Shown: positions 1-64,000 of the stretch, one piece after another | Layout: every line of letters starts with the position of its first letter | How positions within the stretch are numbered: position 1 is the stretch's first letter | Source of the DNA: Olsenella sp. Marseille-P4559 | GTDB taxonomy: Bacteria > Actinomycetota > Coriobacteriia > Coriobacteriales > Atopobiaceae | Assembly: GCF_900605015.1 (NCBI RefSeq) | Contig: NZ_LR027573.1 | Location: forward strand, 1,272,853-1,336,852 | Direction: 5' to 3' | DNA: 64,000 nt | Program-made: the position numbers and the translations under genes | The notes under the pieces: generated by a model | Databases searched by the model: none | Told to the model about the DNA's origin: nothing | The model's input: only the letters and a program-made list of their open reading frames with translations

Positions 1-1527
1 CCGCCAGGACCACGAGGATAATCGAGAGGGCCAGCGACATGACTACGGTGCGTCCACGCGAACTGGTCCTCGTGAGGTTGCGGCTGGCGAGAAGCCCTGG
101 CACTCCCGCGATGCGTTCCAGGAATGGGCTCTTGGCGCGCGTGCCAGAGTCAATCTGGTGCCACATCTTGCGCTGGGCCCTGGGCGAGAGGCGCACGTCC
201 CGTTGCTGCCGAATGGCGTCGATGGCAGAGACCCTGCTTGCTCGCCATGACGGCGTCCAGGCGCTTATCAGCACCACAGCAAAGGAGAGAGCGACGATGA
301 TGGACACTACCAGGGGACTCACCACCAGCGGGATGCCCTGCGCGGTGCTCGAGAGGGTGCCCCTAAGCATGGCGTCGAACGCCTGCGCGGACACCCTCAG
401 CATGGCCGCGACGCCAGCGAGCCCGCACGCCACGCCCAGGGGTATGCCCGCAAGGCCAATGATGGCCGCCTCCAGGAGCACGGTGTGCCTGAGCTGCCGC
501 CTCGAGGCGCCCAGCGACGACAGCAGACCGAACTGCCTGGTGCGCTCCGCCACCGAGATGGAGAACGAGTTGCCAATCATAGATACGGCCGCCACGACCA
601 CCACGAAGCCGACGACAGCTACCATGCCATAGAGGCTCTGGAGCGCGGAGTTGTCCTCGTTGCCAAGGCCCTGGAACGTGAGAAGGCTGCCATGGAGCCA
701 GTAGGACTCTTCGCCAAAGATGCTCGCGGCCCAGTCCTTAAGTGATTCTCTCGTCGTAAAGCCGCTGGTGGAGAGCCAGATTCGCGTCTCGAGCGGCGCG
801 ATAACGTCCGAGGTCGAGACAATGGCCGCAGCCGAGGTGTCCAAGGTGGCGCTGAAGTCGTTTCTCAGGTAGTTCTGGGGCACATAGAAGCCCACCACGG
901 TGAACGTGCGCGTGCCGCTGGCGGTGCCCACCATGGGGTCGGTGCCCTCCTCCACCGATCCGCTGAGGTCAGCCCCCACGGGCAGCGAGATGGTGGTGCC
1001 CAGGTCGATGGGCACGTCGCTTTTGGCCTGCGTCGCGGCGTTGCTCGTGGCGCCCAGGGTCACGCCGGCAAACGACACGGGCAGCATGACCTCGCCCGCG
1101 CCCTGCGGCTCTCGGCCGGCTCGAACGGTGGGCATCACCGTCAGGGCGCGCGCCTGGCCTTCCGTGCCGCGCAGCGCCGTGGGCATGCCCAGCACCACAA
1201 GTATCGAGTCGTCCGCGTCGCCCACGTTGTAGCTGGCATAGCCCGCCACCTGGGCGGACATCGCAGCCGACACGTGGGGGTCCTCGGCCAGGGCGTCGAG
1301 GGTGCCCTGCGTGTCCTGCTGCGCATCTGTCAGCGTGTCGTAGACCTGCCAGGAGCCCTCGGTCTGGGCCGTGCGCTGCGTCAGCGCCGCGGCCACGCTG
1401 GTGGCGGTGGCAATGACGCCGGTCAGAAGCGCCGTCGAGAGCATCACGCCCACAATGGTCACGATGGTGCGCGTACGGTTGCGCTCCAGGGAGCGCAACG
1501 TAAAGCTGGTGAATACTCCCATGGTCA

Positions 1528-1528
<1 letters not shown>
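1..1528 (-). CDS. FtsX/MacB-type ABC transporter permease, C-terminus cut off by the window edge
   Basis: Reading the minus strand from the ATG at 1528 gives MTMGVFTSFTLRSLERNRTR, then a first membrane helix (TIVGVMLSTALLTGV), a large extracytoplasmic domain of roughly 200 residues, and further helices around VAVVGFVVVVAAVSMIGNSF and IIGLAGIPLGVACGLAGV. This is the FtsX-like permease plan (PF02687) of MacB/LolCE exporters. The start overlaps the stop of the upstream ATPase gene as TGATG, so the two are translationally coupled and form one transporter. No stop is reached before base 1, so the gene is partial here. The substrate cannot be told from sequence; position behind a two-component system suggests a role in resisting envelope stress or antimicrobial peptides (inference). 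Confidence 0.85.
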
Positions 1529-2208
<680 letters not shown>

Positions 2209-2282
2209 GGTGCTCCTCTCTGTCGGCCGATCCTCCCTCTATGGTGCGAGAGCGCGCCCACGCGGCTGTGACGCACACGTGA

Positions 2283-3314
2283 CTAAACCGTCACTTTAAA
2301 GAAGACGAGGTCGAAGCGTGCGCCTCCACGGAGGCTCGCGTTTGATGCCGCGACCTGGCCGCCCTGTGCCACCACGAGGGCCCGTGTGAGCGAGAGGCCT
2401 ATCCCCACGCCCGCGGGGTTGGCGGCGTCCTCGCCGGGTCGAGCCACGCCGCCCGAGCCGTGGTAGAAGCGATCGAACACGTGGGACAGGTCCTTCTCGG
2501 CAATGCCTGGGCCCGTGTCTTCTACGCGAATGCGGCAGGCAATGGCATCCTCGCTGGCTGTCACGCGCACCATGCCGCCTGCAGGCGTGTGCTCCACGCA
2601 GTTCTTGAGCACATTGGCAAGGGCCTCGCGTGTCCACGTGGCATCACCCATGAACGAGCAGCCCGGCTCTACGTTCGACTCAAACGTCACGCCTGCGAGG
2701 TCTGCGGTTACGGCGAGTGGCGCCTCAGCTGCCTCGACCAGCTGCGCCACGTCCACGCGATGGCGTTCGAGCCGCACCGCGCCCGCGTCGAGACGCGCGA
2801 GCTTGAGCAGGGACGAGACAAGCCACTGCAGCTGCTCCAACATGCGCCCACAGTCGCGCACCCGGCTCGCGCCCTCCGGCGTGGGCGCCTCCTTGCGCAT
2901 GAGCTCGAGTTCGATGCCCAGTGACGTGAGCGGTGTGCGGAGCTGGTGCGATATGTCCGCAAGGGCATCGGCCAGGGCGCGCTTCTCGGCCTCAAGCTCT
3001 TCGTTTGCCATGACGAGGCGCGTGACGGTCTTGTCGAGCTGGCTGGCGAGAATGGCAAGCTCACCTTCGCTCATGCCCTTGAAGTCGATGTTGCGCTCGC
3101 CGGAGAGTGCGCGGTCGAGAAGTGTCGAGAGCTGCGCTATGCGGCGGAGCCTTCGTGCGGTTGTGGCCGAGAAGAGCGCTAGGAGCACGACGCCGCAGAG
3201 CGCCACCCACGCCGCTGCCACTGGACCTGCCGCGAGCGCCGCCGCGATAGTGCAAATGGCTGTTGTTGCGGCGCCAATGCCCGCCAGTCCCCAGAAATCG
3301 CGGTCACGTGGCAT
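2283..3314 (-). CDS. Sensor histidine kinase, membrane-bound
   Basis: Start taken at MPRDRDFWG, 4 bases after the response regulator stop; the open frame extends further upstream but that part lies inside the regulator gene. Two hydrophobic segments occupy the first ~55 residues with almost no loop between them, so the sensor domain is intramembrane or very short. A HAMP-like linker follows, then the H-box DISHQLRTPL (phosphoacceptor His), N-box NVLKNCVEH, G1 box EDTGPGI, F-box FDRFYHG and G2 GVGIGLSL. It autophosphorylates and passes phosphate to the adjacent regulator. Short-sensor kinases next to ABC exporters often sense through the transporter itself (family knowledge). Confidence 0.92.
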   Translation of the reverse strand: MPRDRDFWGLAGIGAATTAICTIAAALAAGPVAAAWVALCGVVLLALFSATTARRLRRIAQLSTLLDRALSGERNIDFKGMSEGELAILASQLDKTVTRLVMANEELEAEKRALADALADISHQLRTPLTSLGIELELMRKEAPTPEGASRVRDCGRMLEQLQWLVSSLLKLARLDAGAVRLERHRVDVAQLVEAAEAPLAVTADLAGVTFESNVEPGCSFMGDATWTREALANVLKNCVEHTPAGGMVRVTASEDAIACRIRVEDTGPGIAEKDLSHVFDRFYHGSGGVARPGEDAANPAGVGIGLSLTRALVVAQGGQVAASNASLRGGARFDLVFFKVTV

Positions 3315-3318
3315 GGCG

Positions 3319-3996
3319 CTACTCCGCCGCGCGATAGCCCATGCCGCGAACGGTCCGGATGAGCTGTGGGCTTGCGGGGTCGTCCTCGATCTTGTCGCGC
3401 AGGCGGCGAATGTAGACCGAGAGGGTGTTCTCCTCGACGTAGGCACCGGAGTCCTCCCACAGCGCCTCGCGCATCATATCGCGTGTCACGATGCTGCCGG
3501 CCTTGCTTGCAAAGAGCAGCAGCAGGCGATACTCGACGGCCGAGAGGTCCAGTTCGCGGCCGTCTTTGGTCGCGCGGGCGCGGGAGGGGTCGACCGTGAC
3601 GTTACCCAGGTGGAGGACACGCTCGGCGGGTCGCATGCGCCTGAGCACGGTGCGGATGCGCGCAAGCAGCTCGCGCGGTCGGAACGGCTTGGCGATGTAG
3701 TCATCAGCACCCATCGAGAGGCCCGCGACGGTGTTGAACTCGTCGTCCGAGGCAGTGAGGAAGATCACGGGCAGCTGCGGGCGAGCCTCCTTGAGCGCCC
3801 CGCACACGGCAAACCCGTTGCCCTGCTCGAGCGTGACGTCGAGGAGCACGAGGTCAAAGGACTTGTTGGCGCGTATGCCCAGCTCGATGGCGCTATGCTG
3901 GCTGGGGGTCGCCTCAACGTCGTAGCCCTCGGAGCGCAAGAGTTCCGTGAGCGTGCGGACGATGTCCGCGTTGTCTTCGACGAGCAGTATGCGCAT
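3319..3996 (-). CDS. OmpR/PhoB-family response regulator
   Basis: A 225-residue regulator starting MRILLVEDN, chosen because GGGGAGG lies just upstream and because the longer frame prefixes an Arg-rich non-homologous stretch. The receiver domain has the acidic pair (VEDN), the phosphoacceptor Asp in LVLLDVTL and the conserved Lys in IAKPFRPREL. The C-terminal winged helix shows LSAVEYRLLLLF, NTLSVYIRRLRDKIE and IRTVRGMGYR, the OmpR/PhoB DNA-binding signature. It lies 93 bases downstream of the WalJ-like gene and 4 bases upstream of the kinase. Likely targets are the linked ABC genes (inference from operon structure). Confidence 0.94.
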   Translation of the reverse strand: MRILLVEDNADIVRTLTELLRSEGYDVEATPSQHSAIELGIRANKSFDLVLLDVTLEQGNGFAVCGALKEARPQLPVIFLTASDDEFNTVAGLSMGADDYIAKPFRPRELLARIRTVLRRMRPAERVLHLGNVTVDPSRARATKDGRELDLSAVEYRLLLLFASKAGSIVTRDMMREALWEDSGAYVEENTLSVYIRRLRDKIEDDPASPQLIRTVRGMGYRAAE

Positions 3997-4089
3997 TGGT
4001 GCCTCCCCGGTTGTGCGGTGCTGTTGTGATGCGCGTGCGGCGTTCGTGGCGCGCGTTGCGGCGTGCGCACGGACGTCACCACACCACAC

Positions 4090-4914
4090 TTACCACACCG
4101 AGAACGGCGCGTCCTGTGCGGAAACGCAGACGGTCAGGTGACCGTCGGGCGTGCGGGCCTCAGTGAAGGTCTCGTTTGCTGCTTCGGCGCCCACGGCGGC
4201 GGCAAGCGCGCGCACGGCCACGCTGGGCCGGTTGTTCTCGTGCGAGAGATGCATGCCCACGATGACCTCGGTCTCTTTGGTTACGAGGTCGGGGAGGGCG
4301 TTGGCCGCCTGGGCATTCGAAAGATGCCCGCGCCGACCGTGGATGCGTTGCTTGAGGTAGCCGGGGTAGGGACCCGTGGCGAGCATGCGTTCGTCGTGGT
4401 TGGCCTCGAGCGCAAGCACACGGCAGCCCGTGAGCGCCTGGCCGGCCTCGTCGGTGAGCACGCCGGTGTCGGTGCAGTAGCCCAGTGCGTCCGCCACCTC
4501 GCCGTTCTCGTCTATCGACGCGAAACGGAAGCCAACCGGGTCTGCGACGTCATGGCTGGTGGGGAAGACATTTACGAGCATGCCGCCCAGCTCGAGCGAA
4601 TCCATGCGGCTGATGACCTCGAACGGGAGTTGCGACAGGCGTTCTCGCGCGGCGACGGTGCCAGCCGTTGCGTAGAGCGGGCCGCCGAAGTGGTTGGCGA
4701 AGACCGGTAGGCCAGCGATGTGGTCCGTGTGTTCGTGCGTGAGCAGGATCGCGCGGATGTTGTCCACGTTGACGCCCAGCTCACGGGCGCGTGCGAGCAG
4801 CGCGCGTCGAGTGATGCCGTCGTCGACGAGCACGGAGCCCGCGGGGCCTTCGATAACAGCGGCGTTGCCCTTCGAGCCCGAGGCTAGGACGTGCAGGTGG
4901 ATCTGTGGGGTCAT
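4090..4914 (-). CDS. WalJ/YycJ-like metallo-beta-lactamase fold hydrolase
   Basis: A 274-residue protein starting MTPQIHLHVLASGSKGNA; the SGSKGNA motif near the N-terminus is typical of the YycJ/WalJ (VicX) family. The metal-binding signature is HEHTDH, followed by SHDVADPVGF and EANHDE in the usual spacing. A GAGAGGAA ribosome-binding site precedes the chosen ATG at 4914. In Firmicutes walJ sits in the WalRK operon and affects coordination of cell division with replication; here it also lies directly upstream of a two-component system, on the same strand. Substrate unknown; a 5'-exonuclease activity is reported for some homologues. Confidence 0.85.
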   Translation of the reverse strand: MTPQIHLHVLASGSKGNAAVIEGPAGSVLVDDGITRRALLARARELGVNVDNIRAILLTHEHTDHIAGLPVFANHFGGPLYATAGTVAARERLSQLPFEVISRMDSLELGGMLVNVFPTSHDVADPVGFRFASIDENGEVADALGYCTDTGVLTDEAGQALTGCRVLALEANHDERMLATGPYPGYLKQRIHGRRGHLSNAQAANALPDLVTKETEVIVGMHLSHENNRPSVAVRALAAAVGAEAANETFTEARTPDGHLTVCVSAQDAPFSVW

Positions 4915-5342
4915 GCGGCGGTTCCTCTCGGCTGTGGTCGATGCGCAACGGACAGCGTAGCAGCCCCGCACGACAGTATTTCCGAGCGGGCCGTGGCTTC
5001 ACGTGCGCACCAAACCGGTGCCATCCCGTGTTGCCGGGTGGCTCCGGTGCCGGGGGGCTCCGAGTCCGGCCCGCCTCCCCTCTACCCTCTAGAAAGTGAA
5101 CACGAATTCAATCGAGATGCTTATGGGATTCTCGCCAACTGGGCATTTCTCGGCTCTCGCCTTTCGGTATTGAATTCGTGTTCACTTTTGAGGGACATAG
5201 AAGGGCCCACGGCGGTGGGATTCGGCGATGGGCTTCGGCACACAGGGACTCGTGGCCATTGGGTTTCTGCTGCCGAAGGACCTGCTGTCGGTGGGTCTGC
5301 CATAGCATGCGCAGCCTGCCTCGGCCTGCCTGCTAGACCAGG
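4915..5342. other. Intergenic region between the WalJ-like gene and the DUF559-like gene
   Basis: 428 bases without a credible gene. The right half holds palindromic element copy A (5092-5189). The left half is GC-rich (cggggggctccgag-type runs around 5041-5085) and must hold the promoter of the WalJ-led operon, but I cannot pick a convincing -35/-10 pair. Bases 5190-5342 are the 3' flank of the DUF559-like gene; nothing recognised there. Confidence 0.6.
5092..5189. repeat. Palindromic element copy A (~98 bp)
   Basis: Perfect 20-bp inverted repeat: AAAGTGAACACGAATTCAAT at 5093-5112 and its reverse complement at 5169-5188, separated by 56 bases. Related elements lie at 6617-6713, 7010-7107 and 38626-38714. 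The loop read on the minus strand shares a core with copy C of the form GAGAAA-n-CAGTTG-CGAGAA-CCC, so more than the arms is conserved. It lies 3' of the DUF559-like gene. Confidence 0.9.
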
Positions 5343-6521
5343 TTACACACGCAGTGTCGTAACAACCTGCTCGTCAAACGTAATGTCGTAGTCCTCAATC
5401 GTCACGTCAGGTTCGGCAAACCGAGCGAGCTCCCGGCTCAGCTCTCTTCCGCGCCTGCCGGGCAAAAGAGACCAAATGAGTCGTTGCCGCTCCTTGGCAA
5501 GCCGTGGCCTTCTCAGCGCGCGTCTTTGCTTCGAGAAGTCTCGCTGATTCGTGTGCTCGAGAAGTGACATGGCCTGCAGCATTACGTGGTCGATGCCGCC
5601 GCGTTTGTAGAAGTCCTCTTTGGTGACGGGCAAAATCGAAAGCCCCTGCACTAGCAGGTCGCGGTCGCGTCGCTTGTCGGCCACGACCGACGCACGCATG
5701 GAAGCGAACGACGTATTGTCGAGAAAATCTGCGCCAGACGTTGTCGTGGCGTCTTCCCTGAAGTGGGGACTGCCATCATAGTTGAAACCAACGCTGGAAC
5801 CCCTCACAAGGGAGTCCGGGACTCGGCTTGCCTTGTCTACAAGCGAGAGGAGTTCCCCTCTTGCGACAAACCTAGGGTTAAGCTGCAGTTCACCGAGTTC
5901 ATAGCCAAGTTGGTGGAGAGGCATGCGAGCAAGGCCATTGAAGAGGGCCTCCTGAGGAGACCACGCCTCATCCATGAGCCACTCGGCTACCATGCTGCTC
6001 TGTTCAAGTCCGGCGAGGTCGCGTGCCTGGGAGATGTACGACCTGATTTTATCAGCGGTTGTTACTGGTTTGATGCCATAAACCGTTCTGCCATCCCGCG
6101 GGTCGCAGGCGTCGCGCGAGAACCGCCCGCACAACTCCAGGCCTACCAGCAGCTGGACGGCGGGAGACATGATGGTGCCCATCTCAATAAAGAGCAGTTC
6201 GGGACAGGGGATTCGGACACCATCGACCAACTCGACTGTCGAGTCTTTTGGCAGTCCGCGCACGTACACGGTGTTCCGCGCCGTTCGCGAGCGAATGCGC
6301 GCGCCTGGCCGCGGCACCATCACCTGGGCCTTGCCGCGCACGTCGGAGAGCCTCACCCCCACGGATGCCAGGCACGCGTCGATGCGCCGCCGCGTCCAGT
6401 ACTTGTGCGGGCCGACCACGGAGGTCTCAAGGCCCTTTCGGTCCGTCGTGAGCACACGGCCCGAACTTCGCCATGCGCGCAGGACATGCAGGGCGGTGAG
6501 CTTGTTGAACGTGATCCTCAT
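5343..6521 (-). CDS. Hypothetical protein with AbiEi-like middle and DUF559/Vsr-like C-terminal region
   Basis: 392 residues, no clear named homologue. The N-terminal ~75 residues look like a winged-helix segment (LTALHVLRAW, YWTRRRIDACLASVGVRL). The middle (VELVDGVRIPCPELLFIEMG, then LELCGRF) resembles the DG-(I/V)-x-V-(T/C)-x-P-x-x-LL segment of AbiEi-type and DUF559 proteins. The C-terminal part (PLHQLGYELGELQLNPRF, VGFNYDGSPHF, DKRRDRDLLVQGLSILPVT) aligns by eye with DUF559/Vsr-like nuclease domains common in Coriobacteriia, but the usual acidic residue of EYDG is Asn here (NYDG), so nuclease activity is doubtful. A GGGGAA site precedes the ATG. It stands alone, bracketed by palindromic elements A and B. 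Function unknown. Confidence 0.6.
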   Translation of the reverse strand: MRITFNKLTALHVLRAWRSSGRVLTTDRKGLETSVVGPHKYWTRRRIDACLASVGVRLSDVRGKAQVMVPRPGARIRSRTARNTVYVRGLPKDSTVELVDGVRIPCPELLFIEMGTIMSPAVQLLVGLELCGRFSRDACDPRDGRTVYGIKPVTTADKIRSYISQARDLAGLEQSSMVAEWLMDEAWSPQEALFNGLARMPLHQLGYELGELQLNPRFVARGELLSLVDKASRVPDSLVRGSSVGFNYDGSPHFREDATTTSGADFLDNTSFASMRASVVADKRRDRDLLVQGLSILPVTKEDFYKRGGIDHVMLQAMSLLEHTNQRDFSKQRRALRRPRLAKERQRLIWSLLPGRRGRELSRELARFAEPDVTIEDYDITFDEQVVTTLRV

Positions 6522-6616
6522 GCTGGTTCCCCACGAATAGCGAGCGATTGGCGCCTATAAATTGTCGCGCAGCGGTACGAGCGCATGCCGAGAGGGTACG
6601 CCATCCGGGCCTTGGG

Positions 6617-6713
6617 GAAGTGAACACGATTTCAATTGGCTTTCCCGATGCAACAAGAAAGCCCTGTTGTGTGGCGTGAGCAGAGATGCGCGATTGAAAA
6701 CGTGCGCACTTCT
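6617..6713. repeat. Palindromic element copy B, degenerate
   Basis: Left arm around 6618-6636 (AAGTGAACACGATTTCAAT) and right arm 6693-6712 (ATTGAAAACGTGCGCACTTC), again 56 bases apart. The arms differ at several positions, so this looks like an older, decayed copy. It lies ~95 bases upstream of the start of the DUF559-like gene. Confidence 0.8.
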
Positions 6714-7009
6714 CGGCGTCAGATTAAAGGGGGTACGTGGCTGCTCCAATTGCTGGTTTTGGCGCGGAATGACGTCATGAATGCGCCGCGGGGAGCCAAG
6801 ATGCCGAAAGCCGTCAGAAAAACATGGCGTCCAGACGCTGCTGGGGTGCCCTGTCGAGCGATTTCTCGCCGCCGGTGACGCTTGCGAGGGCGTCGAGAAA
6901 TAGCATCGTTTCTTCACATCTAAGGGATTTTGGTGCCCTGCACAATGGGGTGGCTTCTCAAGCGCACGAGGTCTTGCTCGGGGCGCCCGAGCGCGGGTCC
7001 CGGTCCGGG

Positions 7010-7107
7010 AAAAGTGAACACGAATCCAATCCGAGGAAGTTGCTGGCGAGAAAACCGCAGTTGCCGAGAAGCCCCTAGTGGCCGCGATTGAAAACGTGTT
7101 CACTTTT
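7010..7107. repeat. Palindromic element copy C
   Basis: Left arm AAAGTGAACACGAATCCAAT (7011-7030) and right arm ATTGAAAACGTGTTCACTTT (7087-7106), with a 56-base loop, the same spacing as copies A and B. The loop core GCGAGAAAACCGCAGTTGCC (7045-7064) matches the minus-strand loop of copy A. It lies ~127 bases upstream of tilS and could be within its leader. Confidence 0.9.
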
Positions 7108-7233
7108 CTGGGTGGGCTACGCCGCTGGAGCGTTTGGGCGGCCCCGGTGGTCCGGCCGGGATGGGCACCGGGCGCTGCGGGTAAAATCGTGCCCGTGCAA
7201 CCGTGCCGCGCACACGAAGGGAGGAAGCCGCAC

Positions 7234-8754
7234 ATGCCAAGCGTTGCTCGCAGATACGGCTCGAAAGGTCCCGGCCGCAACCTCAGCTACAGCACCGATG
7301 ACGCCCTGCGTGCCCCTGTCGTCCTCATGGTCTCCGGCGGTGCGGACTCCACCGCCCTTCTGGTGCTGGCGGCGACCTCCGCACTTGACATCGAAGACGG
7401 CCGCGGCCACGCACACATCGCCCGCGAGCGCCTCCACGTGCTCCACGTCAACCACCGCCTGCGCGGCATCGACGCCGATGAGGACGAGGAGTTCGTCCGC
7501 GACCTCGCCGCGCGCTACGGCATCCCCTGCACCATCCGTCGCGTAGACGTTGCCGCGCTGGCCGCTGCCTCCCCGGATGGCAACATCGAAAACGCCGGCC
7601 GAGAGGTGCGCTACAGCGAGGCCACCCGTCTGGCCAACGAGCTGTCGGCCAAGGTGGGCACGCCCCGCTCGGCCGCCCGCATCCTTACGGCTCACACGGC
7701 CAACGACCGAGCCGAGACCTTTGTGATGAACGCCATCCGCGGTACCGGCGCCTCGGGCCTCTCGTCCATTCCGCGCCGTCGCAACCGCGTGGTGCGCCCG
7801 CTGCTCGACCGCACCCACGACGAGCTCTGCGAGTTCTTGCGCATGCGCGGCATCGTGTGGCGTGAGGATGACACCAACGCCGATACCCGCTACCTGCGCG
7901 CATATGTGCGCCACGAAGTCATGCCGGTTCTCGAGCAGAGAAACCCGCGCGTCGTGGCAAGCATTTCGACCACCTGCGACATCCTCTCGGACGAGGACGC
8001 CTATCTCACGGCTGTCGCCGCACGCACCCTGCGCGATCTGACGCGACGCACCGGAGAGGGGACCCTTGCCCTGGACGCGGCACGTCTTGCTGCCTGCGAG
8101 GTGGCCATTGCCCGCCGTGTGGCACGCTCGGCAATCCTCACGGTGTGCCCCGAGGCCCGTCTTGAAGCGCGCCATATCGCACAGGTGTTGGCCCTTGTCG
8201 CCGCGGGTACTGGCTCTGCGTCCATCCCCATGGGCGCCGACGCCCGTGTGGAGTACGGCCTGCTCTTCCTGCGCGCTCACGCACCGGAAGCTCACGACTT
8301 TGCCGGCTGGCTCGAGGTCCCCGGCGAGCTGGTGCTGGGAGGCTCGCGTCCCGGCCGTGTGCCCGCACGGCTCACGGCGCGCCTCCTTCTGGCCCCGGCC
8401 GGCGCGGGCATACCCGAGCTTGCCCTCTCGCACGGCCGCGAGTGGGCAGGGACGTCGGTCCTTCTCGACGCTTCTGCCTGCGGCGTTGATGCCAGCCTGG
8501 GCGGCCGGCTCTGGGTCGACTCGCCGCACGCGGGAGACGTCCTCTGCCCTTTGGGCATGCATGGCCAGTCGAAGAAGGTCTCCGACCTGCTCAACGAGGT
8601 CCACGTCCCCACGGTCGAGCGCCCGCTCGTGCCCATTGTGCGCACCTCGCCAACCGGGCCGGTGGTGTGGGTTGCGGGAATCAGGGCCGACGAGCGCATG
8701 CGTTGCACGCCACGCACCTCACACTTGCTAGAATTAAGTCTCCGAACAGCATAG
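7234..8754 (+). CDS. tilS: tRNA(Ile)-lysidine synthase
   Basis: 506 residues from MPSVARRYG, chosen because GGGAGG lies 8 bases upstream; the frame is open further upstream but that part reads through palindromic element C. The PP-loop SGGADSTALL, then HVNHRLRG and the HTANDRAET region, are the N-type ATP pyrophosphatase signatures of TilS, which converts C34 of the AUA-decoding tRNA-Ile to lysidine. The C-terminal part (GRLWVDSPHAGDVLCPLGMHGQ-like segment, then KKVSDLLNE) matches the TilS C-terminal substrate-binding domain. It heads a tilS-hpt-ftsH series found in many Gram-positives. Essential in most bacteria. Confidence 0.95.
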   Translation: MPSVARRYGSKGPGRNLSYSTDDALRAPVVLMVSGGADSTALLVLAATSALDIEDGRGHAHIARERLHVLHVNHRLRGIDADEDEEFVRDLAARYGIPCTIRRVDVAALAAASPDGNIENAGREVRYSEATRLANELSAKVGTPRSAARILTAHTANDRAETFVMNAIRGTGASGLSSIPRRRNRVVRPLLDRTHDELCEFLRMRGIVWREDDTNADTRYLRAYVRHEVMPVLEQRNPRVVASISTTCDILSDEDAYLTAVAARTLRDLTRRTGEGTLALDAARLAACEVAIARRVARSAILTVCPEARLEARHIAQVLALVAAGTGSASIPMGADARVEYGLLFLRAHAPEAHDFAGWLEVPGELVLGGSRPGRVPARLTARLLLAPAGAGIPELALSHGREWAGTSVLLDASACGVDASLGGRLWVDSPHAGDVLCPLGMHGQSKKVSDLLNEVHVPTVERPLVPIVRTSPTGPVVWVAGIRADERMRCTPRTSHLLELSLRTA

Positions 8755-8809
8755 GTGGCGCATGGGCCGAGAAGCGCGACCGGCTCCCGCCAGGAAGTGG
8801 AGGATCGCA

Positions 8810-9361
8810 ATGGCAGAGATGCATCCGGACGTGGAGAGCGTCGTCCTGAGCGAGGAGGACATTCACCGAATCATGTCCCGCATGGGAAGCCAGATCTCTG
8901 AGGACTACGTGGGCAAGAACCCCCTCATCGTGGCCGTCCTGCGTGGTGCCTTCATCTTTACCGCAGACCTCATGCGCGCAATCACCGTGCCTTGCTCGGT
9001 CGATTTCATGGCCGTGAGCAGCTACGGGGACGGCGTCAAGAGCTCCGGCGTGGTGCGCATCGTGAAAGACCTCGATACCAAGGTCGAGGGACGTCACGTG
9101 ATTGTGGCCGAGGACATCCTCGACTCCGGTCTCACCCTGTCCTACCTGGTGAAGCTCCTGCAGTCGAGAAGGCCCGCCTCCATCGAGATTGCGGCCTTCT
9201 CGGTAAAGGACATCCCCAACCACACGCCGGCCGTCACCCCACGCTACGTGGGTGCGCACGTGCCCGACGCCTTTGTGGTGGGCTACGGCCTCGACTACGC
9301 CGAGCGCTACCGCAACCTGCCCTACGTGGGCATCCTCAAGCCCGAGGTCTACTCGAAGTAA
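8810..9361 (+). CDS. hpt: Hypoxanthine phosphoribosyltransferase
   Basis: 183 residues from MAEMHPDVES; GTGGAGG precedes this ATG, and the length fits the family better than the upstream ATG at 8762. The PRPP-binding loop is VVAEDILDSGLTLSYL and the N-terminal loop LIVAVLRGAFIF. It salvages hypoxanthine/guanine to IMP/GMP in the cytosol. It lies between tilS and ftsH, the classic Gram-positive order. The carboxyl-terminal VVGYGLDYAERYRNLPYVGIL is the typical purine-binding segment. Confidence 0.95.
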   Translation: MAEMHPDVESVVLSEEDIHRIMSRMGSQISEDYVGKNPLIVAVLRGAFIFTADLMRAITVPCSVDFMAVSSYGDGVKSSGVVRIVKDLDTKVEGRHVIVAEDILDSGLTLSYLVKLLQSRRPASIEIAAFSVKDIPNHTPAVTPRYVGAHVPDAFVVGYGLDYAERYRNLPYVGILKPEVYSK

Positions 9362-9394
9362 CACTCCAGGAAGCTACCGCAAGGAGACGTTTTC

Positions 9395-11441
<2,047 letters not shown>

Positions 11442-11452
<11 letters not shown>

Positions 11453-12626
11453 CGAGCTGAGCTACGCCTATGGGGCGTCGAAGTCGTCCATTCGCGAGAT
11501 TGCCGCCTACGGCGCCGCGCGGAAGGCGCAGGTTGGTGCCGAGAACGTCTTTGACTTCAGCCTGGGCAACCCTTCGATTCCTGCACCGGATGCGGTCCGC
11601 GAGTCCATCGAGCGCTCGCTCCGGCTCCCGCCCACGCAGCTGCACAGCTACACCCCGGCCTCTGGCTTGCCCTTTGTCCGAGAGAAGCTGGCCGCGTCGC
11701 TCTGCCGCCGCTTCGGCGAGAACGCCGCAACCGCCGGCGACCTCTACCTTACCTGCGGTGCGGCGGCGTCGCTCTCCATCAGCTTCCATGCGGTGGTAAA
11801 CCCCGGTGACGAGGTCATCGTGATAGCCCCGTACTTCCCCGAGTACCGCGTCTGGATCGAGACCGCAGGTGCCGCCTGCGTCGAGGTCATGGCAGACGCG
11901 GAGACGTTCCAGATCGATACCGAGGCCGTGCGCGCAGCCGTCACGTCGCGCACGAAGGCTGTCGTGATCAACTCGCCCAACAACCCCGTGGGTTCGGTCT
12001 ACTCGGCGCAGAACCTCGCCGCGCTGGCAGACGTCCTGTGCGAGCGCGAGGACGCCTTGGGCACTGCCATCTACCTCGTTGCCGACGAGCCCTACCGCGA
12101 GATCTCCTACGGCGTGGAGGTGCCGTGGGTTCCGGCCGTCTACGACCGCACGCTGGTGTGCTACTCGTACTCCAAGAGCCTCTCGCTTCCCGGCGAGCGT
12201 ATAGGTTGGGTGCTGGTGCCGCCCACCAACCCCGACCACGACCGCCTGATTCCCGCTGTCGCGGGTGCGGGTCGCTCGCTGGGCTTTGTCTGTGCTCCCG
12301 CGCTCTTCCAGCGTGTGGTTGCCGATTGCTGCGACGTGCCCTCGGATGTCGAGGCCTACGCGCGCAACCGCGAGGCGCTCACGCGCGGCCTCTCCGGGCT
12401 GGGCTACCGCTACATCGAGCCGCAGGGTGCCTTCTACCTGTGGGTAAAGGCGCTGGAACCCGACGCCAACGCCTTCTTCGAGCGCGCAAAGTCCCTCGAG
12501 CTTCTGCCCGTCCCGTCCGACAGCTTTGGCTGCACGGGCTGGGTGCGCATTGGCTACTGCGTGAGCCACGAGACCATCGTGAACTCGATGCCTGCGTGGG
12601 AAAAGCTCGCCGAGAGCTATCGCTAG
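11442..12626 (+). CDS. PLP-dependent class I/II aminotransferase
   Basis: 394 residues. PLP-binding features are NSPNNPVGS, DEPYREISYG and the Schiff-base lysine in SYSKSLSLPGERIGW (Lys245). C-terminal YIEPQGAFYLWVK and VRIGYC contain the substrate-carboxylate Arg region. It belongs to the AspC/PatA-like fold-type I group; whether it uses aspartate, aromatic or other amino donors cannot be told. It overlaps the end of ftsH by 11 bases and is followed after 12 bases by the PHP-domain gene, so it is inside the operon. Confidence 0.9.
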
Positions 12627-12638
12627 GGGGCTGGGTTC

Positions 12639-13682
12639 GTGGAGCGTACCTGCGGAGACTGCATCTTCTTTGGGGAGCGCATAGGCATTGTGCGCACGCG
12701 TAACGTGTGCGAGCTACCCGGCGGGAGGCTTCGCGCGGTCGAGAAGACCGAGGCTGCCTGTGGCTCTTTCCAAGTCTCTCCGAGGGCGTCGTTTGGGTTG
12801 GGATGTGCCGCGGGCGTGGGCGAGAGAGGCGCCGTCGCTCCGGCCGCGGCGGCGCTTGGCCTGCAGTGCACCCCCGGGCGCCAAGTCCTCTGCGACACGC
12901 ACTGCCACACGCTCTTCTCGCGCCATGCGTACTCTACGCTCGAGGAGGACGTGCGCGCTGCGGCCGCGCAGGGCATGGAGCTCCTCGGCGTCACAGACCA
13001 CTACTCCAGCATGCTGTACGCCGAACAGACCGTCCAGAACTGGCAGTACTTCCTCAACCTGTGGGCATGGCCGCGCAGGTGGCATGGGGTGCGTCTCCTG
13101 CGCGGATGCGAGGCAGACATCGTGGACCTCGATGGGAACATCTTTGGGCACGACATCTTCTTCGAGAACGAGATTTCCGGCGGCAAGCACCGCCGTCCCT
13201 ACAACCTCAAGAAGATGGCGTTCAAGCAGTGCGACTACGTGATAGCAAGCGTCCATGGCAAGGGGTTCACCAAGGATGCCTCTCGCGAGCAGATCACACG
13301 GATGTACCTGCGCGTTCTGGAGGACCCCAAGGTCCTGATCCTTGGCCACGTTGGTCGCACCGGGCTCGACTTTGATATGGACACGGTGCTTGGTGCCGCC
13401 AAGGAGCGCGGAAAGCTCATCGAGGTCAACGAGTCGAGCCTCATTGCCCAGAAGCGCGCGGGTTCCTACGACCGCTGCCGCGAGATTGTCTCGCGCTGCG
13501 CCGAGCTGGGCGTGAGCATCTCGTTTGGGTCCGATGCCCACGTGGCTTCTCTGGTGGGCCATCATGAGGCGGTGGATGCCCTGCTCGACGAGGTGCACTT
13601 CCCCCAGGAGCTTGTGGCCTGCCGTGATGCCGACACGTTTGTGGGTGTTGTCGAGTCTGTCATCGGTCCCATGGCCGAGTAG
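12639..13682 (+). CDS. PHP-domain phosphoesterase with an N-terminal four-cysteine segment
   Basis: 347 residues from a GTG start 12 bases after the aminotransferase. Residues ~85-345 form a PHP (polymerase and histidinol phosphatase) domain: LCDTHCHTLFSRHAYST, GVTDHYSS, HVGRTGLDFD and SFGSDAHVAS carry the metal ligands, closest in layout to the YcdX group. The first ~45 residues hold four cysteines (C5, C8, C24, C41) spaced like a small zinc or iron-sulfur site, not part of the usual PHP plan. A trinuclear metal centre and phosphatase chemistry are expected from the family; the substrate is unknown. Confidence 0.8.
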   Translation: MERTCGDCIFFGERIGIVRTRNVCELPGGRLRAVEKTEAACGSFQVSPRASFGLGCAAGVGERGAVAPAAAALGLQCTPGRQVLCDTHCHTLFSRHAYSTLEEDVRAAAAQGMELLGVTDHYSSMLYAEQTVQNWQYFLNLWAWPRRWHGVRLLRGCEADIVDLDGNIFGHDIFFENEISGGKHRRPYNLKKMAFKQCDYVIASVHGKGFTKDASREQITRMYLRVLEDPKVLILGHVGRTGLDFDMDTVLGAAKERGKLIEVNESSLIAQKRAGSYDRCREIVSRCAELGVSISFGSDAHVASLVGHHEAVDALLDEVHFPQELVACRDADTFVGVVESVIGPMAE

Positions 13683-13790
13683 GGTCGAGCCGTGCGGCAC
13701 TTTAGTACTTGTGCTTGTCATCCTGGGTGGTACCGAGCCACAGGGCTTGCCGTAACCGCACGGTGCACGCGTCCTCCAAACGGGGTAAAG

Positions 13791-13808
13791 TTAGCCCAAA
13801 TAGACTAA
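13791..13808. promoter_or_regulatory. Possible metal-regulator half-site pair upstream of feoAB
   Basis: TTAG at 13791-13794 and CTAA at 13805-13808 form the outer parts of an imperfect inverted repeat in an AT-rich patch ~60 bases upstream of feoAB. The spacing is one base shorter than the 19-bp DtxR/IdeR box and the centre does not match well, so this is only a suggestion. A DtxR-family gene at 61054 would be the candidate regulator. Confidence 0.25.
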
Positions 13809-13867
13809 TTAACCCAATCGGTCGCGGGGTACCAGCCCGCCGCACCCACGGACCCATGAGGAGAGAC

Positions 13868-16225
13868 ATGACGCTCAACAGGCTCGAGATTGGCAAGGAC
13901 GCGGTCGTAAGCTCGGTGGACTGCGAGGAGAAGTCACTGCGCCAGCACATCTTTGATATGGGTCTCACTCCCGGTACTGAGGTCACCATGGTCAAGTACG
14001 CACCCATGGGCGACCCACTCGAGATTCGCCTGCGTGGCTACGAGCTTACAATTCGCGCCGCGGACGCCGCCCAGATATCGCTCGAGAACGTCCACAACGA
14101 GCACGAGAAGGTCCGCCTGCAGGTGCCCTCGGGTGTCACAAGGCATCCGGCCATTGGCGAGAGCAAGCTGCGCCCCCGCGCGGCGGGTGGTGTCGTGCCT
14201 GCGGGCCAGCCCCTCTCGTTTGCCCTTGCCGGCAACCAGAACAGCGGCAAGACCACACTCTTCAACCAGCTTACGGGCTCCAACCAGCACGTGGGTAACT
14301 TCCCCGGCGTCACGGTGGACCGCAAGGACGGCCAGATGCGCAGCCACCCCGAGGCCACGGTCACCGACCTGCCGGGCATCTATTCGCTCTCGCCCTATAC
14401 GGGCGAGGAGGTCGTGAGCCGCCAGTTCATCATCGACGCCAAGCCCGATGCGATCATCGACATCGTCGACGCCACCAACATCGAGCGTAACCTGTACCTC
14501 ACCACGCAGCTCATGGAGCTGGACGTCCCCATGGTCGTCGCCCTTAACATGATGGACGAGGTCACGAAGAATGGCGGGTCGGTCGATGTCAACGGCCTGG
14601 AGTCCTTTCTGGGCGTGCCAGTGGTGCCCATCTCGGCCGCAAAGGACGAGGGCGTGGACGAGCTTGTGGAGCACGCCATCCACGTGGCTCGCTATCGCGA
14701 GCGTCCCGGCCGCATCGACTTTTGCCGCGCGGACGGACCCGACGGTGGCGCCGTGCACCGCTGCATCCACGGTATCGGCGAGCTTATTGCCGACCACGCC
14801 AAGCGCGCGGGCCTGCCCGGCCGCTATGCCGCAACCAAGCTCATCGAGGGCGACGAGCTGGTCATCAATGCCCTCGGCCTCGAGAAGAACGAGCTCGACG
14901 CCGTCGAGCACATCATCTCCCAGATGGAGGAGGAGTCTGGCTCCGACCGCCTTGCCGCCCTTGCCGACATGCGCTTCTCGTTCATCGAGGCCATATGCGC
15001 CCGTTGCGTCAAGAAGCCACAAGAGAGCCGCGAGCACGAGCGCTCGATGCGCATCGATCGCGTGCTCACCGGGCACTTTACGGCCATCCCGTGCTTTCTC
15101 GGCATCATGGCCGTGGTCTTTTGGCTCACCTTCGACCTTGTGGGTGGCAACCTCTCGAACCTCATGGCCATGGGGGTGGAGGCAGCCTCCGGAGCAATTG
15201 ACGCCGCGCTCACCGCTTCAGACGTTAATCCGGTGGTTCACTCGCTGGTCATCGACGGTATCCTAGCCGGTGTAGGAACGGTTATCTCGTTTTTGCCCAT
15301 CATCGTGACGCTGTTCATCCTGCTCTCCATACTTGAGGACTCCGGCTACATGGCCCGTGTGGCATTTGTGATGGACAAGCTGCTGAGAAAGATTGGCCTT
15401 TCGGGTCGGAGCTTTGTCCCCATGCTGGTGGGCTTTGGCTGCTCGGTGCCGGCCATCATGGCAACGCGCACGCTGCCGTCGGAGCACGACCGCAAGATGA
15501 CCATCATGCTCACGCCGTTCATGAGCTGCTCGGCCAAGCTTCCCGTCTACACGCTGCTGTGCGCCGCGTTCTTCGCTAAGGAGGCGCCGCTCGTGATGGT
15601 GTCGCTCTACGTGATTGGCATGGTCGTGGGCGTGCTGGTGGCGCTGGTCCTGAAGCACACGGCGTTCAGGGGCGAGCCGGTGCCCTTTGTGATGGAGCTG
15701 CCGAACTGCCGCATGCCCAGCGCGGGCACCACGATGCGGCTGGCGTGGGACAAGGCCAAAGACTTTCTCACCAGGGCGTTTACGATCATCTTTCTGGCGA
15801 GCGTGGCCATCTGGTTCCTGCAGACCTTCGACGTGCGCCTCGACATGGTGTCTGACCAGTCGCAGAGCCTGCTTGCCATCATGGGCTCGGCCATCTCGCC
15901 TGTCTTTGCGCCCCTGGGCTTTGTCGATTGGCGCGCCTCGACGGCCCTCGTGACCGGGTTTGCCGCCAAGGAATCCGTCGTGGCTACGCTCACCGTGCTC
16001 GTGGGCGACACGCCCGCCGCGCTGGGTGCAGTCTTCACCCCGTTCACAGCCTTCGTGTTTCTGGTGTTTGTGCTGCTCTACACGCCGTGCGTGGCGGCGA
16101 TCACCGCTGTGCGCAACGAACTCAACAGCCGATACGCGCTTGGCATCGTGCTGCTCCAGTGCGGTGTGGCCTGGGTGGTCGCGTTTATTGTACACGCCGT
16201 AGGGATGCTGTTCGGGTTGGCATAG
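13868..16225 (+). CDS. feoB: Ferrous iron transporter, FeoA-FeoB fusion
   Basis: 785 residues from MTLNRLEIGK (AGGAGAGAC upstream; the frame stays open to 13709 but that part is non-homologous). Residues 1-75 are a FeoA SH3-like domain (FDMGLTPGTEVTMVKYAPMGDP). After a linker comes the FeoB G domain: G1 GNQNSGKT at 122-129, G3 DLPGIYSL, G4 NMMDE. The membrane half carries the paired gate motifs GFGCSVPAIMATRTL and MSCSAKLPVYTLL. It imports Fe2+ across the cytoplasmic membrane, suiting an anaerobe. FeoA is normally a separate small protein; fused forms are known in some anaerobes. No FeoC is visible. Confidence 0.95.
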   Translation: MTLNRLEIGKDAVVSSVDCEEKSLRQHIFDMGLTPGTEVTMVKYAPMGDPLEIRLRGYELTIRAADAAQISLENVHNEHEKVRLQVPSGVTRHPAIGESKLRPRAAGGVVPAGQPLSFALAGNQNSGKTTLFNQLTGSNQHVGNFPGVTVDRKDGQMRSHPEATVTDLPGIYSLSPYTGEEVVSRQFIIDAKPDAIIDIVDATNIERNLYLTTQLMELDVPMVVALNMMDEVTKNGGSVDVNGLESFLGVPVVPISAAKDEGVDELVEHAIHVARYRERPGRIDFCRADGPDGGAVHRCIHGIGELIADHAKRAGLPGRYAATKLIEGDELVINALGLEKNELDAVEHIISQMEEESGSDRLAALADMRFSFIEAICARCVKKPQESREHERSMRIDRVLTGHFTAIPCFLGIMAVVFWLTFDLVGGNLSNLMAMGVEAASGAIDAALTASDVNPVVHSLVIDGILAGVGTVISFLPIIVTLFILLSILEDSGYMARVAFVMDKLLRKIGLSGRSFVPMLVGFGCSVPAIMATRTLPSEHDRKMTIMLTPFMSCSAKLPVYTLLCAAFFAKEAPLVMVSLYVIGMVVGVLVALVLKHTAFRGEPVPFVMELPNCRMPSAGTTMRLAWDKAKDFLTRAFTIIFLASVAIWFLQTFDVRLDMVSDQSQSLLAIMGSAISPVFAPLGFVDWRASTALVTGFAAKESVVATLTVLVGDTPAALGAVFTPFTAFVFLVFVLLYTPCVAAITAVRNELNSRYALGIVLLQCGVAWVVAFIVHAVGMLFGLA

Positions 16226-16244
16226 GTGCGGTCCCCTCGCGCGA

Positions 16245-17027
16245 CTACAGCTCCAGTTCCAGCTCGACCGGGCAGTGGTCGGAGCCGTACACGTCATCGA
16301 GAATCGCCGTGCCGGTCACCTTGGGCATGAGTTGCGGAGAAACCAGGAAGTAGTCGATGCGCCAGCCGATGCCCCGCTCGCGGGCGCGCATACGGTAGCT
16401 CCACCAGCTGTACGCCCCGCCAAGGTCGGGATGGCGCTCGCGGAACGTGTCCACCAGGCCGCTCTCCAGCAACCTGGTGAAGCTCTCGCGCTCCTCGTCC
16501 GAGAAGCCTGCGCTCTCGTGGTTGTCATCCGGGCGGGCAAGATCGATCTCCTCGTGCGCCACATTGAAATCGCCGCAGGTCACAATCGGCTTTTCGCAGG
16601 CAAGCCCAGCTAGGAAGTCGCGGTAGCGCTCGTCCCACACCATGCGCTCGTCCAAGCGCGTAAGACCTGCCCTCGAGTTGGGCGTGTACACGTCGACGAA
16701 CCAGAAGCCGGGAAACTCGAGCGCGCATATGCGGCCCTCGTTGTCAGCGACGGACGAGCCGATCGTGCGTACGACCTGCAGCGGCTCCTCTCGCGTAAAC
16801 ACGGCCGTGCCAGAGTAGCCCTTGCGCTCGGCGCAGCTCCAGTACTGGTGGTAGCCAGGAAGGTCGAGCTCCACCTGCCCCTCCTGTAGTTTGGTCTCCT
16901 GCAGGGCAAAGACGTCGGCGTTCAGCATGTCAAAAATCTGGGTGAAACTCGGCTCCTTTTTGAGGACGGCACGCAGTCCGTTTACGTTCCACGAAATAAA
17001 GCGCAGGCTGCGGGTGGTGTCTGCCAT
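16245..17027 (-). CDS. xth: Exodeoxyribonuclease III (AP endonuclease)
   Basis: 260 residues, start with AGAGGGG upstream. Endonuclease/exonuclease/phosphatase family motifs: FISWNVNGLRA, LQETKL (metal-binding Glu), TCGDFNVAH, and the C-terminal DYFLVS and YGSDHCPV (catalytic Asp-His). It matches ExoIII/ExoA length and acts in base-excision repair at abasic sites. Convergent with feoAB, whose stop is 19 bases away. Confidence 0.95.
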   Translation of the reverse strand: MADTTRSLRFISWNVNGLRAVLKKEPSFTQIFDMLNADVFALQETKLQEGQVELDLPGYHQYWSCAERKGYSGTAVFTREEPLQVVRTIGSSVADNEGRICALEFPGFWFVDVYTPNSRAGLTRLDERMVWDERYRDFLAGLACEKPIVTCGDFNVAHEEIDLARPDDNHESAGFSDEERESFTRLLESGLVDTFRERHPDLGGAYSWWSYRMRARERGIGWRIDYFLVSPQLMPKVTGTAILDDVYGSDHCPVELELEL

Positions 17028-17142
17028 GATGCGCCCCTCTCCTTGAAATGCACGGCGCTCCGGTCGCGCGGGTTGCCTGGTAGTCGTAATTGCTTCTCAG
17101 AGCGTAGCACATATGGAGGCCAGGCAACGTTCGCCTAGATTG

Positions 17143-17159
17143 TGCTATACTGTATAGCA
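17143..17159. promoter_or_regulatory. Palindromic operator over the -10 box of the toxin-antitoxin operon
   Basis: TGCTATACTGTATAGCA is a perfect palindrome (8-bp arms, one central base) 22 bases upstream of the antitoxin ATG. It contains TATACT, a good -10 box, at 17147-17152. Autorepression by an antitoxin bound over its own promoter is the rule for RelB/DinJ-type modules, so this is the likely operator. Confidence 0.7.
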
Positions 17160-17181
17160 ACATAGAGCGAGGAGGTGGCAC

Positions 17182-17562
17182 ATGCCAAACGCTCCGGCAT
17201 CCGTGCAGGTAAATGTTCGTATGGACAAGGCGCTGAGAGACGCTGGCGATGCCGGTCTTGCCGCTATGGGTGTGAGTCCAACCCAGGCCGTGCGTGCCGT
17301 ATGGCGGCTTGCGGCGGCAGGTCCGGCGGGCATCGATGCCCTTGAGCGGCTCTTCGCTGCGGACGTACCGGCTTCTGGGGCAGATGCAAGCTCTGACGAG
17401 AACCCCCTCCGTCAGGGATGGGATCTCTTCTCGGCCGCATGCGATCGCCTGGGTCTCGATGCGAGCGCTGCCGAGAGGGACGCTGCCTCCGTCCCGGGCG
17501 GCTCGGACGCGGAGCTGCTCGAGCGCGAGCTTCTCGCGCGCTTTGGGGGCGGGCATCGATGA
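17182..17562 (+). CDS. RelB/DinJ-family antitoxin
   Basis: 126 residues with GAGGAGG upstream. The N-terminus (VQVNVRMDKALRDAGDAGLAAMGVSPTQAVR) has the ribbon-helix-helix pattern of RelB/DinJ antitoxins: a short beta strand followed by two helices. The rest (~60-126) is acidic and low in order, suited to wrapping a toxin. The gene overlaps the PIN-domain toxin gene by ATGA, and a palindrome covers its promoter. RelB/DinJ antitoxins normally pair with RelE/YafQ toxins, so the PIN partner is unusual. Confidence 0.8.
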   Translation: MPNAPASVQVNVRMDKALRDAGDAGLAAMGVSPTQAVRAVWRLAAAGPAGIDALERLFAADVPASGADASSDENPLRQGWDLFSAACDRLGLDASAAERDAASVPGGSDAELLERELLARFGGGHR

Positions 17563-18056
17563 GCGTAACGCCACATGCGCTGCTGCTGGACACCAACGTC
17601 TGGCTCGACAACTACCTGCCATTTAGGGTGGGCCATGACGCGGCCACGCATCTGCTCGAATATGCGCAGAAGTCTGATGTCCGTCTGCTTTACGCCATGG
17701 GTTCTTGCCAGGGCCTTGCCTACGCCCTGCGGGCAAGCGCAAAGGAGGAGTTCAGACGCCTAGGCAGGCAGGTGGACCAGCAGGTGGCAGTGGTGGCCAG
17801 GGACTTCTCGCTGGACTGCCTAGCCAACCTGCGGGTTATTGCCACTGCGGTGGGAGCGGACGAGTCCGATCTCTGGCTCGCCGAGCGCTACCTGCGCGTA
17901 CATCACGACGTCGAGGACTGCCTGGTCATGGCAGCGGCAGCCCGTTCGAAGGCGGACTGGCTGGTGACCTCGGACGAGGCGCTGCTCCGTCATGCCCCCA
18001 TACCCGCACTGTGTCCGTCAGACCTGCTCGCCCTGGTCGGCGCGGAGGGCGCCTAA
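17559..18056 (+). CDS. PIN-domain toxin-like protein
   Basis: 165 residues from MSVTPHALLLDTNVW; the start overlaps the antitoxin stop (ATGA). PIN-domain features: LLLDTNVWLDNY (Asp11), the acidic HHDVEDCLVMAAA segment and the terminal LVTSDEALL. These fit the Mg2+-dependent RNase active site of VapC-like toxins. A longer frame starts at 17418 inside the antitoxin gene and is not preferred. The expected target is RNA (tRNA or rRNA in characterised VapCs), unproven here. Confidence 0.8.
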   Translation: MSVTPHALLLDTNVWLDNYLPFRVGHDAATHLLEYAQKSDVRLLYAMGSCQGLAYALRASAKEEFRRLGRQVDQQVAVVARDFSLDCLANLRVIATAVGADESDLWLAERYLRVHHDVEDCLVMAAAARSKADWLVTSDEALLRHAPIPALCPSDLLALVGAEGA

Positions 18057-18117
18057 GGCCGCTTGTGCGGACGGACCCGCAGTGCCGGCGGATCACGCTC
18101 TGCGCCAACGAGCCACG

Positions 18118-19008
18118 CTACCCGTGGAGCCATTCCATCATGCGCGGGAAGTCCCTCTCGGCCTGCTCGTAACCCATGGCGTAGGACTCCTCGAGCTTGG
18201 GCCTGTCGATGGTGGTGGAGCGCACGGGCATCACGTCGGGCCGGAAGACCCACGCACGACCCTCCCGCTCCAAGCTATCCAGGTGGCCCATCGCGTCGTT
18301 GTAGCGCTCCCAGCGCGTGGCGAGCGCGGCCTCCACTGCCTCGTTGCCGCGGGAGACGGCATGATAGATTCTCAGGTCTCGGCCCGTTGGTGCCGTCTTG
18401 CGGTAGCCCGCCGGCCTCGTGCACACCACAACCAGCCGACCAAAGCCTGCGTCCTCGGCCATGTGCGTGGGGAGCCCCGCGCCCTCGCCCAGGCCACCGT
18501 CGTACATCACGTGGCCGTCAACCTTGATGGGCTTCATGATGCCAGGAAGCGTCGAGCTGGCGCGAATATGCTCCATCATGGGGATGGTGGCACCCATGAC
18601 AGCCTTGTCCCAGACAACGGTTTTGCCGGTGTCCGCCTCGAAGCCCTGGATTGCCAGGCGTGCGGGGTTTGCTGCGAAGGTGGCAAAGTCGAAGGGCATG
18701 TAGCCGTCGAGCGCCGCACCCACGTAGTCATAGTCGGCATTGAAGTAGCCATGCCCCGTGAGGAGCGAGCGCATGCCGCCTGCCTGGGGGCGCTGGTCTG
18801 CCAAGGCGGTAAAGGCGTTACGAACGCGTGCCTGGTCGCGACTCAGGTAGTCGGCGGTGTGGCTCGCGCCCGCCGAGATGCCGCAGACAAAGTCGAAGTA
18901 CACGCCATTCTCGAGCAGGACGTTGGCGAAGCCCGCCGTGTAGCTTGCGCGGTAGCCACCTCCCTCGAAGCACAGCGCACAATCGAAGACGTTGCTCTCA
19001 AGCTCCAT
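18118..19008 (-). CDS. Patatin-like phospholipase (first copy)
   Basis: 296 residues. N-terminal oxyanion-hole motif CFEGGGYRASYTAG, nucleophile elbow GISAG (catalytic Ser), and the Asp of the Ser-Asp dyad in MYDGGLGEG. This is the bacterial patatin/RssA-YjjU type of lipid acyl hydrolase. It has no signal peptide, so it should act at the cytoplasmic face of the membrane. It is divergent from the ABC transporter at 19192 and clearly paralogous to the gene at 23026 (shared YFD-VCGISAG, STLPGI/SAMPGI, RPAGYRK and RPERYN/RWERYN blocks). Confidence 0.9.
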   Translation of the reverse strand: MELESNVFDCALCFEGGGYRASYTAGFANVLLENGVYFDFVCGISAGASHTADYLSRDQARVRNAFTALADQRPQAGGMRSLLTGHGYFNADYDYVGAALDGYMPFDFATFAANPARLAIQGFEADTGKTVVWDKAVMGATIPMMEHIRASSTLPGIMKPIKVDGHVMYDGGLGEGAGLPTHMAEDAGFGRLVVVCTRPAGYRKTAPTGRDLRIYHAVSRGNEAVEAALATRWERYNDAMGHLDSLEREGRAWVFRPDVMPVRSTTIDRPKLEESYAMGYEQAERDFPRMMEWLHG

Positions 19009-19121
19009 GGAAGCCCCCTGCCTGGCGCATGTGCCTCGTATCCCGCGTGGCCGACATTGAAATTATATGTCCCCTGGTGAAGCAAGTACTTCGAGGCAAA
19101 TTTTGACCACCTAAAGTTATG

Positions 19122-19157
19122 AAAGGCTAACACGGGCCCATAAAAGTGTTAGCCTTT
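19122..19157. promoter_or_regulatory. Perfect 12-bp inverted repeat between divergent patatin and ABC genes
   Basis: AAAGGCTAACAC (19122-19133) and GTGTTAGCCTTT (19146-19157) with a 12-base spacer, 34 bases upstream of the ABC ATPase start and ~115 upstream of the patatin start. Because the flanking genes diverge, an operator or attenuator is more likely than a plain terminator. GGCTAA also resembles a DtxR-type half-site, but the wide spacer argues against a standard box. Confidence 0.65.
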
Positions 19158-19191
19158 CCTTACTGATAGATACCAGACGGTGGGGGACTTC

Positions 19192-19896
19192 ATGGACGAC
19201 TTCCTCAGGGTGCGCGATCTTCGGAAGGGCTACGGGGAAGGGGGTGCCCGCATCGAGGTTCTCGAGGGGATTGACATCGACATTGGTGCCGGCGAGCTGT
19301 GCGCGCTGCTCGGCCCGTCCGGCTCGGGCAAGTCCACCTTCCTCAACCTGGTGGGCGGGCTCGAGCAGCCGGACGGCGGCACGATAGAGGTCGGCGGTAC
19401 GAGTCTCACCGAGCTCTCGGGCCGCGGCCTCGACGAGTACCGGCGCGACTCACTCGGCTTCGTCTTCCAGTTCTACAACCTCGTGGAAGACCTCACGATC
19501 CGGGAGAACATCGAGGTCTGCGCCTACCTGGCGGGAGACCCGCTCGACGTGGACGACCTCCTGTGCTCGCTCGGCCTCTGGGAGCAGCGCGACAAGTTCC
19601 CCGCGCAGGTCTCCGGCGGCCAGCAGCAGCGCTGCTCCATCGGGCGCGCACTCGTGAAGAAGCCGCGCCTTCTGCTCTGCGACGAGCCCACGGGCGCCCT
19701 GGACTACGAGACGTCCAAGGAGATACTCGCCCTCATCGAGCGGGTCTGCCGCGACCACGGGTGCACGACCATCATCGTGACCCACAACAACGCCATCGGC
19801 CAAATGGCGACGCGACGGCTCAGGCTGCGCGAGGGGGCGCTCGTCGAGAACGAGGTCAATGCCAATCCCGTCCCCGCCTCAGAGCTCGAGTGGTAG
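19192..19896 (+). CDS. ABC transporter ATP-binding protein (MacB/LolD type)
   Basis: 234 residues from [17 protein letters not shown] sits five bases before this ATG, and the GTG at 19180 is less well placed. Walker [24 protein letters not shown], signature VSGGQQQRC, Walker [13 protein letters not shown] and switch VTHNNAI. It ends 9 bases before the permease gene, so the pair forms one exporter. A second transporter of this class is at the left edge of the window (1528-2208). Confidence 0.93.
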
Positions 19897-19905
19897 GGGG
19901 CCGCG

Positions 19906-22900
19906 ATGCACAACCCCCTGCACAAGCGCTACGCCCGCCAGCTCGTCCACGATGCGGGCCGCTACATTGGCATCTTCGCCCTGCTGGTGGTCACGATATC
20001 CGTGACCTCGGGGTTTCTCGCCACCATCTCGTCCATCCAGAGGATTCTCGCCGAGCAGCAGGCATCGAGTGCCATCGAGGACGCGCGTGTCGAGACCTCT
20101 GAGCCGATTGACGACGACGCAAGGCGAGCGGCCGAGGACCTTGGCGCGACGCTCTACGACAACTGGAGCCGTGACGCCAGCTCCACGGTAGACGGGACGG
20201 AAGCGACCATCCGCACCTATCGCAATCGCACGAGCGTGGACATCCCGAGCTACTTCTCCGGGCGTGCGCCCGAGGCCGATGATGAGATAGCCCTCGACGA
20301 TACGTTCTGCTCGTACCACGGCCTCTCGGTGGGGGACTCCATCGACCTGGACGGGAAGTCCTTCGTCATCTGCGGCATCATGGTCCTGCCGGACTACAAC
20401 ACGCTCTTGCGCTCGAACTCCGACTTCGTGATGGACGTCCAAGCCTTCTCCGTGGCCCTGGCGAGCGACGAGGGATTCGAGAGGCTCTCGGGCCTCTCGA
20501 CGGCGTACACCTACTCCCTCGCCTTCGATGACAGCGCGCTCTCCCTCTCGGGGCGCGTCGAGAGGGAGACGGACGTCGCCAAGGCGCTTGACGAGCATGG
20601 AGCCACGGTCACCAACCTGCTGGACCGCGAGCAGAACCAGTGCATGAGCTACCTTGCGGCCGACGTGGATCGCGACAGCTCCATGTACATGGTCCTCCTC
20701 TACGTGCTCGTAGCCATCATGGCGTTCATCTTCGTCGTTCTCACCAACGCGACGGTCGAGCAGGAGTCCTCGGTCATCGGCACGCTGCGGGCGTCTGGAT
20801 GGCGCAGGGGCGAGATTGTCCGCCACTACCTGTTCCTGCCGGCCTTCGCCGGGCTTGTCGGTGTCGTGGTTGGCAACGTCTTGGGATACACCGTGGTTTC
20901 GGAGGTTGCGCAGGGTCTCTACTATGACTCCTACAGCCTCCCGCCCTTCCATGCGACGTTCGATGTCGAGACGTTCCTGCTCACCTCGGTCCTTCCGTAC
21001 GCCCTGCTTGTGGGCATCACACTCGTCGGGCTGGCGCGCAAGCTCGGTGCGACTCCGCTTGCGTTCCTGCGCCACGAGGTCACTCGCGGGAAGAGGCGCC
21101 ACAACCTGCGCCTGCCGGAACGGCTTGGCTATGTGGCGCGCTTCCGTCTGCGCTTTCTTGTGCGGAACGCCTCGACCTTCGTCACGCTGTTCGTCGGAGT
21201 TCTTGCAGGCAGCTTCCTTGTGCTGTTCTCGCTGGACACACTGCCCACGTTCAAGGACTACGCCGACCGCATGGCCAACCTGATGCCCGCCGAACACGTC
21301 TACGTCTTGAAGGCGCCCTACGAGTTGGAGATGACCGACCACCAGCAGGAGCTGCGCGACCAGCTCGCGCGACTCGTGGGCATCGACTGCGGTGCCGAGG
21401 CGCTGGGGGAAGCAAGCGAGGGGTTGCGCGAGGGGGCTGGCACGCTCGGGGACGGCGTGGACTCGGCGGCCAGTGGGGCAAGCCAGCTTGCTGACGGGGC
21501 GAGTGAGCTTGCGGGCGGAGCGGATGCCCTGGCCTCGGGGTCGCAGACATACTCGGACGGTCTCGCCTCCGCCGCTTCGGGGCAGAGGTCCGCGGCAGAT
21601 GCCGTTGACCTTGACGCGCTTCAGGCTGCCTACCAAAGCTCGCTCGAGGCCTATGTTGCGGCCTGCCTTGCGGCCTACCAGGGCCACCTGTCCTCGGGCG
21701 GGGATCCGTCGCTGGTCACCGCCCATATTTCGCAGGATCCCGATGTTCTTGAGGCCCAGCAGGCACTTGCCGCGAGTCTCACCTCGCTGCTCCAGGCAGC
21801 GGGCGAGAAGGGCGGCTGCCTTGGCGCGGCAACCGCACTCGAGCAGGCACGGACGAGCTACCAGCAGCTCCTGGATGGCACAAGTAGCCTGGCAGAAGGC
21901 GTGGATGCGCTCTCATCGGGGGCGGGCACGCTCAGCTCTGGCATGGGCGAGTTCGAGGACGGCTACGCGAGGCTCTCGGGCGGAATCGAGGACTACTCGA
22001 CGGGCGTCGACGAGCTTCTCGACGCCGCCAGCGAGCTGGGGCTCTCGGACATGGCCGAGGACCTCGTCTCGGACATCCATCCCGTAGCCGAGGAGGGGAC
22101 CTTCTCCCAGGAGACCATCGGTCAGGCGGAGAAGGTCTGCGTCGCCTCGCTGGAGGCCGCGCGCAAGACGGGCAAGGGGGAGGAGGACGTCTCGGTCTAT
22201 GGCATCCAGGAAGGCTCACGCTACTGGGATGGTCTTGATGTCTCGGACGGTCGCGTCCTGGTTGGCTGCGGTCTTCTCGACAAGTGCGGACTCCAGGTTG
22301 GTGACACCATCGTGCTCTACGACAAGTTTTCCGACAAGAGCTACGCCTTCACGATTGACGCGGCGACGGGGGACAGCGCAGACCTGAACGTATACATGGC
22401 TCGCGACACCTTCCAGGAGGCGTTTGGCTATGCCGATGACTGGTTTAACGCCTATGCGAGCAATGAGGAGCTCGCCATCGACCCCGACTACCTCTCGTCG
22501 GACATTACGCCACAGGACATGCGGGACCTTGCAAACCAGATGATCGACACGTTCTCGGATACGGTGCAGCTCATCCTCGTGGCTGCTGCGCTCGTCTTCT
22601 TTGTCGTGATGTACCTGCTCACAAAGACCGTCCTCGACCACAGCGCTCGGTCCATCTCGCTCATGAAGGTGTTCGGGTACCGCAACCGCGAGGTCCGAAG
22701 GCTCTATCTCTCCTCGGTCACGCTGGCCGTCGCCATTTCGCTTGTCGTGGGGTTGCCCCTGGCAATGTGGGGCGTCAGCGCGACCTTCGAGGCGATGATG
22801 CTCTCCTACCCGGGCAACTTCGTCGTCACCTACACACCGCAGGTTATCGTGGAGGGCCTTGCCATAGGCTTCGCCACCTACGTTGTCGTCGCGCTGCTCC

Positions 22901-22956
22901 ATATGCGCCGCATCAGGCGGGTCCCGCTTTCGCTTGCCCTCAAGGCGCAGGAGTAG
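19906..22956 (+). CDS. Large FtsX-family ABC permease with YhgE-like insertion
   Basis: 1016 residues. The N-terminal helix (YIGIFALLVVTISVTSGF) is followed by an extracytoplasmic domain to ~260, then three helices (~265-375) forming a first FtsX unit. A second unit starts at ~420 (TLFVGVLAGSFLVLF) and closes with three helices at ~885-1010. Between them lies an extended outer domain whose part ~495-720 is a Gly/Ala/Ser-rich heptad-like run (GASQLADGASELAGGADALA, then SSLAEGVDALSSGAGTLSSG), the pattern of YhgE/Pip and long coiled-coil surface proteins. Most FtsX permeases are 400-850 residues. Substrate unknown. Confidence 0.88.
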   Translation: MHNPLHKRYARQLVHDAGRYIGIFALLVVTISVTSGFLATISSIQRILAEQQASSAIEDARVETSEPIDDDARRAAEDLGATLYDNWSRDASSTVDGTEATIRTYRNRTSVDIPSYFSGRAPEADDEIALDDTFCSYHGLSVGDSIDLDGKSFVICGIMVLPDYNTLLRSNSDFVMDVQAFSVALASDEGFERLSGLSTAYTYSLAFDDSALSLSGRVERETDVAKALDEHGATVTNLLDREQNQCMSYLAADVDRDSSMYMVLLYVLVAIMAFIFVVLTNATVEQESSVIGTLRASGWRRGEIVRHYLFLPAFAGLVGVVVGNVLGYTVVSEVAQGLYYDSYSLPPFHATFDVETFLLTSVLPYALLVGITLVGLARKLGATPLAFLRHEVTRGKRRHNLRLPERLGYVARFRLRFLVRNASTFVTLFVGVLAGSFLVLFSLDTLPTFKDYADRMANLMPAEHVYVLKAPYELEMTDHQQELRDQLARLVGIDCGAEALGEASEGLREGAGTLGDGVDSAASGASQLADGASELAGGADALASGSQTYSDGLASAASGQRSAADAVDLDALQAAYQSSLEAYVAACLAAYQGHLSSGGDPSLVTAHISQDPDVLEAQQALAASLTSLLQAAGEKGGCLGAATALEQARTSYQQLLDGTSSLAEGVDALSSGAGTLSSGMGEFEDGYARLSGGIEDYSTGVDELLDAASELGLSDMAEDLVSDIHPVAEEGTFSQETIGQAEKVCVASLEAARKTGKGEEDVSVYGIQEGSRYWDGLDVSDGRVLVGCGLLDKCGLQVGDTIVLYDKFSDKSYAFTIDAATGDSADLNVYMARDTFQEAFGYADDWFNAYASNEELAIDPDYLSSDITPQDMRDLANQMIDTFSDTVQLILVAAALVFFVVMYLLTKTVLDHSARSISLMKVFGYRNREVRRLYLSSVTLAVAISLVVGLPLAMWGVSATFEAMMLSYPGNFVVTYTPQVIVEGLAIGFATYVVVALLHMRRIRRVPLSLALKAQE

Positions 22957-22973
22957 GGCACGCGTGAAACGTT

Positions 22974-23002
22974 GGGGGCAACCGGCGTCAGTCGGCTGCC
23001 CC
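22974..23002. terminator. Hairpin between convergent permease and patatin genes
   Basis: GGGGCA-A-CCG (22975-22984) pairs with CGG-C-TGCCCC (22993-23002). It lies in the 69-base gap between convergent genes and could end transcription on both strands; only a weak T-rich tail (tctctt) follows on the plus strand. Confidence 0.55.
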
Positions 23003-23025
23003 ATCTCTTGCGCTCGTCGCGTGGC

Positions 23026-24084
23026 CTATGCACCAAACAGGAACTCGCGCCACCTTGGCAGCTCGGCGATGCCCTGCTCGTGCCCAAGCAGGAAGGCATG
23101 CTCAAGCTCTTTGACGTCGCGGGTGGTATTTGTGACGGGCATCTCGCGTGGCCTCACCACGAGTGCCCTGCCAGACTCCTCGAGCTCCTCCAGGCGCAGA
23201 AGCTCCTCGTTGTAGCGCTCGGGCCGCGTGAGCATGGCATTTCTCGCGTAAGGGAAGTCCTTCATCATGCGGATGACGGCGCGACGCCTCATGGTCGAGA
23301 GTTCCTGTTTGCGGTAGCCCGCAGGTCGAGAGGTGATCACGAAGAGCCGCTCGACGCCGTCATCCTCGGCAATGTGGTTGGGAAGGCCCGCGCCCGCGCC
23401 CAAAGACCCGTCAATCATGAGCTGACCATCCACCTCGATGGGCTCCACGATGCCTGGCATAGCCGAGCTTGCCCGCACGCAAGTCATGAGATCCTCGGGC
23501 GTCTGCATGTGGTCGCGTCCCCATACAACGGTGCGCCCGGTGTCGCGCTGGAACGCCTGGATGCGCACGCGCGCCGGGTTGGCCTGGAAGGCCTCCCAGT
23601 CAAAGGGCGTCGAGTCGTCTTCGATGCAGCCCAGGTAATCGTAGCTGGCGTTGAAAAGGCCACGCCTGTTGAGAAGCGTCTTCACACCGCCTGCCTGGAG
23701 GTTTGCGGCAGAGTCGACGAAGGAGCGCTTGGTGCGCGCCATGTCGCGTGAGACGTAGTTCGTAGCGATGACCGACCCCGCGGAGATGCCGCAGACGTAG
23801 TCAAAGTAGATGCCTTGCTCGAGCAGGACGTTTACCAGGCCCGAGACGTAGCTTGCGCGCATGGCGCCGCCCTCAATGACCAGGGCGCAGCTGTGCACGT
23901 TGTTCTCGAGTGGTGCAACGGGGGCCGGCTGGGTCTGCGGTGTCGCCGGGGCCTGCGAGTCCTCTGGGCTCTCCTCGCTCGCCGTCCCCCTGGTCTCTTC
24001 GGACGCGCTCTCGGGTTGGGTGGCGTTGGGCTTCTCGTCCATGTGCTCGGTCATGTCGTCCTTGCGCTGGGACTGGTCGGTCAT
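23026..24084 (-). CDS. Patatin-like phospholipase (second copy) with acidic N-terminal extension
   Basis: 352 residues from MTDQSQRKDD, with AGAGGAG upstream. The open frame continues far upstream antisense to the sirtuin and folate genes but is not coding there. Residues 1-60 are a disordered Glu/Ser/Thr/Pro-rich tail (ESASEETRGTASEESPEDSQ). Then comes the patatin core: LVIEGGAMRASYVSG, GISAGSVIATNYVSRD and MIDGSLGAGAG (catalytic Asp). It is a paralogue of the gene at 18118, which lacks the tail; the oxyanion motif is GGA here, GGG there. The two copies flank the ABC exporter, suggesting linked roles in membrane lipid handling (inference). Confidence 0.9.
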   Translation of the reverse strand: MTDQSQRKDDMTEHMDEKPNATQPESASEETRGTASEESPEDSQAPATPQTQPAPVAPLENNVHSCALVIEGGAMRASYVSGLVNVLLEQGIYFDYVCGISAGSVIATNYVSRDMARTKRSFVDSAANLQAGGVKTLLNRRGLFNASYDYLGCIEDDSTPFDWEAFQANPARVRIQAFQRDTGRTVVWGRDHMQTPEDLMTCVRASSAMPGIVEPIEVDGQLMIDGSLGAGAGLPNHIAEDDGVERLFVITSRPAGYRKQELSTMRRRAVIRMMKDFPYARNAMLTRPERYNEELLRLEELEESGRALVVRPREMPVTNTTRDVKELEHAFLLGHEQGIAELPRWREFLFGA

Positions 24085-24150
24085 GGAAACCACTCCTCTC
24101 GGTGCTAGCATCGGAATAGTTCTTTTACCCATTCGTCGAGGGGGTGCGCC

Positions 24151-24894
24151 ATGTCTGGTGCGAAGGTGGTCTCGGACGCGCCTGAAGCGGCACGAGAGCT
24201 TGCCGAGAGAGTCGGGTGCGCCAAGAGTGTGGTTTTCTTTGGCGGGGCGGGCGTCTCGACGGCCAGCGGCATTCCGGACTTTCGGAGCGAGGATGGCCTG
24301 TATCACCAAAAGTTCAAATATCCGCCCGAGGAGATGCTGAGTCACGAGTTCTATCTCACCCACGCGGAGGAGTTCTTCGACTTCTACCGCACGCGGATGA
24401 TTGCCCTTGGGGCCAAGCCCAATCAGGCCCACCACAAGCTGGCAGAGCTCGAACGCGAAGGCAAGCTCGCTGCCGTTGTGACGCAGAACATCGATGGGCT
24501 GCACCAGGCGGCGGGCTCGAAGCGCGTCTTTGAGCTGCATGGCTCGGTGCATCGCAACATATGCCAGCGCTGCGGACACGTGTACCCGGCGGAGTGGATT
24601 ATGGGCACGACCGGCATTCCGCACTGCGAGAAGTGCGGCGGGCGCATCAAGCCAGACGTCGTGCTCTATGGGGAATCGCTGGACGAGAAGACCTTGGCTG
24701 GCGCGGCGGAAGCCATCCAGTCCTGCGACATGCTCATCATCGGCGGGACTTCGCTCGTGGTCTACCCGGCGGCAGGTCTCGTGCGGTACTTCCAGGGCGA
24801 TGACCTCGTGATTGTCAACAGGCTGCCCACGCCGCAGGACAGCGCCGCCGACCTCGTGTGCGCCTGTGACATCGCGAAGGCGTTCGCCTTCTAG
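24151..24894 (+). CDS. cobB: NAD-dependent protein deacylase (sirtuin)
   Basis: 247 residues. Sir2 signatures in order: [27 protein letters not shown], catalytic ELHGSVHRN and a Cys4 zinc site (CQRCG ... CEKCGG). Family reaction: removal of acetyl or other acyl groups from protein lysines with NAD+ as co-substrate. It is divergent from the second patatin gene. The residues after the zinc site ([25 protein letters not shown]) complete the NAD pocket. CobB is used as a family name. Confidence 0.93.
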
Positions 24895-25050
24895 CCGCCG
24901 GCACGTTCGGGTCGTACGGCGGGACGCTCGGTTGCGTCTGGGCGGCTCGACCGCTAGGTTCCAAGGGCACACGCTACAATGTTCAGAATCCGGGGCGGGC
25001 ACATGCCGTCCCCCGCCGCGCCTGCGCGTGGCACCGTCAACGGGAGGTCG

Positions 25051-26493
25051 ATGTCTGTGCTCCGAGAGAACTACGCAACCTGGCTCGTCGGCTCGCACGA
25101 GCTCTCGCTCGCGCGCCCCCGCATCATGGGCATCCTCGAAGTGATGCCGGAGGCCTTCCCGGATGGCAAGGGTGGCGTTGACACCAAAGCCGCTGCCAAG
25201 CGTGGCCTTGAGATGCTCGACGAGGGCGCAGACATCATCGACGTGTGTGCCGTGCCCGTGGCGCCCGGCCGGGAGCCCCTTGCCTCCAACGAGGAGGCCG
25301 AGCGCGTGGTGCCTGTGATCCGTGCCCTGGTTGCCGAGGGCGCGATTGTCTCGGTGAACACGTCCCACCCGGACGTTGCCAAGATGTGCGTGCGCCTTGG
25401 GGCCTCCATCGTGAACGACGCCGCCGGCTTTACCAACCCCAAAATGGTCGAGGTCGCTGCCGATACGGGCTGTGGTTGCGTGGTCATGCACTGGGAGCAT
25501 GAGGGGCTTGGCTCCCACACGCCCAGGCGAGAGGTTCTTCTTGACGACTCCCGCCCTACGCGCTCGCCGGCAGCGCGCCCCATGACTTCTCAGCACCGCT
25601 TCACGCTGCCTGACGAGGCACCCATCATGCGCCAGGTGATGGGCTTTCTCGGTGACCAGGCACGCACCCTCATGCAGGCCGGCGTTGCGCACAATCGCAT
25701 CTGTCTCGATCCCGGGGCGGGCTTCGACAAGTATGCCGATGAGGACGTGGTCATCCAGCGCGCCACGCGCTCCATGGCTTCGATGGGATATCCGCTGCTG
25801 GCGGCCGTCTCGCGTAGGGGCTTCGTGGGTGCTGTCGCGGGCGTGGGTACGGCGGGCGAGGCGGACCCCGCTGCGTATGGCGCATGCATCTCCTCGATCC
25901 AAAACGGCGCCCGCATCCTGCGCGTTCACAACGTCGCTGGCACAGCGCAGGCCGTGAACGCCTTCTGGGCCGTCTCGCACAAGGACTCTCGCCAAGGTTT
26001 CGTGGCGCTTGGCTCCAACGTGGGCGACCGCCTCGCCAACATCACGCGCGCCGTCCAGATGATTGACGACATCCCGCTTACCTGTGTGGTCTCGGTGAGC
26101 CACGCGTACGAGACGGAGCCTGCCTACGGCATTGTGACGCCGGTTGCCGACGCCGTAGCCGAGATTCGCACCGAGCTTCACCCCCTGGTGCTCCTGGGAC
26201 AGCTGCTTGCCGTGGAGGATGCGCTGGGTCGAGAGCGTGACCCCGGACAGGCTGGCCACGGTCCGCGCACCATCGACTGCGACCTGGCATGGGTTGAGGA
26301 CGAGGCCCACGCGGGCAGACGCCTTACGCTGCCCCACCCGGGTCTTGGCGAGCGCGACTTTGTGCTGGTGCCCATGGAGGACCTCATGCACGACCCCGTG
26401 CGCTTCCTGCGGCACTCCGGCGTGAACGTGGTCGACCCGGATGATCGTGTTGGCCACGTCATGGCCGACCTCGGAGAGATCGTATGGGAGTAG
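25051..26493 (+). CDS. folK: Fused dihydropteroate synthase-like / HPPK protein (FolP-FolK)
   Basis: 480 residues from MSVLRENYAT with GGGAGG upstream. Residues 1-310 have the DHPS TIM-barrel order, but key motifs are altered: the first loop is ILEVMPEAFPDG (28-39) instead of ILNVTPDSFSDG, the Arg/Ser loop is DVCAVPVAPGREPL instead of DVGGESTRPG, and SVNTSHPDVA replaces S-I/V-D-T. MHWEHEG, DPGAGF and SRRGFVG are recognisable. Residues 316-480 are a normal HPPK (FVALGSNVGDRL, RERDPGQAGHGPRTIDCDLAW, LPHPGLGERDFVLVP). The HPPK half should pyrophosphorylate hydroxymethyl-dihydropterin; the DHPS half is divergent enough that activity and sulfonamide sensitivity are uncertain. Confidence 0.85.
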   Translation: MSVLRENYATWLVGSHELSLARPRIMGILEVMPEAFPDGKGGVDTKAAAKRGLEMLDEGADIIDVCAVPVAPGREPLASNEEAERVVPVIRALVAEGAIVSVNTSHPDVAKMCVRLGASIVNDAAGFTNPKMVEVAADTGCGCVVMHWEHEGLGSHTPRREVLLDDSRPTRSPAARPMTSQHRFTLPDEAPIMRQVMGFLGDQARTLMQAGVAHNRICLDPGAGFDKYADEDVVIQRATRSMASMGYPLLAAVSRRGFVGAVAGVGTAGEADPAAYGACISSIQNGARILRVHNVAGTAQAVNAFWAVSHKDSRQGFVALGSNVGDRLANITRAVQMIDDIPLTCVVSVSHAYETEPAYGIVTPVADAVAEIRTELHPLVLLGQLLAVEDALGRERDPGQAGHGPRTIDCDLAWVEDEAHAGRRLTLPHPGLGERDFVLVPMEDLMHDPVRFLRHSGVNVVDPDDRVGHVMADLGEIVWE

Positions 26494-26500
26494 CTGCTGA

Positions 26501-27139
26501 GTGGGCCATCGAGCGTGCGCGAGAGGGAGGCGCGCACGGCGGGCTCTTCTCGCATCGCGAGGATGGGGAGAGCTTGAGCTTGCCTGCATACTGCGGCCGC
26601 AGGTGGGTATGGGGAGCCTCTCGGGCGTGCCCTACGTTGCTGCCCTTGGTGCCTGCGAGGGCCTCGAGCAGCTGGGCGTCTCTGGTGTGGGTGTGGGTTG
26701 GCCAGCGGATGTCGTGAGCGAAGACGGCACGGGGCTGGTGGCGCGCGTGCGCGCGAGCGCCGGTTATGCTGAGGGGATGTTCGTGGTCTGCTCGCTGGCG
26801 TTTGACGTGGAGGGCGGTGCGCACGCTGCGGAGTTGCCCGGAGGCGATCGGGTCGCAGATGTCGTGTGCGGCGCCATTCTCGCCCGCGTCGATGCCTGGG
26901 CGAGAGCCGTGGGGGCGGGTGGCACCATGGCGGGTCCGCTTGCGCCAATCCTCTCGGACTACTTTGACCGCATGGTGCTTATGGGCAAGCCGGTCGAGCT
27001 GGTGTATCCCAACGGTCGTGTGGCCATGCGAGGCACCCTTGCGGGCGTTGACGTGTGGGGTCGCGCCACGGTGAGAAACGAGCTGGGCGGCGAGGTTGAG
27101 GTCTCGCCCGAGCAGGCGTCGATCCGCGCGGCGAAGTAG
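26501..27139 (+). CDS. Biotin-protein-ligase-like protein, degenerate and possibly frameshifted
   Basis: The frame from a GTG at 26501 gives 212 residues. From ~ILRPQVG onward it follows the BirA/BPL plan: PYVAALGACEGLEQLGVSGV, then GVGWPADVV where KWPND is expected, GTGLVARVRA where GRKLAGIL is expected (catalytic Lys lost), and a good C-terminal domain (KPVELVYPNGRVAMRGTLAG, VDVWGRATVRNELGGEVEV). The first ~25 residues are Arg-rich and read poorly. A second frame starting at the ATG at 26484, overlapping folP-folK, reads VAAEWAIERAREGG and GLFSHREDGESLSL, a better N-terminus. A one-base shift near 26568-26590 would join the two. Confidence 0.55.
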   Translation: MGHRACARGRRARRALLASRGWGELELACILRPQVGMGSLSGVPYVAALGACEGLEQLGVSGVGVGWPADVVSEDGTGLVARVRASAGYAEGMFVVCSLAFDVEGGAHAAELPGGDRVADVVCGAILARVDAWARAVGAGGTMAGPLAPILSDYFDRMVLMGKPVELVYPNGRVAMRGTLAGVDVWGRATVRNELGGEVEVSPEQASIRAAK

Positions 27140-27174
27140 GTGCGGGCTTCTCGGCCGGACGTGAGTCCGCACGC

Positions 27175-28059
27175 CTACGCCTTGTCTTGTACTAGCCCTT
27201 CCATCCAGTCCAGACACTTCTCATAGGCTTCGAGTCCTGCGGGGTTATCGATATCCCGATCAAAATCGTGCTCAAGGCCATATGCAGTGAACATTTTTGC
27301 GTGAAGCGCCCGTGCGAGTGACTTAGATACAGCGTATGGCACATCCTCGTCAGCGGTGGATGCGGCGTAGAAGACCGGGGGCATGCCGGACTGTCTGGAT
27401 GGGGTGAGTGCATTCGGATCCCTTTCATCCGGCTGAAGGCCAAGCATGGATTGCCAGCATCCGTTCTGTCTCGCGTATACGTAGAGTGAGTACCGTTCGC
27501 TCATGGGGCCGGACGTTACGGGCGCGTCGCTCACAATGTCACGAATTGAATCTGACGAAACTGGCGAATACTGCTGGTAGTGCTTTGAGGCAACGGTAAG
27601 CCGCTCATCGCACATGTCACCGTAGCCATAGAAATCGATGACTCCCGTTGGTCGAACGGGCGACCCAGACTGCGCTATCCGAGAAGAGAGAGTGAGCGCA
27701 AGGTATGCTCCTGCGGACCTCCCAAATACGAAAATCCGTTCTGCCCCAAGAAGTGATGCCATGGTGCCCGCCACCCACTGCCAGAGTCCATCGACAAAGG
27801 CATTGATGCCCCTGATGGGGGTCTCGGGCGCAAGAGGATAGTCCGCAAGCATAAGCTTGCATCCACGTGCGACGAAGGCGTCTACGTATGGCTTGGGCAA
27901 GTCATCTCGCTCGCCATAAAGTAGCCCTCCGCCGTGAAGGTAAAGGGTGAGCGAGCGGGAGAGGGGGAGAGACCGTGAACCGTCTAAACCTTCGCCGGGC
28001 TCGTGAATCGTAATCCCAGCACGAATCCCGTCCCATGTGAATACTTCCTCACGAGTCAT
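27175..28059 (-). CDS. Alpha/beta hydrolase of the HSL/esterase type
   Basis: 294 residues from the ATG at 28059 (GGAAG upstream; a TTG at 28071 is also in frame). Oxyanion motif LYLHGGGLLYG, nucleophile elbow FGRSAGAYLAL, an Asp near VFYAASTADEDVPY and a His in GLEHDFDRD give a full Ser-Asp-His triad. No signal peptide. It lies 36 bases downstream of the PucR-type regulator on the same strand, at the left end of the lower-GC island, so it may act on a substrate of that pathway, for example an ester or amide. Substrate unknown. Confidence 0.82.
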   Translation of the reverse strand: MTREEVFTWDGIRAGITIHEPGEGLDGSRSLPLSRSLTLYLHGGGLLYGERDDLPKPYVDAFVARGCKLMLADYPLAPETPIRGINAFVDGLWQWVAGTMASLLGAERIFVFGRSAGAYLALTLSSRIAQSGSPVRPTGVIDFYGYGDMCDERLTVASKHYQQYSPVSSDSIRDIVSDAPVTSGPMSERYSLYVYARQNGCWQSMLGLQPDERDPNALTPSRQSGMPPVFYAASTADEDVPYAVSKSLARALHAKMFTAYGLEHDFDRDIDNPAGLEAYEKCLDWMEGLVQDKA

Positions 28060-28095
28060 GAGAACTTCCAATCAATTTAGTCCGAGACTTTCCAC

Positions 28096-29739
28096 TTACG
28101 ACTTCCAGTTGGGGCCAAGCAGCGCGAAGATTTTCTCTGCAAGTAGTACCTGCATCAGATCATCGGTGTTGTGAACGTCAACCCCGTACTCATCGCGTAT
28201 GCGCTCGACGCGATAGCGGACCGTCTTGGGATGCACGTAGAGTTGGCTTGCCGCCGCACTGTAGCTGCATTCATTAGCGCAGAGCGTTGCAAGAGTCCGG
28301 AAGCCCTCCGGGTTCTCTTGCCTGAGCCGATCCAATCGCGGATCGAGATACGACGCGAGCTTCGAGGAGTCCCCGATGTCAATGAAGAACTTCAAGAGTC
28401 CAAGGTCCTCGTATCTGATGTAGCGGTCGGCGAGCTGGCTCGCATCGAACAACTTGTAGATGGAGAGAACCTCCGTGTTTGCCCGGGGGATGTCGTAGCG
28501 GCTGACATGGCTTGAGAGCACTAACAGATGAGAAAAGCGCGGCAGAGAGTCATCACCATGCATGTTGTCAAGAATGGTCGCCATCTCGTCTTTGTCAAAT
28601 CCAATAGAACCGGATGTGTGGTTGCGAAGGAACGAGAGGCGGTTGTTGCTCTCGAAGAAAACGGAATTGGGATACAATCGGCGGACCCTGCGCTGGAAAG
28701 TATTAAGCAGGTCCCGCACCCTGTCCGTCTGAGAGGGGTCAAGCACCGAAAATCTCAGCAGCATTACCTGGTAGAGGGCGTGGGCTCCAATGCTAAGCTC
28801 ATCTATGGCCTCATCGACCTCCTCATTCGAAACATAGCGACCTTGGAGGAGGTCGTGGACGAGCATGTTGTTCCGGTTGTATAGCTGTTGGTCTATTGCC
28901 TCCTGCTTGAGGAGCTCGATCGAGAGGAGGTTCACGTAGTTGTCTATTGTCATGCGCTGGAAGGCCGATACATCCTCTGGAATGGTATGCACAATGAGAT
29001 AACAAGAGCCATGCGACTGGCTTGGAATGTTGACCGCCAGTGCTGGCTCGGAATGCGTGTCCCAGTAACGAAGCGTTGCATTGTAGTAGTGGTTTGTCTG
29101 GTATTTCTGGTAGCGAAATTCCGAGAGCGTTGCCGACTCGAACGCGCTTGCATCTTCGTCAGTTCCCACGTGGGCATCGTCTGCCCTGTCGAAGAAGCTG
29201 ACCTCGCATCCCATGCGCTCCTTCAACTGGGAAACCACTTCGTAGATGCTCGGCTGCTGCAGTGCCAAGCGCATGGTCTTCCGGTGGGTCTCATAGAAAC
29301 TGTCGAGGAGTTGTGCATTGGAATCGATTACGGTGCCCATGACATCCATGAGGACTGCCTCGAAGTTGATCGTAGATTTCATCTGAACAAATGGTATCGA
29401 CCGCGCCTCGCAGGCATCGAGAGAAGGCTGGAGTAACTCTGCTGGCGTTCTGCCCGGCTTGTAGATTATTCCGGCTATGCCGATGCCGGCGACTTTGTCA
29501 TAGAACTCGAGGCGATCGCTGGGGCCCAAAGGAATGAGAGCGAAGAGGCTCGTAACGAGGACGAGGCCCGGCCTTCCCCACTTCTCAACATCAGGGCCTT
29601 CCATGACCATCGCGTTTGTGACCTCGCGGTCTAGTCCAGAAGCACCGGCGAGGACCACGGCTCCCTCCAGAGAAGGTAGACACAGGATATCCTTCATAAT
29701 CATCTGTCGTTCACTCTGTGGCAGGGCGGATTCCGCCAT
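28096..29739 (-). CDS. PucR-family transcriptional regulator
   Basis: 547 residues, CGGGAGG upstream of the ATG. The N-terminal ~135 residues (MKDILCLPSLEGAVVLAGASG, NAMVMEGPD, GLVLVTSLFAL) form the PucR ligand domain (PF07905). The C-terminus (LATLCANECSYSAAASQLYVHPKTVRYRVERIRDEYGVDV) is the PucR/CdaR helix-turn-helix. Known members regulate purine, allantoin and sugar-acid catabolism. It is divergent from the fdrA-ylbE fusion across a 233-base AT-rich gap and probably controls that operon in response to a pathway intermediate (inference). GC content is clearly below that of the surrounding housekeeping genes. Confidence 0.9.
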   Translation of the reverse strand: MAESALPQSERQMIMKDILCLPSLEGAVVLAGASGLDREVTNAMVMEGPDVEKWGRPGLVLVTSLFALIPLGPSDRLEFYDKVAGIGIAGIIYKPGRTPAELLQPSLDACEARSIPFVQMKSTINFEAVLMDVMGTVIDSNAQLLDSFYETHRKTMRLALQQPSIYEVVSQLKERMGCEVSFFDRADDAHVGTDEDASAFESATLSEFRYQKYQTNHYYNATLRYWDTHSEPALAVNIPSQSHGSCYLIVHTIPEDVSAFQRMTIDNYVNLLSIELLKQEAIDQQLYNRNNMLVHDLLQGRYVSNEEVDEAIDELSIGAHALYQVMLLRFSVLDPSQTDRVRDLLNTFQRRVRRLYPNSVFFESNNRLSFLRNHTSGSIGFDKDEMATILDNMHGDDSLPRFSHLLVLSSHVSRYDIPRANTEVLSIYKLFDASQLADRYIRYEDLGLLKFFIDIGDSSKLASYLDPRLDRLRQENPEGFRTLATLCANECSYSAAASQLYVHPKTVRYRVERIRDEYGVDVHNTDDLMQVLLAEKIFALLGPNWKS

Positions 29740-29972
29740 ATAGCCTCCCGGTAAACAGTTGGGCTAGTTCTTCTTATGTGCAGAATAGTCGGGGGTGTTT
29801 ATCAGAGCTTTTCCAAATATGAAAAAAGAAACCGCAAAAACTTATCCCCCATAGCACAAGACCATTGTGACTGCCAACGAGAAACTTGAGCCATCACGTC
29901 AAGGGAGGTTATGGGTTCCGGCCGGGCCATGACCTCAGCATGATGAAGAACCGCTATTTCAGGGAGGTCCTC
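29740..29972. promoter_or_regulatory. Divergent promoter region between pucR-type gene and fdrA fusion, with short upstream ORF
   Basis: AT-rich stretch (for example ccaaatatgaaaaaagaaac near 29812-29831), the expected place for both promoters and a PucR operator. A 10-codon ORF, MGSGRAMTSA (29911-29943), has a strong AAGGGAGG just before it and ends 29 bases before the fdrA start at 29973. It could be a leader peptide or a fortuitous ribosome-loading site. Confidence 0.45.
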
Positions 29973-32900
29973 ATGCTCCAAACGGTGGTCAAGAAGAACA
30001 GCTATCAGGATTCCATCAACCTGATGCTCCTTACCAACAGGATTAATGCCCTTGAAGGTGTGACGAAGAGTCAGATCATGATGGGGACGGAAGCCAACAA
30101 AGACATTTTTAGAAACGCCGGTTTGCTCACGCCGGAGGCCGAAGCTGCCAGCCCGAGCGATATGGTTGTCGTGGTCGACTCCGAGGACCCAAACGTTCTC
30201 GATGCGGTTCTCGCAAAGACGGAGGAGTTCCTATCGGATTTGTCCGTCAAGAAGAGCGAGCCCGATTTGAAGGAGGTTACCAACTGGGATGATGCCCTGA
30301 AGGCGCTTCCCGACGCCAACCTCGCCCTCTTCTCTACGCCTGGTGAGTACACCACGCCTGAGATTGAGAAGGCACTTGACCGCGGACTCAACGTGTTCTC
30401 GTTCTCGGACAACATCTCACTTGACGATGAGGTGCGTCTCAAGCACAAGGCACATGAGAAGGGCCTCATGCTCATGGGGCCGGATTGCGGCACGGGTGTC
30501 ATCTCATCTATTCCTGTCGCATTCACTAACGTCTCCAAGCCGGGCAACATCGGTATCGTGGGGGCGTCGGGGACTGGCATCCAGGAGGTCGCTGCCATCA
30601 TCGATCGCCTTGGCGGAGGCCTCATCCACGCCATTGGCACCGGTGGCCGTGACCTTAGCGCTGAGGTTGGGGCAACTACGGTGAAGGACGCCGTCGTGGG
30701 CCTCGAGAACCACGAGCCTACCGATGTCATCTGCGTCATCTCGAAGCCGCCTGCGCCAGAGGTCCGCGACGAAGTCATTGACCTTTTGGAGAAGTGCACG
30801 AAGCCCGTTGTGGCCATCTTCCTTGGCGAGAAGCCTGAGCATCATCTCGGCAAAGTCTATCTCGCCCACACACTCGAGGAGACCGCCCGCATTGCGGTTG
30901 ACCTTGCAAACGGCAACCCCGTAAAGAAGAACTACCTCGAGCCTCTGGACTTTACGTGCGACAAGCCCCTTCCCGAAGACAAGACGGTCATCGGCCTCTA
31001 CTCTGGCGGAACCCTTGCGAACGAGGCAGGCATGCTCGTTTCCGAGGCGCTTGACCTGGGCGGCGTCGTCAAAGAGGATGGCTACATACTGCACGCCAAG
31101 GGTTATGATGTTATTGACCTCGGTGATGACATCTATACGCAGGGCAAGCCACATCCCATGATTGACCCCGAGGTTCGCATCAATTACATTCGCAAGTACG
31201 CCCCCATGGAGTCCACCGGCGTCATCCTCTTCGATTGCATGCTTGGCTATGGATGCCATCCGGACATGGCAGGCGCTCTCGCTCCTGTGATTAGCGAGCA
31301 GTTGGAGAAGGCAAAGGCTGAGGGTAGAGAGTTCTACTTCGTGGGCTCTGTCACTGGGACCGAGAACGACCCGCAGGATTACCACAAGTCATTCGAGGAA
31401 CTCCGCGATGCCGGCGCCATCATGGAGACCTCGAATGCGCGCGCCATTCGTCTGGCCCTTGAGCTCAAGGGCATTCATTTCGCCGAGAAGGACCGTGACG
31501 TCATTCCCTATGAAATCAAGGACCAGTCACCCTTGCCACAGCCCAGCGCTCAAGTGACCGAGCTTCTCAACACCACCCCTCGCATTATCAACGTTGGCGT
31601 CAAGAGCTTCAACGAATCGCTGCGTGCGTATGGCGCGAAGACGGTGCAGTTTGACTGGAAGCCTCTCGCCGGCGGAAACAAGCGAATGATCCATCTGCTC
31701 GATGAACTCGACAAGCGTCGCGATGAGATTGACGCAGCGAACGCTCGTATGGTCGAGAGGTTCAAGAACTCTCAACCGTTCCTCGTAGACGTAGTCCCCG
31801 CTAAGACTGTGATACCGGAGCTAAACCGAGAGAAGAAGACACTGCTGCACTCCGGTCCTCCCATCACCTGGGAGCACATGATGGGGCCGATGAGGGGCTC
31901 CTGCATCGGTGCGGCGCTGTTCGAGGGCTGGGCGCAGACCGAGGACGAGGTGCTCAGACTCCTCGAGTCCGGTGAGGTTGAGTTCATGCCCTGCCATCAC
32001 GTTCACGCCGTTGGCCCGATGGGCGGTATCACCTCAGCGAATATGGCTGTCCTCGTCGTCCGCAACGTGGTTGATGACACGGTTGCATACTGCACCATGA
32101 ACGAGGGCATAGGCAAGGTTCTCCGCTTTGGCGCGTATAGTCAGGAGGTTGTCGACAGGCTCCACTGGATGGCGGATGAGCTTGGCCCGGTTCTCTCCAA
32201 GGCGCTCAAGCTCAAGGACGGCGGCATCAACCTAAGCGCTCTTATCGCGCGCGCCATTACGCAGGGAGACGAGTTCCATCAGCGCAATATGGCGGCATCC
32301 CTTAACTTCCTAAAGGAAGTGGCGCCGCTCATCGTCAGGACCGACGCTTCCGAGGGCGCCAAAGAGCGAGTGATTCAGTTCCTTGCGGATACGGACCAGT
32401 TCTTCCTCAACGTGATGATGGCCACCGGCAAGGCCATCGTGGATTACGCACGCAAGGATGAGGAGAGTTGCATTGTCACTACGATGACTCGCAATGGCTA
32501 CGAGTTCGGTGTGCGCATTGGCGCATGTGGCGACGAGTGGTTCACGGCGCCGGTCAATACGCCGCGCGGTCTCTACTTTGCCGGGTTTAGCGAGGAAGAC
32601 GGCTGCCCTGACAACGGTGACTCGTCGATTACCGAGACCGTGGGTGTGGGCGGTATGGCAATGGTTGCTGCGCCAGGCGTGACCCGGTTCGTTGGTGCAG
32701 GCGGGTTTGAGGACGCGCTGAACATCTCTAACGAGATGGAGCGCATCTGCGTGACCCACAACCCCAACTGGACGATTCCCACTTGGGACTTCAAGGGCAC
32801 GTGCCTCGGCATTGACATCCGAAAGGTCGTTGCGACCGGGATTACTCCTCTTATCAACACGGGCATTGCCCACAAGAAGGCCGGCGTCGGACAGGTTGGC

Positions 32901-32978
32901 GCGGGTACCGTGAGGGCCCCTCTCGCGTGCTTCGAGAAGGCACTCGAGACATATTGCGTCAAGCTTGGCATCGAGTAG
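29973..32978 (+). CDS. fdrA: FdrA-YlbE (DUF1116) fusion, probable oxamate carbamoyltransferase subunits
   Basis: 1001 residues from MLQTVVKKNSYQDSINLM; AGGGAGG precedes this ATG and the sequence aligns with the start of E. coli FdrA. Residues 1-~540 are FdrA: an acyl-CoA-synthetase-like fold with GIVGASGTGIQEV, the GRDLSAEVG segment and VIGLYSGGTL. Residues ~545-1001 are a YlbE/DUF1116 domain beginning IINVGVKSFNESLRAYGAKTVQFDW. In E. coli, FdrA, YlbE and YlbF are separate and have been reported as the oxamate carbamoyltransferase (AllFGH) that splits oxalurate into oxamate and carbamoyl phosphate. The DUF2877 (YlbF-like) gene follows after 3 bases. Confidence 0.88.
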   Translation: MLQTVVKKNSYQDSINLMLLTNRINALEGVTKSQIMMGTEANKDIFRNAGLLTPEAEAASPSDMVVVVDSEDPNVLDAVLAKTEEFLSDLSVKKSEPDLKEVTNWDDALKALPDANLALFSTPGEYTTPEIEKALDRGLNVFSFSDNISLDDEVRLKHKAHEKGLMLMGPDCGTGVISSIPVAFTNVSKPGNIGIVGASGTGIQEVAAIIDRLGGGLIHAIGTGGRDLSAEVGATTVKDAVVGLENHEPTDVICVISKPPAPEVRDEVIDLLEKCTKPVVAIFLGEKPEHHLGKVYLAHTLEETARIAVDLANGNPVKKNYLEPLDFTCDKPLPEDKTVIGLYSGGTLANEAGMLVSEALDLGGVVKEDGYILHAKGYDVIDLGDDIYTQGKPHPMIDPEVRINYIRKYAPMESTGVILFDCMLGYGCHPDMAGALAPVISEQLEKAKAEGREFYFVGSVTGTENDPQDYHKSFEELRDAGAIMETSNARAIRLALELKGIHFAEKDRDVIPYEIKDQSPLPQPSAQVTELLNTTPRIINVGVKSFNESLRAYGAKTVQFDWKPLAGGNKRMIHLLDELDKRRDEIDAANARMVERFKNSQPFLVDVVPAKTVIPELNREKKTLLHSGPPITWEHMMGPMRGSCIGAALFEGWAQTEDEVLRLLESGEVEFMPCHHVHAVGPMGGITSANMAVLVVRNVVDDTVAYCTMNEGIGKVLRFGAYSQEVVDRLHWMADELGPVLSKALKLKDGGINLSALIARAITQGDEFHQRNMAASLNFLKEVAPLIVRTDASEGAKERVIQFLADTDQFFLNVMMATGKAIVDYARKDEESCIVTTMTRNGYEFGVRIGACGDEWFTAPVNTPRGLYFAGFSEEDGCPDNGDSSITETVGVGGMAMVAAPGVTRFVGAGGFEDALNISNEMERICVTHNPNWTIPTWDFKGTCLGIDIRKVVATGITPLINTGIAHKKAGVGQVGAGTVRAPLACFEKALETYCVKLGIE

Positions 32979-32981
32979 CGC

Positions 32982-33863
32982 GTGGGTGGTGGGCTTATAG
33001 ACTGGACGGGCGGGGGCGTCATTAGCGATTTCGCCCTCGCCCGCACGAGAGGCAACGCCACGGGAGTTGTCCACAGTGTGTTCTCTTCGAGCCTCAACGT
33101 GCGGTTGCCGAGTGTGCTTCTGCACATCGGGCTTGAGGGGGACGGGCTGTCGGTTCTTGGCATCGCTTTGCCAGAGGATTGTCTGCGGCCCCTGCTGGAA
33201 AGCGTGCGGGTTGGCGGCAGGGCACAGGTCCGTGACGGTGTTCTTCGGGTGTATGGGGTGGGGCTTGTCATCCAGGTGCATCTTGGTGCGTTTCGGATTT
33301 CCGCCTGTGGCATTCCACGTCTGAATGCCTGTCAGAGGGGCGATCTTCTCTGCATGCTGGACGGGCTTTCGCTCGAGGGACGGCTCGGCTTGCCCGCGGA
33401 TGGGGCGCTGGAACGTGTGACAGAACTCATGTCGAGGGGGTTGGATACAAGCGAGTGCCGCAAGGCCTGCATCTCGTATCTGCTTGGACGTGGAATCGGG
33501 CTCACTCCTTCGGGGGATGACGTGCTTGTGGGTTATGGCATCGGCCTTCAAATGGGAGGGGTTGGCACAGAGTTTTGCGATGCGATAGCCAAGGAGAATC
33601 TCGAGATAACGACGGATGTCAGTGCGGCTTATCTTGGCGCGATGAGTAAGGGATACGCGAACCGAGGCTTTGTCGACTTGACCGATGGGCTGAGGAACGG
33701 AGAGCTGGTCGATGGAGCGCTCAGGAGGCTCCTTGCAGTTGGACACACTTCTGGTGCAGATGGGCTTTGGGGTCTGAGCCTTGCGTTGAGATTCGAGCTG
33801 GGGGGAGAGTGTCCGGCACAAAGGCGCATTTGGCACATAAGGCAAGTACGACAGGCCGGATGA
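32982..33863 (+). CDS. DUF2877 protein (YlbF/AllH-like), third oxamate carbamoyltransferase subunit
   Basis: 293 residues from a GTG three bases after the fdrA fusion stop; no clear ribosome-binding site, so translation is probably coupled. The DUF2877 signature GRGIGLTPSGDDVLVGYGIGL is at ~168-188, after VHSVFSSSLNV in the N-terminal part. In E. coli the homologous ylbF is in the allantoin cluster beside fdrA and ylbE. The start of the symporter gene overlaps or closely follows its stop (ATGA at 33860-33863). Confidence 0.8.
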   Translation: MGGGLIDWTGGGVISDFALARTRGNATGVVHSVFSSSLNVRLPSVLLHIGLEGDGLSVLGIALPEDCLRPLLESVRVGGRAQVRDGVLRVYGVGLVIQVHLGAFRISACGIPRLNACQRGDLLCMLDGLSLEGRLGLPADGALERVTELMSRGLDTSECRKACISYLLGRGIGLTPSGDDVLVGYGIGLQMGGVGTEFCDAIAKENLEITTDVSAAYLGAMSKGYANRGFVDLTDGLRNGELVDGALRRLLAVGHTSGADGLWGLSLALRFELGGECPAQRRIWHIRQVRQAG

Positions 33864-33880
33864 AAGGGAAAGTGAGACAA

Positions 33881-35134
33881 ATGACAGATAAGAAAAAGGG
33901 AGTAAGTTCAACGACGCTGATTGTCATCTCCATGGTGCTCGGGGTCGTTGTCGGTTTCATTGTCGGTGAGCCCATGAATAACGTTAAGTTCATTGGCGAC
34001 ATTTTCTTCCATCTCGTACAGATGGGCATCATTCCCTTTGTTATGTGCACCATCATTGAAGCGGTCGGCGCCCTTGATGCAAAGGCGTTCTCCGGGTACG
34101 GCCTGAAAGGTATTGGCTGGTTTGCGGCATCGTCTCTGCTTGCTGCCGGCATCGGCCTTGTTCTTGCGGTCAACATTCAGCCCGGCGCAGGCATCGAAGC
34201 CTCAACGGCCTCTGTCGATTACCAATCCACCAGCGTTACCTTCCAGGATACAATCAGCGGATTCTTCGGCTCGAACATCGTTTCTTCCATGAGCAATGGA
34301 TCAATGGTTCAGTGCATCGTGTTCGCTATCGCACTTGGCCTCGCCTGCTCCGTTTGGCGCAGGACCCATGACAACGAGTGCCTCGTCTATGACTTCTGCA
34401 GCCAGCTCTCCAAGCTCATCCTCAACATCATCCGTGCGGTGATGAAGATTGCCCCCATTGGCATTTTTTGCTATGTGAGCGCAATGATTGGCAGCCTTGG
34501 CCTTGCGGTCCTTATCCCTGTCGCAATGTACCTTGTCGTTATGGCCATTGCCGTTGCGATAATGTTTGTCATCTGGATTGCCCTTGTGTCGGTGCGCTGT
34601 AAGTACAACCCCATCCGCCTGATTCGGAAGATGTGGCCGATGAGTGCTCTTGCGCTGGGCACCATCTCCTCCGCCGTTACGCTGCCGACCGCCCTTGAGG
34701 ACACCAAGTCCAAGCTCGGCGCTGACCCCGAAATCGCTGACCTTCTCATGGTCCTCGGCATGCCACTCAATTCCAACGGTGCTGCCATCCACCTTGCCGT
34801 GACGGCTCTGACGATTGCTCAGATTTACGGTGTCGCCTTCAGTGGTGGCCAGCTCGTCTACGTGTGGATCATCTCCTTCCTGCTCTCCCTGGCCAACGCC
34901 GTTTCGCCTGGCGCGTCGCTGGTCTCTATGACCATGATCGTTCCCCAGCTCGGTCTGCCCATGGAGTCCATCGCCATCTTTGCCGGCCTCGAGTATCCCA
35001 CCGGTGCGCTCCGTACCATCCTCAACGTCGATGGCGACGTGTACACCTGTCTGATGGTCTCTGCAAGCGAGGGCAAGCTCCATTCGGAGGTTTTCTACGA
35101 CAAAGAGACCCCCAAGCCCGAGGTCGAAGCATAG
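33881..35134 (+). CDS. Dicarboxylate/amino acid:cation symporter (DAACS family), first copy
   Basis: 417 residues from MTDKKKGVSS; an alternative ATG at 33860 overlaps the preceding stop. About eight membrane helices; family landmarks are NNVKFIGDIFFHLVQMGIIP (helix 2), the serine-rich ALGTISSAVTLPTALED hairpin and MPLNSNGAAIHLAVTALTIAQ, which in GltPh/DctA relatives holds the substrate and cation sites. It is a Na+- or H+-driven carboxylate importer. Position between the carbamoyltransferase genes and carbamate kinase suggests uptake of oxalurate, oxamate or a related acid (inference). Confidence 0.9.
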   Translation: MTDKKKGVSSTTLIVISMVLGVVVGFIVGEPMNNVKFIGDIFFHLVQMGIIPFVMCTIIEAVGALDAKAFSGYGLKGIGWFAASSLLAAGIGLVLAVNIQPGAGIEASTASVDYQSTSVTFQDTISGFFGSNIVSSMSNGSMVQCIVFAIALGLACSVWRRTHDNECLVYDFCSQLSKLILNIIRAVMKIAPIGIFCYVSAMIGSLGLAVLIPVAMYLVVMAIAVAIMFVIWIALVSVRCKYNPIRLIRKMWPMSALALGTISSAVTLPTALEDTKSKLGADPEIADLLMVLGMPLNSNGAAIHLAVTALTIAQIYGVAFSGGQLVYVWIISFLLSLANAVSPGASLVSMTMIVPQLGLPMESIAIFAGLEYPTGALRTILNVDGDVYTCLMVSASEGKLHSEVFYDKETPKPEVEA

Positions 35135-35179
35135 ACGGGCCCAAGGGGTTCTGCGAGGACGGAAGGAAACGTGTTGCGG

Positions 35180-35206
35180 AGGGGTGCGATGGGGCATCGC
35201 ACCCCT
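35180..35206 (+). terminator. Intrinsic terminator or attenuator between the two symporter genes
   Basis: GGGGTGCGATG (35181-35191), loop GGG, CATCGCACCCC (35195-35205), extended by one A-T pair, then ttccttc. An 11-12 bp perfect stem in the 100-base gap between same-strand paralogues. It could uncouple expression of the second symporter and the kinase from the upstream genes. Confidence 0.8.
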
Positions 35207-35234
35207 TTCCTTCAATTCCAAGAAGGAGTGAAAC

Positions 35235-36482
35235 ATGACTGCAGGAAAGACCAGGAATACATCCCCGACAATGCTCATCGTTATCTCAATGGTTGCGGGT
35301 TTCATTGTGGGTGCCACTGTTGGTGAGTCGACGAACAACGTTAAGTTCATCGGTGACATCTTCTTCCACCTGGTTCAGATGGGCATCGTGCCATTTGTCA
35401 TGTGCACCATCATCGAGGCCATTGGTGGCCTTACTGCTAAGGACCTCTCTAACATCGGAATCAAGGGTATCATCTGGTTTGCCGCGTCCTCAATTCTCGC
35501 GTCCGCCTTCGGCATCGTTTGCACTCTCGTCTTTCAGCCCGGTGTCGGCCTCGCCAACTCTGTTCTCGTGCAGAACGCAACAACAACGGTGGAGGTATCG
35601 AATGGGATTTGGCAGGATACCGTCTTGGGCTTCTTTGGTTCAAACATCGTGGCATCGATGAGCGCCGGTGCCATAGTCCCCTGTATCGTCTTTGCAATCG
35701 TCCTGGGTCTGGTCTGCTCTGGTTGGAGGCAGGCGTATGACAACAAGTGCGTGGTCTACGATTTCTGCGTTGAGCTTGCGGCGCTTATCCTCAATATCAT
35801 CCGTGCGGTCATGAAGGTCGCTCCCGTCGGCATCTTCTGCTATGTCTCCGCGACGGTTGGTTCCATGGGCGCCGAGGTCATCGTGCCACTCTTGAAGTAC
35901 CTGCTCGTTCTCGGCAGCACAGTTCTCTTGTTCATGGTTCTATGGATTGTTGTCGTGTGCGTGCGCTGCGGGCTGTACCCCGCGCGCCTGATTCGCAAGA
36001 TGTGGCGCATGAGCGTGATGGCGCTCTCTACCACGTCGAGCGCTGTGGCCCTTCCCGTTGAGATGCAGGATGCCAAGGAGAGACTCGGTCTGCGCGAAGA
36101 CATCGCTGACCTCGTGCTTCCGCTTGGTATGCCGCTCAACTCCAATGGCGCTTCCATCCATCTTGCTGTGACGTCGCTAACAATCGCGCAGATTTATGGG
36201 GTCACCTATGCTGGAGCAGAATTGGTTTCGCTGACGGTGATCTGCACGCTCCTCTCGCTTGCCAATGCCGTTGCGCCTGGTGCCGACCTTGTCTCGCTGA
36301 CTATGATTGTTCCGCAGCTCGGGCTGCCGCTCAACAGCATTGGAATCTTTGCGGGCCTTACCTACCCGGTGGGTGCCATACGTACGATTCTCAACGTGAA
36401 CTCGGACGTGTACTGCGCTCTGATGGTTGCGGCTGACTATAGCGACGGCATAGACCGCGCCATTTTCGATGCTGACAACTGA
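35235..36482 (+). CDS. Dicarboxylate/amino acid:cation symporter (DAACS family), second copy
   Basis: 415 residues, AAGGAG upstream. Strongly similar to the preceding gene along its whole length: NNVKFIGDIFFHLVQMGIVP, the serine-rich ALSTTSSAVALPVEMQD hairpin and MPLNSNGASIHLAVTSLTIAQ. The copies differ most around the outer loop after helix 3 (QNATTTVEVSNGIWQD versus DYQSTSVTFQD). This looks like a tandem duplication followed by divergence, possibly splitting two substrates such as an imported acid and an exported product. Confidence 0.9.
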   Translation: MTAGKTRNTSPTMLIVISMVAGFIVGATVGESTNNVKFIGDIFFHLVQMGIVPFVMCTIIEAIGGLTAKDLSNIGIKGIIWFAASSILASAFGIVCTLVFQPGVGLANSVLVQNATTTVEVSNGIWQDTVLGFFGSNIVASMSAGAIVPCIVFAIVLGLVCSGWRQAYDNKCVVYDFCVELAALILNIIRAVMKVAPVGIFCYVSATVGSMGAEVIVPLLKYLLVLGSTVLLFMVLWIVVVCVRCGLYPARLIRKMWRMSVMALSTTSSAVALPVEMQDAKERLGLREDIADLVLPLGMPLNSNGASIHLAVTSLTIAQIYGVTYAGAELVSLTVICTLLSLANAVAPGADLVSLTMIVPQLGLPLNSIGIFAGLTYPVGAIRTILNVNSDVYCALMVAADYSDGIDRAIFDADN

Positions 36483-36597
36483 GTCTCAGGCTGGCATCTA
36501 GCTTTAGTTCATTAGTTTGCAAATACAGCATTTGTCCCGGAGGAGTCCATCGGGGGGTGGGATCTTCAGACGGGCGTCCCGGAAGGGAAGGATTGAG

Positions 36598-37563
36598 ATG
36601 AATTGGAACCTGCCGGTCAACCGTGTAGTCATTGCATTGGGTGGCAACGCGCTTGGCAATACGCCAGAAGAACAGATGACTCGCCTTCGCGATGCCGCAC
36701 CAACGCTGCTTCGTGTAATTGAACAGGGAAACGAAATCATTATCACCCACGGGAACGGTCCTCAAGTCGGGATGATAGAGAGCGCGTTCGAGCTGGCACA
36801 CAAGGTCAATCCGCAGAAGATTCCAGACATGGATCTGCCAGAGTGCGGCGCAATGAGTCAGGGTTACATTGGGTATCAGCTTCAGCAGGCAATTGGCGCC
36901 GCGATGCACAAAGCGTACAAGCGATGGCATGTTGCGACGGTCGTCACCCAAATAGAGGTCAATCCCGAGGACCCGGCTTTCGAGAATCCAACTAAGCCCA
37001 TCGGCGCATTCCTCACCCGTGAGGAGGCCGTGGCCGAAAATGCGAAACATCCGGACTGGACGTTTATCGAGGACTCAGGGCGTGGTTGGCGAAGGGTGGT
37101 CGCCTCTCCCGTTCCGAAGAAGATCGTCGAGAGTGAGAGCATTCTGAACCTGCTGGATAATGAGTTCATCGTGATTGCCTGCGGGGGTGGCGGCATCCCC
37201 GTTGTCAGGGACTATTCCGACAAGGGCGCCTACAAGGGTGTTGCGGCGGTTATCGACAAGGATATGGGCGGCGAGCTGCTTGCTGAGGATTGCCATGCAG
37301 ACAGGTTGGTCTTGCTGACTGCCGTGGACCACGTGGCAATCAACTTTGGTAAGCCTAACCAGGAAGACCTTGTTGACATCTCTGTCGAAGAGGCAAATCG
37401 ATACCTCGAGGAAGGGCAGTTTGGCAAGGGTTCAATGGAGCCTAAGGTACGCGCTGCAGTAAAGTTTGCAGAGAGCAGGCAGGGTCGAACTTGCATTATC
37501 GGTTCGCTCGAGCACGCCGCAGAGGCAATGGCAGGCTTGTCTGGCACTCGCATTCACGCATAG
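36598..37563 (+). CDS. arcC: Carbamate kinase
   Basis: 321 residues from MNWNLPVNRVVIALGGNALG, with GGAAGGGAAGGA upstream; the longer frame from 36517 adds a basic, non-homologous prefix. Carbamate kinase signatures: ITHGNGPQVG, MSQGYIGYQLQQAI, IACGGGGIPVV, and the ATP-site segment VIDKDMGGELLAEDCHADRL. It makes ATP from carbamoyl phosphate and ADP. No arginine deiminase or ornithine carbamoyltransferase gene is near, so the carbamoyl phosphate most likely comes from the FdrA-YlbE/DUF2877 enzyme. The arc symbol is by homology only; the allK role fits the context better. Confidence 0.93.
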   Translation: MNWNLPVNRVVIALGGNALGNTPEEQMTRLRDAAPTLLRVIEQGNEIIITHGNGPQVGMIESAFELAHKVNPQKIPDMDLPECGAMSQGYIGYQLQQAIGAAMHKAYKRWHVATVVTQIEVNPEDPAFENPTKPIGAFLTREEAVAENAKHPDWTFIEDSGRGWRRVVASPVPKKIVESESILNLLDNEFIVIACGGGGIPVVRDYSDKGAYKGVAAVIDKDMGGELLAEDCHADRLVLLTAVDHVAINFGKPNQEDLVDISVEEANRYLEEGQFGKGSMEPKVRAAVKFAESRQGRTCIIGSLEHAAEAMAGLSGTRIHA

Positions 37564-37600
37564 GCTGATCCCACCTCCGTTTTAGCCATCTTGGGAGCAT

Positions 37601-37635
37601 GAGCGCTCGCGGGATATGAGCTCCCACGAGCGCTC
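37601..37635. terminator. Hairpin terminator between convergent arcC and coaX
   Basis: GAGCGCTCGCGGG (37601-37613) pairs with CCCACGAGCGCTC (37623-37635) with one mismatch and a 9-base loop, followed by tattcatcatt. It lies in the gap between convergent genes and marks the right end of the lower-GC island. Confidence 0.7.
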
Positions 37636-37644
37636 TATTCATCA

Positions 37645-38418
37645 TTAGCACTGCTGGTGCAGCCAGATTTCACGGATGCCACGCAGCGTGAGGCCGGGGT
37701 CCACAGTACAGAAGAGGTCGGTTGCCGCGCTCACGGTACGGGCGAGGCCACCAGTTCCCACCACAGGCGCATTCTCTATGCCCAGTTCGCGCTTGATACG
37801 GGCGACAAGGCCTTCCGCCTGAGCTGCCGCTCCTATGACAATGCCAGACTGTACGGCCTCCTCGGTTGTCTCGCCTAGCGCGTGGGCTGGGGCTTCGATG
37901 GGCACGCTTGCGAGCTTTGCCGCCCTCGAGAAGAGCGCCGACGCCGAGAGCATGAGGCCGGGGGAGATTGCGCCGCCGCGGTAGGCGCCCGTGGCGTCGA
38001 TGACGTCGATGTTGGTTGCGGTCCCAAAGTCAACGACGATGACCGGCGCGCCGTAGGAGTGCCGTGCGGCCACGGCGTTGGCAATGCGGTCTGCGCCCAC
38101 CTGGGTGGGATTGGGCATGTCGATGCGTATCCCGGAGTCTGCCTGCGGGGTTATTACCAGGGGCTCTGTGCCGGTGCGGTCGAGCAGGCACCTGTGCCAT
38201 GCCTGCGTAAGCACGGGTACCACGCAGGCGATTCCCGCAGTCGTGACGCGCGCCTGGTCAAAACCGTCCTTGTTGAAGTAGCCGTGCAGGCGGGCATCGA
38301 TCATGTCGGGGGTGTCCGTGCGGTTTGTCGCCATGCGCCATCCATGCGCTACGCTACCGTCCTCATCGAAGAGGCCGAGCGTGGTTTGGGTGTTGCCAAC
38401 GTCTACAGCGAGAAACAT
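37645..38418 (-). CDS. coaX: Type III pantothenate kinase
   Basis: 257 residues from MFLAVDVGNTQTTLGLF, with GGAAGGATC upstream; the ATG at 38433 is less well placed. CoaX motifs: DVGNTQT (phosphate-1), NPTQVGADRIANAVAA (pantothenate/phosphate), VVDFGTATNIDVID with the catalytic Asp, GGAISPGL and VVGTGGLA. First step of coenzyme A synthesis. In relatives coaX often sits near a biotin ligase gene; here the catabolic island lies between the biotin-ligase-like gene and coaX. Confidence 0.94.
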   Translation of the reverse strand: MFLAVDVGNTQTTLGLFDEDGSVAHGWRMATNRTDTPDMIDARLHGYFNKDGFDQARVTTAGIACVVPVLTQAWHRCLLDRTGTEPLVITPQADSGIRIDMPNPTQVGADRIANAVAARHSYGAPVIVVDFGTATNIDVIDATGAYRGGAISPGLMLSASALFSRAAKLASVPIEAPAHALGETTEEAVQSGIVIGAAAQAEGLVARIKRELGIENAPVVGTGGLARTVSAATDLFCTVDPGLTLRGIREIWLHQQC

Positions 38419-38625
38419 GGGCGATCCTTCCATGTCGAGAAAACGGGGGATAGGACGGAAGCGCGCTTGGCTCGCCCGCGACCCGCGTGTTCATTAGAAC
38501 ATATGCGCCGCTGGTGCGCAGGCGACATCCGTGGACGTTCGTGGTACGTCGGGTGGACGCTCGTCACGGGCCGTCGGGCTTCTCGCCCGTGTCGTCTGGG
38601 CTGCGAACCACCCGTCCCCACGCAC

Positions 38626-38714
38626 AAAAGTGAACACGAATTCGACTGGTAGCAACCAGCTGCTTGGAAAACGTGGCCAAGATGGCTGCCCCGATTGAAA
38701 ACGTGTTCACTTTT
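38626..38714. repeat. Palindromic element copy D, shorter loop
   Basis: Left arm AAAAGTGAACACGAATTCGA (38626-38645) and right arm ATTGAAAACGTGTTCACTTT (38694-38713). The right arm is identical to that of copy C, 31 kb away, but the loop is 47 bases rather than 56. It sits upstream of the rpmE promoter region. Confidence 0.88.
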
Positions 38715-38865
38715 TGGATTGGTCTCGGAGCTGGCCCGGGGTCGCTCGGGGCCGGCCGGACCCGTGGCGGGGTCGCTCCGCATCGTTCCCGTGCACGTCT
38801 CGACACACCTAGCGATTCTCCACACACCGTCTGCAGCCAATTTGCTATACTCCGAGAGCTTGACC

Positions 38866-38928
38866 GTCTTGGGGTGGGGCAACCCACGCCAAGACATCAC
38901 CACCCCTGTCCTGGTCGGAAACCAGGAC
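38866..38928 (+). promoter_or_regulatory. Structured rpmE 5' leader (candidate L31 autoregulatory RNA)
   Basis: Two hairpins precede rpmE: GTCTTGGGGTGGG (38866-38878), GCAA tetraloop, CCCACGCCAAGAC (38883-38895), with one mismatch; and GTCCTGGT (38908-38915), five-base loop, ACCAGGAC (38921-38928). The second ends just before the AAAAGGAG ribosome-binding site. Ribosomal protein leaders that bind their own product are known for L31 in several bacterial groups; membership here is inferred. Confidence 0.55.
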
Positions 38929-38947
38929 CGACAAAAGGAGCCCTGCA

Positions 38948-39385
38948 ATGAAGCAAGGAATTCACCCTAACTACGTGGAGTGCACCGTCCGCTGCACCTG
39001 CGGGAACACGTTCAAGACGCGTTCCACCAAGCCCGAGCTCATCATCGATCTCTGCGACAAGTGCCATCCGTTCTACACTGGACAGCAGAAGCTCGTCGAC
39101 ACCGGCGGCCGCGTCCAGCGCTTCGCCAACAAGTTCGGTGGCGCCGCTCAGGCCAGGCTCGATGCAGCCAAGGCCGAGAAGGCTGCCAAGGCCGCTAAGG
39201 CCGCAGAGCAGGAGGCCGCCCGCAAGGCCACCAAGGAGGCCAAGGCTGCCGAGAAGGCCAAGCGTGCCGCCGAGTACGCCAAGAAGGCCGAGGCAAAGGC
39301 TGCTAAGGTTGCCGAGAAGGCCGCCGAGGCTCCCGCTGAGCCCGAGGCCACCGAGGCCGTAGCCGAGACTCCCGCAGCCGAGTAA
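38948..39385 (+). CDS. rpmE: Ribosomal protein bL31 with long Lys/Ala-rich C-terminal extension
   Basis: 145 residues, about twice the usual ~70. Residues 1-70 are the zinc-type L31 ([40 protein letters not shown]) with four Cys ligands. Residues ~70-145 are a highly charged Ala/Lys/Glu run ([20 protein letters not shown] and onward) predicted to form one long helix, ending in an acidic [10 protein letters not shown] tail. It is followed by a strong terminator, so it is a single-gene transcript. Confidence 0.95.
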
Positions 39386-39409
39386 CGCTCGCTCAGAGTG
39401 CACTGCAAG

Positions 39410-39443
39410 AACGGGGAGGTCGACACCGGTCGGCCTCCCCGTT
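39410..39443. terminator. Bidirectional hairpin terminator after rpmE
   Basis: AACGGGGAGG (39410-39419) pairs with CCTCCCCGTT (39434-39443), with further pairing inside the loop (TCG/CGG). It lies between convergent rpmE and the trigger-factor-like gene and can serve both. Confidence 0.8.
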
Positions 39444-39491
39444 GCGTTGTCGTCTTGTGCGATGGCGCCCGCTGCATCCTACACAAGGCTG

Positions 39492-40337
39492 TCAGACCAG
39501 TTTGAGGCCCGAATCCGTGCCGGCATCGACGCCAGCGTCAGTTCCGCCAGAAGCCGCTGCGTTCGCAGCCTTGCGCATGACCTCCACGACCCCCTCCATG
39601 CGCTTCTTGGCCTCGTCTTCGGTTTCCTGTACGTAGGTGCAGTTGCACTCGGCAACCACTGCCTCGAGAGCCTTCGTACGACGGACCGCCTCAAACAGCT
39701 GATCCATCTGGCTCACCGCCTTCGCGCGGGCGATGAGGGCCTGCGCGTCGGTGGGGGAGAGCTGCAGCAGGTGTGGCAGCTCGGTCTCGTCGACCTTGAT
39801 GTTCTTCTTGCTTGCATAGGCGTCAAGCGCCGCCTCGTGCTCGACCTCCTTCGTGGCCTCGGCCTGGAGCATCGCATCGAGCTGGTCGGACCGCACGCCC
39901 ATCTGCGCGAGAACGGCTTCCATGGGCTGGCCGGTCGTGGCGATTTTCTGCGCGATGTCCTGGAACAGCGTGTCTTTCACCTGCGCCACCTGGGATGCCG
40001 GGACCGACTGGCACAGGCGCTCGGCGAGCGCGTCGAGACACGCGTCGGCCTTCTGCTCCTCGGCAGAGTCCTCGCTCAGGGAGCTGAGATACGCGCGGGT
40101 CTGCTCGCACAGGCGCTGCTCGTTCTCGATGCCATCGAACTTGTCGGCTACCCATGCGGGATCGGCGAGGTCCTTCTCGGTTCCGCCGGCCTCTCGCACC
40201 AGGCTTCGTACGGCAAGCTCGACCTCCTCGTCCGTGGTGTGGACAACGTGCGCCTGCACGTCAACCGGTCCGTACGAGGTGAGAGTGTAGAACGCCCTGT
40301 TCCCAATGACAAGCGGCTCGGGCTTCTGGATGGTCAT
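39492..40337 (-). CDS. Trigger-factor C-terminal-domain-like protein without PPIase domain
   Basis: 281 residues from MTIQKPEPLV with CAGGAGG upstream; the open frame upstream of this is not supported. The middle and C-terminal parts (LCQSVPASQVAQVKDTLFQD, GQPMEAVLAQMGVRSDQLDA, ALDAYASKKNIKVDETEL) match the helical chaperone domain of trigger factor (PF05698), including the V-P-x-S-x-V entry. There is no FKBP-type PPIase domain and the N-terminal ~90 residues do not show the ribosome-binding GFRxGKxP motif. It may be a dedicated chaperone; client unknown. It is divergent from the FAD oxidoreductase gene. Confidence 0.7.
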   Translation of the reverse strand: MTIQKPEPLVIGNRAFYTLTSYGPVDVQAHVVHTTDEEVELAVRSLVREAGGTEKDLADPAWVADKFDGIENEQRLCEQTRAYLSSLSEDSAEEQKADACLDALAERLCQSVPASQVAQVKDTLFQDIAQKIATTGQPMEAVLAQMGVRSDQLDAMLQAEATKEVEHEAALDAYASKKNIKVDETELPHLLQLSPTDAQALIARAKAVSQMDQLFEAVRRTKALEAVVAECNCTYVQETEDEAKKRMEGVVEVMRKAANAAASGGTDAGVDAGTDSGLKLV

Positions 40338-40542
40338 GAATCCTCCTGACTGCGCGGCTGACTCATGCGCGCAACTGACTTCTGGGCAGTATGCCCAACC
40401 AACGCCGAGAAAATCCGCGGCACCGCTTGCCGCAACCCCTTTCCACCCCGCGCTCACCAGCTGCGCAAATTGGAGCAGAATGGGAGCGCGAGGATAACAT
40501 GCCCACAAGAAGAGGCACCTCGCGGAGAGGAACAAGGGGAGC

Positions 40543-41961
40543 ATGGCAGACACAACCACCACCATCCACACGGACGTTGCGATTGTCGGCGCGGGACCGG
40601 CGGGCATATTCACGGCGCTGGGACTTATCGGCAAAGGGGACACGCGCTCCATTACCATCGTCGAGAAGGGACTGCCTGTCGAGAAGCGCAGCTGTCCCAA
40701 GGCCAAGGTGGGCCACTGCGTCCACTGTCAGCCGTGCCGCATCACCACGGGCTTCTCGGGTGCCGGCGCCTTCTCGGACGGCAAGCTCTCGCTCTCGCGC
40801 GAGGTGGGAGGCGACCTGCCCGACCTTATCGGTCACCAGTTCGCGCAGGACACCATCGATCGCGTTGACCAGATGTACCTCGACTTTGGCGCCGATCCGC
40901 ACGTCGAGGGCCTTGGACATGCAGATGACGTTGTCGAGATTCGTCGCCGCGCGATCAGCGCGGGCCTCAAGCTCGTGGACTGCCCCATCCGCCACCTTGG
41001 CACCGAGAAGGTCCAGCAGCTCTACGCGCGCATCGAGAAGCACCTGCTCGATGCCGGCGTGAACGTCCTCTTCGAGACCGAGTGCGAGGAGGTTGTGATC
41101 GAGGGCGGCGTATGCCATGGCCTTGCGGTGCGCAGTCGTGACGGAGAACGGCGCATTGTGGCTGGCGAGACGATCGTCGCCACGGGGCGCCGTGGCGCGA
41201 GCTGGTTTGGCACCATGTGTGACGAGCACGGCATTGGTCACGTGGCCGGCCCTGTGGACGTGGGCGTGCGCGTGGAGGTGCGCAACGAGGTCATGGAGCG
41301 TGTGAACGACGTGCTCTACGAGTCCAAGCTCATCGGCTACCCCAATCCCTACAAGAACAAGGTTCGCACGTTCTGCCAGAACCCCGGTGGCTTTGTGAGC
41401 CAGGAGAACTACGACGAAGGCCTTGCGGTGGTGAACGGCCATTCGTTCAAGGACCGCAAGAGCCCCAACACCAACGTGGCCGTGCTCTGCACGCTCAACT
41501 TCAAAAGCCCCTTCGACAAGCCCATCCTCTACGCGCAGCGCGTGAGCGAACTCGTCAACATGCTGGGGGCCGGCCACATCCTGGTGCAGCGCTTCGGCGA
41601 CATTCTCGACGGCAAGCGTACCTGGCCCAAGGAGCTCTCGCAATCCAATGTGGTGCCCACCCTGCCCGATGCCGAGGCCGGAGACATCACCGCCGCCATG
41701 CCCATGCGCCCCATGGTCGAGATCATCGAGTTCATCAAGGCCGTCGACCGCGTGGTTCCGGGATTTGCCTCCTACGAGACGCTGCTCTACGCGCCCGAGG
41801 TCAAGTTCTACAGCAACCGCGTCCAGATGGACGAGAACTTCGACACCAACGTGCAGCACCTCCACTGCTTGGGCGACTCTTCCGGCTGGACCCGCGGCCT
41901 CATGATGGCTTCGGTGATGGGCCTGCTCATGGGCGAGAAGCTTGCCGACAGGGGCAAGTAG
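40543..41961 (+). CDS. FAD-dependent oxidoreductase (COG2509-like)
   Basis: 472 residues. N-terminal dinucleotide-binding motif DVAIVGAGPAGIFTALGL followed by VEKGLPVEKRSCPKAKVGHC, a Cys-rich patch (C, C-x2-C, C-x2-C type: CPKAKVGHCVHCQPC) that is usual for this family of predicted dehydrogenases. The second FAD motif is ETIVATGRRGASWF and the C-terminal one HCLGDSSGWTRGLMMASVMG. Soluble, no signal peptide. Reaction unknown; the cysteines could hold an Fe-S cluster or redox disulfide. Confidence 0.88.
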   Translation: MADTTTTIHTDVAIVGAGPAGIFTALGLIGKGDTRSITIVEKGLPVEKRSCPKAKVGHCVHCQPCRITTGFSGAGAFSDGKLSLSREVGGDLPDLIGHQFAQDTIDRVDQMYLDFGADPHVEGLGHADDVVEIRRRAISAGLKLVDCPIRHLGTEKVQQLYARIEKHLLDAGVNVLFETECEEVVIEGGVCHGLAVRSRDGERRIVAGETIVATGRRGASWFGTMCDEHGIGHVAGPVDVGVRVEVRNEVMERVNDVLYESKLIGYPNPYKNKVRTFCQNPGGFVSQENYDEGLAVVNGHSFKDRKSPNTNVAVLCTLNFKSPFDKPILYAQRVSELVNMLGAGHILVQRFGDILDGKRTWPKELSQSNVVPTLPDAEAGDITAAMPMRPMVEIIEFIKAVDRVVPGFASYETLLYAPEVKFYSNRVQMDENFDTNVQHLHCLGDSSGWTRGLMMASVMGLLMGEKLADRGK

Positions 41962-41990
41962 GGTAGGGCGTAGGGCCCTCGCTGCATTCG

Positions 41991-42037
41991 CCGCCACGTT
42001 GCTACCGCTTGCCGGCCAACCACGTGGCGGTGTTTTT
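41991..42037 (+). terminator. Rho-independent terminator after the FAD oxidoreductase gene
   Basis: CCGCCACGT (41991-41999) pairs with ACGTGGCGG (42022-42030), followed by tgttttt (42031-42037). Confidence 0.75.
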
Positions 42038-42045
42038 CTCCACCT

Positions 42046-42074
42046 TAACTGTATTAAACTCACTAGTACAGTTA
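42046..42074. promoter_or_regulatory. Likely operator of the GntR (YtrA-type) regulator
   Basis: TAACTGTATTA (42046-42056) and TAGTACAGTTA (42064-42074) form an inverted repeat with one mismatch across 11-bp arms and a 7-base spacer. It lies 73 bases upstream of the GntR-family gene in an AT-rich patch that includes TATTAA, a possible -10. YtrA-type regulators repress their own ABC operons through such sites. Confidence 0.7.
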
Positions 42075-42147
42075 GGACGGATGCCAAACGGCCGAGCGGC
42101 TCGGCCGTGCTGCCGTCCGATTGTCCGCCGCGGGGACGGGAGGTGCC

Positions 42148-42507
42148 GTGATTCAGATTAGCTACCAGGACCCGCGTCCCATCTACGAGCAGGTGCGCGA
42201 CGCGTACCGCCAGCAGATCCTCGCCGGCGTGCTCGCGCCGGGAGATCAGCTTCCCTCGGTCCGCGAACTCTCGTCGCGTCTCGCCGTGAACCCAAACACC
42301 ATCCAACGTGCTTACCGCGAACTGGAGCAGGAGGGCTGCATCTCGTCGGTGCGGGGCAAGGGAAGCTTCGTCGCAGACGTCTCGGGCGTCGCGGAGGCAC
42401 GTCGCCGAGAGCTTCTGGGACAGTTCGACCAGCTTGTCCAAGAGCTCGAGTCTCTGGGCGTGACGCCCGAGGAGCTTGGGCAAAGAGTCGGGGGAGGCGA
42501 GAGGTGA
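42148..42507 (+). CDS. GntR-family transcriptional regulator, YtrA subfamily
   Basis: 119 residues from a GTG with GGGAGG upstream, giving VIQISYQDPRPIYEQVRDAYR. The winged helix (GDQLPSVRELSSRLAVNPNTIQRAYRELEQEGCISSVRGKGSFV) is typical; the short C-terminal tail (~40 residues, helical) marks the YtrA subfamily, which lacks a large ligand domain. Its stop overlaps the start of the ABC ATPase gene, so it heads a three-gene operon. The inverted repeat upstream is the probable binding site. Confidence 0.93.
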   Translation: MIQISYQDPRPIYEQVRDAYRQQILAGVLAPGDQLPSVRELSSRLAVNPNTIQRAYRELEQEGCISSVRGKGSFVADVSGVAEARRRELLGQFDQLVQELESLGVTPEELGQRVGGGER

Positions 42508-43397
42508 TGGCATCGGCCATTGAGGTCAGAAACCTGCGGAAGGTCTTCGACGGCACGCCTGCGCTCGACGGGGTGAGCCTCACCGTTCCCGAGGGCGCGG
42601 TCTATGGGCTTGTGGGGCCAAACGGCTGTGGCAAGTCCACGCTCATCTCGCACCTGTGCGGCGTCATGCGTCCTACCTCTGGCGACGTTCTTGTCCTGGG
42701 CGAGAAGGTCTTTGAGAACCCCGTGGTCAAGGCGCGCGTCGCCTGCGTCCCCAGTGAGCCCTACTTCATAGGCTCCGAGAGCGCGGACGGCATGGCGGAC
42801 TTCTGTCGTGCGGTCTTTCCTAGCTTTGACCTCGCGCGCTACTTTAAGCTGGAGAAGAACTTCGAGGTCGACCACAAAAAGCCGCTCCGCAAGCTCAGCT
42901 GCGGCATGCGGGCACAGGCGGCTATCTGGCTTGCGCTCTCCATTCGCGCGGACGTCCTGCTTCTTGACGAGCCCATGGATGGTATCGACCCCCTCGCCAG
43001 AAGGCGCATGTGGCGCCTGGTGCTCGAAGAGGTCGCGGAACGCGGCCTTACGGTGCTCGTTACCAGCCACAACCTGCGCGAGCTCGAGGGCGTCTGCGAC
43101 CACCTGGGGATTATGGCCAAAGGCACAATGCGCAAGGAGATCGACCTGTCCCAGCCTTCGGAGAGCGTCGCAAAGGTGCAGGTGGTTCTGCCCGAAGGCG
43201 CATCCCTGCCTGCCGGCTTCAACGTTATCAAGAAGTCCAACGAGGGGCGCGTGCTCACGCTGCTCGTCCACGGAAGCGCGGGCGAGGTGCGAGAGGTGCT
43301 TGCCGCCCTGCACCCGTCCTATCTCGAGGTTCTTCCGCTCTCGCTTGAGGAACGGTTCATCTACGAGCTTGGAGGCGATGATGATGGCATCATGTGA
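42507..43397 (+). CDS. ABC transporter ATP-binding protein (YtrB-like)
   Basis: 296 residues from the ATG at 42507 (a GTG at 42504 is also possible). Walker A GPNGCGKST, signature LSCGMRAQ, Walker B VLLLDEPMDGIDP and switch VTSHNLREL. The C-terminal ~80 residues (KVQVVLPEGASLPAGF ... LSLEERFIYEL) form the regulatory tail usual in drug- and antibiotic-type exporters of the Ytr/Bcr class. It overlaps the GntR gene and the membrane protein gene, so all three are co-translated. Confidence 0.92.
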   Translation: MASAIEVRNLRKVFDGTPALDGVSLTVPEGAVYGLVGPNGCGKSTLISHLCGVMRPTSGDVLVLGEKVFENPVVKARVACVPSEPYFIGSESADGMADFCRAVFPSFDLARYFKLEKNFEVDHKKPLRKLSCGMRAQAAIWLALSIRADVLLLDEPMDGIDPLARRRMWRLVLEEVAERGLTVLVTSHNLRELEGVCDHLGIMAKGTMRKEIDLSQPSESVAKVQVVLPEGASLPAGFNVIKKSNEGRVLTLLVHGSAGEVREVLAALHPSYLEVLPLSLEERFIYELGGDDDGIM

Positions 43398-45276
43398 GAT
43401 GTACGAGGGGCATCGCGCTCCCTCACCGGTGGTCGGGCTCTTTCTCGACACCTGCCAGCGGTATGCATACTTGGGGGTGGGCTACCTTATCGTCTGGCTC
43501 TTCTGGCTGGTCGGTCTGGCGCTGAGAATTGCTGGGCATACACCGCTCGCAGACCCCACGCAGGAGCTTGCGCAGTCCGGCGTGGGTGTACTGGTTCTCT
43601 CCGCAGCCGTCTCGTTCGCGGCTGAAAATGGAGCCTTCTCGTGGATCTTTGACCGCAGGGCGGTGCAGCTCTATGGCATGCTTCCGGTGCGGAGAGAGGC
43701 GGCCTTCCTGGCAGCTGCCCTGGCGGGTGTGATTCCTCTCCTCGTCGCGGTGGGCATTTCGGGCTTTGTGTTTGCCGCGATACTCGGCTTTGGGCAGGAT
43801 GCGGCCGCGATACTGCCTTGGATGGCAAGACATGCCCTGCTCATCGTGGCCTTTGGTGGCATTTCTGCCCTGTGCCTGCAGTTGGCGGGCCGGCCTGCCT
43901 TTGCCCTGCTGTGTTATCTCCTTGCAAACTTCTGCGCGTATGCGGCGCGGCAGTTTGCTGAGACCCTCTACAGCATCGTTGCGCCATCGGTGTCGTGGGC
44001 GTCCATCGAGGAGATTGACTGGGCAAGTCCGTTCGTGCGGCTCATGCAGGCTGTCGCCATGTGGGCAAGCACCTATCCCTTTCCCGTCCCCAAACTTGAA
44101 GTCGCTCTGACGCAGGTCCTTGTCATCTACGCAGTCGTCGGTCTTGCCTGCACGGCGCTGGGGGTGCTTGCCTTTTCCCGCCGCAACTTGGAGCGGGCTG
44201 GCGACGCATACGTGAGCCCCGTCGTGCGTACCGTGGTGAATGCGCTTGTCAGCGTCCTCATTGGGTTTGCTGCCACTGACCTTGTGCTCGCGATGTCACT
44301 CTCGAATGGCTATGGCATTCCCGCTCATGTGGCCTCGATGCTCTATGGCGTCTCCCCTCAGCTGGCGTGCCTATTGCCGGTTGCCTTCTCGGTGCTGGTC
44401 TTTGCGATTGCTGAAGTAATTATAGGCCGCGGCATCAAAGCGCTGCACAGGCGCCTCCCGGCAATTGCGGCAACAGCGGGCGTCGCCCTTGTGGCGAGCG
44501 TTGCCTGCGTGGGGTCTGCCGTAGATGCTGCGACCTACGTGCCCAACCCCACAGACGTTCAGCGCGCAACTATCTCCTACGTTGCCATGCCCTTTGAGGG
44601 CGAGGAGAATGTAGGGCGCGTGTGCCAGCTGCACCGCGTGTTGATGAGTTCTGCTCCCGCTGGCGACAAGCCTGCCCCAACGAGCACCAGCACAGAAACG
44701 ATTACGTACTGGATAAAGGACGGTACCAGCCTATCCCGCCAATACGTCATCCCCCTCAACGATGATGGCGAGCTGGTTGTCAGCAGCGAAGTGACGCAGG
44801 CCCTCGAGGACTTCGTTGACGACCCCGCAACCGAGAGGACGCTTCGCGCCCAGGTCGACGCCGCTCTTCTCGACGCAAGCTCATCGTACGTGATGCTGGA
44901 CTACCAGGAGTATTCGAAAGACCCCCAGGATGATGCACCCTGGCATAGCGAAGCAATCTCCTCCGGGGATTACGGGGCCCTCCGCGAGGCGCTCAACCAA
45001 GACATCGACGAGCGTGGTGCAGCGTGCGTGGTGCCGCTGTATCAGTTGACGACCGGCTTCTATGGCTCCGCTGGCGCTTTTCGGTACCAGACAGCCACGG
45101 GAGACCTCTTGGGGACTTCGGTTGAGACCCCCTACCTCGCCAACGTTAGCCTCTACCCAACGGCGACGCCCGACGAGGACTCCGTTGGCACGACCATCTA
45201 CCTCAGCGAGGGCGCGACGCCCCATACCGTCGCCTGGTTGCGCTCTCGCTACGACCTCGAGTTCGTCGAGCGTTGA
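43381..45276 (+). CDS. ABC transporter membrane protein with C-terminal extracytoplasmic domain
   Basis: 631 residues from the second of three tandem ATGs (43378, 43381, 43384), placed best relative to GGAGG at 43371; it overlaps the ATPase gene by ~17 bases. Residues ~25-380 hold about eight to ten helices (YLIVWLFWLVGLALRI, LAAALAGVIPLLVAVGI, VALVASVACVGSAVDA). The last ~240 residues are soluble and outside (TYVPNPTDVQRATISYVAMP onward) with no recognised domain. Such permeases with an outer domain occur in YtrCD-like and acetoin/bacitracin-type systems. Substrate unknown. Confidence 0.8.
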   Translation: MMASCEMYEGHRAPSPVVGLFLDTCQRYAYLGVGYLIVWLFWLVGLALRIAGHTPLADPTQELAQSGVGVLVLSAAVSFAAENGAFSWIFDRRAVQLYGMLPVRREAAFLAAALAGVIPLLVAVGISGFVFAAILGFGQDAAAILPWMARHALLIVAFGGISALCLQLAGRPAFALLCYLLANFCAYAARQFAETLYSIVAPSVSWASIEEIDWASPFVRLMQAVAMWASTYPFPVPKLEVALTQVLVIYAVVGLACTALGVLAFSRRNLERAGDAYVSPVVRTVVNALVSVLIGFAATDLVLAMSLSNGYGIPAHVASMLYGVSPQLACLLPVAFSVLVFAIAEVIIGRGIKALHRRLPAIAATAGVALVASVACVGSAVDAATYVPNPTDVQRATISYVAMPFEGEENVGRVCQLHRVLMSSAPAGDKPAPTSTSTETITYWIKDGTSLSRQYVIPLNDDGELVVSSEVTQALEDFVDDPATERTLRAQVDAALLDASSSYVMLDYQEYSKDPQDDAPWHSEAISSGDYGALREALNQDIDERGAACVVPLYQLTTGFYGSAGAFRYQTATGDLLGTSVETPYLANVSLYPTATPDEDSVGTTIYLSEGATPHTVAWLRSRYDLEFVER

Positions 45277-45300
45277 GCAACTCAAACTCTCGTCTCGCAT

Positions 45301-45345
45301 AGCGCCCCGCACGTGCGGTTACGTGGACCGCGCGTGTGGGGCGCT
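45301..45345. terminator. Long GC-rich hairpin before prfA
   Basis: AGCGCCCCGCACGTGCGG (45301-45318) pairs with CCGCGCGTGTGGGGCGCT (45328-45345), about 15 of 18 positions matched, 9-base loop. It lies 25 bases after the ABC operon stop; no T-run follows. Confidence 0.6.
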
Positions 45346-45457
45346 GCCGCCTGAGTCGAAACACCCCTGCGGTGGTAGACTTTGCAATGCTGACTAGTCA
45401 TGCCGCGTCACCGCACGGCATTCCGTACGCCGCGGCCCACTCGCAAGGAGAACTGCT

Positions 45458-46525
45458 ATGCGCGACAAGCTCGAGAAGATCATTGCCGCGTACGAGGAGC
45501 TGGAGCAGAAGATGGTCGACCCGGCCGTCGTCTCCGACCCCAAGGAGTACGCGCGCATCGCCAAGGAACACGCCGACCAGGCCGCCCTCGTGGCCAAGGC
45601 CCGCGAGTACCTCCAGGCCCTCGATGACATCGAGGCTGCCAAGGAGATGCTCCACGAGGCGTCCGACGCCGAGGAGAAGGAGATGCTCCAGGCCGACATC
45701 TCCGAGAACGAGGCCAAGGTCCCCGCCCTCGAGGAAGACGTCAAGTACATGCTCATCCCCGGTGACCCCAACGACGAGAAGGACACCATCGTCGAGATCC
45801 GTGCCGGCGTGGGCGGCGATGAGGCCGCCATCTTTGCCGGCGACCTCTTCAACATGTACCAGCGCTTCTCTCAGTCGCGCGGCTGGAAGACCGAGGTGCT
45901 TGATGCCAGCCCCGGCGAGGCCGGCGGCTTCAAGACCATCGAGTTCAAGGTCACGGGCGAGAAGGTCTACTCCGTCATGAAGTACGAGAGCGGCGTTCAT
46001 CGCGTCCAGCGCGTGCCCAAGACCGAGAGCCAGGGTCGCATCCAGACCTCCACGGCCACCGTCGCGGTGCTGCCCGAGGCCGATGAGATCGATATCGAAA
46101 TTAAGCCCGAGGACCTGCGCATCGATACGTACTGCTCCTCCGGTCCCGGCGGCCAGGGCGTCAACACGACCTACTCTGCCGTGCGCATCACGCACATCCC
46201 CACCAACACGGTGGTGCAGTCGCAGGAGCAGCGCTCCCAGATCCAGAACCGCGAGGTCTGCATGCAGATGCTGCGCGCCCGCCTCTACGAGGCCGAGCTC
46301 GAGAAGCAGCAGGCCGAGCAGGGCGCCGAGCGCCTCTCGCAGATCGGTCACGGCAACCGCTCCGAGAAGATTCGCACGTACAACCAGCCGCAGGACCGCG
46401 TCACCGACCACCGCATCGGGTTCAATTCCACATACAACGGCGTGCTCCTCGGCGACCAGCTCGACTCTGTGATCGACGCCCTCGCCGCGGCGGACCGTGC
46501 CGAGAAGCTCGCGCAGGCGGTGTAG
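45458..46525 (+). CDS. prfA: Peptide chain release factor 1
   Basis: 355 residues, AAGGAG upstream. The catalytic GGQ is in SSGPGGQGVNTTYSAVRITH; the PxT-type stop-codon recognition region lies in domain 2 before it. It releases peptides at UAA/UAG codons. Followed after 9 bases by prmC, whose product methylates the GGQ glutamine, the standard pairing. Confidence 0.97.
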   Translation: MRDKLEKIIAAYEELEQKMVDPAVVSDPKEYARIAKEHADQAALVAKAREYLQALDDIEAAKEMLHEASDAEEKEMLQADISENEAKVPALEEDVKYMLIPGDPNDEKDTIVEIRAGVGGDEAAIFAGDLFNMYQRFSQSRGWKTEVLDASPGEAGGFKTIEFKVTGEKVYSVMKYESGVHRVQRVPKTESQGRIQTSTATVAVLPEADEIDIEIKPEDLRIDTYCSSGPGGQGVNTTYSAVRITHIPTNTVVQSQEQRSQIQNREVCMQMLRARLYEAELEKQQAEQGAERLSQIGHGNRSEKIRTYNQPQDRVTDHRIGFNSTYNGVLLGDQLDSVIDALAAADRAEKLAQAV

Positions 46526-46534
46526 GCGGGCGGC

Positions 46535-47554
46535 ATGTCCAACCAAACATGGACCATCAAGCGCATTCTCGACTGGACCCGTGGCTACCTCGAGCGCAAG
46601 GGTGACGAGCATCCGCGGCTCTCTGCGGAGTGGCTGTTGAGCAATGTCACCGGGCTCTCCAGGGTCCAGGTCTACACGAACTTCGACAAGCCGCTTGCGC
46701 CGTCAGAGCTTGATGCCATGCACGATGTGGTGGTGCGCCGTGGCCGCGGCGAGCCCCTGCAGTACGTGACCGGCGAGATGCCCTTTCGCCACATCGTCCT
46801 GCACTGCGAGCGGGGCGTACTCATCCCCCGGCCCGAGACAGAAGTGCTGGTCGACGCTGCTCTCGAGGGCGTGGGCGCAGCCCCTCTCAGCTTCCCGGCT
46901 ATTCTGGGCGAAGCGCCCGGGCCCGCGGAGAGAGCCAGGCCTTCCGATCAGGACGACTCGCCCGAGGGCGAAGGACCTGGCGAGAAGGCCGCCGAGCCGG
47001 AGGAGCCGCCCGTATTGGTGGGGCCTGGCTGCCGCGTGCTGGAGGTTGGCACCGGTACCGGCTGCATTGCGCTTTCTATCGCAAGCGAGCGTCCCGGGAC
47101 TCGCGTGGTGGCAACGGACCTCTCGCCACAGGCCGTGGCACTCGCCACGCGCAACCGTGACGCGTTGGGACTTGGGCATGCGGTCGCCGTGGTCGAGGGG
47201 GATCTTGCCTCTGCCGTGGACCCGGAGCTCATGGGTACGTTCTCGGTGCTTGTCTCCAATCCGCCCTACATCCCTTCGGCGGTAGTGCCCACCCTGCCGC
47301 AGGAGGTCATTGGCTACGAGCCGGGCTTGGCGCTCGATGGTGGGGAGGACGGGCTGGACGTCTTTCGCCGCATCCTCGAGCTGGCGCCCCAGGCGCTTGC
47401 GCCGGGGGGCATGCTCTGCTGCGAGCTTTTCGAGGACAATGTGGGGGCCGCCGCGGAGCTCGTACATGCGCAGGGCGGTTGGGCCAGCGCCGAGGTACGA
47501 GAAGACCTCACGCACCGTCCGCGCGTCCTTGTTGCCATACGCGCCATGGGCTGA
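46535..47554 (+). CDS. prmC: Release factor glutamine methyltransferase
   Basis: 339 residues, longer than the usual ~280. N-terminal helical domain (LSAEWLLSNVTGLSRVQVYT), GEPLQYVTGEMPF, IPRPETEVLVD, SAM site VLEVGTGTGCIAL and the NPPY motif (SNPPYIPS), all typical of PrmC. A ~45-residue insertion rich in Pro, Glu and Gly (GEAPGPAERARPSDQDDSPE onward) sits between IPRPETE-VLVDAALEG and the SAM domain. It methylates the GGQ Gln of release factors. Confidence 0.95.
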   Translation: MSNQTWTIKRILDWTRGYLERKGDEHPRLSAEWLLSNVTGLSRVQVYTNFDKPLAPSELDAMHDVVVRRGRGEPLQYVTGEMPFRHIVLHCERGVLIPRPETEVLVDAALEGVGAAPLSFPAILGEAPGPAERARPSDQDDSPEGEGPGEKAAEPEEPPVLVGPGCRVLEVGTGTGCIALSIASERPGTRVVATDLSPQAVALATRNRDALGLGHAVAVVEGDLASAVDPELMGTFSVLVSNPPYIPSAVVPTLPQEVIGYEPGLALDGGEDGLDVFRRILELAPQALAPGGMLCCELFEDNVGAAAELVHAQGGWASAEVREDLTHRPRVLVAIRAMG

Positions 47555-47667
47555 CGAGACGCTTTCGGACACCCTTCGCTCTCTGGGCGGTGCTGTGGTC
47601 TCCGAAGACGCCTCAGCAGCCCACGATAGAACCCAGGGATCCCGCACCAGCGTTCATGGGAGGAACC

Positions 47668-48303
47668 ATGGCTCGTGTGATGCACGTGAATCAGGACAAC
47701 CCATCGCCGGAGGCGCTCGACGCAGCAGTCGAGGCCCTCAAGTCCGGCGGCGTCATCGTCTCGCCCACGGACTCCGTCTATGGCCTCGTGTGCGCGGCAA
47801 CGCCGGGAAACCCCGCCCACCGGAGCATCTTCGCCATCAAGCAGCGCCCCCGCACCCAGACGCTGCCCCTCTTCGTAGCAGACCCGGAGGACCTCCCCCG
47901 CTACGCAGCGGGTGTCCCCGCCTGGGCACACGCCCTTGTCCGCGCGTACTGGCCCGGTGCGCTCACACTGGTTGTTACCGCCACGGCTGCGCTTCCCGCC
48001 GAGTACCTCGCGCCCACGGGAACCGTGGCGCTGCGCTGCCCCAACTCGGAGCTCGTCCGAGAGCTGGCGCGTCGTGTGGGGCCTCTGGCCCAGACCAGCG
48101 CAAACACGCACGGCAAGCCCTCGGCAACCACGGGCGTGTCGGTCGATTCCCACATTGTCGATGCCGTTGACCTCACGCTGGATGGCGGCCCTGCGCCCAT
48201 AGCCATTGCTTCCACCATCGTGGACTGTACCGGCCCCACCCCGCGCATCCTGCGCGAGGGTGCCATAACCGAGCGGGACATCAAGCGCATAGCCGCTGCC
48301 TAG
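47668..48303 (+). CDS. Threonylcarbamoyl-AMP synthase (Sua5/YrdC/YciO family)
   Basis: 211 residues from MARVMHVNQDNPSPEALDAA, with GGGAGGAA upstream; the frame from 47479 is not supported. YrdC-domain signatures: SGGVIVSPTDSVYGLVCAA, IKQRPRTQTLPLFV, YWPGALTLVV, VALRCPNSELVRELA and GPLAQTSANTHGKPS. First step of t6A formation on tRNA decoding ANN codons. Shorter than two-domain Sua5, as in most bacteria. Confidence 0.92.
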   Translation: MARVMHVNQDNPSPEALDAAVEALKSGGVIVSPTDSVYGLVCAATPGNPAHRSIFAIKQRPRTQTLPLFVADPEDLPRYAAGVPAWAHALVRAYWPGALTLVVTATAALPAEYLAPTGTVALRCPNSELVRELARRVGPLAQTSANTHGKPSATTGVSVDSHIVDAVDLTLDGGPAPIAIASTIVDCTGPTPRILREGAITERDIKRIAAA

Positions 48304-48460
48304 CTCTTCTCGCCAGAGCACTGAGAGGTTGCCTTTTTGGTTGCCGTTTCGCAAAGACGCGCCCGCATGAGCGAATGGTAACCGCAACGCACGCCCTCAC
48401 GCGCTATCCTCTTGATAGGGTGCCGACGCAGGCGCCCGCACCAAGCAGAGAGGAGCCCAC

Positions 48461-48934
48461 ATGCGCGTTGCCATCGCCTCGGACCACGCCGGTTTCGACC
48501 AGAAGGGTCCTATCGTCAAGCATCTTCGCGAAGAGGGCTATGACGTTGTCGACCTGGGTCCCGTTTCGGGCGAACGCTGCGATTATCCCGATTTTGGCGA
48601 CAAGGTTGGTCGCTACGTCGCGTCCGGCAAGGCCGACCGCGGCGTTGTCATTTGCGGAACCGGCCTTGGCATTTCGATGACCGCCGACAAGGTTCCCGGC
48701 ATCCGCGCGACTCCCGTCCAGACGGTCCAGTTTGCCCAGCTCGCGCGTGAGCACAACAACGCCAATGTCATTGGCCTCTCGGGCCGGTTTGTGCCTCTCG
48801 AGACAAACGAGCAGATCGTCGACACCTTCCTCACCACGGAGTTTGCCGGCGGCCGCCATGAAGGCCGTGTCGAGAAGATCATGCGCGAGGACGATCCGTC
48901 GTTTGTCGGCGTCCCCGAGGAGTTCGGCTTGTAA
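48461..48934 (+). CDS. rpiB: Ribose 5-phosphate isomerase B
   Basis: 157 residues, GAGAGGAG upstream. RpiB/LacAB signature: MRVAIASDHAGFDQKGPI, DLGPVSGERCDYPDF, the catalytic Cys in GVVICGTGLGISM and the basic HEGRVEKI terminus. It interconverts ribose 5-phosphate and ribulose 5-phosphate. The 5' gap of 157 bases contains an inverted CTATC/GATAG at 48404-48418 that could be part of its promoter. Confidence 0.95.
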   Translation: MRVAIASDHAGFDQKGPIVKHLREEGYDVVDLGPVSGERCDYPDFGDKVGRYVASGKADRGVVICGTGLGISMTADKVPGIRATPVQTVQFAQLAREHNNANVIGLSGRFVPLETNEQIVDTFLTTEFAGGRHEGRVEKIMREDDPSFVGVPEEFGL

Positions 48935-49000
48935 TGCGCCAGCACACCATCCTGTCAGCGTCACCACGGGCTGCCGAGCGGGCCCAAAAAGGAGAATGCA

Positions 49001-50254
49001 ATGTACCTTGAGCACTTGAGCGACACCGATCCCGCGGTCGCCTCCGCCATTGGCGACGAACTCACGCGAGAGCGCAACTCCATCGAGCTCATCGCCTCAG
49101 AGAACTTCGTCTCGCTTTCTGTGATGGAGGCCGTGGGGTCCCCACTCACCAACAAGTACGCCGAGGGTCTTCCGGGACACCGCTACTACGGTGGGTGCTG
49201 GGCCGTCGACGAGGTGGAGAACCTCGCGCTCGACCGCGTGAAGAAGCTCTTTGGCGCGGCCTTCGCCAACGTCCAGCCCCATTCGGGAGCCCAGGCCAAC
49301 TACGCTGCCGAGGCAGCCTTCGTAAGACCCGGCGACACCGTCATGGGCATGGCCCTTGACAACGGCGGCCACCTCACCCACGGCTCGCCTGCGAACTTCT
49401 CGGGCAAGCTCTACAACGCGGTCTCCTACGGCCTTGACCCCGAGACCGAGCGCATCGACTTCGACGACGTTGCGGCAAAGGCCGAGAAGCACCAGCCCAA
49501 GCTCATCATTGCGGGTGCCTCGGCCTATCCGCGCGTCATCGACTTCGAGCGCTTTGCTCAGATCGCGCACGATAACGGCGCCGCGCTCATGGTCGATATG
49601 GCCCACATCGCTGGCCTCGTGGCCACGGGCCGTCACCCCTCGCCTGTCCCCTACGCCGACGCGGTCACCTCCACCACGCACAAGACCCTGCGCGGTCCCC
49701 GCGGGGGCATCATCCTCACCAATGACCCCGCCGTCTCCAAGAAGGTCAACTCCGCGGTCTTCCCGGGCTCACAGGGTGGTCCGCTCGAGCACGTTATTGC
49801 CGGCAAGGCCGTCGCCTTCGGCGAGGCGCTGCGCCCCGAGTTTGCCACCTACACCGACGCAATCCTCGCCAACGCCAAGGCGCTCGGCCGCGGCATGGAG
49901 TCGCGCGGCCTGAGGCTCGTGACCGGTGGCACCGATAACCACCTGCTGCTCGTCGATCTCACACCCGTCGGTGACGTGACCGGCCGCGATGCCGAGGCTG
50001 CTCTCGACGCCGTTGGCATCACCGTCAACAAGAACACCATCCCCGGCGAGCGGCGCTCGCCCTTTGTGACAAGCGGCATTCGCGTGGGTTCCGCGGCAGC
50101 CACGACGCGTGGCTTTGGCGAGTCGGAGTGCGAGCGCGTCGGCGAGCTCATTGGCGATGTTGTGACCAACCTCGGCGATGATGCCATCCAGGAGCGCGTT
50201 GCCGGCGAGGTGAAGGAGCTCCTTCAGATACACCCCCTCTACCCCGAGCTTTAA
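49001..50254 (+). CDS. glyA: Serine hydroxymethyltransferase
   Basis: 417 residues, AAAAAGGAGAA upstream. PLP lysine in [15 protein letters not shown]; other landmarks are [24 protein letters not shown] and [11 protein letters not shown]. It makes glycine and 5,10-methylene-tetrahydrofolate from serine, feeding the folate pool made downstream of the folK product. Short gap (66 bases) to rpiB. Confidence 0.97.
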
Positions 50255-50315
50255 GCTATGGGAGTAGGCCCTGCGGGAAGGCCTTGATCAGAGTGACTAG
50301 CGAGAAGGGAAGCAC

Positions 50316-50960
50316 ATGGCGGATTATGACGAGAGCAGGCTCACGGTCGTCGACCATCCCCTGGTCCAGCACAAGCTCAGCATCCTGAGGGACAAGGACA
50401 CGGGCACCAAGCAGTTCCGCGAGCTCGTGACGGAACTGGCAATCTTTGAGGGCTACGAGGCCATGCGCGACTTTCCCCTCGAGGACGTCGAGGTCGAGAC
50501 CCCGCTTGAGAAGACCACCTGCAAGCGGATTGCCGGCAAGAAGGTTGCCATAATCCCCATCCTCCGTGCTGGCCTGGGCATGGTCGATGGCATCCTGACG
50601 CTCGTCCCGTCTGCGCGCGTGGGACACGTGGGCATGTACCGCGACCCCGAAACCCACGTTCCCCATCAGTACTACTGCAAGTTCCCGTCTGACGTCGAGA
50701 ACCGCACCTGCCTCGTGGTTGACCCCATGCTCGCCACGGGCGGTTCGCTCACTGCGGCAATCCAGTTCCTGCGTGATGCCGACGTGAAGGACATCCGTTG
50801 CCTCACGATCGTGTCCTGCCCGGAGGGCGTCAAGACGGTTCTGGACTACGATCCCGAGGTGCGTCTCTACACCTGCTCGGTCGATAGGTGCCTTAACGAG
50901 AATGCCTACATCCTGCCGGGCCTGGGCGACGCGGGTGACCGCATCTACGGCACCAAGTAA
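50316..50960 (+). CDS. upp: Uracil phosphoribosyltransferase
   Basis: 214 residues. Upp motifs: ILRAGLGMVDG, HVGMYRDPETH, PRPP loop VVDPMLATGGSLTAAI and the C-terminal GDAGDRIYGTK. Converts uracil and PRPP to UMP. It follows glyA after 61 bases and precedes the small membrane protein and the atp operon, a common Gram-positive arrangement. Confidence 0.97.
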   Translation: MADYDESRLTVVDHPLVQHKLSILRDKDTGTKQFRELVTELAIFEGYEAMRDFPLEDVEVETPLEKTTCKRIAGKKVAIIPILRAGLGMVDGILTLVPSARVGHVGMYRDPETHVPHQYYCKFPSDVENRTCLVVDPMLATGGSLTAAIQFLRDADVKDIRCLTIVSCPEGVKTVLDYDPEVRLYTCSVDRCLNENAYILPGLGDAGDRIYGTK

Positions 50961-50961
50961 C

Positions 50962-51240
50962 ATGGCACTCTGGATTGCCTTGGGCGTGGCAGCGGGACTC
51001 CTCGCTGCCACACCCGTTCTATATGTTCTCTGGCACGCGGCGAGAGGGAACAGGCCGTCCCTGGCCGCAGGGCTGGGCAGCATCCTTGCGTCATTCTTGG
51101 GCATCCAGCTCCTCATCCTTGCCGTTCACCTGATGGATTCAACCGTTACCCTGTCGTTTGGCGTGGCGTCTGCATCTTCTTTTCTCGCCGTAGCGACCGT
51201 CGCGGGGGTCAACGCATGGAGATGGCAGTCTCGAGGCTAG
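50962..51240 (+). CDS. Small membrane protein between upp and atp operon (possible AtpI/AtpZ analogue)
   Basis: 92 residues starting MALWIALGVAAGLLAATPVL one base after the upp stop. Three hydrophobic segments (~2-24, ~38-58, ~63-82) and a short basic terminus. In many bacteria a small hydrophobic gene (atpI or atpZ) precedes atpB; position and size fit, but no diagnostic motif is present. The 426-base gap to atpB is longer than usual for an atpI. Confidence 0.65.
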   Translation: MALWIALGVAAGLLAATPVLYVLWHAARGNRPSLAAGLGSILASFLGIQLLILAVHLMDSTVTLSFGVASASSFLAVATVAGVNAWRWQSRG

Positions 51241-51666
51241 GGCGCTGCTCCCAACGCTGCCCGTCTTCAAGCATGTCTGAAATGTGTCAACCATGCGAAT
51301 TTGGTGAGGTGGCGCGGTGGCGCGAGCATCGCGGGTGTTGCTGCGATTGTCATCGTTTTACCAGTTAAACTAGGGTATCATTGTTGCCTATTGAACCATG
51401 TTCAAAAATTGGTACGAATTTGGCCTTTGCGTCCCACCAAAGTGCTAACATCCCTTTTTGCATTTCGGTCATCCGGCCTCTCGCCTTGGGAAGACGTGAT
51501 CGTGGCTGCAGCAAGTGCGGGCTCCCGACTGTTGCCGTGCAAAAGAGCCACGAATGGCCTTTGGCATGGAGCGGGTAGAATAGGACCCGTGCGCGCATCT
51601 GCGGGCACCCGCAGAGGGACTGCCTCTCGGTCACGTGGAGGCGAAGTGTGGAAGGAAGGACGAATA
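51241..51666. other. Long leader of the ATP synthase operon
   Basis: 426 bases with no credible gene; the atpB frame stays open through much of it but without homology. Bases ~51355-51425 are AT-rich (ccagttaaactagggtatca and onward), the best place for the atp promoter. A TAGAAT box at 51575-51580 is another candidate -10. No terminator-like hairpin seen. Confidence 0.5.
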
Positions 51667-52467
51667 GTGGACGCGCTTTCCAAGTTGCCCGACGCGATGG
51701 ACGAGCTGCTCGATGGCTTCATGTCTCATGCGGTCGTCGGGGATACCACAGTCGGCCTCACCCAGTACATCTTCTGGATGCTCGTCGCCATCGCGCTGCT
51801 CTGCATCGTGATGTTCGTCTTCAAGAAGAAGCAGGCGAAGAGCCTCGTCCCGCAGGGCTTCTTCGTGAACGGCATGGAGTCCCTCGTCGAGTTCGCCCGC
51901 GACGACATGTGCAAGTCAATCTTGGGCGACACCTGGAAGAAGCACTTCCCGTTCATCGCAGCGCTCTTCTTCTTCATCCTCTTCAACAACATCGTGGGCA
52001 TCATCCCCGGCTGCCACCCCGGCACCGGCACCATGGGCGTGACGGGCGCCCTCGCCCTGTGCTCCTTCGTCTACTTCATCGCCGTGGGCATCAAGCGTAT
52101 GGGCGTCCTGGGCTACCTCAAGAGTCTGGCGCCCAAGGGCCTGAACCCGGTCATGGCCGCCATGGTGTGGGTCATTGAGCTGTTCTCCACGTTCCTGCGC
52201 CTCATCACGTTGGCCGTCCGTCTTTTCTGCAACATGTTCGCCGGCCACGTGGTCATGGGCACCTTCGCCATCCTCGCGTCGCTCTTCTTCGAGCCGCTGC
52301 TGCAGGGCATCTCGCTCGCGGCGATCGGCAGCGCCGGCGCGTCTATCTTCTGGGTTCTCATCCTCATAGTCATCTACCTGGTCGAGATTCTGGTCGCGGT
52401 CATCCAGGCGTACGTCTTCACGCTGCTCTCTGCCGTCTACATCCAGCTCGTCGAAGAGAAAGAGTAG
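51667..52467 (+). CDS. atpB: F1Fo ATP synthase subunit a
   Basis: 266 residues from a GTG with GGAAGGA upstream. Several membrane helices; the essential Arg lies in LRLITLAVRLFCNMFAGH, and the C-terminal helix has EILVAVIQAYVFTLLSAVYI with conserved Gln. With the c-ring it forms the proton half-channels. First gene of atpBEFHAGDC. Confidence 0.95.
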   Translation: MDALSKLPDAMDELLDGFMSHAVVGDTTVGLTQYIFWMLVAIALLCIVMFVFKKKQAKSLVPQGFFVNGMESLVEFARDDMCKSILGDTWKKHFPFIAALFFFILFNNIVGIIPGCHPGTGTMGVTGALALCSFVYFIAVGIKRMGVLGYLKSLAPKGLNPVMAAMVWVIELFSTFLRLITLAVRLFCNMFAGHVVMGTFAILASLFFEPLLQGISLAAIGSAGASIFWVLILIVIYLVEILVAVIQAYVFTLLSAVYIQLVEEKE

Positions 52468-52520
52468 CAAACAGGGCAACTAGCGGCGAGCGCCGCTTCT
52501 GCATAGTGTGACGTCAAAAT

Positions 52521-52537
52521 CGCCTGAAGGTCAGGCG
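52521..52537 (+). other. Small hairpin in the atpB-atpE gap
   Basis: CGCCTGA-AGG-TCAGGCG, a perfect 7-bp stem with a three-base loop, ending 8 bases before the AAAGGAGG of atpE. It could stabilise or expose the atpE translation start; the c subunit must be made in large excess. Confidence 0.55.
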
Positions 52538-52555
52538 AGTGACAAAGGAGGAATC

Positions 52556-52750
52556 GTGGGAGTCATTGGTTATGGTCTCGGTGTTATCGGCGCCGGCATC
52601 GGCATCGGCCTCGCCGCTTACGGCGCAACCACTTCGATGGCCCGTCAGCCCGAGGTCCAGGGTCGTCTGTTCACTGTCTTCATCCTGGGCTCCGCATTCG
52701 TCGAGGCACTCGCCCTCATCGGCTTCGTCGTGACGCTGATCGCATCCTAG
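52556..52750 (+). CDS. atpE: F1Fo ATP synthase subunit c
   Basis: 64 residues from a GTG with a strong AAAGGAGG, shorter than the usual 70-85. The two-helix hairpin has GLGVIGAGIGIGLAAYG in helix 1, the polar ARQPE loop, and the ion-binding Glu in SAFVEALALIGFV. The residue after Glu is Ala, not the Ser/Thr seen in Na+-type rings, which points to proton coupling. Confidence 0.92.
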   Translation: MGVIGYGLGVIGAGIGIGLAAYGATTSMARQPEVQGRLFTVFILGSAFVEALALIGFVVTLIAS

Positions 52751-52790
52751 TGGGCGCGGCACTCACAGCGAACACCGAGTTGGAGGCAAT

Positions 52791-53402
52791 ATGAACAGGA
52801 ACACTGAGGAGCTTGGCAATAAGCTGGCTGCGGCGCTCGCGGTCGGCGGGGCGGCCCTCGCCGTGCCCACCCAGGCTCTGGCGGCGTCGTCCATCAGCGG
52901 CCCGGACATCCTGCTGCCCAAGCCCGCGGAGTTCATCCCCGCGCTCATCGCCTTCCTCGTCATCTGGTTTGTCATGGCCAAGCTCGCTTGGCCTTCGGTT
53001 CTCGGGATGATGGAGAAGCGCCAGCAGAAGATCCAAGACGACCTCGACTCCGCCGAGAAGTCCAAGGCAAGGGCTGCCGCCGAGGCACAGAGCTACGAGG
53101 ACAGGCTTGTCGATGCAAATCGGCAGGCAGAGGAGATTATCTCTGCGGCCAAGAAGGAGGCCGAGGAGGAGCGCTCCCAGATTCTCGCAAAGGCACAGAC
53201 CGAGGCGTCCGACATCATCGCCAAGGCTCATGGTGCCGTGGAGTCCGAGCGCCGCAAGGCCACGATCGAGCTCTCGAGCTCTGTGGTCGACCTCTCCGTC
53301 GAGATTGCGAGCAAGATCATTGGCAACGACCTTACCGAGGGGCAGCAGCGCAAGCTTGCTGAGAAATACCTCGCGGAAGTGAGCGCCCCCAATGAGCAAT
53401 AA
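52791..53402 (+). CDS. atpF: F1Fo ATP synthase subunit b
   Basis: 203 residues. After the membrane helix (ALIAFLVIWFVMAKLAWPSVL, ~50-70) comes the long charged stator helix (EKRQQKIQDDLDSAEKSKAR onward). Unusually, the first ~32 residues (KLAAALAVGGAALAVPTQALAA) look like a cleavable signal peptide; single-helix b subunits normally start with the membrane anchor. It overlaps atpH by 11 bases. Confidence 0.93.
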   Translation: MNRNTEELGNKLAAALAVGGAALAVPTQALAASSISGPDILLPKPAEFIPALIAFLVIWFVMAKLAWPSVLGMMEKRQQKIQDDLDSAEKSKARAAAEAQSYEDRLVDANRQAEEIISAAKKEAEEERSQILAKAQTEASDIIAKAHGAVESERRKATIELSSSVVDLSVEIASKIIGNDLTEGQQRKLAEKYLAEVSAPNEQ

Positions 53403-53865
53403 GCGAGCCGGCGAAGAGAAGGTGGAGGCCTACACCAGGGCCCTGCTCGAGGCTGCCCGTCAAGAGGGCCGCGAGAACGCAGACCTGGTGCAGTGGCAGC
53501 ATGCCAAGAAGTTCTCACCTGAGGTGCTGGAGACTCTTTCCGCCATGCAGGCCGAGGACGATGCTGGCCTTATCGACCAAGTCGCCAAGCAGTACAAGAA
53601 GCTCCTTGACAGCGAAGACAGAACCGTCTCGGTTACTGTCACGACGGCCGTCCCTCTAGACGACGAGCTGCGTGGCAAGATTCGCAGCCGGACTGAGCAG
53701 CTGCTGAACGCACCCGTCTATCTCGTTGAGCGCGTTGACCCCAGCATCCTGGGCGGCATTCTTCTCGAGGCGCGTGGGAAGCGCATGGACGCCTCGGTGC
53801 GTGCCCAGCTTGCGCACATCAGGAAGACGCTCTCCTCAGCATTCATCGGAGGTGAAGAGCAGTGA
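53392..53865 (+). CDS. atpH: F1Fo ATP synthase subunit delta
   Basis: 157 residues, shorter than the usual ~175-180, with part of the N-terminal helical bundle reduced. The C-terminal segment ([37 protein letters not shown]) is the typical OSCP/delta end. It links the F1 head to the b stalk. It overlaps atpF by 11 bases and atpA by GTGA. Confidence 0.9.
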
Positions 53866-55556
53866 CAGAGAACGAGCATGCTACCATCGACGCGCCAATC
53901 AACTCCGAGCGCATCATGAGCACGCTGCGTGAGCAGCTTTCCGCCATCAACGCTACGGTCGACCGCCAGGAGGCGTCGGTCGTTACGCAGGTGGGCGATG
54001 GCATCGCATATATCTCCGGCCTCAGGACCGCCATGGCCGGCGAGCTCCTGCAGTTCACGAGCTCCGCAACGGGCCGCAGCGTCTATGGCCTTGCGCAGAA
54101 CCTCGAGGAGGACAGGGTTGGTGCCGTCCTCTTCGGCGACGTTGGCTCCATCAAGGAGGGTGACGAGTGCCGTACAACCGGCCGCGTCATGGACATCCCC
54201 GTGGGTCACGCAATGCTCGGTCGCGTGGTGAACCCTCTGGGCCAGCCCATCGACGGCCTTGGCCCCATCGATTCCTCACACCGTCGCCCCATCGAGTTCA
54301 AGGCCCCTGGCATCATGGCGCGCCAGCCGGTCTGCGAGCCCGTGCTCACGGGTCTCCTCGCCATCGACGCCATGGTCCCCATTGGCCGCGGCCAGCGCGA
54401 GCTCATCATTGGTGACCGCAAGACGGGCAAGACCGCCATTGCGATCGATACCATCGTGAACCAGCGCGACACGGACATGCTCTGCATCTACGTGGCCATC
54501 GGCCAGAAGGCCTCGACGGTCGCCGCGATTAGGGAGTCCCTGGCCAAGCGCGGTGTCCTCGACAAGACGGTCATTGTTGCCGCCACCGCTGCAGACGCCG
54601 CGCCGCTGCAGTACATCGCCCCCATGGCCGGCGCGGCCATCGGCGAGTACTTCATGTACAACGATGCCAACGGCAATCCCGCAGACGCTACGCACCCCGG
54701 CGCGCACGTGCTTGTGGTCTACGATGACCTCTCCAAGCAGGCCGTGGCCTACCGTCAGATGTCGCTGACGCTGCACCGCCCGCCTGGACGCGAGGCATAC
54801 CCTGGCGACATCTTCTACCTGCACTCTCGCCTCCTCGAACGCGCATGCAAGCTGTCCGACGAGAACGGCGGTGGTTCGCTCACGGCGCTCCCCATCATCG
54901 AGACGCAGGAAGGCGACGTCTCTGCATACATCCCGACCAACGTGATTTCGATCACTGACGGCCAGATCTACCTGCAGACAAACCTCTTCTTCCAGGGTCA
55001 GCGCCCCGCTGTCGACGTTGGCATCTCGGTTTCGCGGGTTGGCGGAGACGCGCAGTACAAGGCAATGAAGCAGGTTGCCGGTACGCTGCGCCTAGACCTC
55101 GCCGCCTACCGTGACAAGCAGGCGTTCGCGCAGTTTGGCTCAGATCTTGACGCCACCACGCAGTACCAGCTCAGTCACGGTGCGCACATGATGGAGCTCC
55201 TCAAGCAGGGCCGCTTCTCGGCACTTGCTGCACCCGACGAGATCATCTCGGTCTTTGCCGGCAAGGAGGATTTCCTTGAGGACATCGACCTCGACCACGT
55301 GGGCCTGTTCCGCGACGGGCTTGCAAAGTACATGGCCGAGAAGCACCCCGCGCTGCGTGCCTTGCTGCTCGAGGGCAAGATCTCCGATGACCAGGAGCGC
55401 CGCCTCAAGGAGCACATCGAACACTACAAGGCACAGTTCATGCTGGAGCACCCCAACAGGGCCAAGGCGCACGACGTCGAGCACGCCGCGGAGAAGACCG
55501 AGGTCCCGGAGGGCGATGGCAAGAGCGGTGACGGTGCGGAGAAGGGCCAGGAGTAG
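53862..55556 (+). CDS. atpA: F1Fo ATP synthase subunit alpha
   Basis: 564 residues from a GTG that overlaps the atpH stop. P-loop [13 protein letters not shown], the ISVSRVGG segment with the catalytic-site Arg finger (in this line [12 protein letters not shown]), and [16 protein letters not shown]. An acidic, Lys/Glu/Gly-rich tail of ~35 residues ([20 protein letters not shown] and onward) extends beyond the usual end (~510). Confidence 0.97.
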
Positions 55557-55562
55557 CAACCT

Positions 55563-57970
<2,408 letters not shown>

Positions 57971-57978
57971 GAAGTCAT

Positions 57979-58404
57979 ATGGCCGAGCTCAATTGTCAGT
58001 TCGTCCGTCCGGACAGGCTTCTCTACGAGGGGCCCGTTGCGAGCCTCGTCCTGGTTGCCCACTCGGGTGAGCTGGGTGTGTGGCCTGGCCACGCACCCGA
58101 GATCTGCTCGCTTGGCGATGGCGTGGTTCGTCTCAACCTCCGCGAGGAGGATGGCGGTGGCGTTGGCAGGGTCGTCATCTCAGGCGGCTATGCCCAGATT
58201 GATGACAAGGGCGTCATCATCCTTGCCGACCACGCCCGTTCCGTTAACGATATCGAGCCGGACGTGGTGCGCGAGACCCGCGACACCGCCCTCGACACCT
58301 TGGATTCGCTCGGCGAGTCCGACGGGCGCCGTGCATACTGGGAGAACAAGGTAAAGTGGTGTAATCTACTGCTCAGACAAGCGGCGGAGCACAAGCAGAG
58401 CTAA
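57979..58404 (+). CDS. atpC: F1Fo ATP synthase subunit epsilon
   Basis: 141 residues. N-terminal beta sandwich (MAELNCQFVRPDRLLYEGPV, AHSGELGVWPGHAPEICSLGDG) followed by a helical C-terminal domain (EPDVVRETRDTALDTLDSLG onward). The landmarks GELGVWPGHAP and VVISGGYAQI are typical. It regulates ATPase activity and closes the operon; a GNRA-loop hairpin follows. Confidence 0.93.
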   Translation: MAELNCQFVRPDRLLYEGPVASLVLVAHSGELGVWPGHAPEICSLGDGVVRLNLREEDGGGVGRVVISGGYAQIDDKGVIILADHARSVNDIEPDVVRETRDTALDTLDSLGESDGRRAYWENKVKWCNLLLRQAAEHKQS

Positions 58405-58410
58405 GACCCA

Positions 58411-58436
58411 GGTGGCCCCGCGAAAGCGGGGTCGCC
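58411..58436 (+). terminator. Hairpin after atpC
   Basis: GGTGGCCCCGC (58411-58421), GAAA tetraloop, GCGGGGTCGCC (58426-58436): 11 pairs including two wobbles, 7 bases after the atpC stop. No T-run follows, and murA starts 19 bases on, so it may be a partial attenuator rather than a full stop. Confidence 0.6.
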
Positions 58437-58455
58437 TGCTGTATGCAGGAGGAAC

Positions 58456-59742
58456 ATGGACGTCATCAAAATTGAGGGCGGGCATCCCATTACGGGTGAG
58501 GTCACCGTCGAGGGAGCCAAGAACTCGGCGCTCAAGCTCATGGCGGCAACCATCATGGCGCCAGGTGTCACTACCTTGAGGAACGTCCCCAACATCGCTG
58601 ACGTCCACGTCATGGGCAAGGTGCTCAAGCGCCTTGGTGCAACCATCGACGTGTTGGACAAGCACACGCTGGTCATCGACACCTCGAACGTCGATAAGTG
58701 GGAGACGCCCTACGAGCTGGTTGCTCAGATGCGCGCCTCCACGGCCGTGCTTGGCCCGCTTATCTCGCGCTTTGGCAAGGCCGTTGTTGCCATGCCTGGC
58801 GGGTGCAACATTGGTGCCCGTAAGATTGACATGCACATCCTTGGTCTTGAAGAGCTGGGTGTCCAGTTTGACGTCAAGCATGGCAACATTCACGCTACTA
58901 CTCCCAATGGCATTACGGGCAACACGGTCACATTGGCCTTCGCAAGCGTCGGAGCCACCGAGAACCTCATGATGGCCTCCGTGCACGCCAAGGGCACGAC
59001 CATCATCGACAATGCGGCGCGCGAGCCCGAAATTGTCGACTTGGCAATGATGCTCAACGAGATGGGTGCCAAGGTCTGCGGTGCGGGCTCTCCCGTTATT
59101 GAGATCGAGGGCGTGGAAGAGCTCCATCCCGTCACGCACAGCGTCGTAGGCGACCGCATCGAGGCCGGAACCTTCCTCGCCATTGGCGGGCTCTGCGGCG
59201 AGCCGGTAACGGTTAACGGTTTCGACCCCATTCATCTGGGACTTGTTCTCAAGAAGCTCGAGAAGATGGGCATCTCCGTCCAGCGTGGTTCGCGTGGCTG
59301 CACCGTCTGGCGCGAAGGTCCAATCCTTCCCACCGACATCCAGACGCTCCCGTTCCCCGGCTTTCCCACTGACATGCAGGCACAGGTCATGTGCCTCCTC
59401 GCCTTGGCTAAGGGCTCGTGTGTGATCACCGAGAACGTCTTTGAGAACCGCTTCATGTTTGCAAGCGAGCTGCAGCGCATGGGTGCAGACATTACCATCG
59501 AGGGGCACCACGCCATCGTGCATGGCGTGCCGGGCTTCTCGGGCACGCAGGTAAAGTCCCCGGACCTACGTGGTGGCGCGGCTCTTGTCATAGCTGGCCT
59601 TGTGGCTGATGGCGTTACCACGGTGTCTGCCATCCACCACATCGAACGTGGCTACGAGGGCTTCGTGAGCAAGCTCGTCTCGCTTGGTGCCAAGGCAGAG
59701 CGCGACACGGTTCCTGATGATGAGGATGCGATTAGGGACTAG
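58456..59742 (+). CDS. murA: UDP-N-acetylglucosamine 1-carboxyvinyltransferase
   Basis: 428 residues, AGGAGGAAC upstream. EPT family signatures: VEGAKNSALKLMAA, PGGCNIGARKIDMHI with the catalytic, fosfomycin-reactive Cys, RAGTFLAIGG-type EAGTFLAIGG, and the C-terminal LRGGAALVIAGLVADG. First committed step of peptidoglycan synthesis. Because Cys is kept, fosfomycin sensitivity of the enzyme is expected. Confidence 0.97.
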   Translation: MDVIKIEGGHPITGEVTVEGAKNSALKLMAATIMAPGVTTLRNVPNIADVHVMGKVLKRLGATIDVLDKHTLVIDTSNVDKWETPYELVAQMRASTAVLGPLISRFGKAVVAMPGGCNIGARKIDMHILGLEELGVQFDVKHGNIHATTPNGITGNTVTLAFASVGATENLMMASVHAKGTTIIDNAAREPEIVDLAMMLNEMGAKVCGAGSPVIEIEGVEELHPVTHSVVGDRIEAGTFLAIGGLCGEPVTVNGFDPIHLGLVLKKLEKMGISVQRGSRGCTVWREGPILPTDIQTLPFPGFPTDMQAQVMCLLALAKGSCVITENVFENRFMFASELQRMGADITIEGHHAIVHGVPGFSGTQVKSPDLRGGAALVIAGLVADGVTTVSAIHHIERGYEGFVSKLVSLGAKAERDTVPDDEDAIRD

Positions 59743-59773
59743 CCCCTCGCGCGGATGGGATGTAGGGTAGCCG

Positions 59774-60940
59774 ATGAGCAAGCATATGAAAGCCGAGGGT
59801 AGTGGCTCCGATATCGATGCGTCTGACAAGTACAGCCGCAACAACGTCGAGCGCTACAGCAAGAGGTGCCGCAGGCACAGGCTGCGCCGAAGTGTGGCGC
59901 GTGGTGTCGTTGCTGCCCTGGTGGTGATGCTTGTCGGCGGTGGCGTGGCATTTGCGCGCTGGATCAGCAGCGTGCAGAGTCGCATGAACAACGGCCAGGT
60001 CATCACCCCCGAGCTTGAGCAGAGCCTGTCTGCCGCGACGGATGGCAACGAGCCCTCCACGCCGAATGACCCTTACTACGTGCTGCTCCTTGGTACCGAC
60101 GGCCGCCCTGGCGAGACGGACTACCGTGCTGACACCATCATCCTTGCTCGCATCGACCCGCCCAACAAGCGTGTGACGCTTCTCTCGATACCGCGCGACA
60201 CCATGGTCGAATGGAAGGGTACGACCATGAAGATCAACGGCGTCCACACGTATGATGGGGCTGCCGGTATGGTGCAAATCGTGAGCGAGAAGTGCGGCGT
60301 TCCCATTTCGCACTATGCCGAGATTTCCTTCGATGGCCTTGCGACTCTCACCAACGCTATGGGTGGCGTGACGGTCGACGTTGACCAGTCCATGAAGGAT
60401 ACCGAGAACTTCGATGTAGTCACGGAGCTTCAGCCGGGGGTTCAGACGCTCGATGGCGAAGAGGCGCTCTTCTACTGCAGATGCCGCCATTTCCCGGATG
60501 GCGACTACACGCGCATGCACCACCAGCGCTCCTTCATTAAGGCCATGCTCAACCAATTGCTTTCGACCAACGATCCAACCAAGATCGTCAACCTGGTCGA
60601 CGCTACCGCAGACGTTATCACCACCGATCTTTCGGTCTCTGAGATTGTCTCCTTGGCCTCAGAGATGGTAGGCATGGATACGGAGAATGACATCTACGCT
60701 GCCTATGCCCCCTCCGAGCCAAAGGACGTCAACGGCGTCTCGTATGTCGTGGCAGACTGGGATGCCCTCGCCGAGGTGATGAAGGTCATCGACGCAGGCA
60801 AGGACCCTTCGTCGTTCAATGCCGACCAGCATGGCTACACGGACGGAGGCTCTTCGTCCGAGAATGCAGGCCCCACCTCCGCAGATGCCACGAGCTCTGC
60901 CGGCACGGTGAGCGCTTCGTCGCCGAAATCTGCCACGTAA
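59774..60940 (+). CDS. LytR-CpsA-Psr (LCP) family cell-wall glycopolymer ligase
   Basis: 388 residues. Basic cytoplasmic N-terminus (YSKRCRRHRLRRSVARG), one membrane helix (VVAALVVMLVGGGVAFARW, ~45-63), then the LCP domain: LLLGTDGRPGETDYRADTII, LLSIPRDTMVEW (catalytic-region Arg), TMKINGVHTYDGAAGM and YCRCRHFPDGDYTRMHHQRSF. A Ser/Thr-rich tail ends the protein. It attaches teichoic-acid-like or capsular polymers to peptidoglycan; the neighbouring galU and mutase genes could supply the sugar nucleotides. Confidence 0.93.
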   Translation: MSKHMKAEGSGSDIDASDKYSRNNVERYSKRCRRHRLRRSVARGVVAALVVMLVGGGVAFARWISSVQSRMNNGQVITPELEQSLSAATDGNEPSTPNDPYYVLLLGTDGRPGETDYRADTIILARIDPPNKRVTLLSIPRDTMVEWKGTTMKINGVHTYDGAAGMVQIVSEKCGVPISHYAEISFDGLATLTNAMGGVTVDVDQSMKDTENFDVVTELQPGVQTLDGEEALFYCRCRHFPDGDYTRMHHQRSFIKAMLNQLLSTNDPTKIVNLVDATADVITTDLSVSEIVSLASEMVGMDTENDIYAAYAPSEPKDVNGVSYVVADWDALAEVMKVIDAGKDPSSFNADQHGYTDGGSSSENAGPTSADATSSAGTVSASSPKSAT

Positions 60941-61053
60941 TCTGCCAAATCCACGTCTTCTGCGTTGGTGCTGGGGGTCACAGGGCCCCCGACTTGGGGA
61001 TAATGATTCCAGGACACGCGCCAAAGGTGCATTGCAGGATTTGGAGACTGCTT

Positions 61054-61482
61054 ATGACTCTTACGAGTGACGGAAATCACGATCACGCCCTAACAAGGGC
61101 AGGCGAGGACTACCTCGAATCTATCTATAGGCTGTCTGTGGCATCAGATGAACCTGGCGGGAGCGTGCGCTCCGTTGACGTTGCCGAGCAGCTCGATGTA
61201 TCGAAGGCAAGCGTCAACAAGGCGCTCTCGATGCTCAAGGAAGAGGGCATGGTCAACCAGAGCCGCTATGGCCGTGTGACCCTGACTCCCGAGGGCAAGG
61301 AGTATGCCGCGATTGTGTGGCGCGCGCATCGTGCCCTACGGGCATTCCTCGAGACCGACCTGGGCGTAAATGCCGAGCGTGCCGACGAGGAGGCATGTCT
61401 CATGGAACATGTCCTCTCTGCCGACACGATGTCGCGTCTTATCGATTACCTTGCGACGCAGGGCGTAACCATTCCGGATTAG
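61054..61482 (+). CDS. DtxR/MntR-family metal-dependent regulator
   Basis: 142 residues from MTLTSDGNHD, GGAGA upstream. The N-terminal winged helix (LTRAGEDYLESIYRL, VDVAEQLDVSKASVNKALSMLKEEGMV) is DtxR-like, followed by the dimerisation/metal-binding domain (AHRALRAFLETDLGVNAERADEEACLMEH VLSADTMSRL region, with H, E and D metal ligands). No SH3-like third domain, so it is of MntR size. Mn or Fe specificity not determinable; feoAB at 13868 is a possible target. Confidence 0.9.
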   Translation: MTLTSDGNHDHALTRAGEDYLESIYRLSVASDEPGGSVRSVDVAEQLDVSKASVNKALSMLKEEGMVNQSRYGRVTLTPEGKEYAAIVWRAHRALRAFLETDLGVNAERADEEACLMEHVLSADTMSRLIDYLATQGVTIPD

Positions 61483-61663
61483 GCTCATGGCCGTTTGATG
61501 CGTCCCGTGTGTGCGCCATGTGATGACGGCAGGGTTTGTGGCCGTGCGACCGGTGGAGGTCTGCCGCTAGGAGAAGGCGGGGTAGATGGTGCATGCACGG
61601 GGGTATGGTGTGTCTGGCATCCTCATGCCGCAACTGCCCACTATTGAAGGGAACACAAGCACA

Positions 61664-62560
61664 ATGAAGGCAATTATCCCGGCAGCAGGTCTTGGTACGC
61701 GTTTTCTGCCCGCAACGAGATGCATGCCCAAGGAGCTCCTGCCCGTTCTGGACAAGCCCATTCTCCAATACGTTGTCGAGGAGGCACTTGAGCCCGAGGG
61801 CGTCGATGGCGTAGTGATTGTGAACTCGCACGAGAAGCCGCAGATAGAGCAGTACTTCTCGGTGGACGAGGAATTCGAGGGCATGCTTCGCACACGTGGC
61901 AAGGGTGAGGCGGCAAGCCTTGTCCACGAGGCCTCAACGCTTCCGGTCTCTTTCGTCTATCAGGACAGTCCGCGCGGCCTCGGCCATGCCGTCCATTGCG
62001 CTGCAGACAAGATTGGCGGGGAGCCGTTCTTCGTGCTTCTCGGTGACTACTTCGTTCCCGACAAGCAGATGTGCGTGCGCATGGCGCAGGTATCGCGCGA
62101 GCACAACGGCGCTTCCGTTATCGCCGTTGCTCCGGTTCCTGCCGACCAGGTGAGCCGCTACGGCATCATCGCCGGCCAGTGCATGGGACATCTCGATGGT
62201 GCCGCGGGAGGCGAGGAGGACGAGGGTGCCGTGTGGAAGGTGGCGGGCCTTGTCGAGAAGCCCAAGCCCGAGGACGCGCCCTCGCACCTCTTTATTGTTG
62301 GCCGCTATCTCCTCTCGCCCCGCATCATGGAGCTTCTGGCCACCCAGGCGCCGGGTGCTGGCAGCGAAATTCAGCTTACCGACGCAATGCAGCGCCTGCT
62401 TGACGAGGAAGAGATGTACGCGCTGGTAGTGGACCCCGCTGAGGGGTGTGATACTGGTACTCCCGCTGCCTGGGCTGCGACTAACGCACGTATGGCGCTC
62501 AAGAACCCCCATACTGCCGAGGCCTTCCGCGAGGCGTTTGGTGACAAGGTCCTTGGATAG
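61664..62560 (+). CDS. galU: UTP-glucose-1-phosphate uridylyltransferase
   Basis: 298 residues from MKAIIPAAGLGTRFLPATRC; AAGGGAA lies upstream, and the frame from 61586 is not supported. GalU signatures: GLGTRFLPAT, MPKELLPVLDKP, FVYQDSPRGLGHAV, LGDYF, VVEKP-type LVEKPKPEDAPS and GSEIQLTDAM. Makes UDP-glucose for cell-envelope polymers. Its 3' end overlaps the next gene by ~20 bases. Confidence 0.95.
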   Translation: MKAIIPAAGLGTRFLPATRCMPKELLPVLDKPILQYVVEEALEPEGVDGVVIVNSHEKPQIEQYFSVDEEFEGMLRTRGKGEAASLVHEASTLPVSFVYQDSPRGLGHAVHCAADKIGGEPFFVLLGDYFVPDKQMCVRMAQVSREHNGASVIAVAPVPADQVSRYGIIAGQCMGHLDGAAGGEEDEGAVWKVAGLVEKPKPEDAPSHLFIVGRYLLSPRIMELLATQAPGAGSEIQLTDAMQRLLDEEEMYALVVDPAEGCDTGTPAAWAATNARMALKNPHTAEAFREAFGDKVLG

Positions 62561-63956
62561 GCGTCCCAACATAATCCGCTTTGGCGCCGATGGCTGGCAG
62601 GCACGTCTGGACGATGGTTTTGACGAAGCCGGCGTCAGGCGCGCGGCTGATGCGTTAGGTCTTCTTTGGGCGGATGCCCATCCTGGTGCTGAGGTCGTTG
62701 TCGGTTATGACACTCGTCACAACTCTGCCGACTACGCATGTGTCGCAGCGGGCGTGCTCGCATCCTTTGGCCTGCGGGCTGTTGTCTCGGACAGGCCCTG
62801 TCCCACGCCTGTCGCTTCGTGGTTCTGCTCGAGAAGGAGCGACGCCATCGGTGTCGTCATGCTTACGGCAAGCGAGCGCTCCTGCGAGTACGGTGGCCTT
62901 ATCGTGCGCGGTGCGGACGGCGGACCGGTTTCACGTGAGTTTCTTGATGCCGTCGAGCAGCACATCTCGCTTGAGCCAACATCTGACACCGGTGAGTACC
63001 AGGTGGAGAACTTCATCGAGCCCTATCTCGATGACCTCGTCACATTGGTGGACGGTGTCGCGATTGCGGGTGCCGGGCTCAGCGTTGTGGTTGATCCCAT
63101 GTACGGTGCCGGTGCGGGCGTGCTCGCCCAGGCGCTTGAACGTCTTGGCTGCGAGGTGACCGAGATTCACGCAGATGTCCGCGAGGACTTCTGCGGGCTT
63201 CACCCCGAGCCAGCTGACCCCTGGGCAGACGAGTGCGAAGAGAGGGTCTCCTCCACGGGGGCCAGCCTTGGTTTCCTTCTCGATTGCGATGGCGACCGTG
63301 CGGGCGTTGTCGACGAGGACGGCAACATACTGCTGCCACACGAATTGTCTCCGCTGGTGCTGGGCCACCTTGTTGAGAATCGCAACGAGACTGGCCGCGT
63401 TGTGGTCACGCTCACGTGCTCTGCGCGAATCGCGCGTCAGGCAGAGCGCCTTGGCTGCCAGCTCACATCCGTTCCCGTTGGTTTTTCACGCATATATAGA
63501 GAAATGCGTGAAGGTGATGTAGTGCTGGGCGCAGAGGAGTACGGCGGCCTTGCGTTCCCGTCTCACCTCCTCGAGCGAGATGGCCTTCTGTCCTGCCTTT
63601 TGGTAGCCGAGCTTGTGGCAAAGAGCGGCAGGACAGTTCGCCAGCTGGTGCGCGATATGGGCGACAAGATCGGCCACATGCGCTACACCCGTCGGGATGT
63701 GCGTCTCGACCCAGCCGCAACCCAGGCGTTCCGTAATGTGCTGCCAGGACTCAACCCGGAGTCCGTCGCAGGTCGCCTCCCCGTTGAGGTCAGCCATGCC
63801 GATGGGTTACGCCTTCAGTTCGACGATGGTTCATGGGTTCTCATACGCCCCTCGAGGTCCGATCCCGTGGTGAGGGTTTACTCGGAGGCACCTACAGAAG
63901 GGGAGCGCGACAGGCTGCTCGACGCCTCGTGTGGAATTGTCCGCGCCGGCGCTTGA
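62541..63956 (+). CDS. Phosphohexomutase-like protein (PGM/PMM family) with altered catalytic loop
   Basis: 471 residues from a GTG at 62541 (GAGG upstream; a TTG at 62553 is the alternative). Alpha-D-phosphohexomutase plan: N-terminal VVGYDTRHNS, phosphoserine loop VVMLTASERSCEYGG (residues ~105-119) where TASHNP is expected, metal loop DCDGDRAG (248-255), sugar-binding GAEEYGGLAF where GEESGG is expected, and C-terminal RPSRSDPVVRVYSEA. The catalytic Ser and metal Asp residues are kept, but HNP and the loop-3 Ser are not. It overlaps galU, so it likely interconverts hexose phosphates for UDP-sugar supply; activity is less certain than for canonical members. Confidence 0.85.
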   Translation: MTRSLDRRPNIIRFGADGWQARLDDGFDEAGVRRAADALGLLWADAHPGAEVVVGYDTRHNSADYACVAAGVLASFGLRAVVSDRPCPTPVASWFCSRRSDAIGVVMLTASERSCEYGGLIVRGADGGPVSREFLDAVEQHISLEPTSDTGEYQVENFIEPYLDDLVTLVDGVAIAGAGLSVVVDPMYGAGAGVLAQALERLGCEVTEIHADVREDFCGLHPEPADPWADECEERVSSTGASLGFLLDCDGDRAGVVDEDGNILLPHELSPLVLGHLVENRNETGRVVVTLTCSARIARQAERLGCQLTSVPVGFSRIYREMREGDVVLGAEEYGGLAFPSHLLERDGLLSCLLVAELVAKSGRTVRQLVRDMGDKIGHMRYTRRDVRLDPAATQAFRNVLPGLNPESVAGRLPVEVSHADGLRLQFDDGSWVLIRPSRSDPVVRVYSEAPTEGERDRLLDASCGIVRAGA

Positions 63957-64000
63957 GTCCGTTTGTGTGCAAACCATGGATGTCCCCCCTCCCCCTTCCC

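Follow-up and report, generated by a model that had tools for sequence, protein, structure and literature searches.

The window, the stretch of 64,000 nucleotides analyzed here, holds a gene at positions 5343 to 6521 (reverse strand) that is bracketed by short inverted doublets, and most examined members of the unnamed protein family to which it belongs have elements of the same build beside them, about half of them on both sides. Judged from sequence comparison, the flanking of family genes, the match between the arms on their two sides, a helical ruler, a common core, dispersed copies and the fixed places of close gene lineages are established features of the system. We see about an even chance that they reflect a partnership of element and protein resembling REPIN-RAYT systems, formed from an unrelated protein with predicted AbiEi-like and Vsr-like parts that copies or maintains the elements in trans.

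Element frames were measured from AAGTG to CACTT, both included, and elements were assigned no strand. E1 (5092 to 5189; frame, 5094 to 5187) lies downstream of the 5343-6521 gene, E2 (6617 to 6713; frame, 6618 to 6711) lies upstream, between the gene and the divergent tilS, and E3 (7010 to 7107; frame, 7012 to 7105) lies farther upstream. These three belong to the 94-bp class, each being 94 bp with complementary 19- to 20-bp arms at equal spacing, and they bracket the gene, as an earlier note made from the sequence alone had described; such elements also lie beside the orthologue in 8/8 genomes of the genus. The note had further reported a loop core in two elements in opposite orientation. 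The core exists and its orientation is mixed, but all three elements carry it, and the rest of the longer string given for it was not found to be a general feature. In each, the core is asymmetric and lies 44 bp from each frame end: ACTGGG on the forward strand at 5138 to 5143 in E1, and on the reverse strand ACAGGG at 6662 to 6667 in E2 and ACTGCG at 7056 to 7061 in E3. The window neighbors scanned with Pfam were TilS, a response regulator and a protein with a metallo-beta-lactamase fold.

Allowing ≤3 mismatches, the arm pattern had 10 matches in the 64-kb window (two of them lone stray matches) against 0.93 expected, and none of 100 shuffles reached 10. The window also holds E4 (38627 to 38713; frame, 38628 to 38712), a solo element between the divergent coaX and rpmE genes, a gap that holds an element in 7/8 genus genomes. 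Across the genome that contains the window, a search at ≤2 mismatches detected six elements carrying such arms, namely E1 to E4 and two outside the window, E5 and E6; E4, E5 and E6 are of the 85-bp class. E6 and its surroundings (L016 3300-4800, G000 C2; G007 C12:2532-4028) are 96% identical across two species, and because the window-gene proteins of the same species share 78% identity, this region was probably exchanged recently. Elsewhere in the window, positions 28001 to 36000 have a GC content of 0.55 to 0.57, down from ∼0.64, and could be acquired DNA.

The elements are not confined to this locus. A search of 60 genomes, the window's own among them, identified strict arms separated by 45 to 75 bp in 8, and these 8 are all the members of the window's genus in the set. 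By named records, the genus groups with Tractidigestivibacter/Olsenella. Relaxed arms were identified in 16/140 genomes of the family, from 6/35 genera, and the reversed-pattern control returned 0. The window gene has an orthologue in seven other genus genomes (76 to 79% identity), and elements of 93 to 95 bp adjoin the gene in all eight, G004 being readable on one side (short gene contig).

Flanking was assessed by counting palindromes with ≥15/18 outer pairs within 390 bp of a gene. From 102 relatives identified in a scan of named genomes, 79 loci were kept, 74 of which had both 390-bp flanks. Palindromes were present on at least one side in 65/74 homologue loci and on both sides in 40/74, compared with 4/138 far flanks and 2/79 gene interiors used as controls. 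After dropping proteins >80% identical, the figures were 49/57 and 29/57 for the loci, 4/106 for far flanks and 2/62 for interiors. By side, 58/77 downstream and 51/76 upstream flanks held a palindrome. In G101, where elements had first been detected through their arms, a family gene was then located 34 bp away; for those of G013, G088, G105, G158 and G162 and one of G011, no family gene was found within ∼3 kb. Beyond the downstream element at two loci (L173 4368-4435; L174 4506-4573), a common perfect 18-bp GC-rich inverted repeat with a 68-bp span was observed.

Element length follows the turn of the helix. In 63 elements from 15 genomes (a set excluding the seven elements of G081, near-duplicates of those in G013), lengths fell at 72 to 74, 83 to 85 and 93 to 95 bp, with one at 98 bp, giving a best period of 10.5 bp (R = 0.89; 20,000 uniform draws gave ≤0.43). 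R is dominated by the large length classes, and the period depends on how far apart the classes lie. Outside the genus, the 71 framed elements near family genes measured 63 (n = 4), 72 to 75 (n = 50), 77 (n = 1), 83 (n = 8), 95 (n = 7) and 105 bp (n = 1); the 77-, 98- and 105-bp elements were kept in the counts, although the 105-bp element and one 95-bp element of L123 look like mispaired arms. These framed lengths of ∼63, 73, 84 and 94 bp equal 6 to 9 turns of 10.5 bp. Of 148 palindromes near genes, the length and core tests covered those that could be framed, omitting 54 with arms off the frame motif or lengths outside 58 to 110 bp, among them whole arm families, e.g., ATTATTGCGCG, TTTTCATACA and TTAACGGACA. 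Arm pairing across 91 elements runs from −2 to about +19 only. The outer GC-rich flanks were considered as a further part of the palindrome, as for insertion into terminators, and rejected, as no pairing past −2 was clearly above the null (single positions reached a z of 2.8).

The core, [AC]C[AT]G[CG]G, was identified in 61/92 framed spacers but in 11% of shuffled spacers, usually with A before it and a WTWT-like stretch after it. Its distance to the element end was 33 to 36 or 43 to 46 bp in nearly all cases, with five at 22 bp and one at 65 bp. Going by these distances, an 84-bp element resembles a 73-bp element lengthened by one turn to one side of the core, and a 94-bp element resembles one lengthened by a turn to each side. 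The phasing of arms and core points to double-stranded sites read from one face of B-DNA and not to hairpins.

Each gene appears with arms of its own. The best-matching upstream and downstream arms of one gene differed by a mean of 1.96/20 mismatches, compared with 9.6 across genes (26 nonredundant loci framed on both sides), and 20,000 arm-matching permutations never fell below 6.8. Arm distance also correlated with protein distance (Mantel r = 0.47, n = 37; 5,000 permutations gave ≤0.27), part of which shared ancestry alone can give. The gene lineages, in turn, keep fixed places when closely related: all 35 homologue pairs with ≥66% identity share neighbors on at least one side and 32 on both, compared with 19/55 pairs at 60 to 66% identity. 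At one syntenic locus in five species (L149, L154, L172, L180 and L182; 60 to 77% identity), where neighbors on both sides are common in 10/10 pairs, four arm types were found, and in each species the upstream arms match the downstream ones. The locus represents a concerted change, in place, of protein and sites. Among seven orthologous downstream elements, the arms are 93% identical and the spacer outside the core 47%; the 66% obtained for the core is lowered by comparing E1 of the window in gene orientation, its core pointing the opposite way. The link between palindromes and protein proposed in the earlier note is thus strongly supported by co-occurrence, flanking, arms that change with the protein, and controls.

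The 5343-6521 open reading frame encodes 392 amino acids, and an AF2 model of the protein had a pLDDT of 87.8. VIA-align identified, for residues 1 to 183 of the model, a weak fold likeness to the C-terminal domain of AbiEi-family antitoxins; the AbiEi winged helix was not matched. Residues 188 to 323 had their best fold matches in the Vsr and I-Bth0305I nucleases, and a Vsr-like fold is present in this predicted model. I-Bth0305I-type nucleases belong to the EDxHD class. Across 41 family sequences, E191, N247, H253 and D282 are invariant and D236 and D249 are conserved at ≥90%; N247 presumably stands where DUF559 has Glu. The protein differs from Vsr and I-Bth0305I in sharing 8 to 12% identity with their structures (1vsr/1cw0 and 3r3p), in that cutting is here predicted, and in having sites that flank its own gene.

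Profile searches gave the family no name. In Pfam, 11 family proteins had no match to a Y1/HUH profile and no family above the cut-off; among the same 11, no transposase family exceeded the cut-off, the sub-threshold exception being an IS4 N-terminal match in P0050 (E value, 0.064). In NCBIfam, no family came near the cut-off for the window protein and none exceeded it in the members scanned, and a PDB sequence search found nothing. The HUH fold was absent among the 50 Foldseek matches listed and the VIA rows, which by itself excludes nothing. The family is present in at least 128/140 Atopobiaceae genomes, often in many copies, counts that are lower bounds as ≤13 candidates per genome were scored. 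Two gene fragments in G143 (C1:2081119-2081910 and 2175447-2176238), with identical scores on opposite strands, may be a recent duplication.

A distant homologue in the window's own genome (C1:97939-99039; E value, 1.2e−34) is bracketed by two four-arm TGCGTACGCA arrays, this array family spanning L324 8634-10583 (G000 C1:97634-99582) and recurring at L016 4040-4280. When 40 of 104 candidates in the genome were scored, the repeat gave at least 32 matches at ∼30 separate places, including the query's own; no match to that query stretch was found in seven sister genomes. In 14 stretches with these arms, all 53 spacings of <150 bp were 72/73 or 83/84 bp, usually alternating, and the core was at the center of 22/25 of the longer spacings. 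The stretches had been picked through matches to a query that itself had 73/84 spacing, a bias that spares only the two arrays flanking the gene, which were located by way of the protein. None of 21 dispersed arrays overlaps a predicted gene by >100 bp. They occupy 14 tandem, 6 convergent and 1 divergent gaps, compared with 26, 10 and 6 of 42 background gaps in the same stretches, and so do not prefer promoters, by gene calls that are crude and missed the family gene itself. A 527-bp segment with an array is duplicated at 99.8% identity ∼7 kb apart (L322 986-1512 and 8135-8661), on either side of a large open reading frame that by eye resembles RHS repeats; it was rejected as a case of element movement, since the duplicated stretch continues far past the array.

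Elements belonging to two other paralogues have copies at unrelated sites of sister genomes, where the similarity stops at the arms. The exception is three E-type copies (two in G006 and one in G005) that share a further one-sided stretch, a second repeat (near L236 1813-1875 in G006 C13) that adjoins these copies and also occurs elsewhere. Dispersed E-type copies have spacer letters in common outside arms and core, and B-type copies that sit at orthologous sites have, as would be expected, flanks in common. Elements lacking the protein, which the earlier note regarded as telling against a linked system, were identified in three sister genomes: G001, G002 and G005 keep paralogue B elements but have an empty B locus, and no B gene was identified in them. 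This qualifies the link in part, and overall it stands. The window's own genome (G000) has a decayed copy of paralogue B (C1:558546-561153; L254), where three sister species have nothing at the locus. A comparison of loci with and without the element, which the note had suggested for insertion scars, was run for E4, E5, E6 and two G006 copies against orthologous regions. The orthologous intergenic regions were strongly diverged, and neither a clean empty site nor a target duplication was found; some relatives lack the elements, but the gaps show further length differences as well, so that no scar can be claimed and element movement is inferred.

REPIN-RAYT repeats reportedly carry a GTAG or CGTC tag; the arm family of the window, when scanned, held neither. 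Also different here are the spacing in helical turns, the conserved central core, the mostly low copy numbers found, and, in place of a Y1 profile, which all 11 family proteins lacked, a predicted Vsr-like nuclease with an AbiEi-like half. In other respects the layouts agree: according to PMC3116915 and PMC8049555, REPIN-RAYT systems likewise tie a place-fixed gene to dispersed inverted doublets with diverse spacers, a single genome having several divergent pairs of gene and element that differ in their arms, and their elements occur in arrays and as solos. Dispersed inverted doublets, a gene flanked by cognate repeats and place-fixed lineages were all found here. Of the REP/RAYT-like pairing that the earlier note had thought plausible, the functional likeness (fixed lineages and dispersed doublets) has held up, whereas the protein has, among the 11 members scanned, no Y1/HUH profile and a predicted fold resembling Vsr or a homing endonuclease. 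On present evidence, the system does not qualify as REPIN-RAYT, for want of a Y1/HUH profile in those 11 proteins, and works most like a REPIN-RAYT system.

The main rival explanation is that the protein is a DNA-bending AbiEi-like repressor, with the flanking elements as its autoregulatory operators, the solo copies as its regulon and the nuclease fold as a relic or DNA-binding part. According to PMC7319586, the 23-bp inverted repeats bound by AbiEi and Rv2827c, two and four in number, have within-pair gaps of 3 and 13 bp, a difference of 10 bp; both proteins autoregulate, and AbiEi bends DNA. The systems share inverted repeats of ∼20 to 23 bp beside the gene with gaps one helical turn apart and, weakly, the fold of residues 1 to 183. 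Paired inverted repeats also lie upstream here, in the 51/76 flanks counted above, at a spacing wider than in AbiE, and the nearest framed upstream element ends a median of 66 bp ahead of the start codon. AbiE systems differ in lacking elements on both sides of the gene and dispersed copies, a central core and a fused nuclease-like fold; here no winged helix was matched, and as no nucleotidyltransferase toxin stands beside the window gene (its neighbors encode the metallo-beta-lactamase-fold protein and TilS), the system, judged at this locus, does not qualify as AbiE. Operators alone are also at odds with downstream elements being as frequent as upstream ones, with arrays lying in 6/21 convergent and 1/21 divergent gaps without preference for promoters, with conserved active-site-like residues, and with the spacer letters shared by E-type copies, which separately arisen sites would not have in common. 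We regard this explanation as unlikely, though a serious contender.

Other readings appear far less probable. The nuclease-like fold and the many divergent members per genome, with different arms, could suggest defense or self-recognition, in which its own sites direct or restrain the nuclease and the dispersed copies label DNA as self; PADLOC gave no match for six family proteins, and the window neighbors scanned were those named above. Such a role is improbable. Less probable again are structured RNAs or bidirectional terminators acting as transcript hairpins. The six elements, as single strands, do fold to long hairpins (−27.5 to −44.7 kcal/mol), and some stand at gene ends, but the core points either way with respect to the gene, length steps of ∼10.5 bp are not required of a hairpin loop, Rfam gave no match for 4800 to 7400, and E4 lies between divergent genes. 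The last two results led us to reject a plain terminator or known RNA; the earlier note, too, had argued against a plain terminator. MITEs and ERIC-like elements are short, noncoding and dispersed, with inverted ends, and the window-type elements share all of these traits. A relic of a MITE-like transposon, with the protein as passenger or bystander, would also account for dispersed copies that end at the arms and vary between species. It is the least probable of the readings weighed, given that the arms vary with the neighboring protein, both among paralogues and at an orthologous locus, that conservation is far higher in the arms than in the spacer, and that 11 family proteins have no transposase family above cut-off; complete doublets recurring on either side of a matching gene, with no target duplication found, are a further difference from MITEs. 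Sites of a replication origin or centromere, considered because elements lie within tens of kb of each other in several genomes, were set aside, as the gene itself is part of the clusters and no clear GC-skew signal was seen in the window.

Under the partnership of element and protein, two protein units, one per arm, would sit on one face of B-DNA, from where the nuclease-fold half could reach the core and nick or cut there. Repair or copying from such cuts would multiply the elements, as has been proposed for RAYT and REPINs, and the gene would stay put while its elements are copied. Copies beside the gene could also tune its own expression, and by analogy the protein may combine copying and autoregulation at once; a double role has been speculated for REPINs and RAYTs (PMC8049555). 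More tentatively, and with somewhat less than even confidence, we propose that these are self-addressed DNA elements: up to about a dozen parallel nuclease systems per genome, with private arm pairs 6, 7, 8 or 9 turns apart and one common core, whose elements would be copied while the gene stays. The combination of this protein family, private arms with a helical ruler and a common core fits no known kind tested, and no description of such a system was found among the open-access PMC papers that literature searches listed.

REPIN-RAYT systems have been an odd case, in which a domesticated nuclease has lived with its own population of sequences for millions of years. Were copying shown, a second, unrelated REPIN-RAYT-like kind would be a fair label for the system described here, and an unrelated system of the same layout would indicate that such partnerships are a general solution, the benefit of which to the cell would become testable by comparison. 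It would also explain some of the intergenic repeats of Olsenella-like genomes, and the pairs of arms and proteins would form a natural collection of DNA specificities with a built-in spacing rule.

Separately, in the stretches L257 to L270, other repeated motifs, around CCTAACCGTTCGG and GATAACGTGCGC, occupy the same intergenic regions of sister genomes and are possibly the elements of further paralogues.
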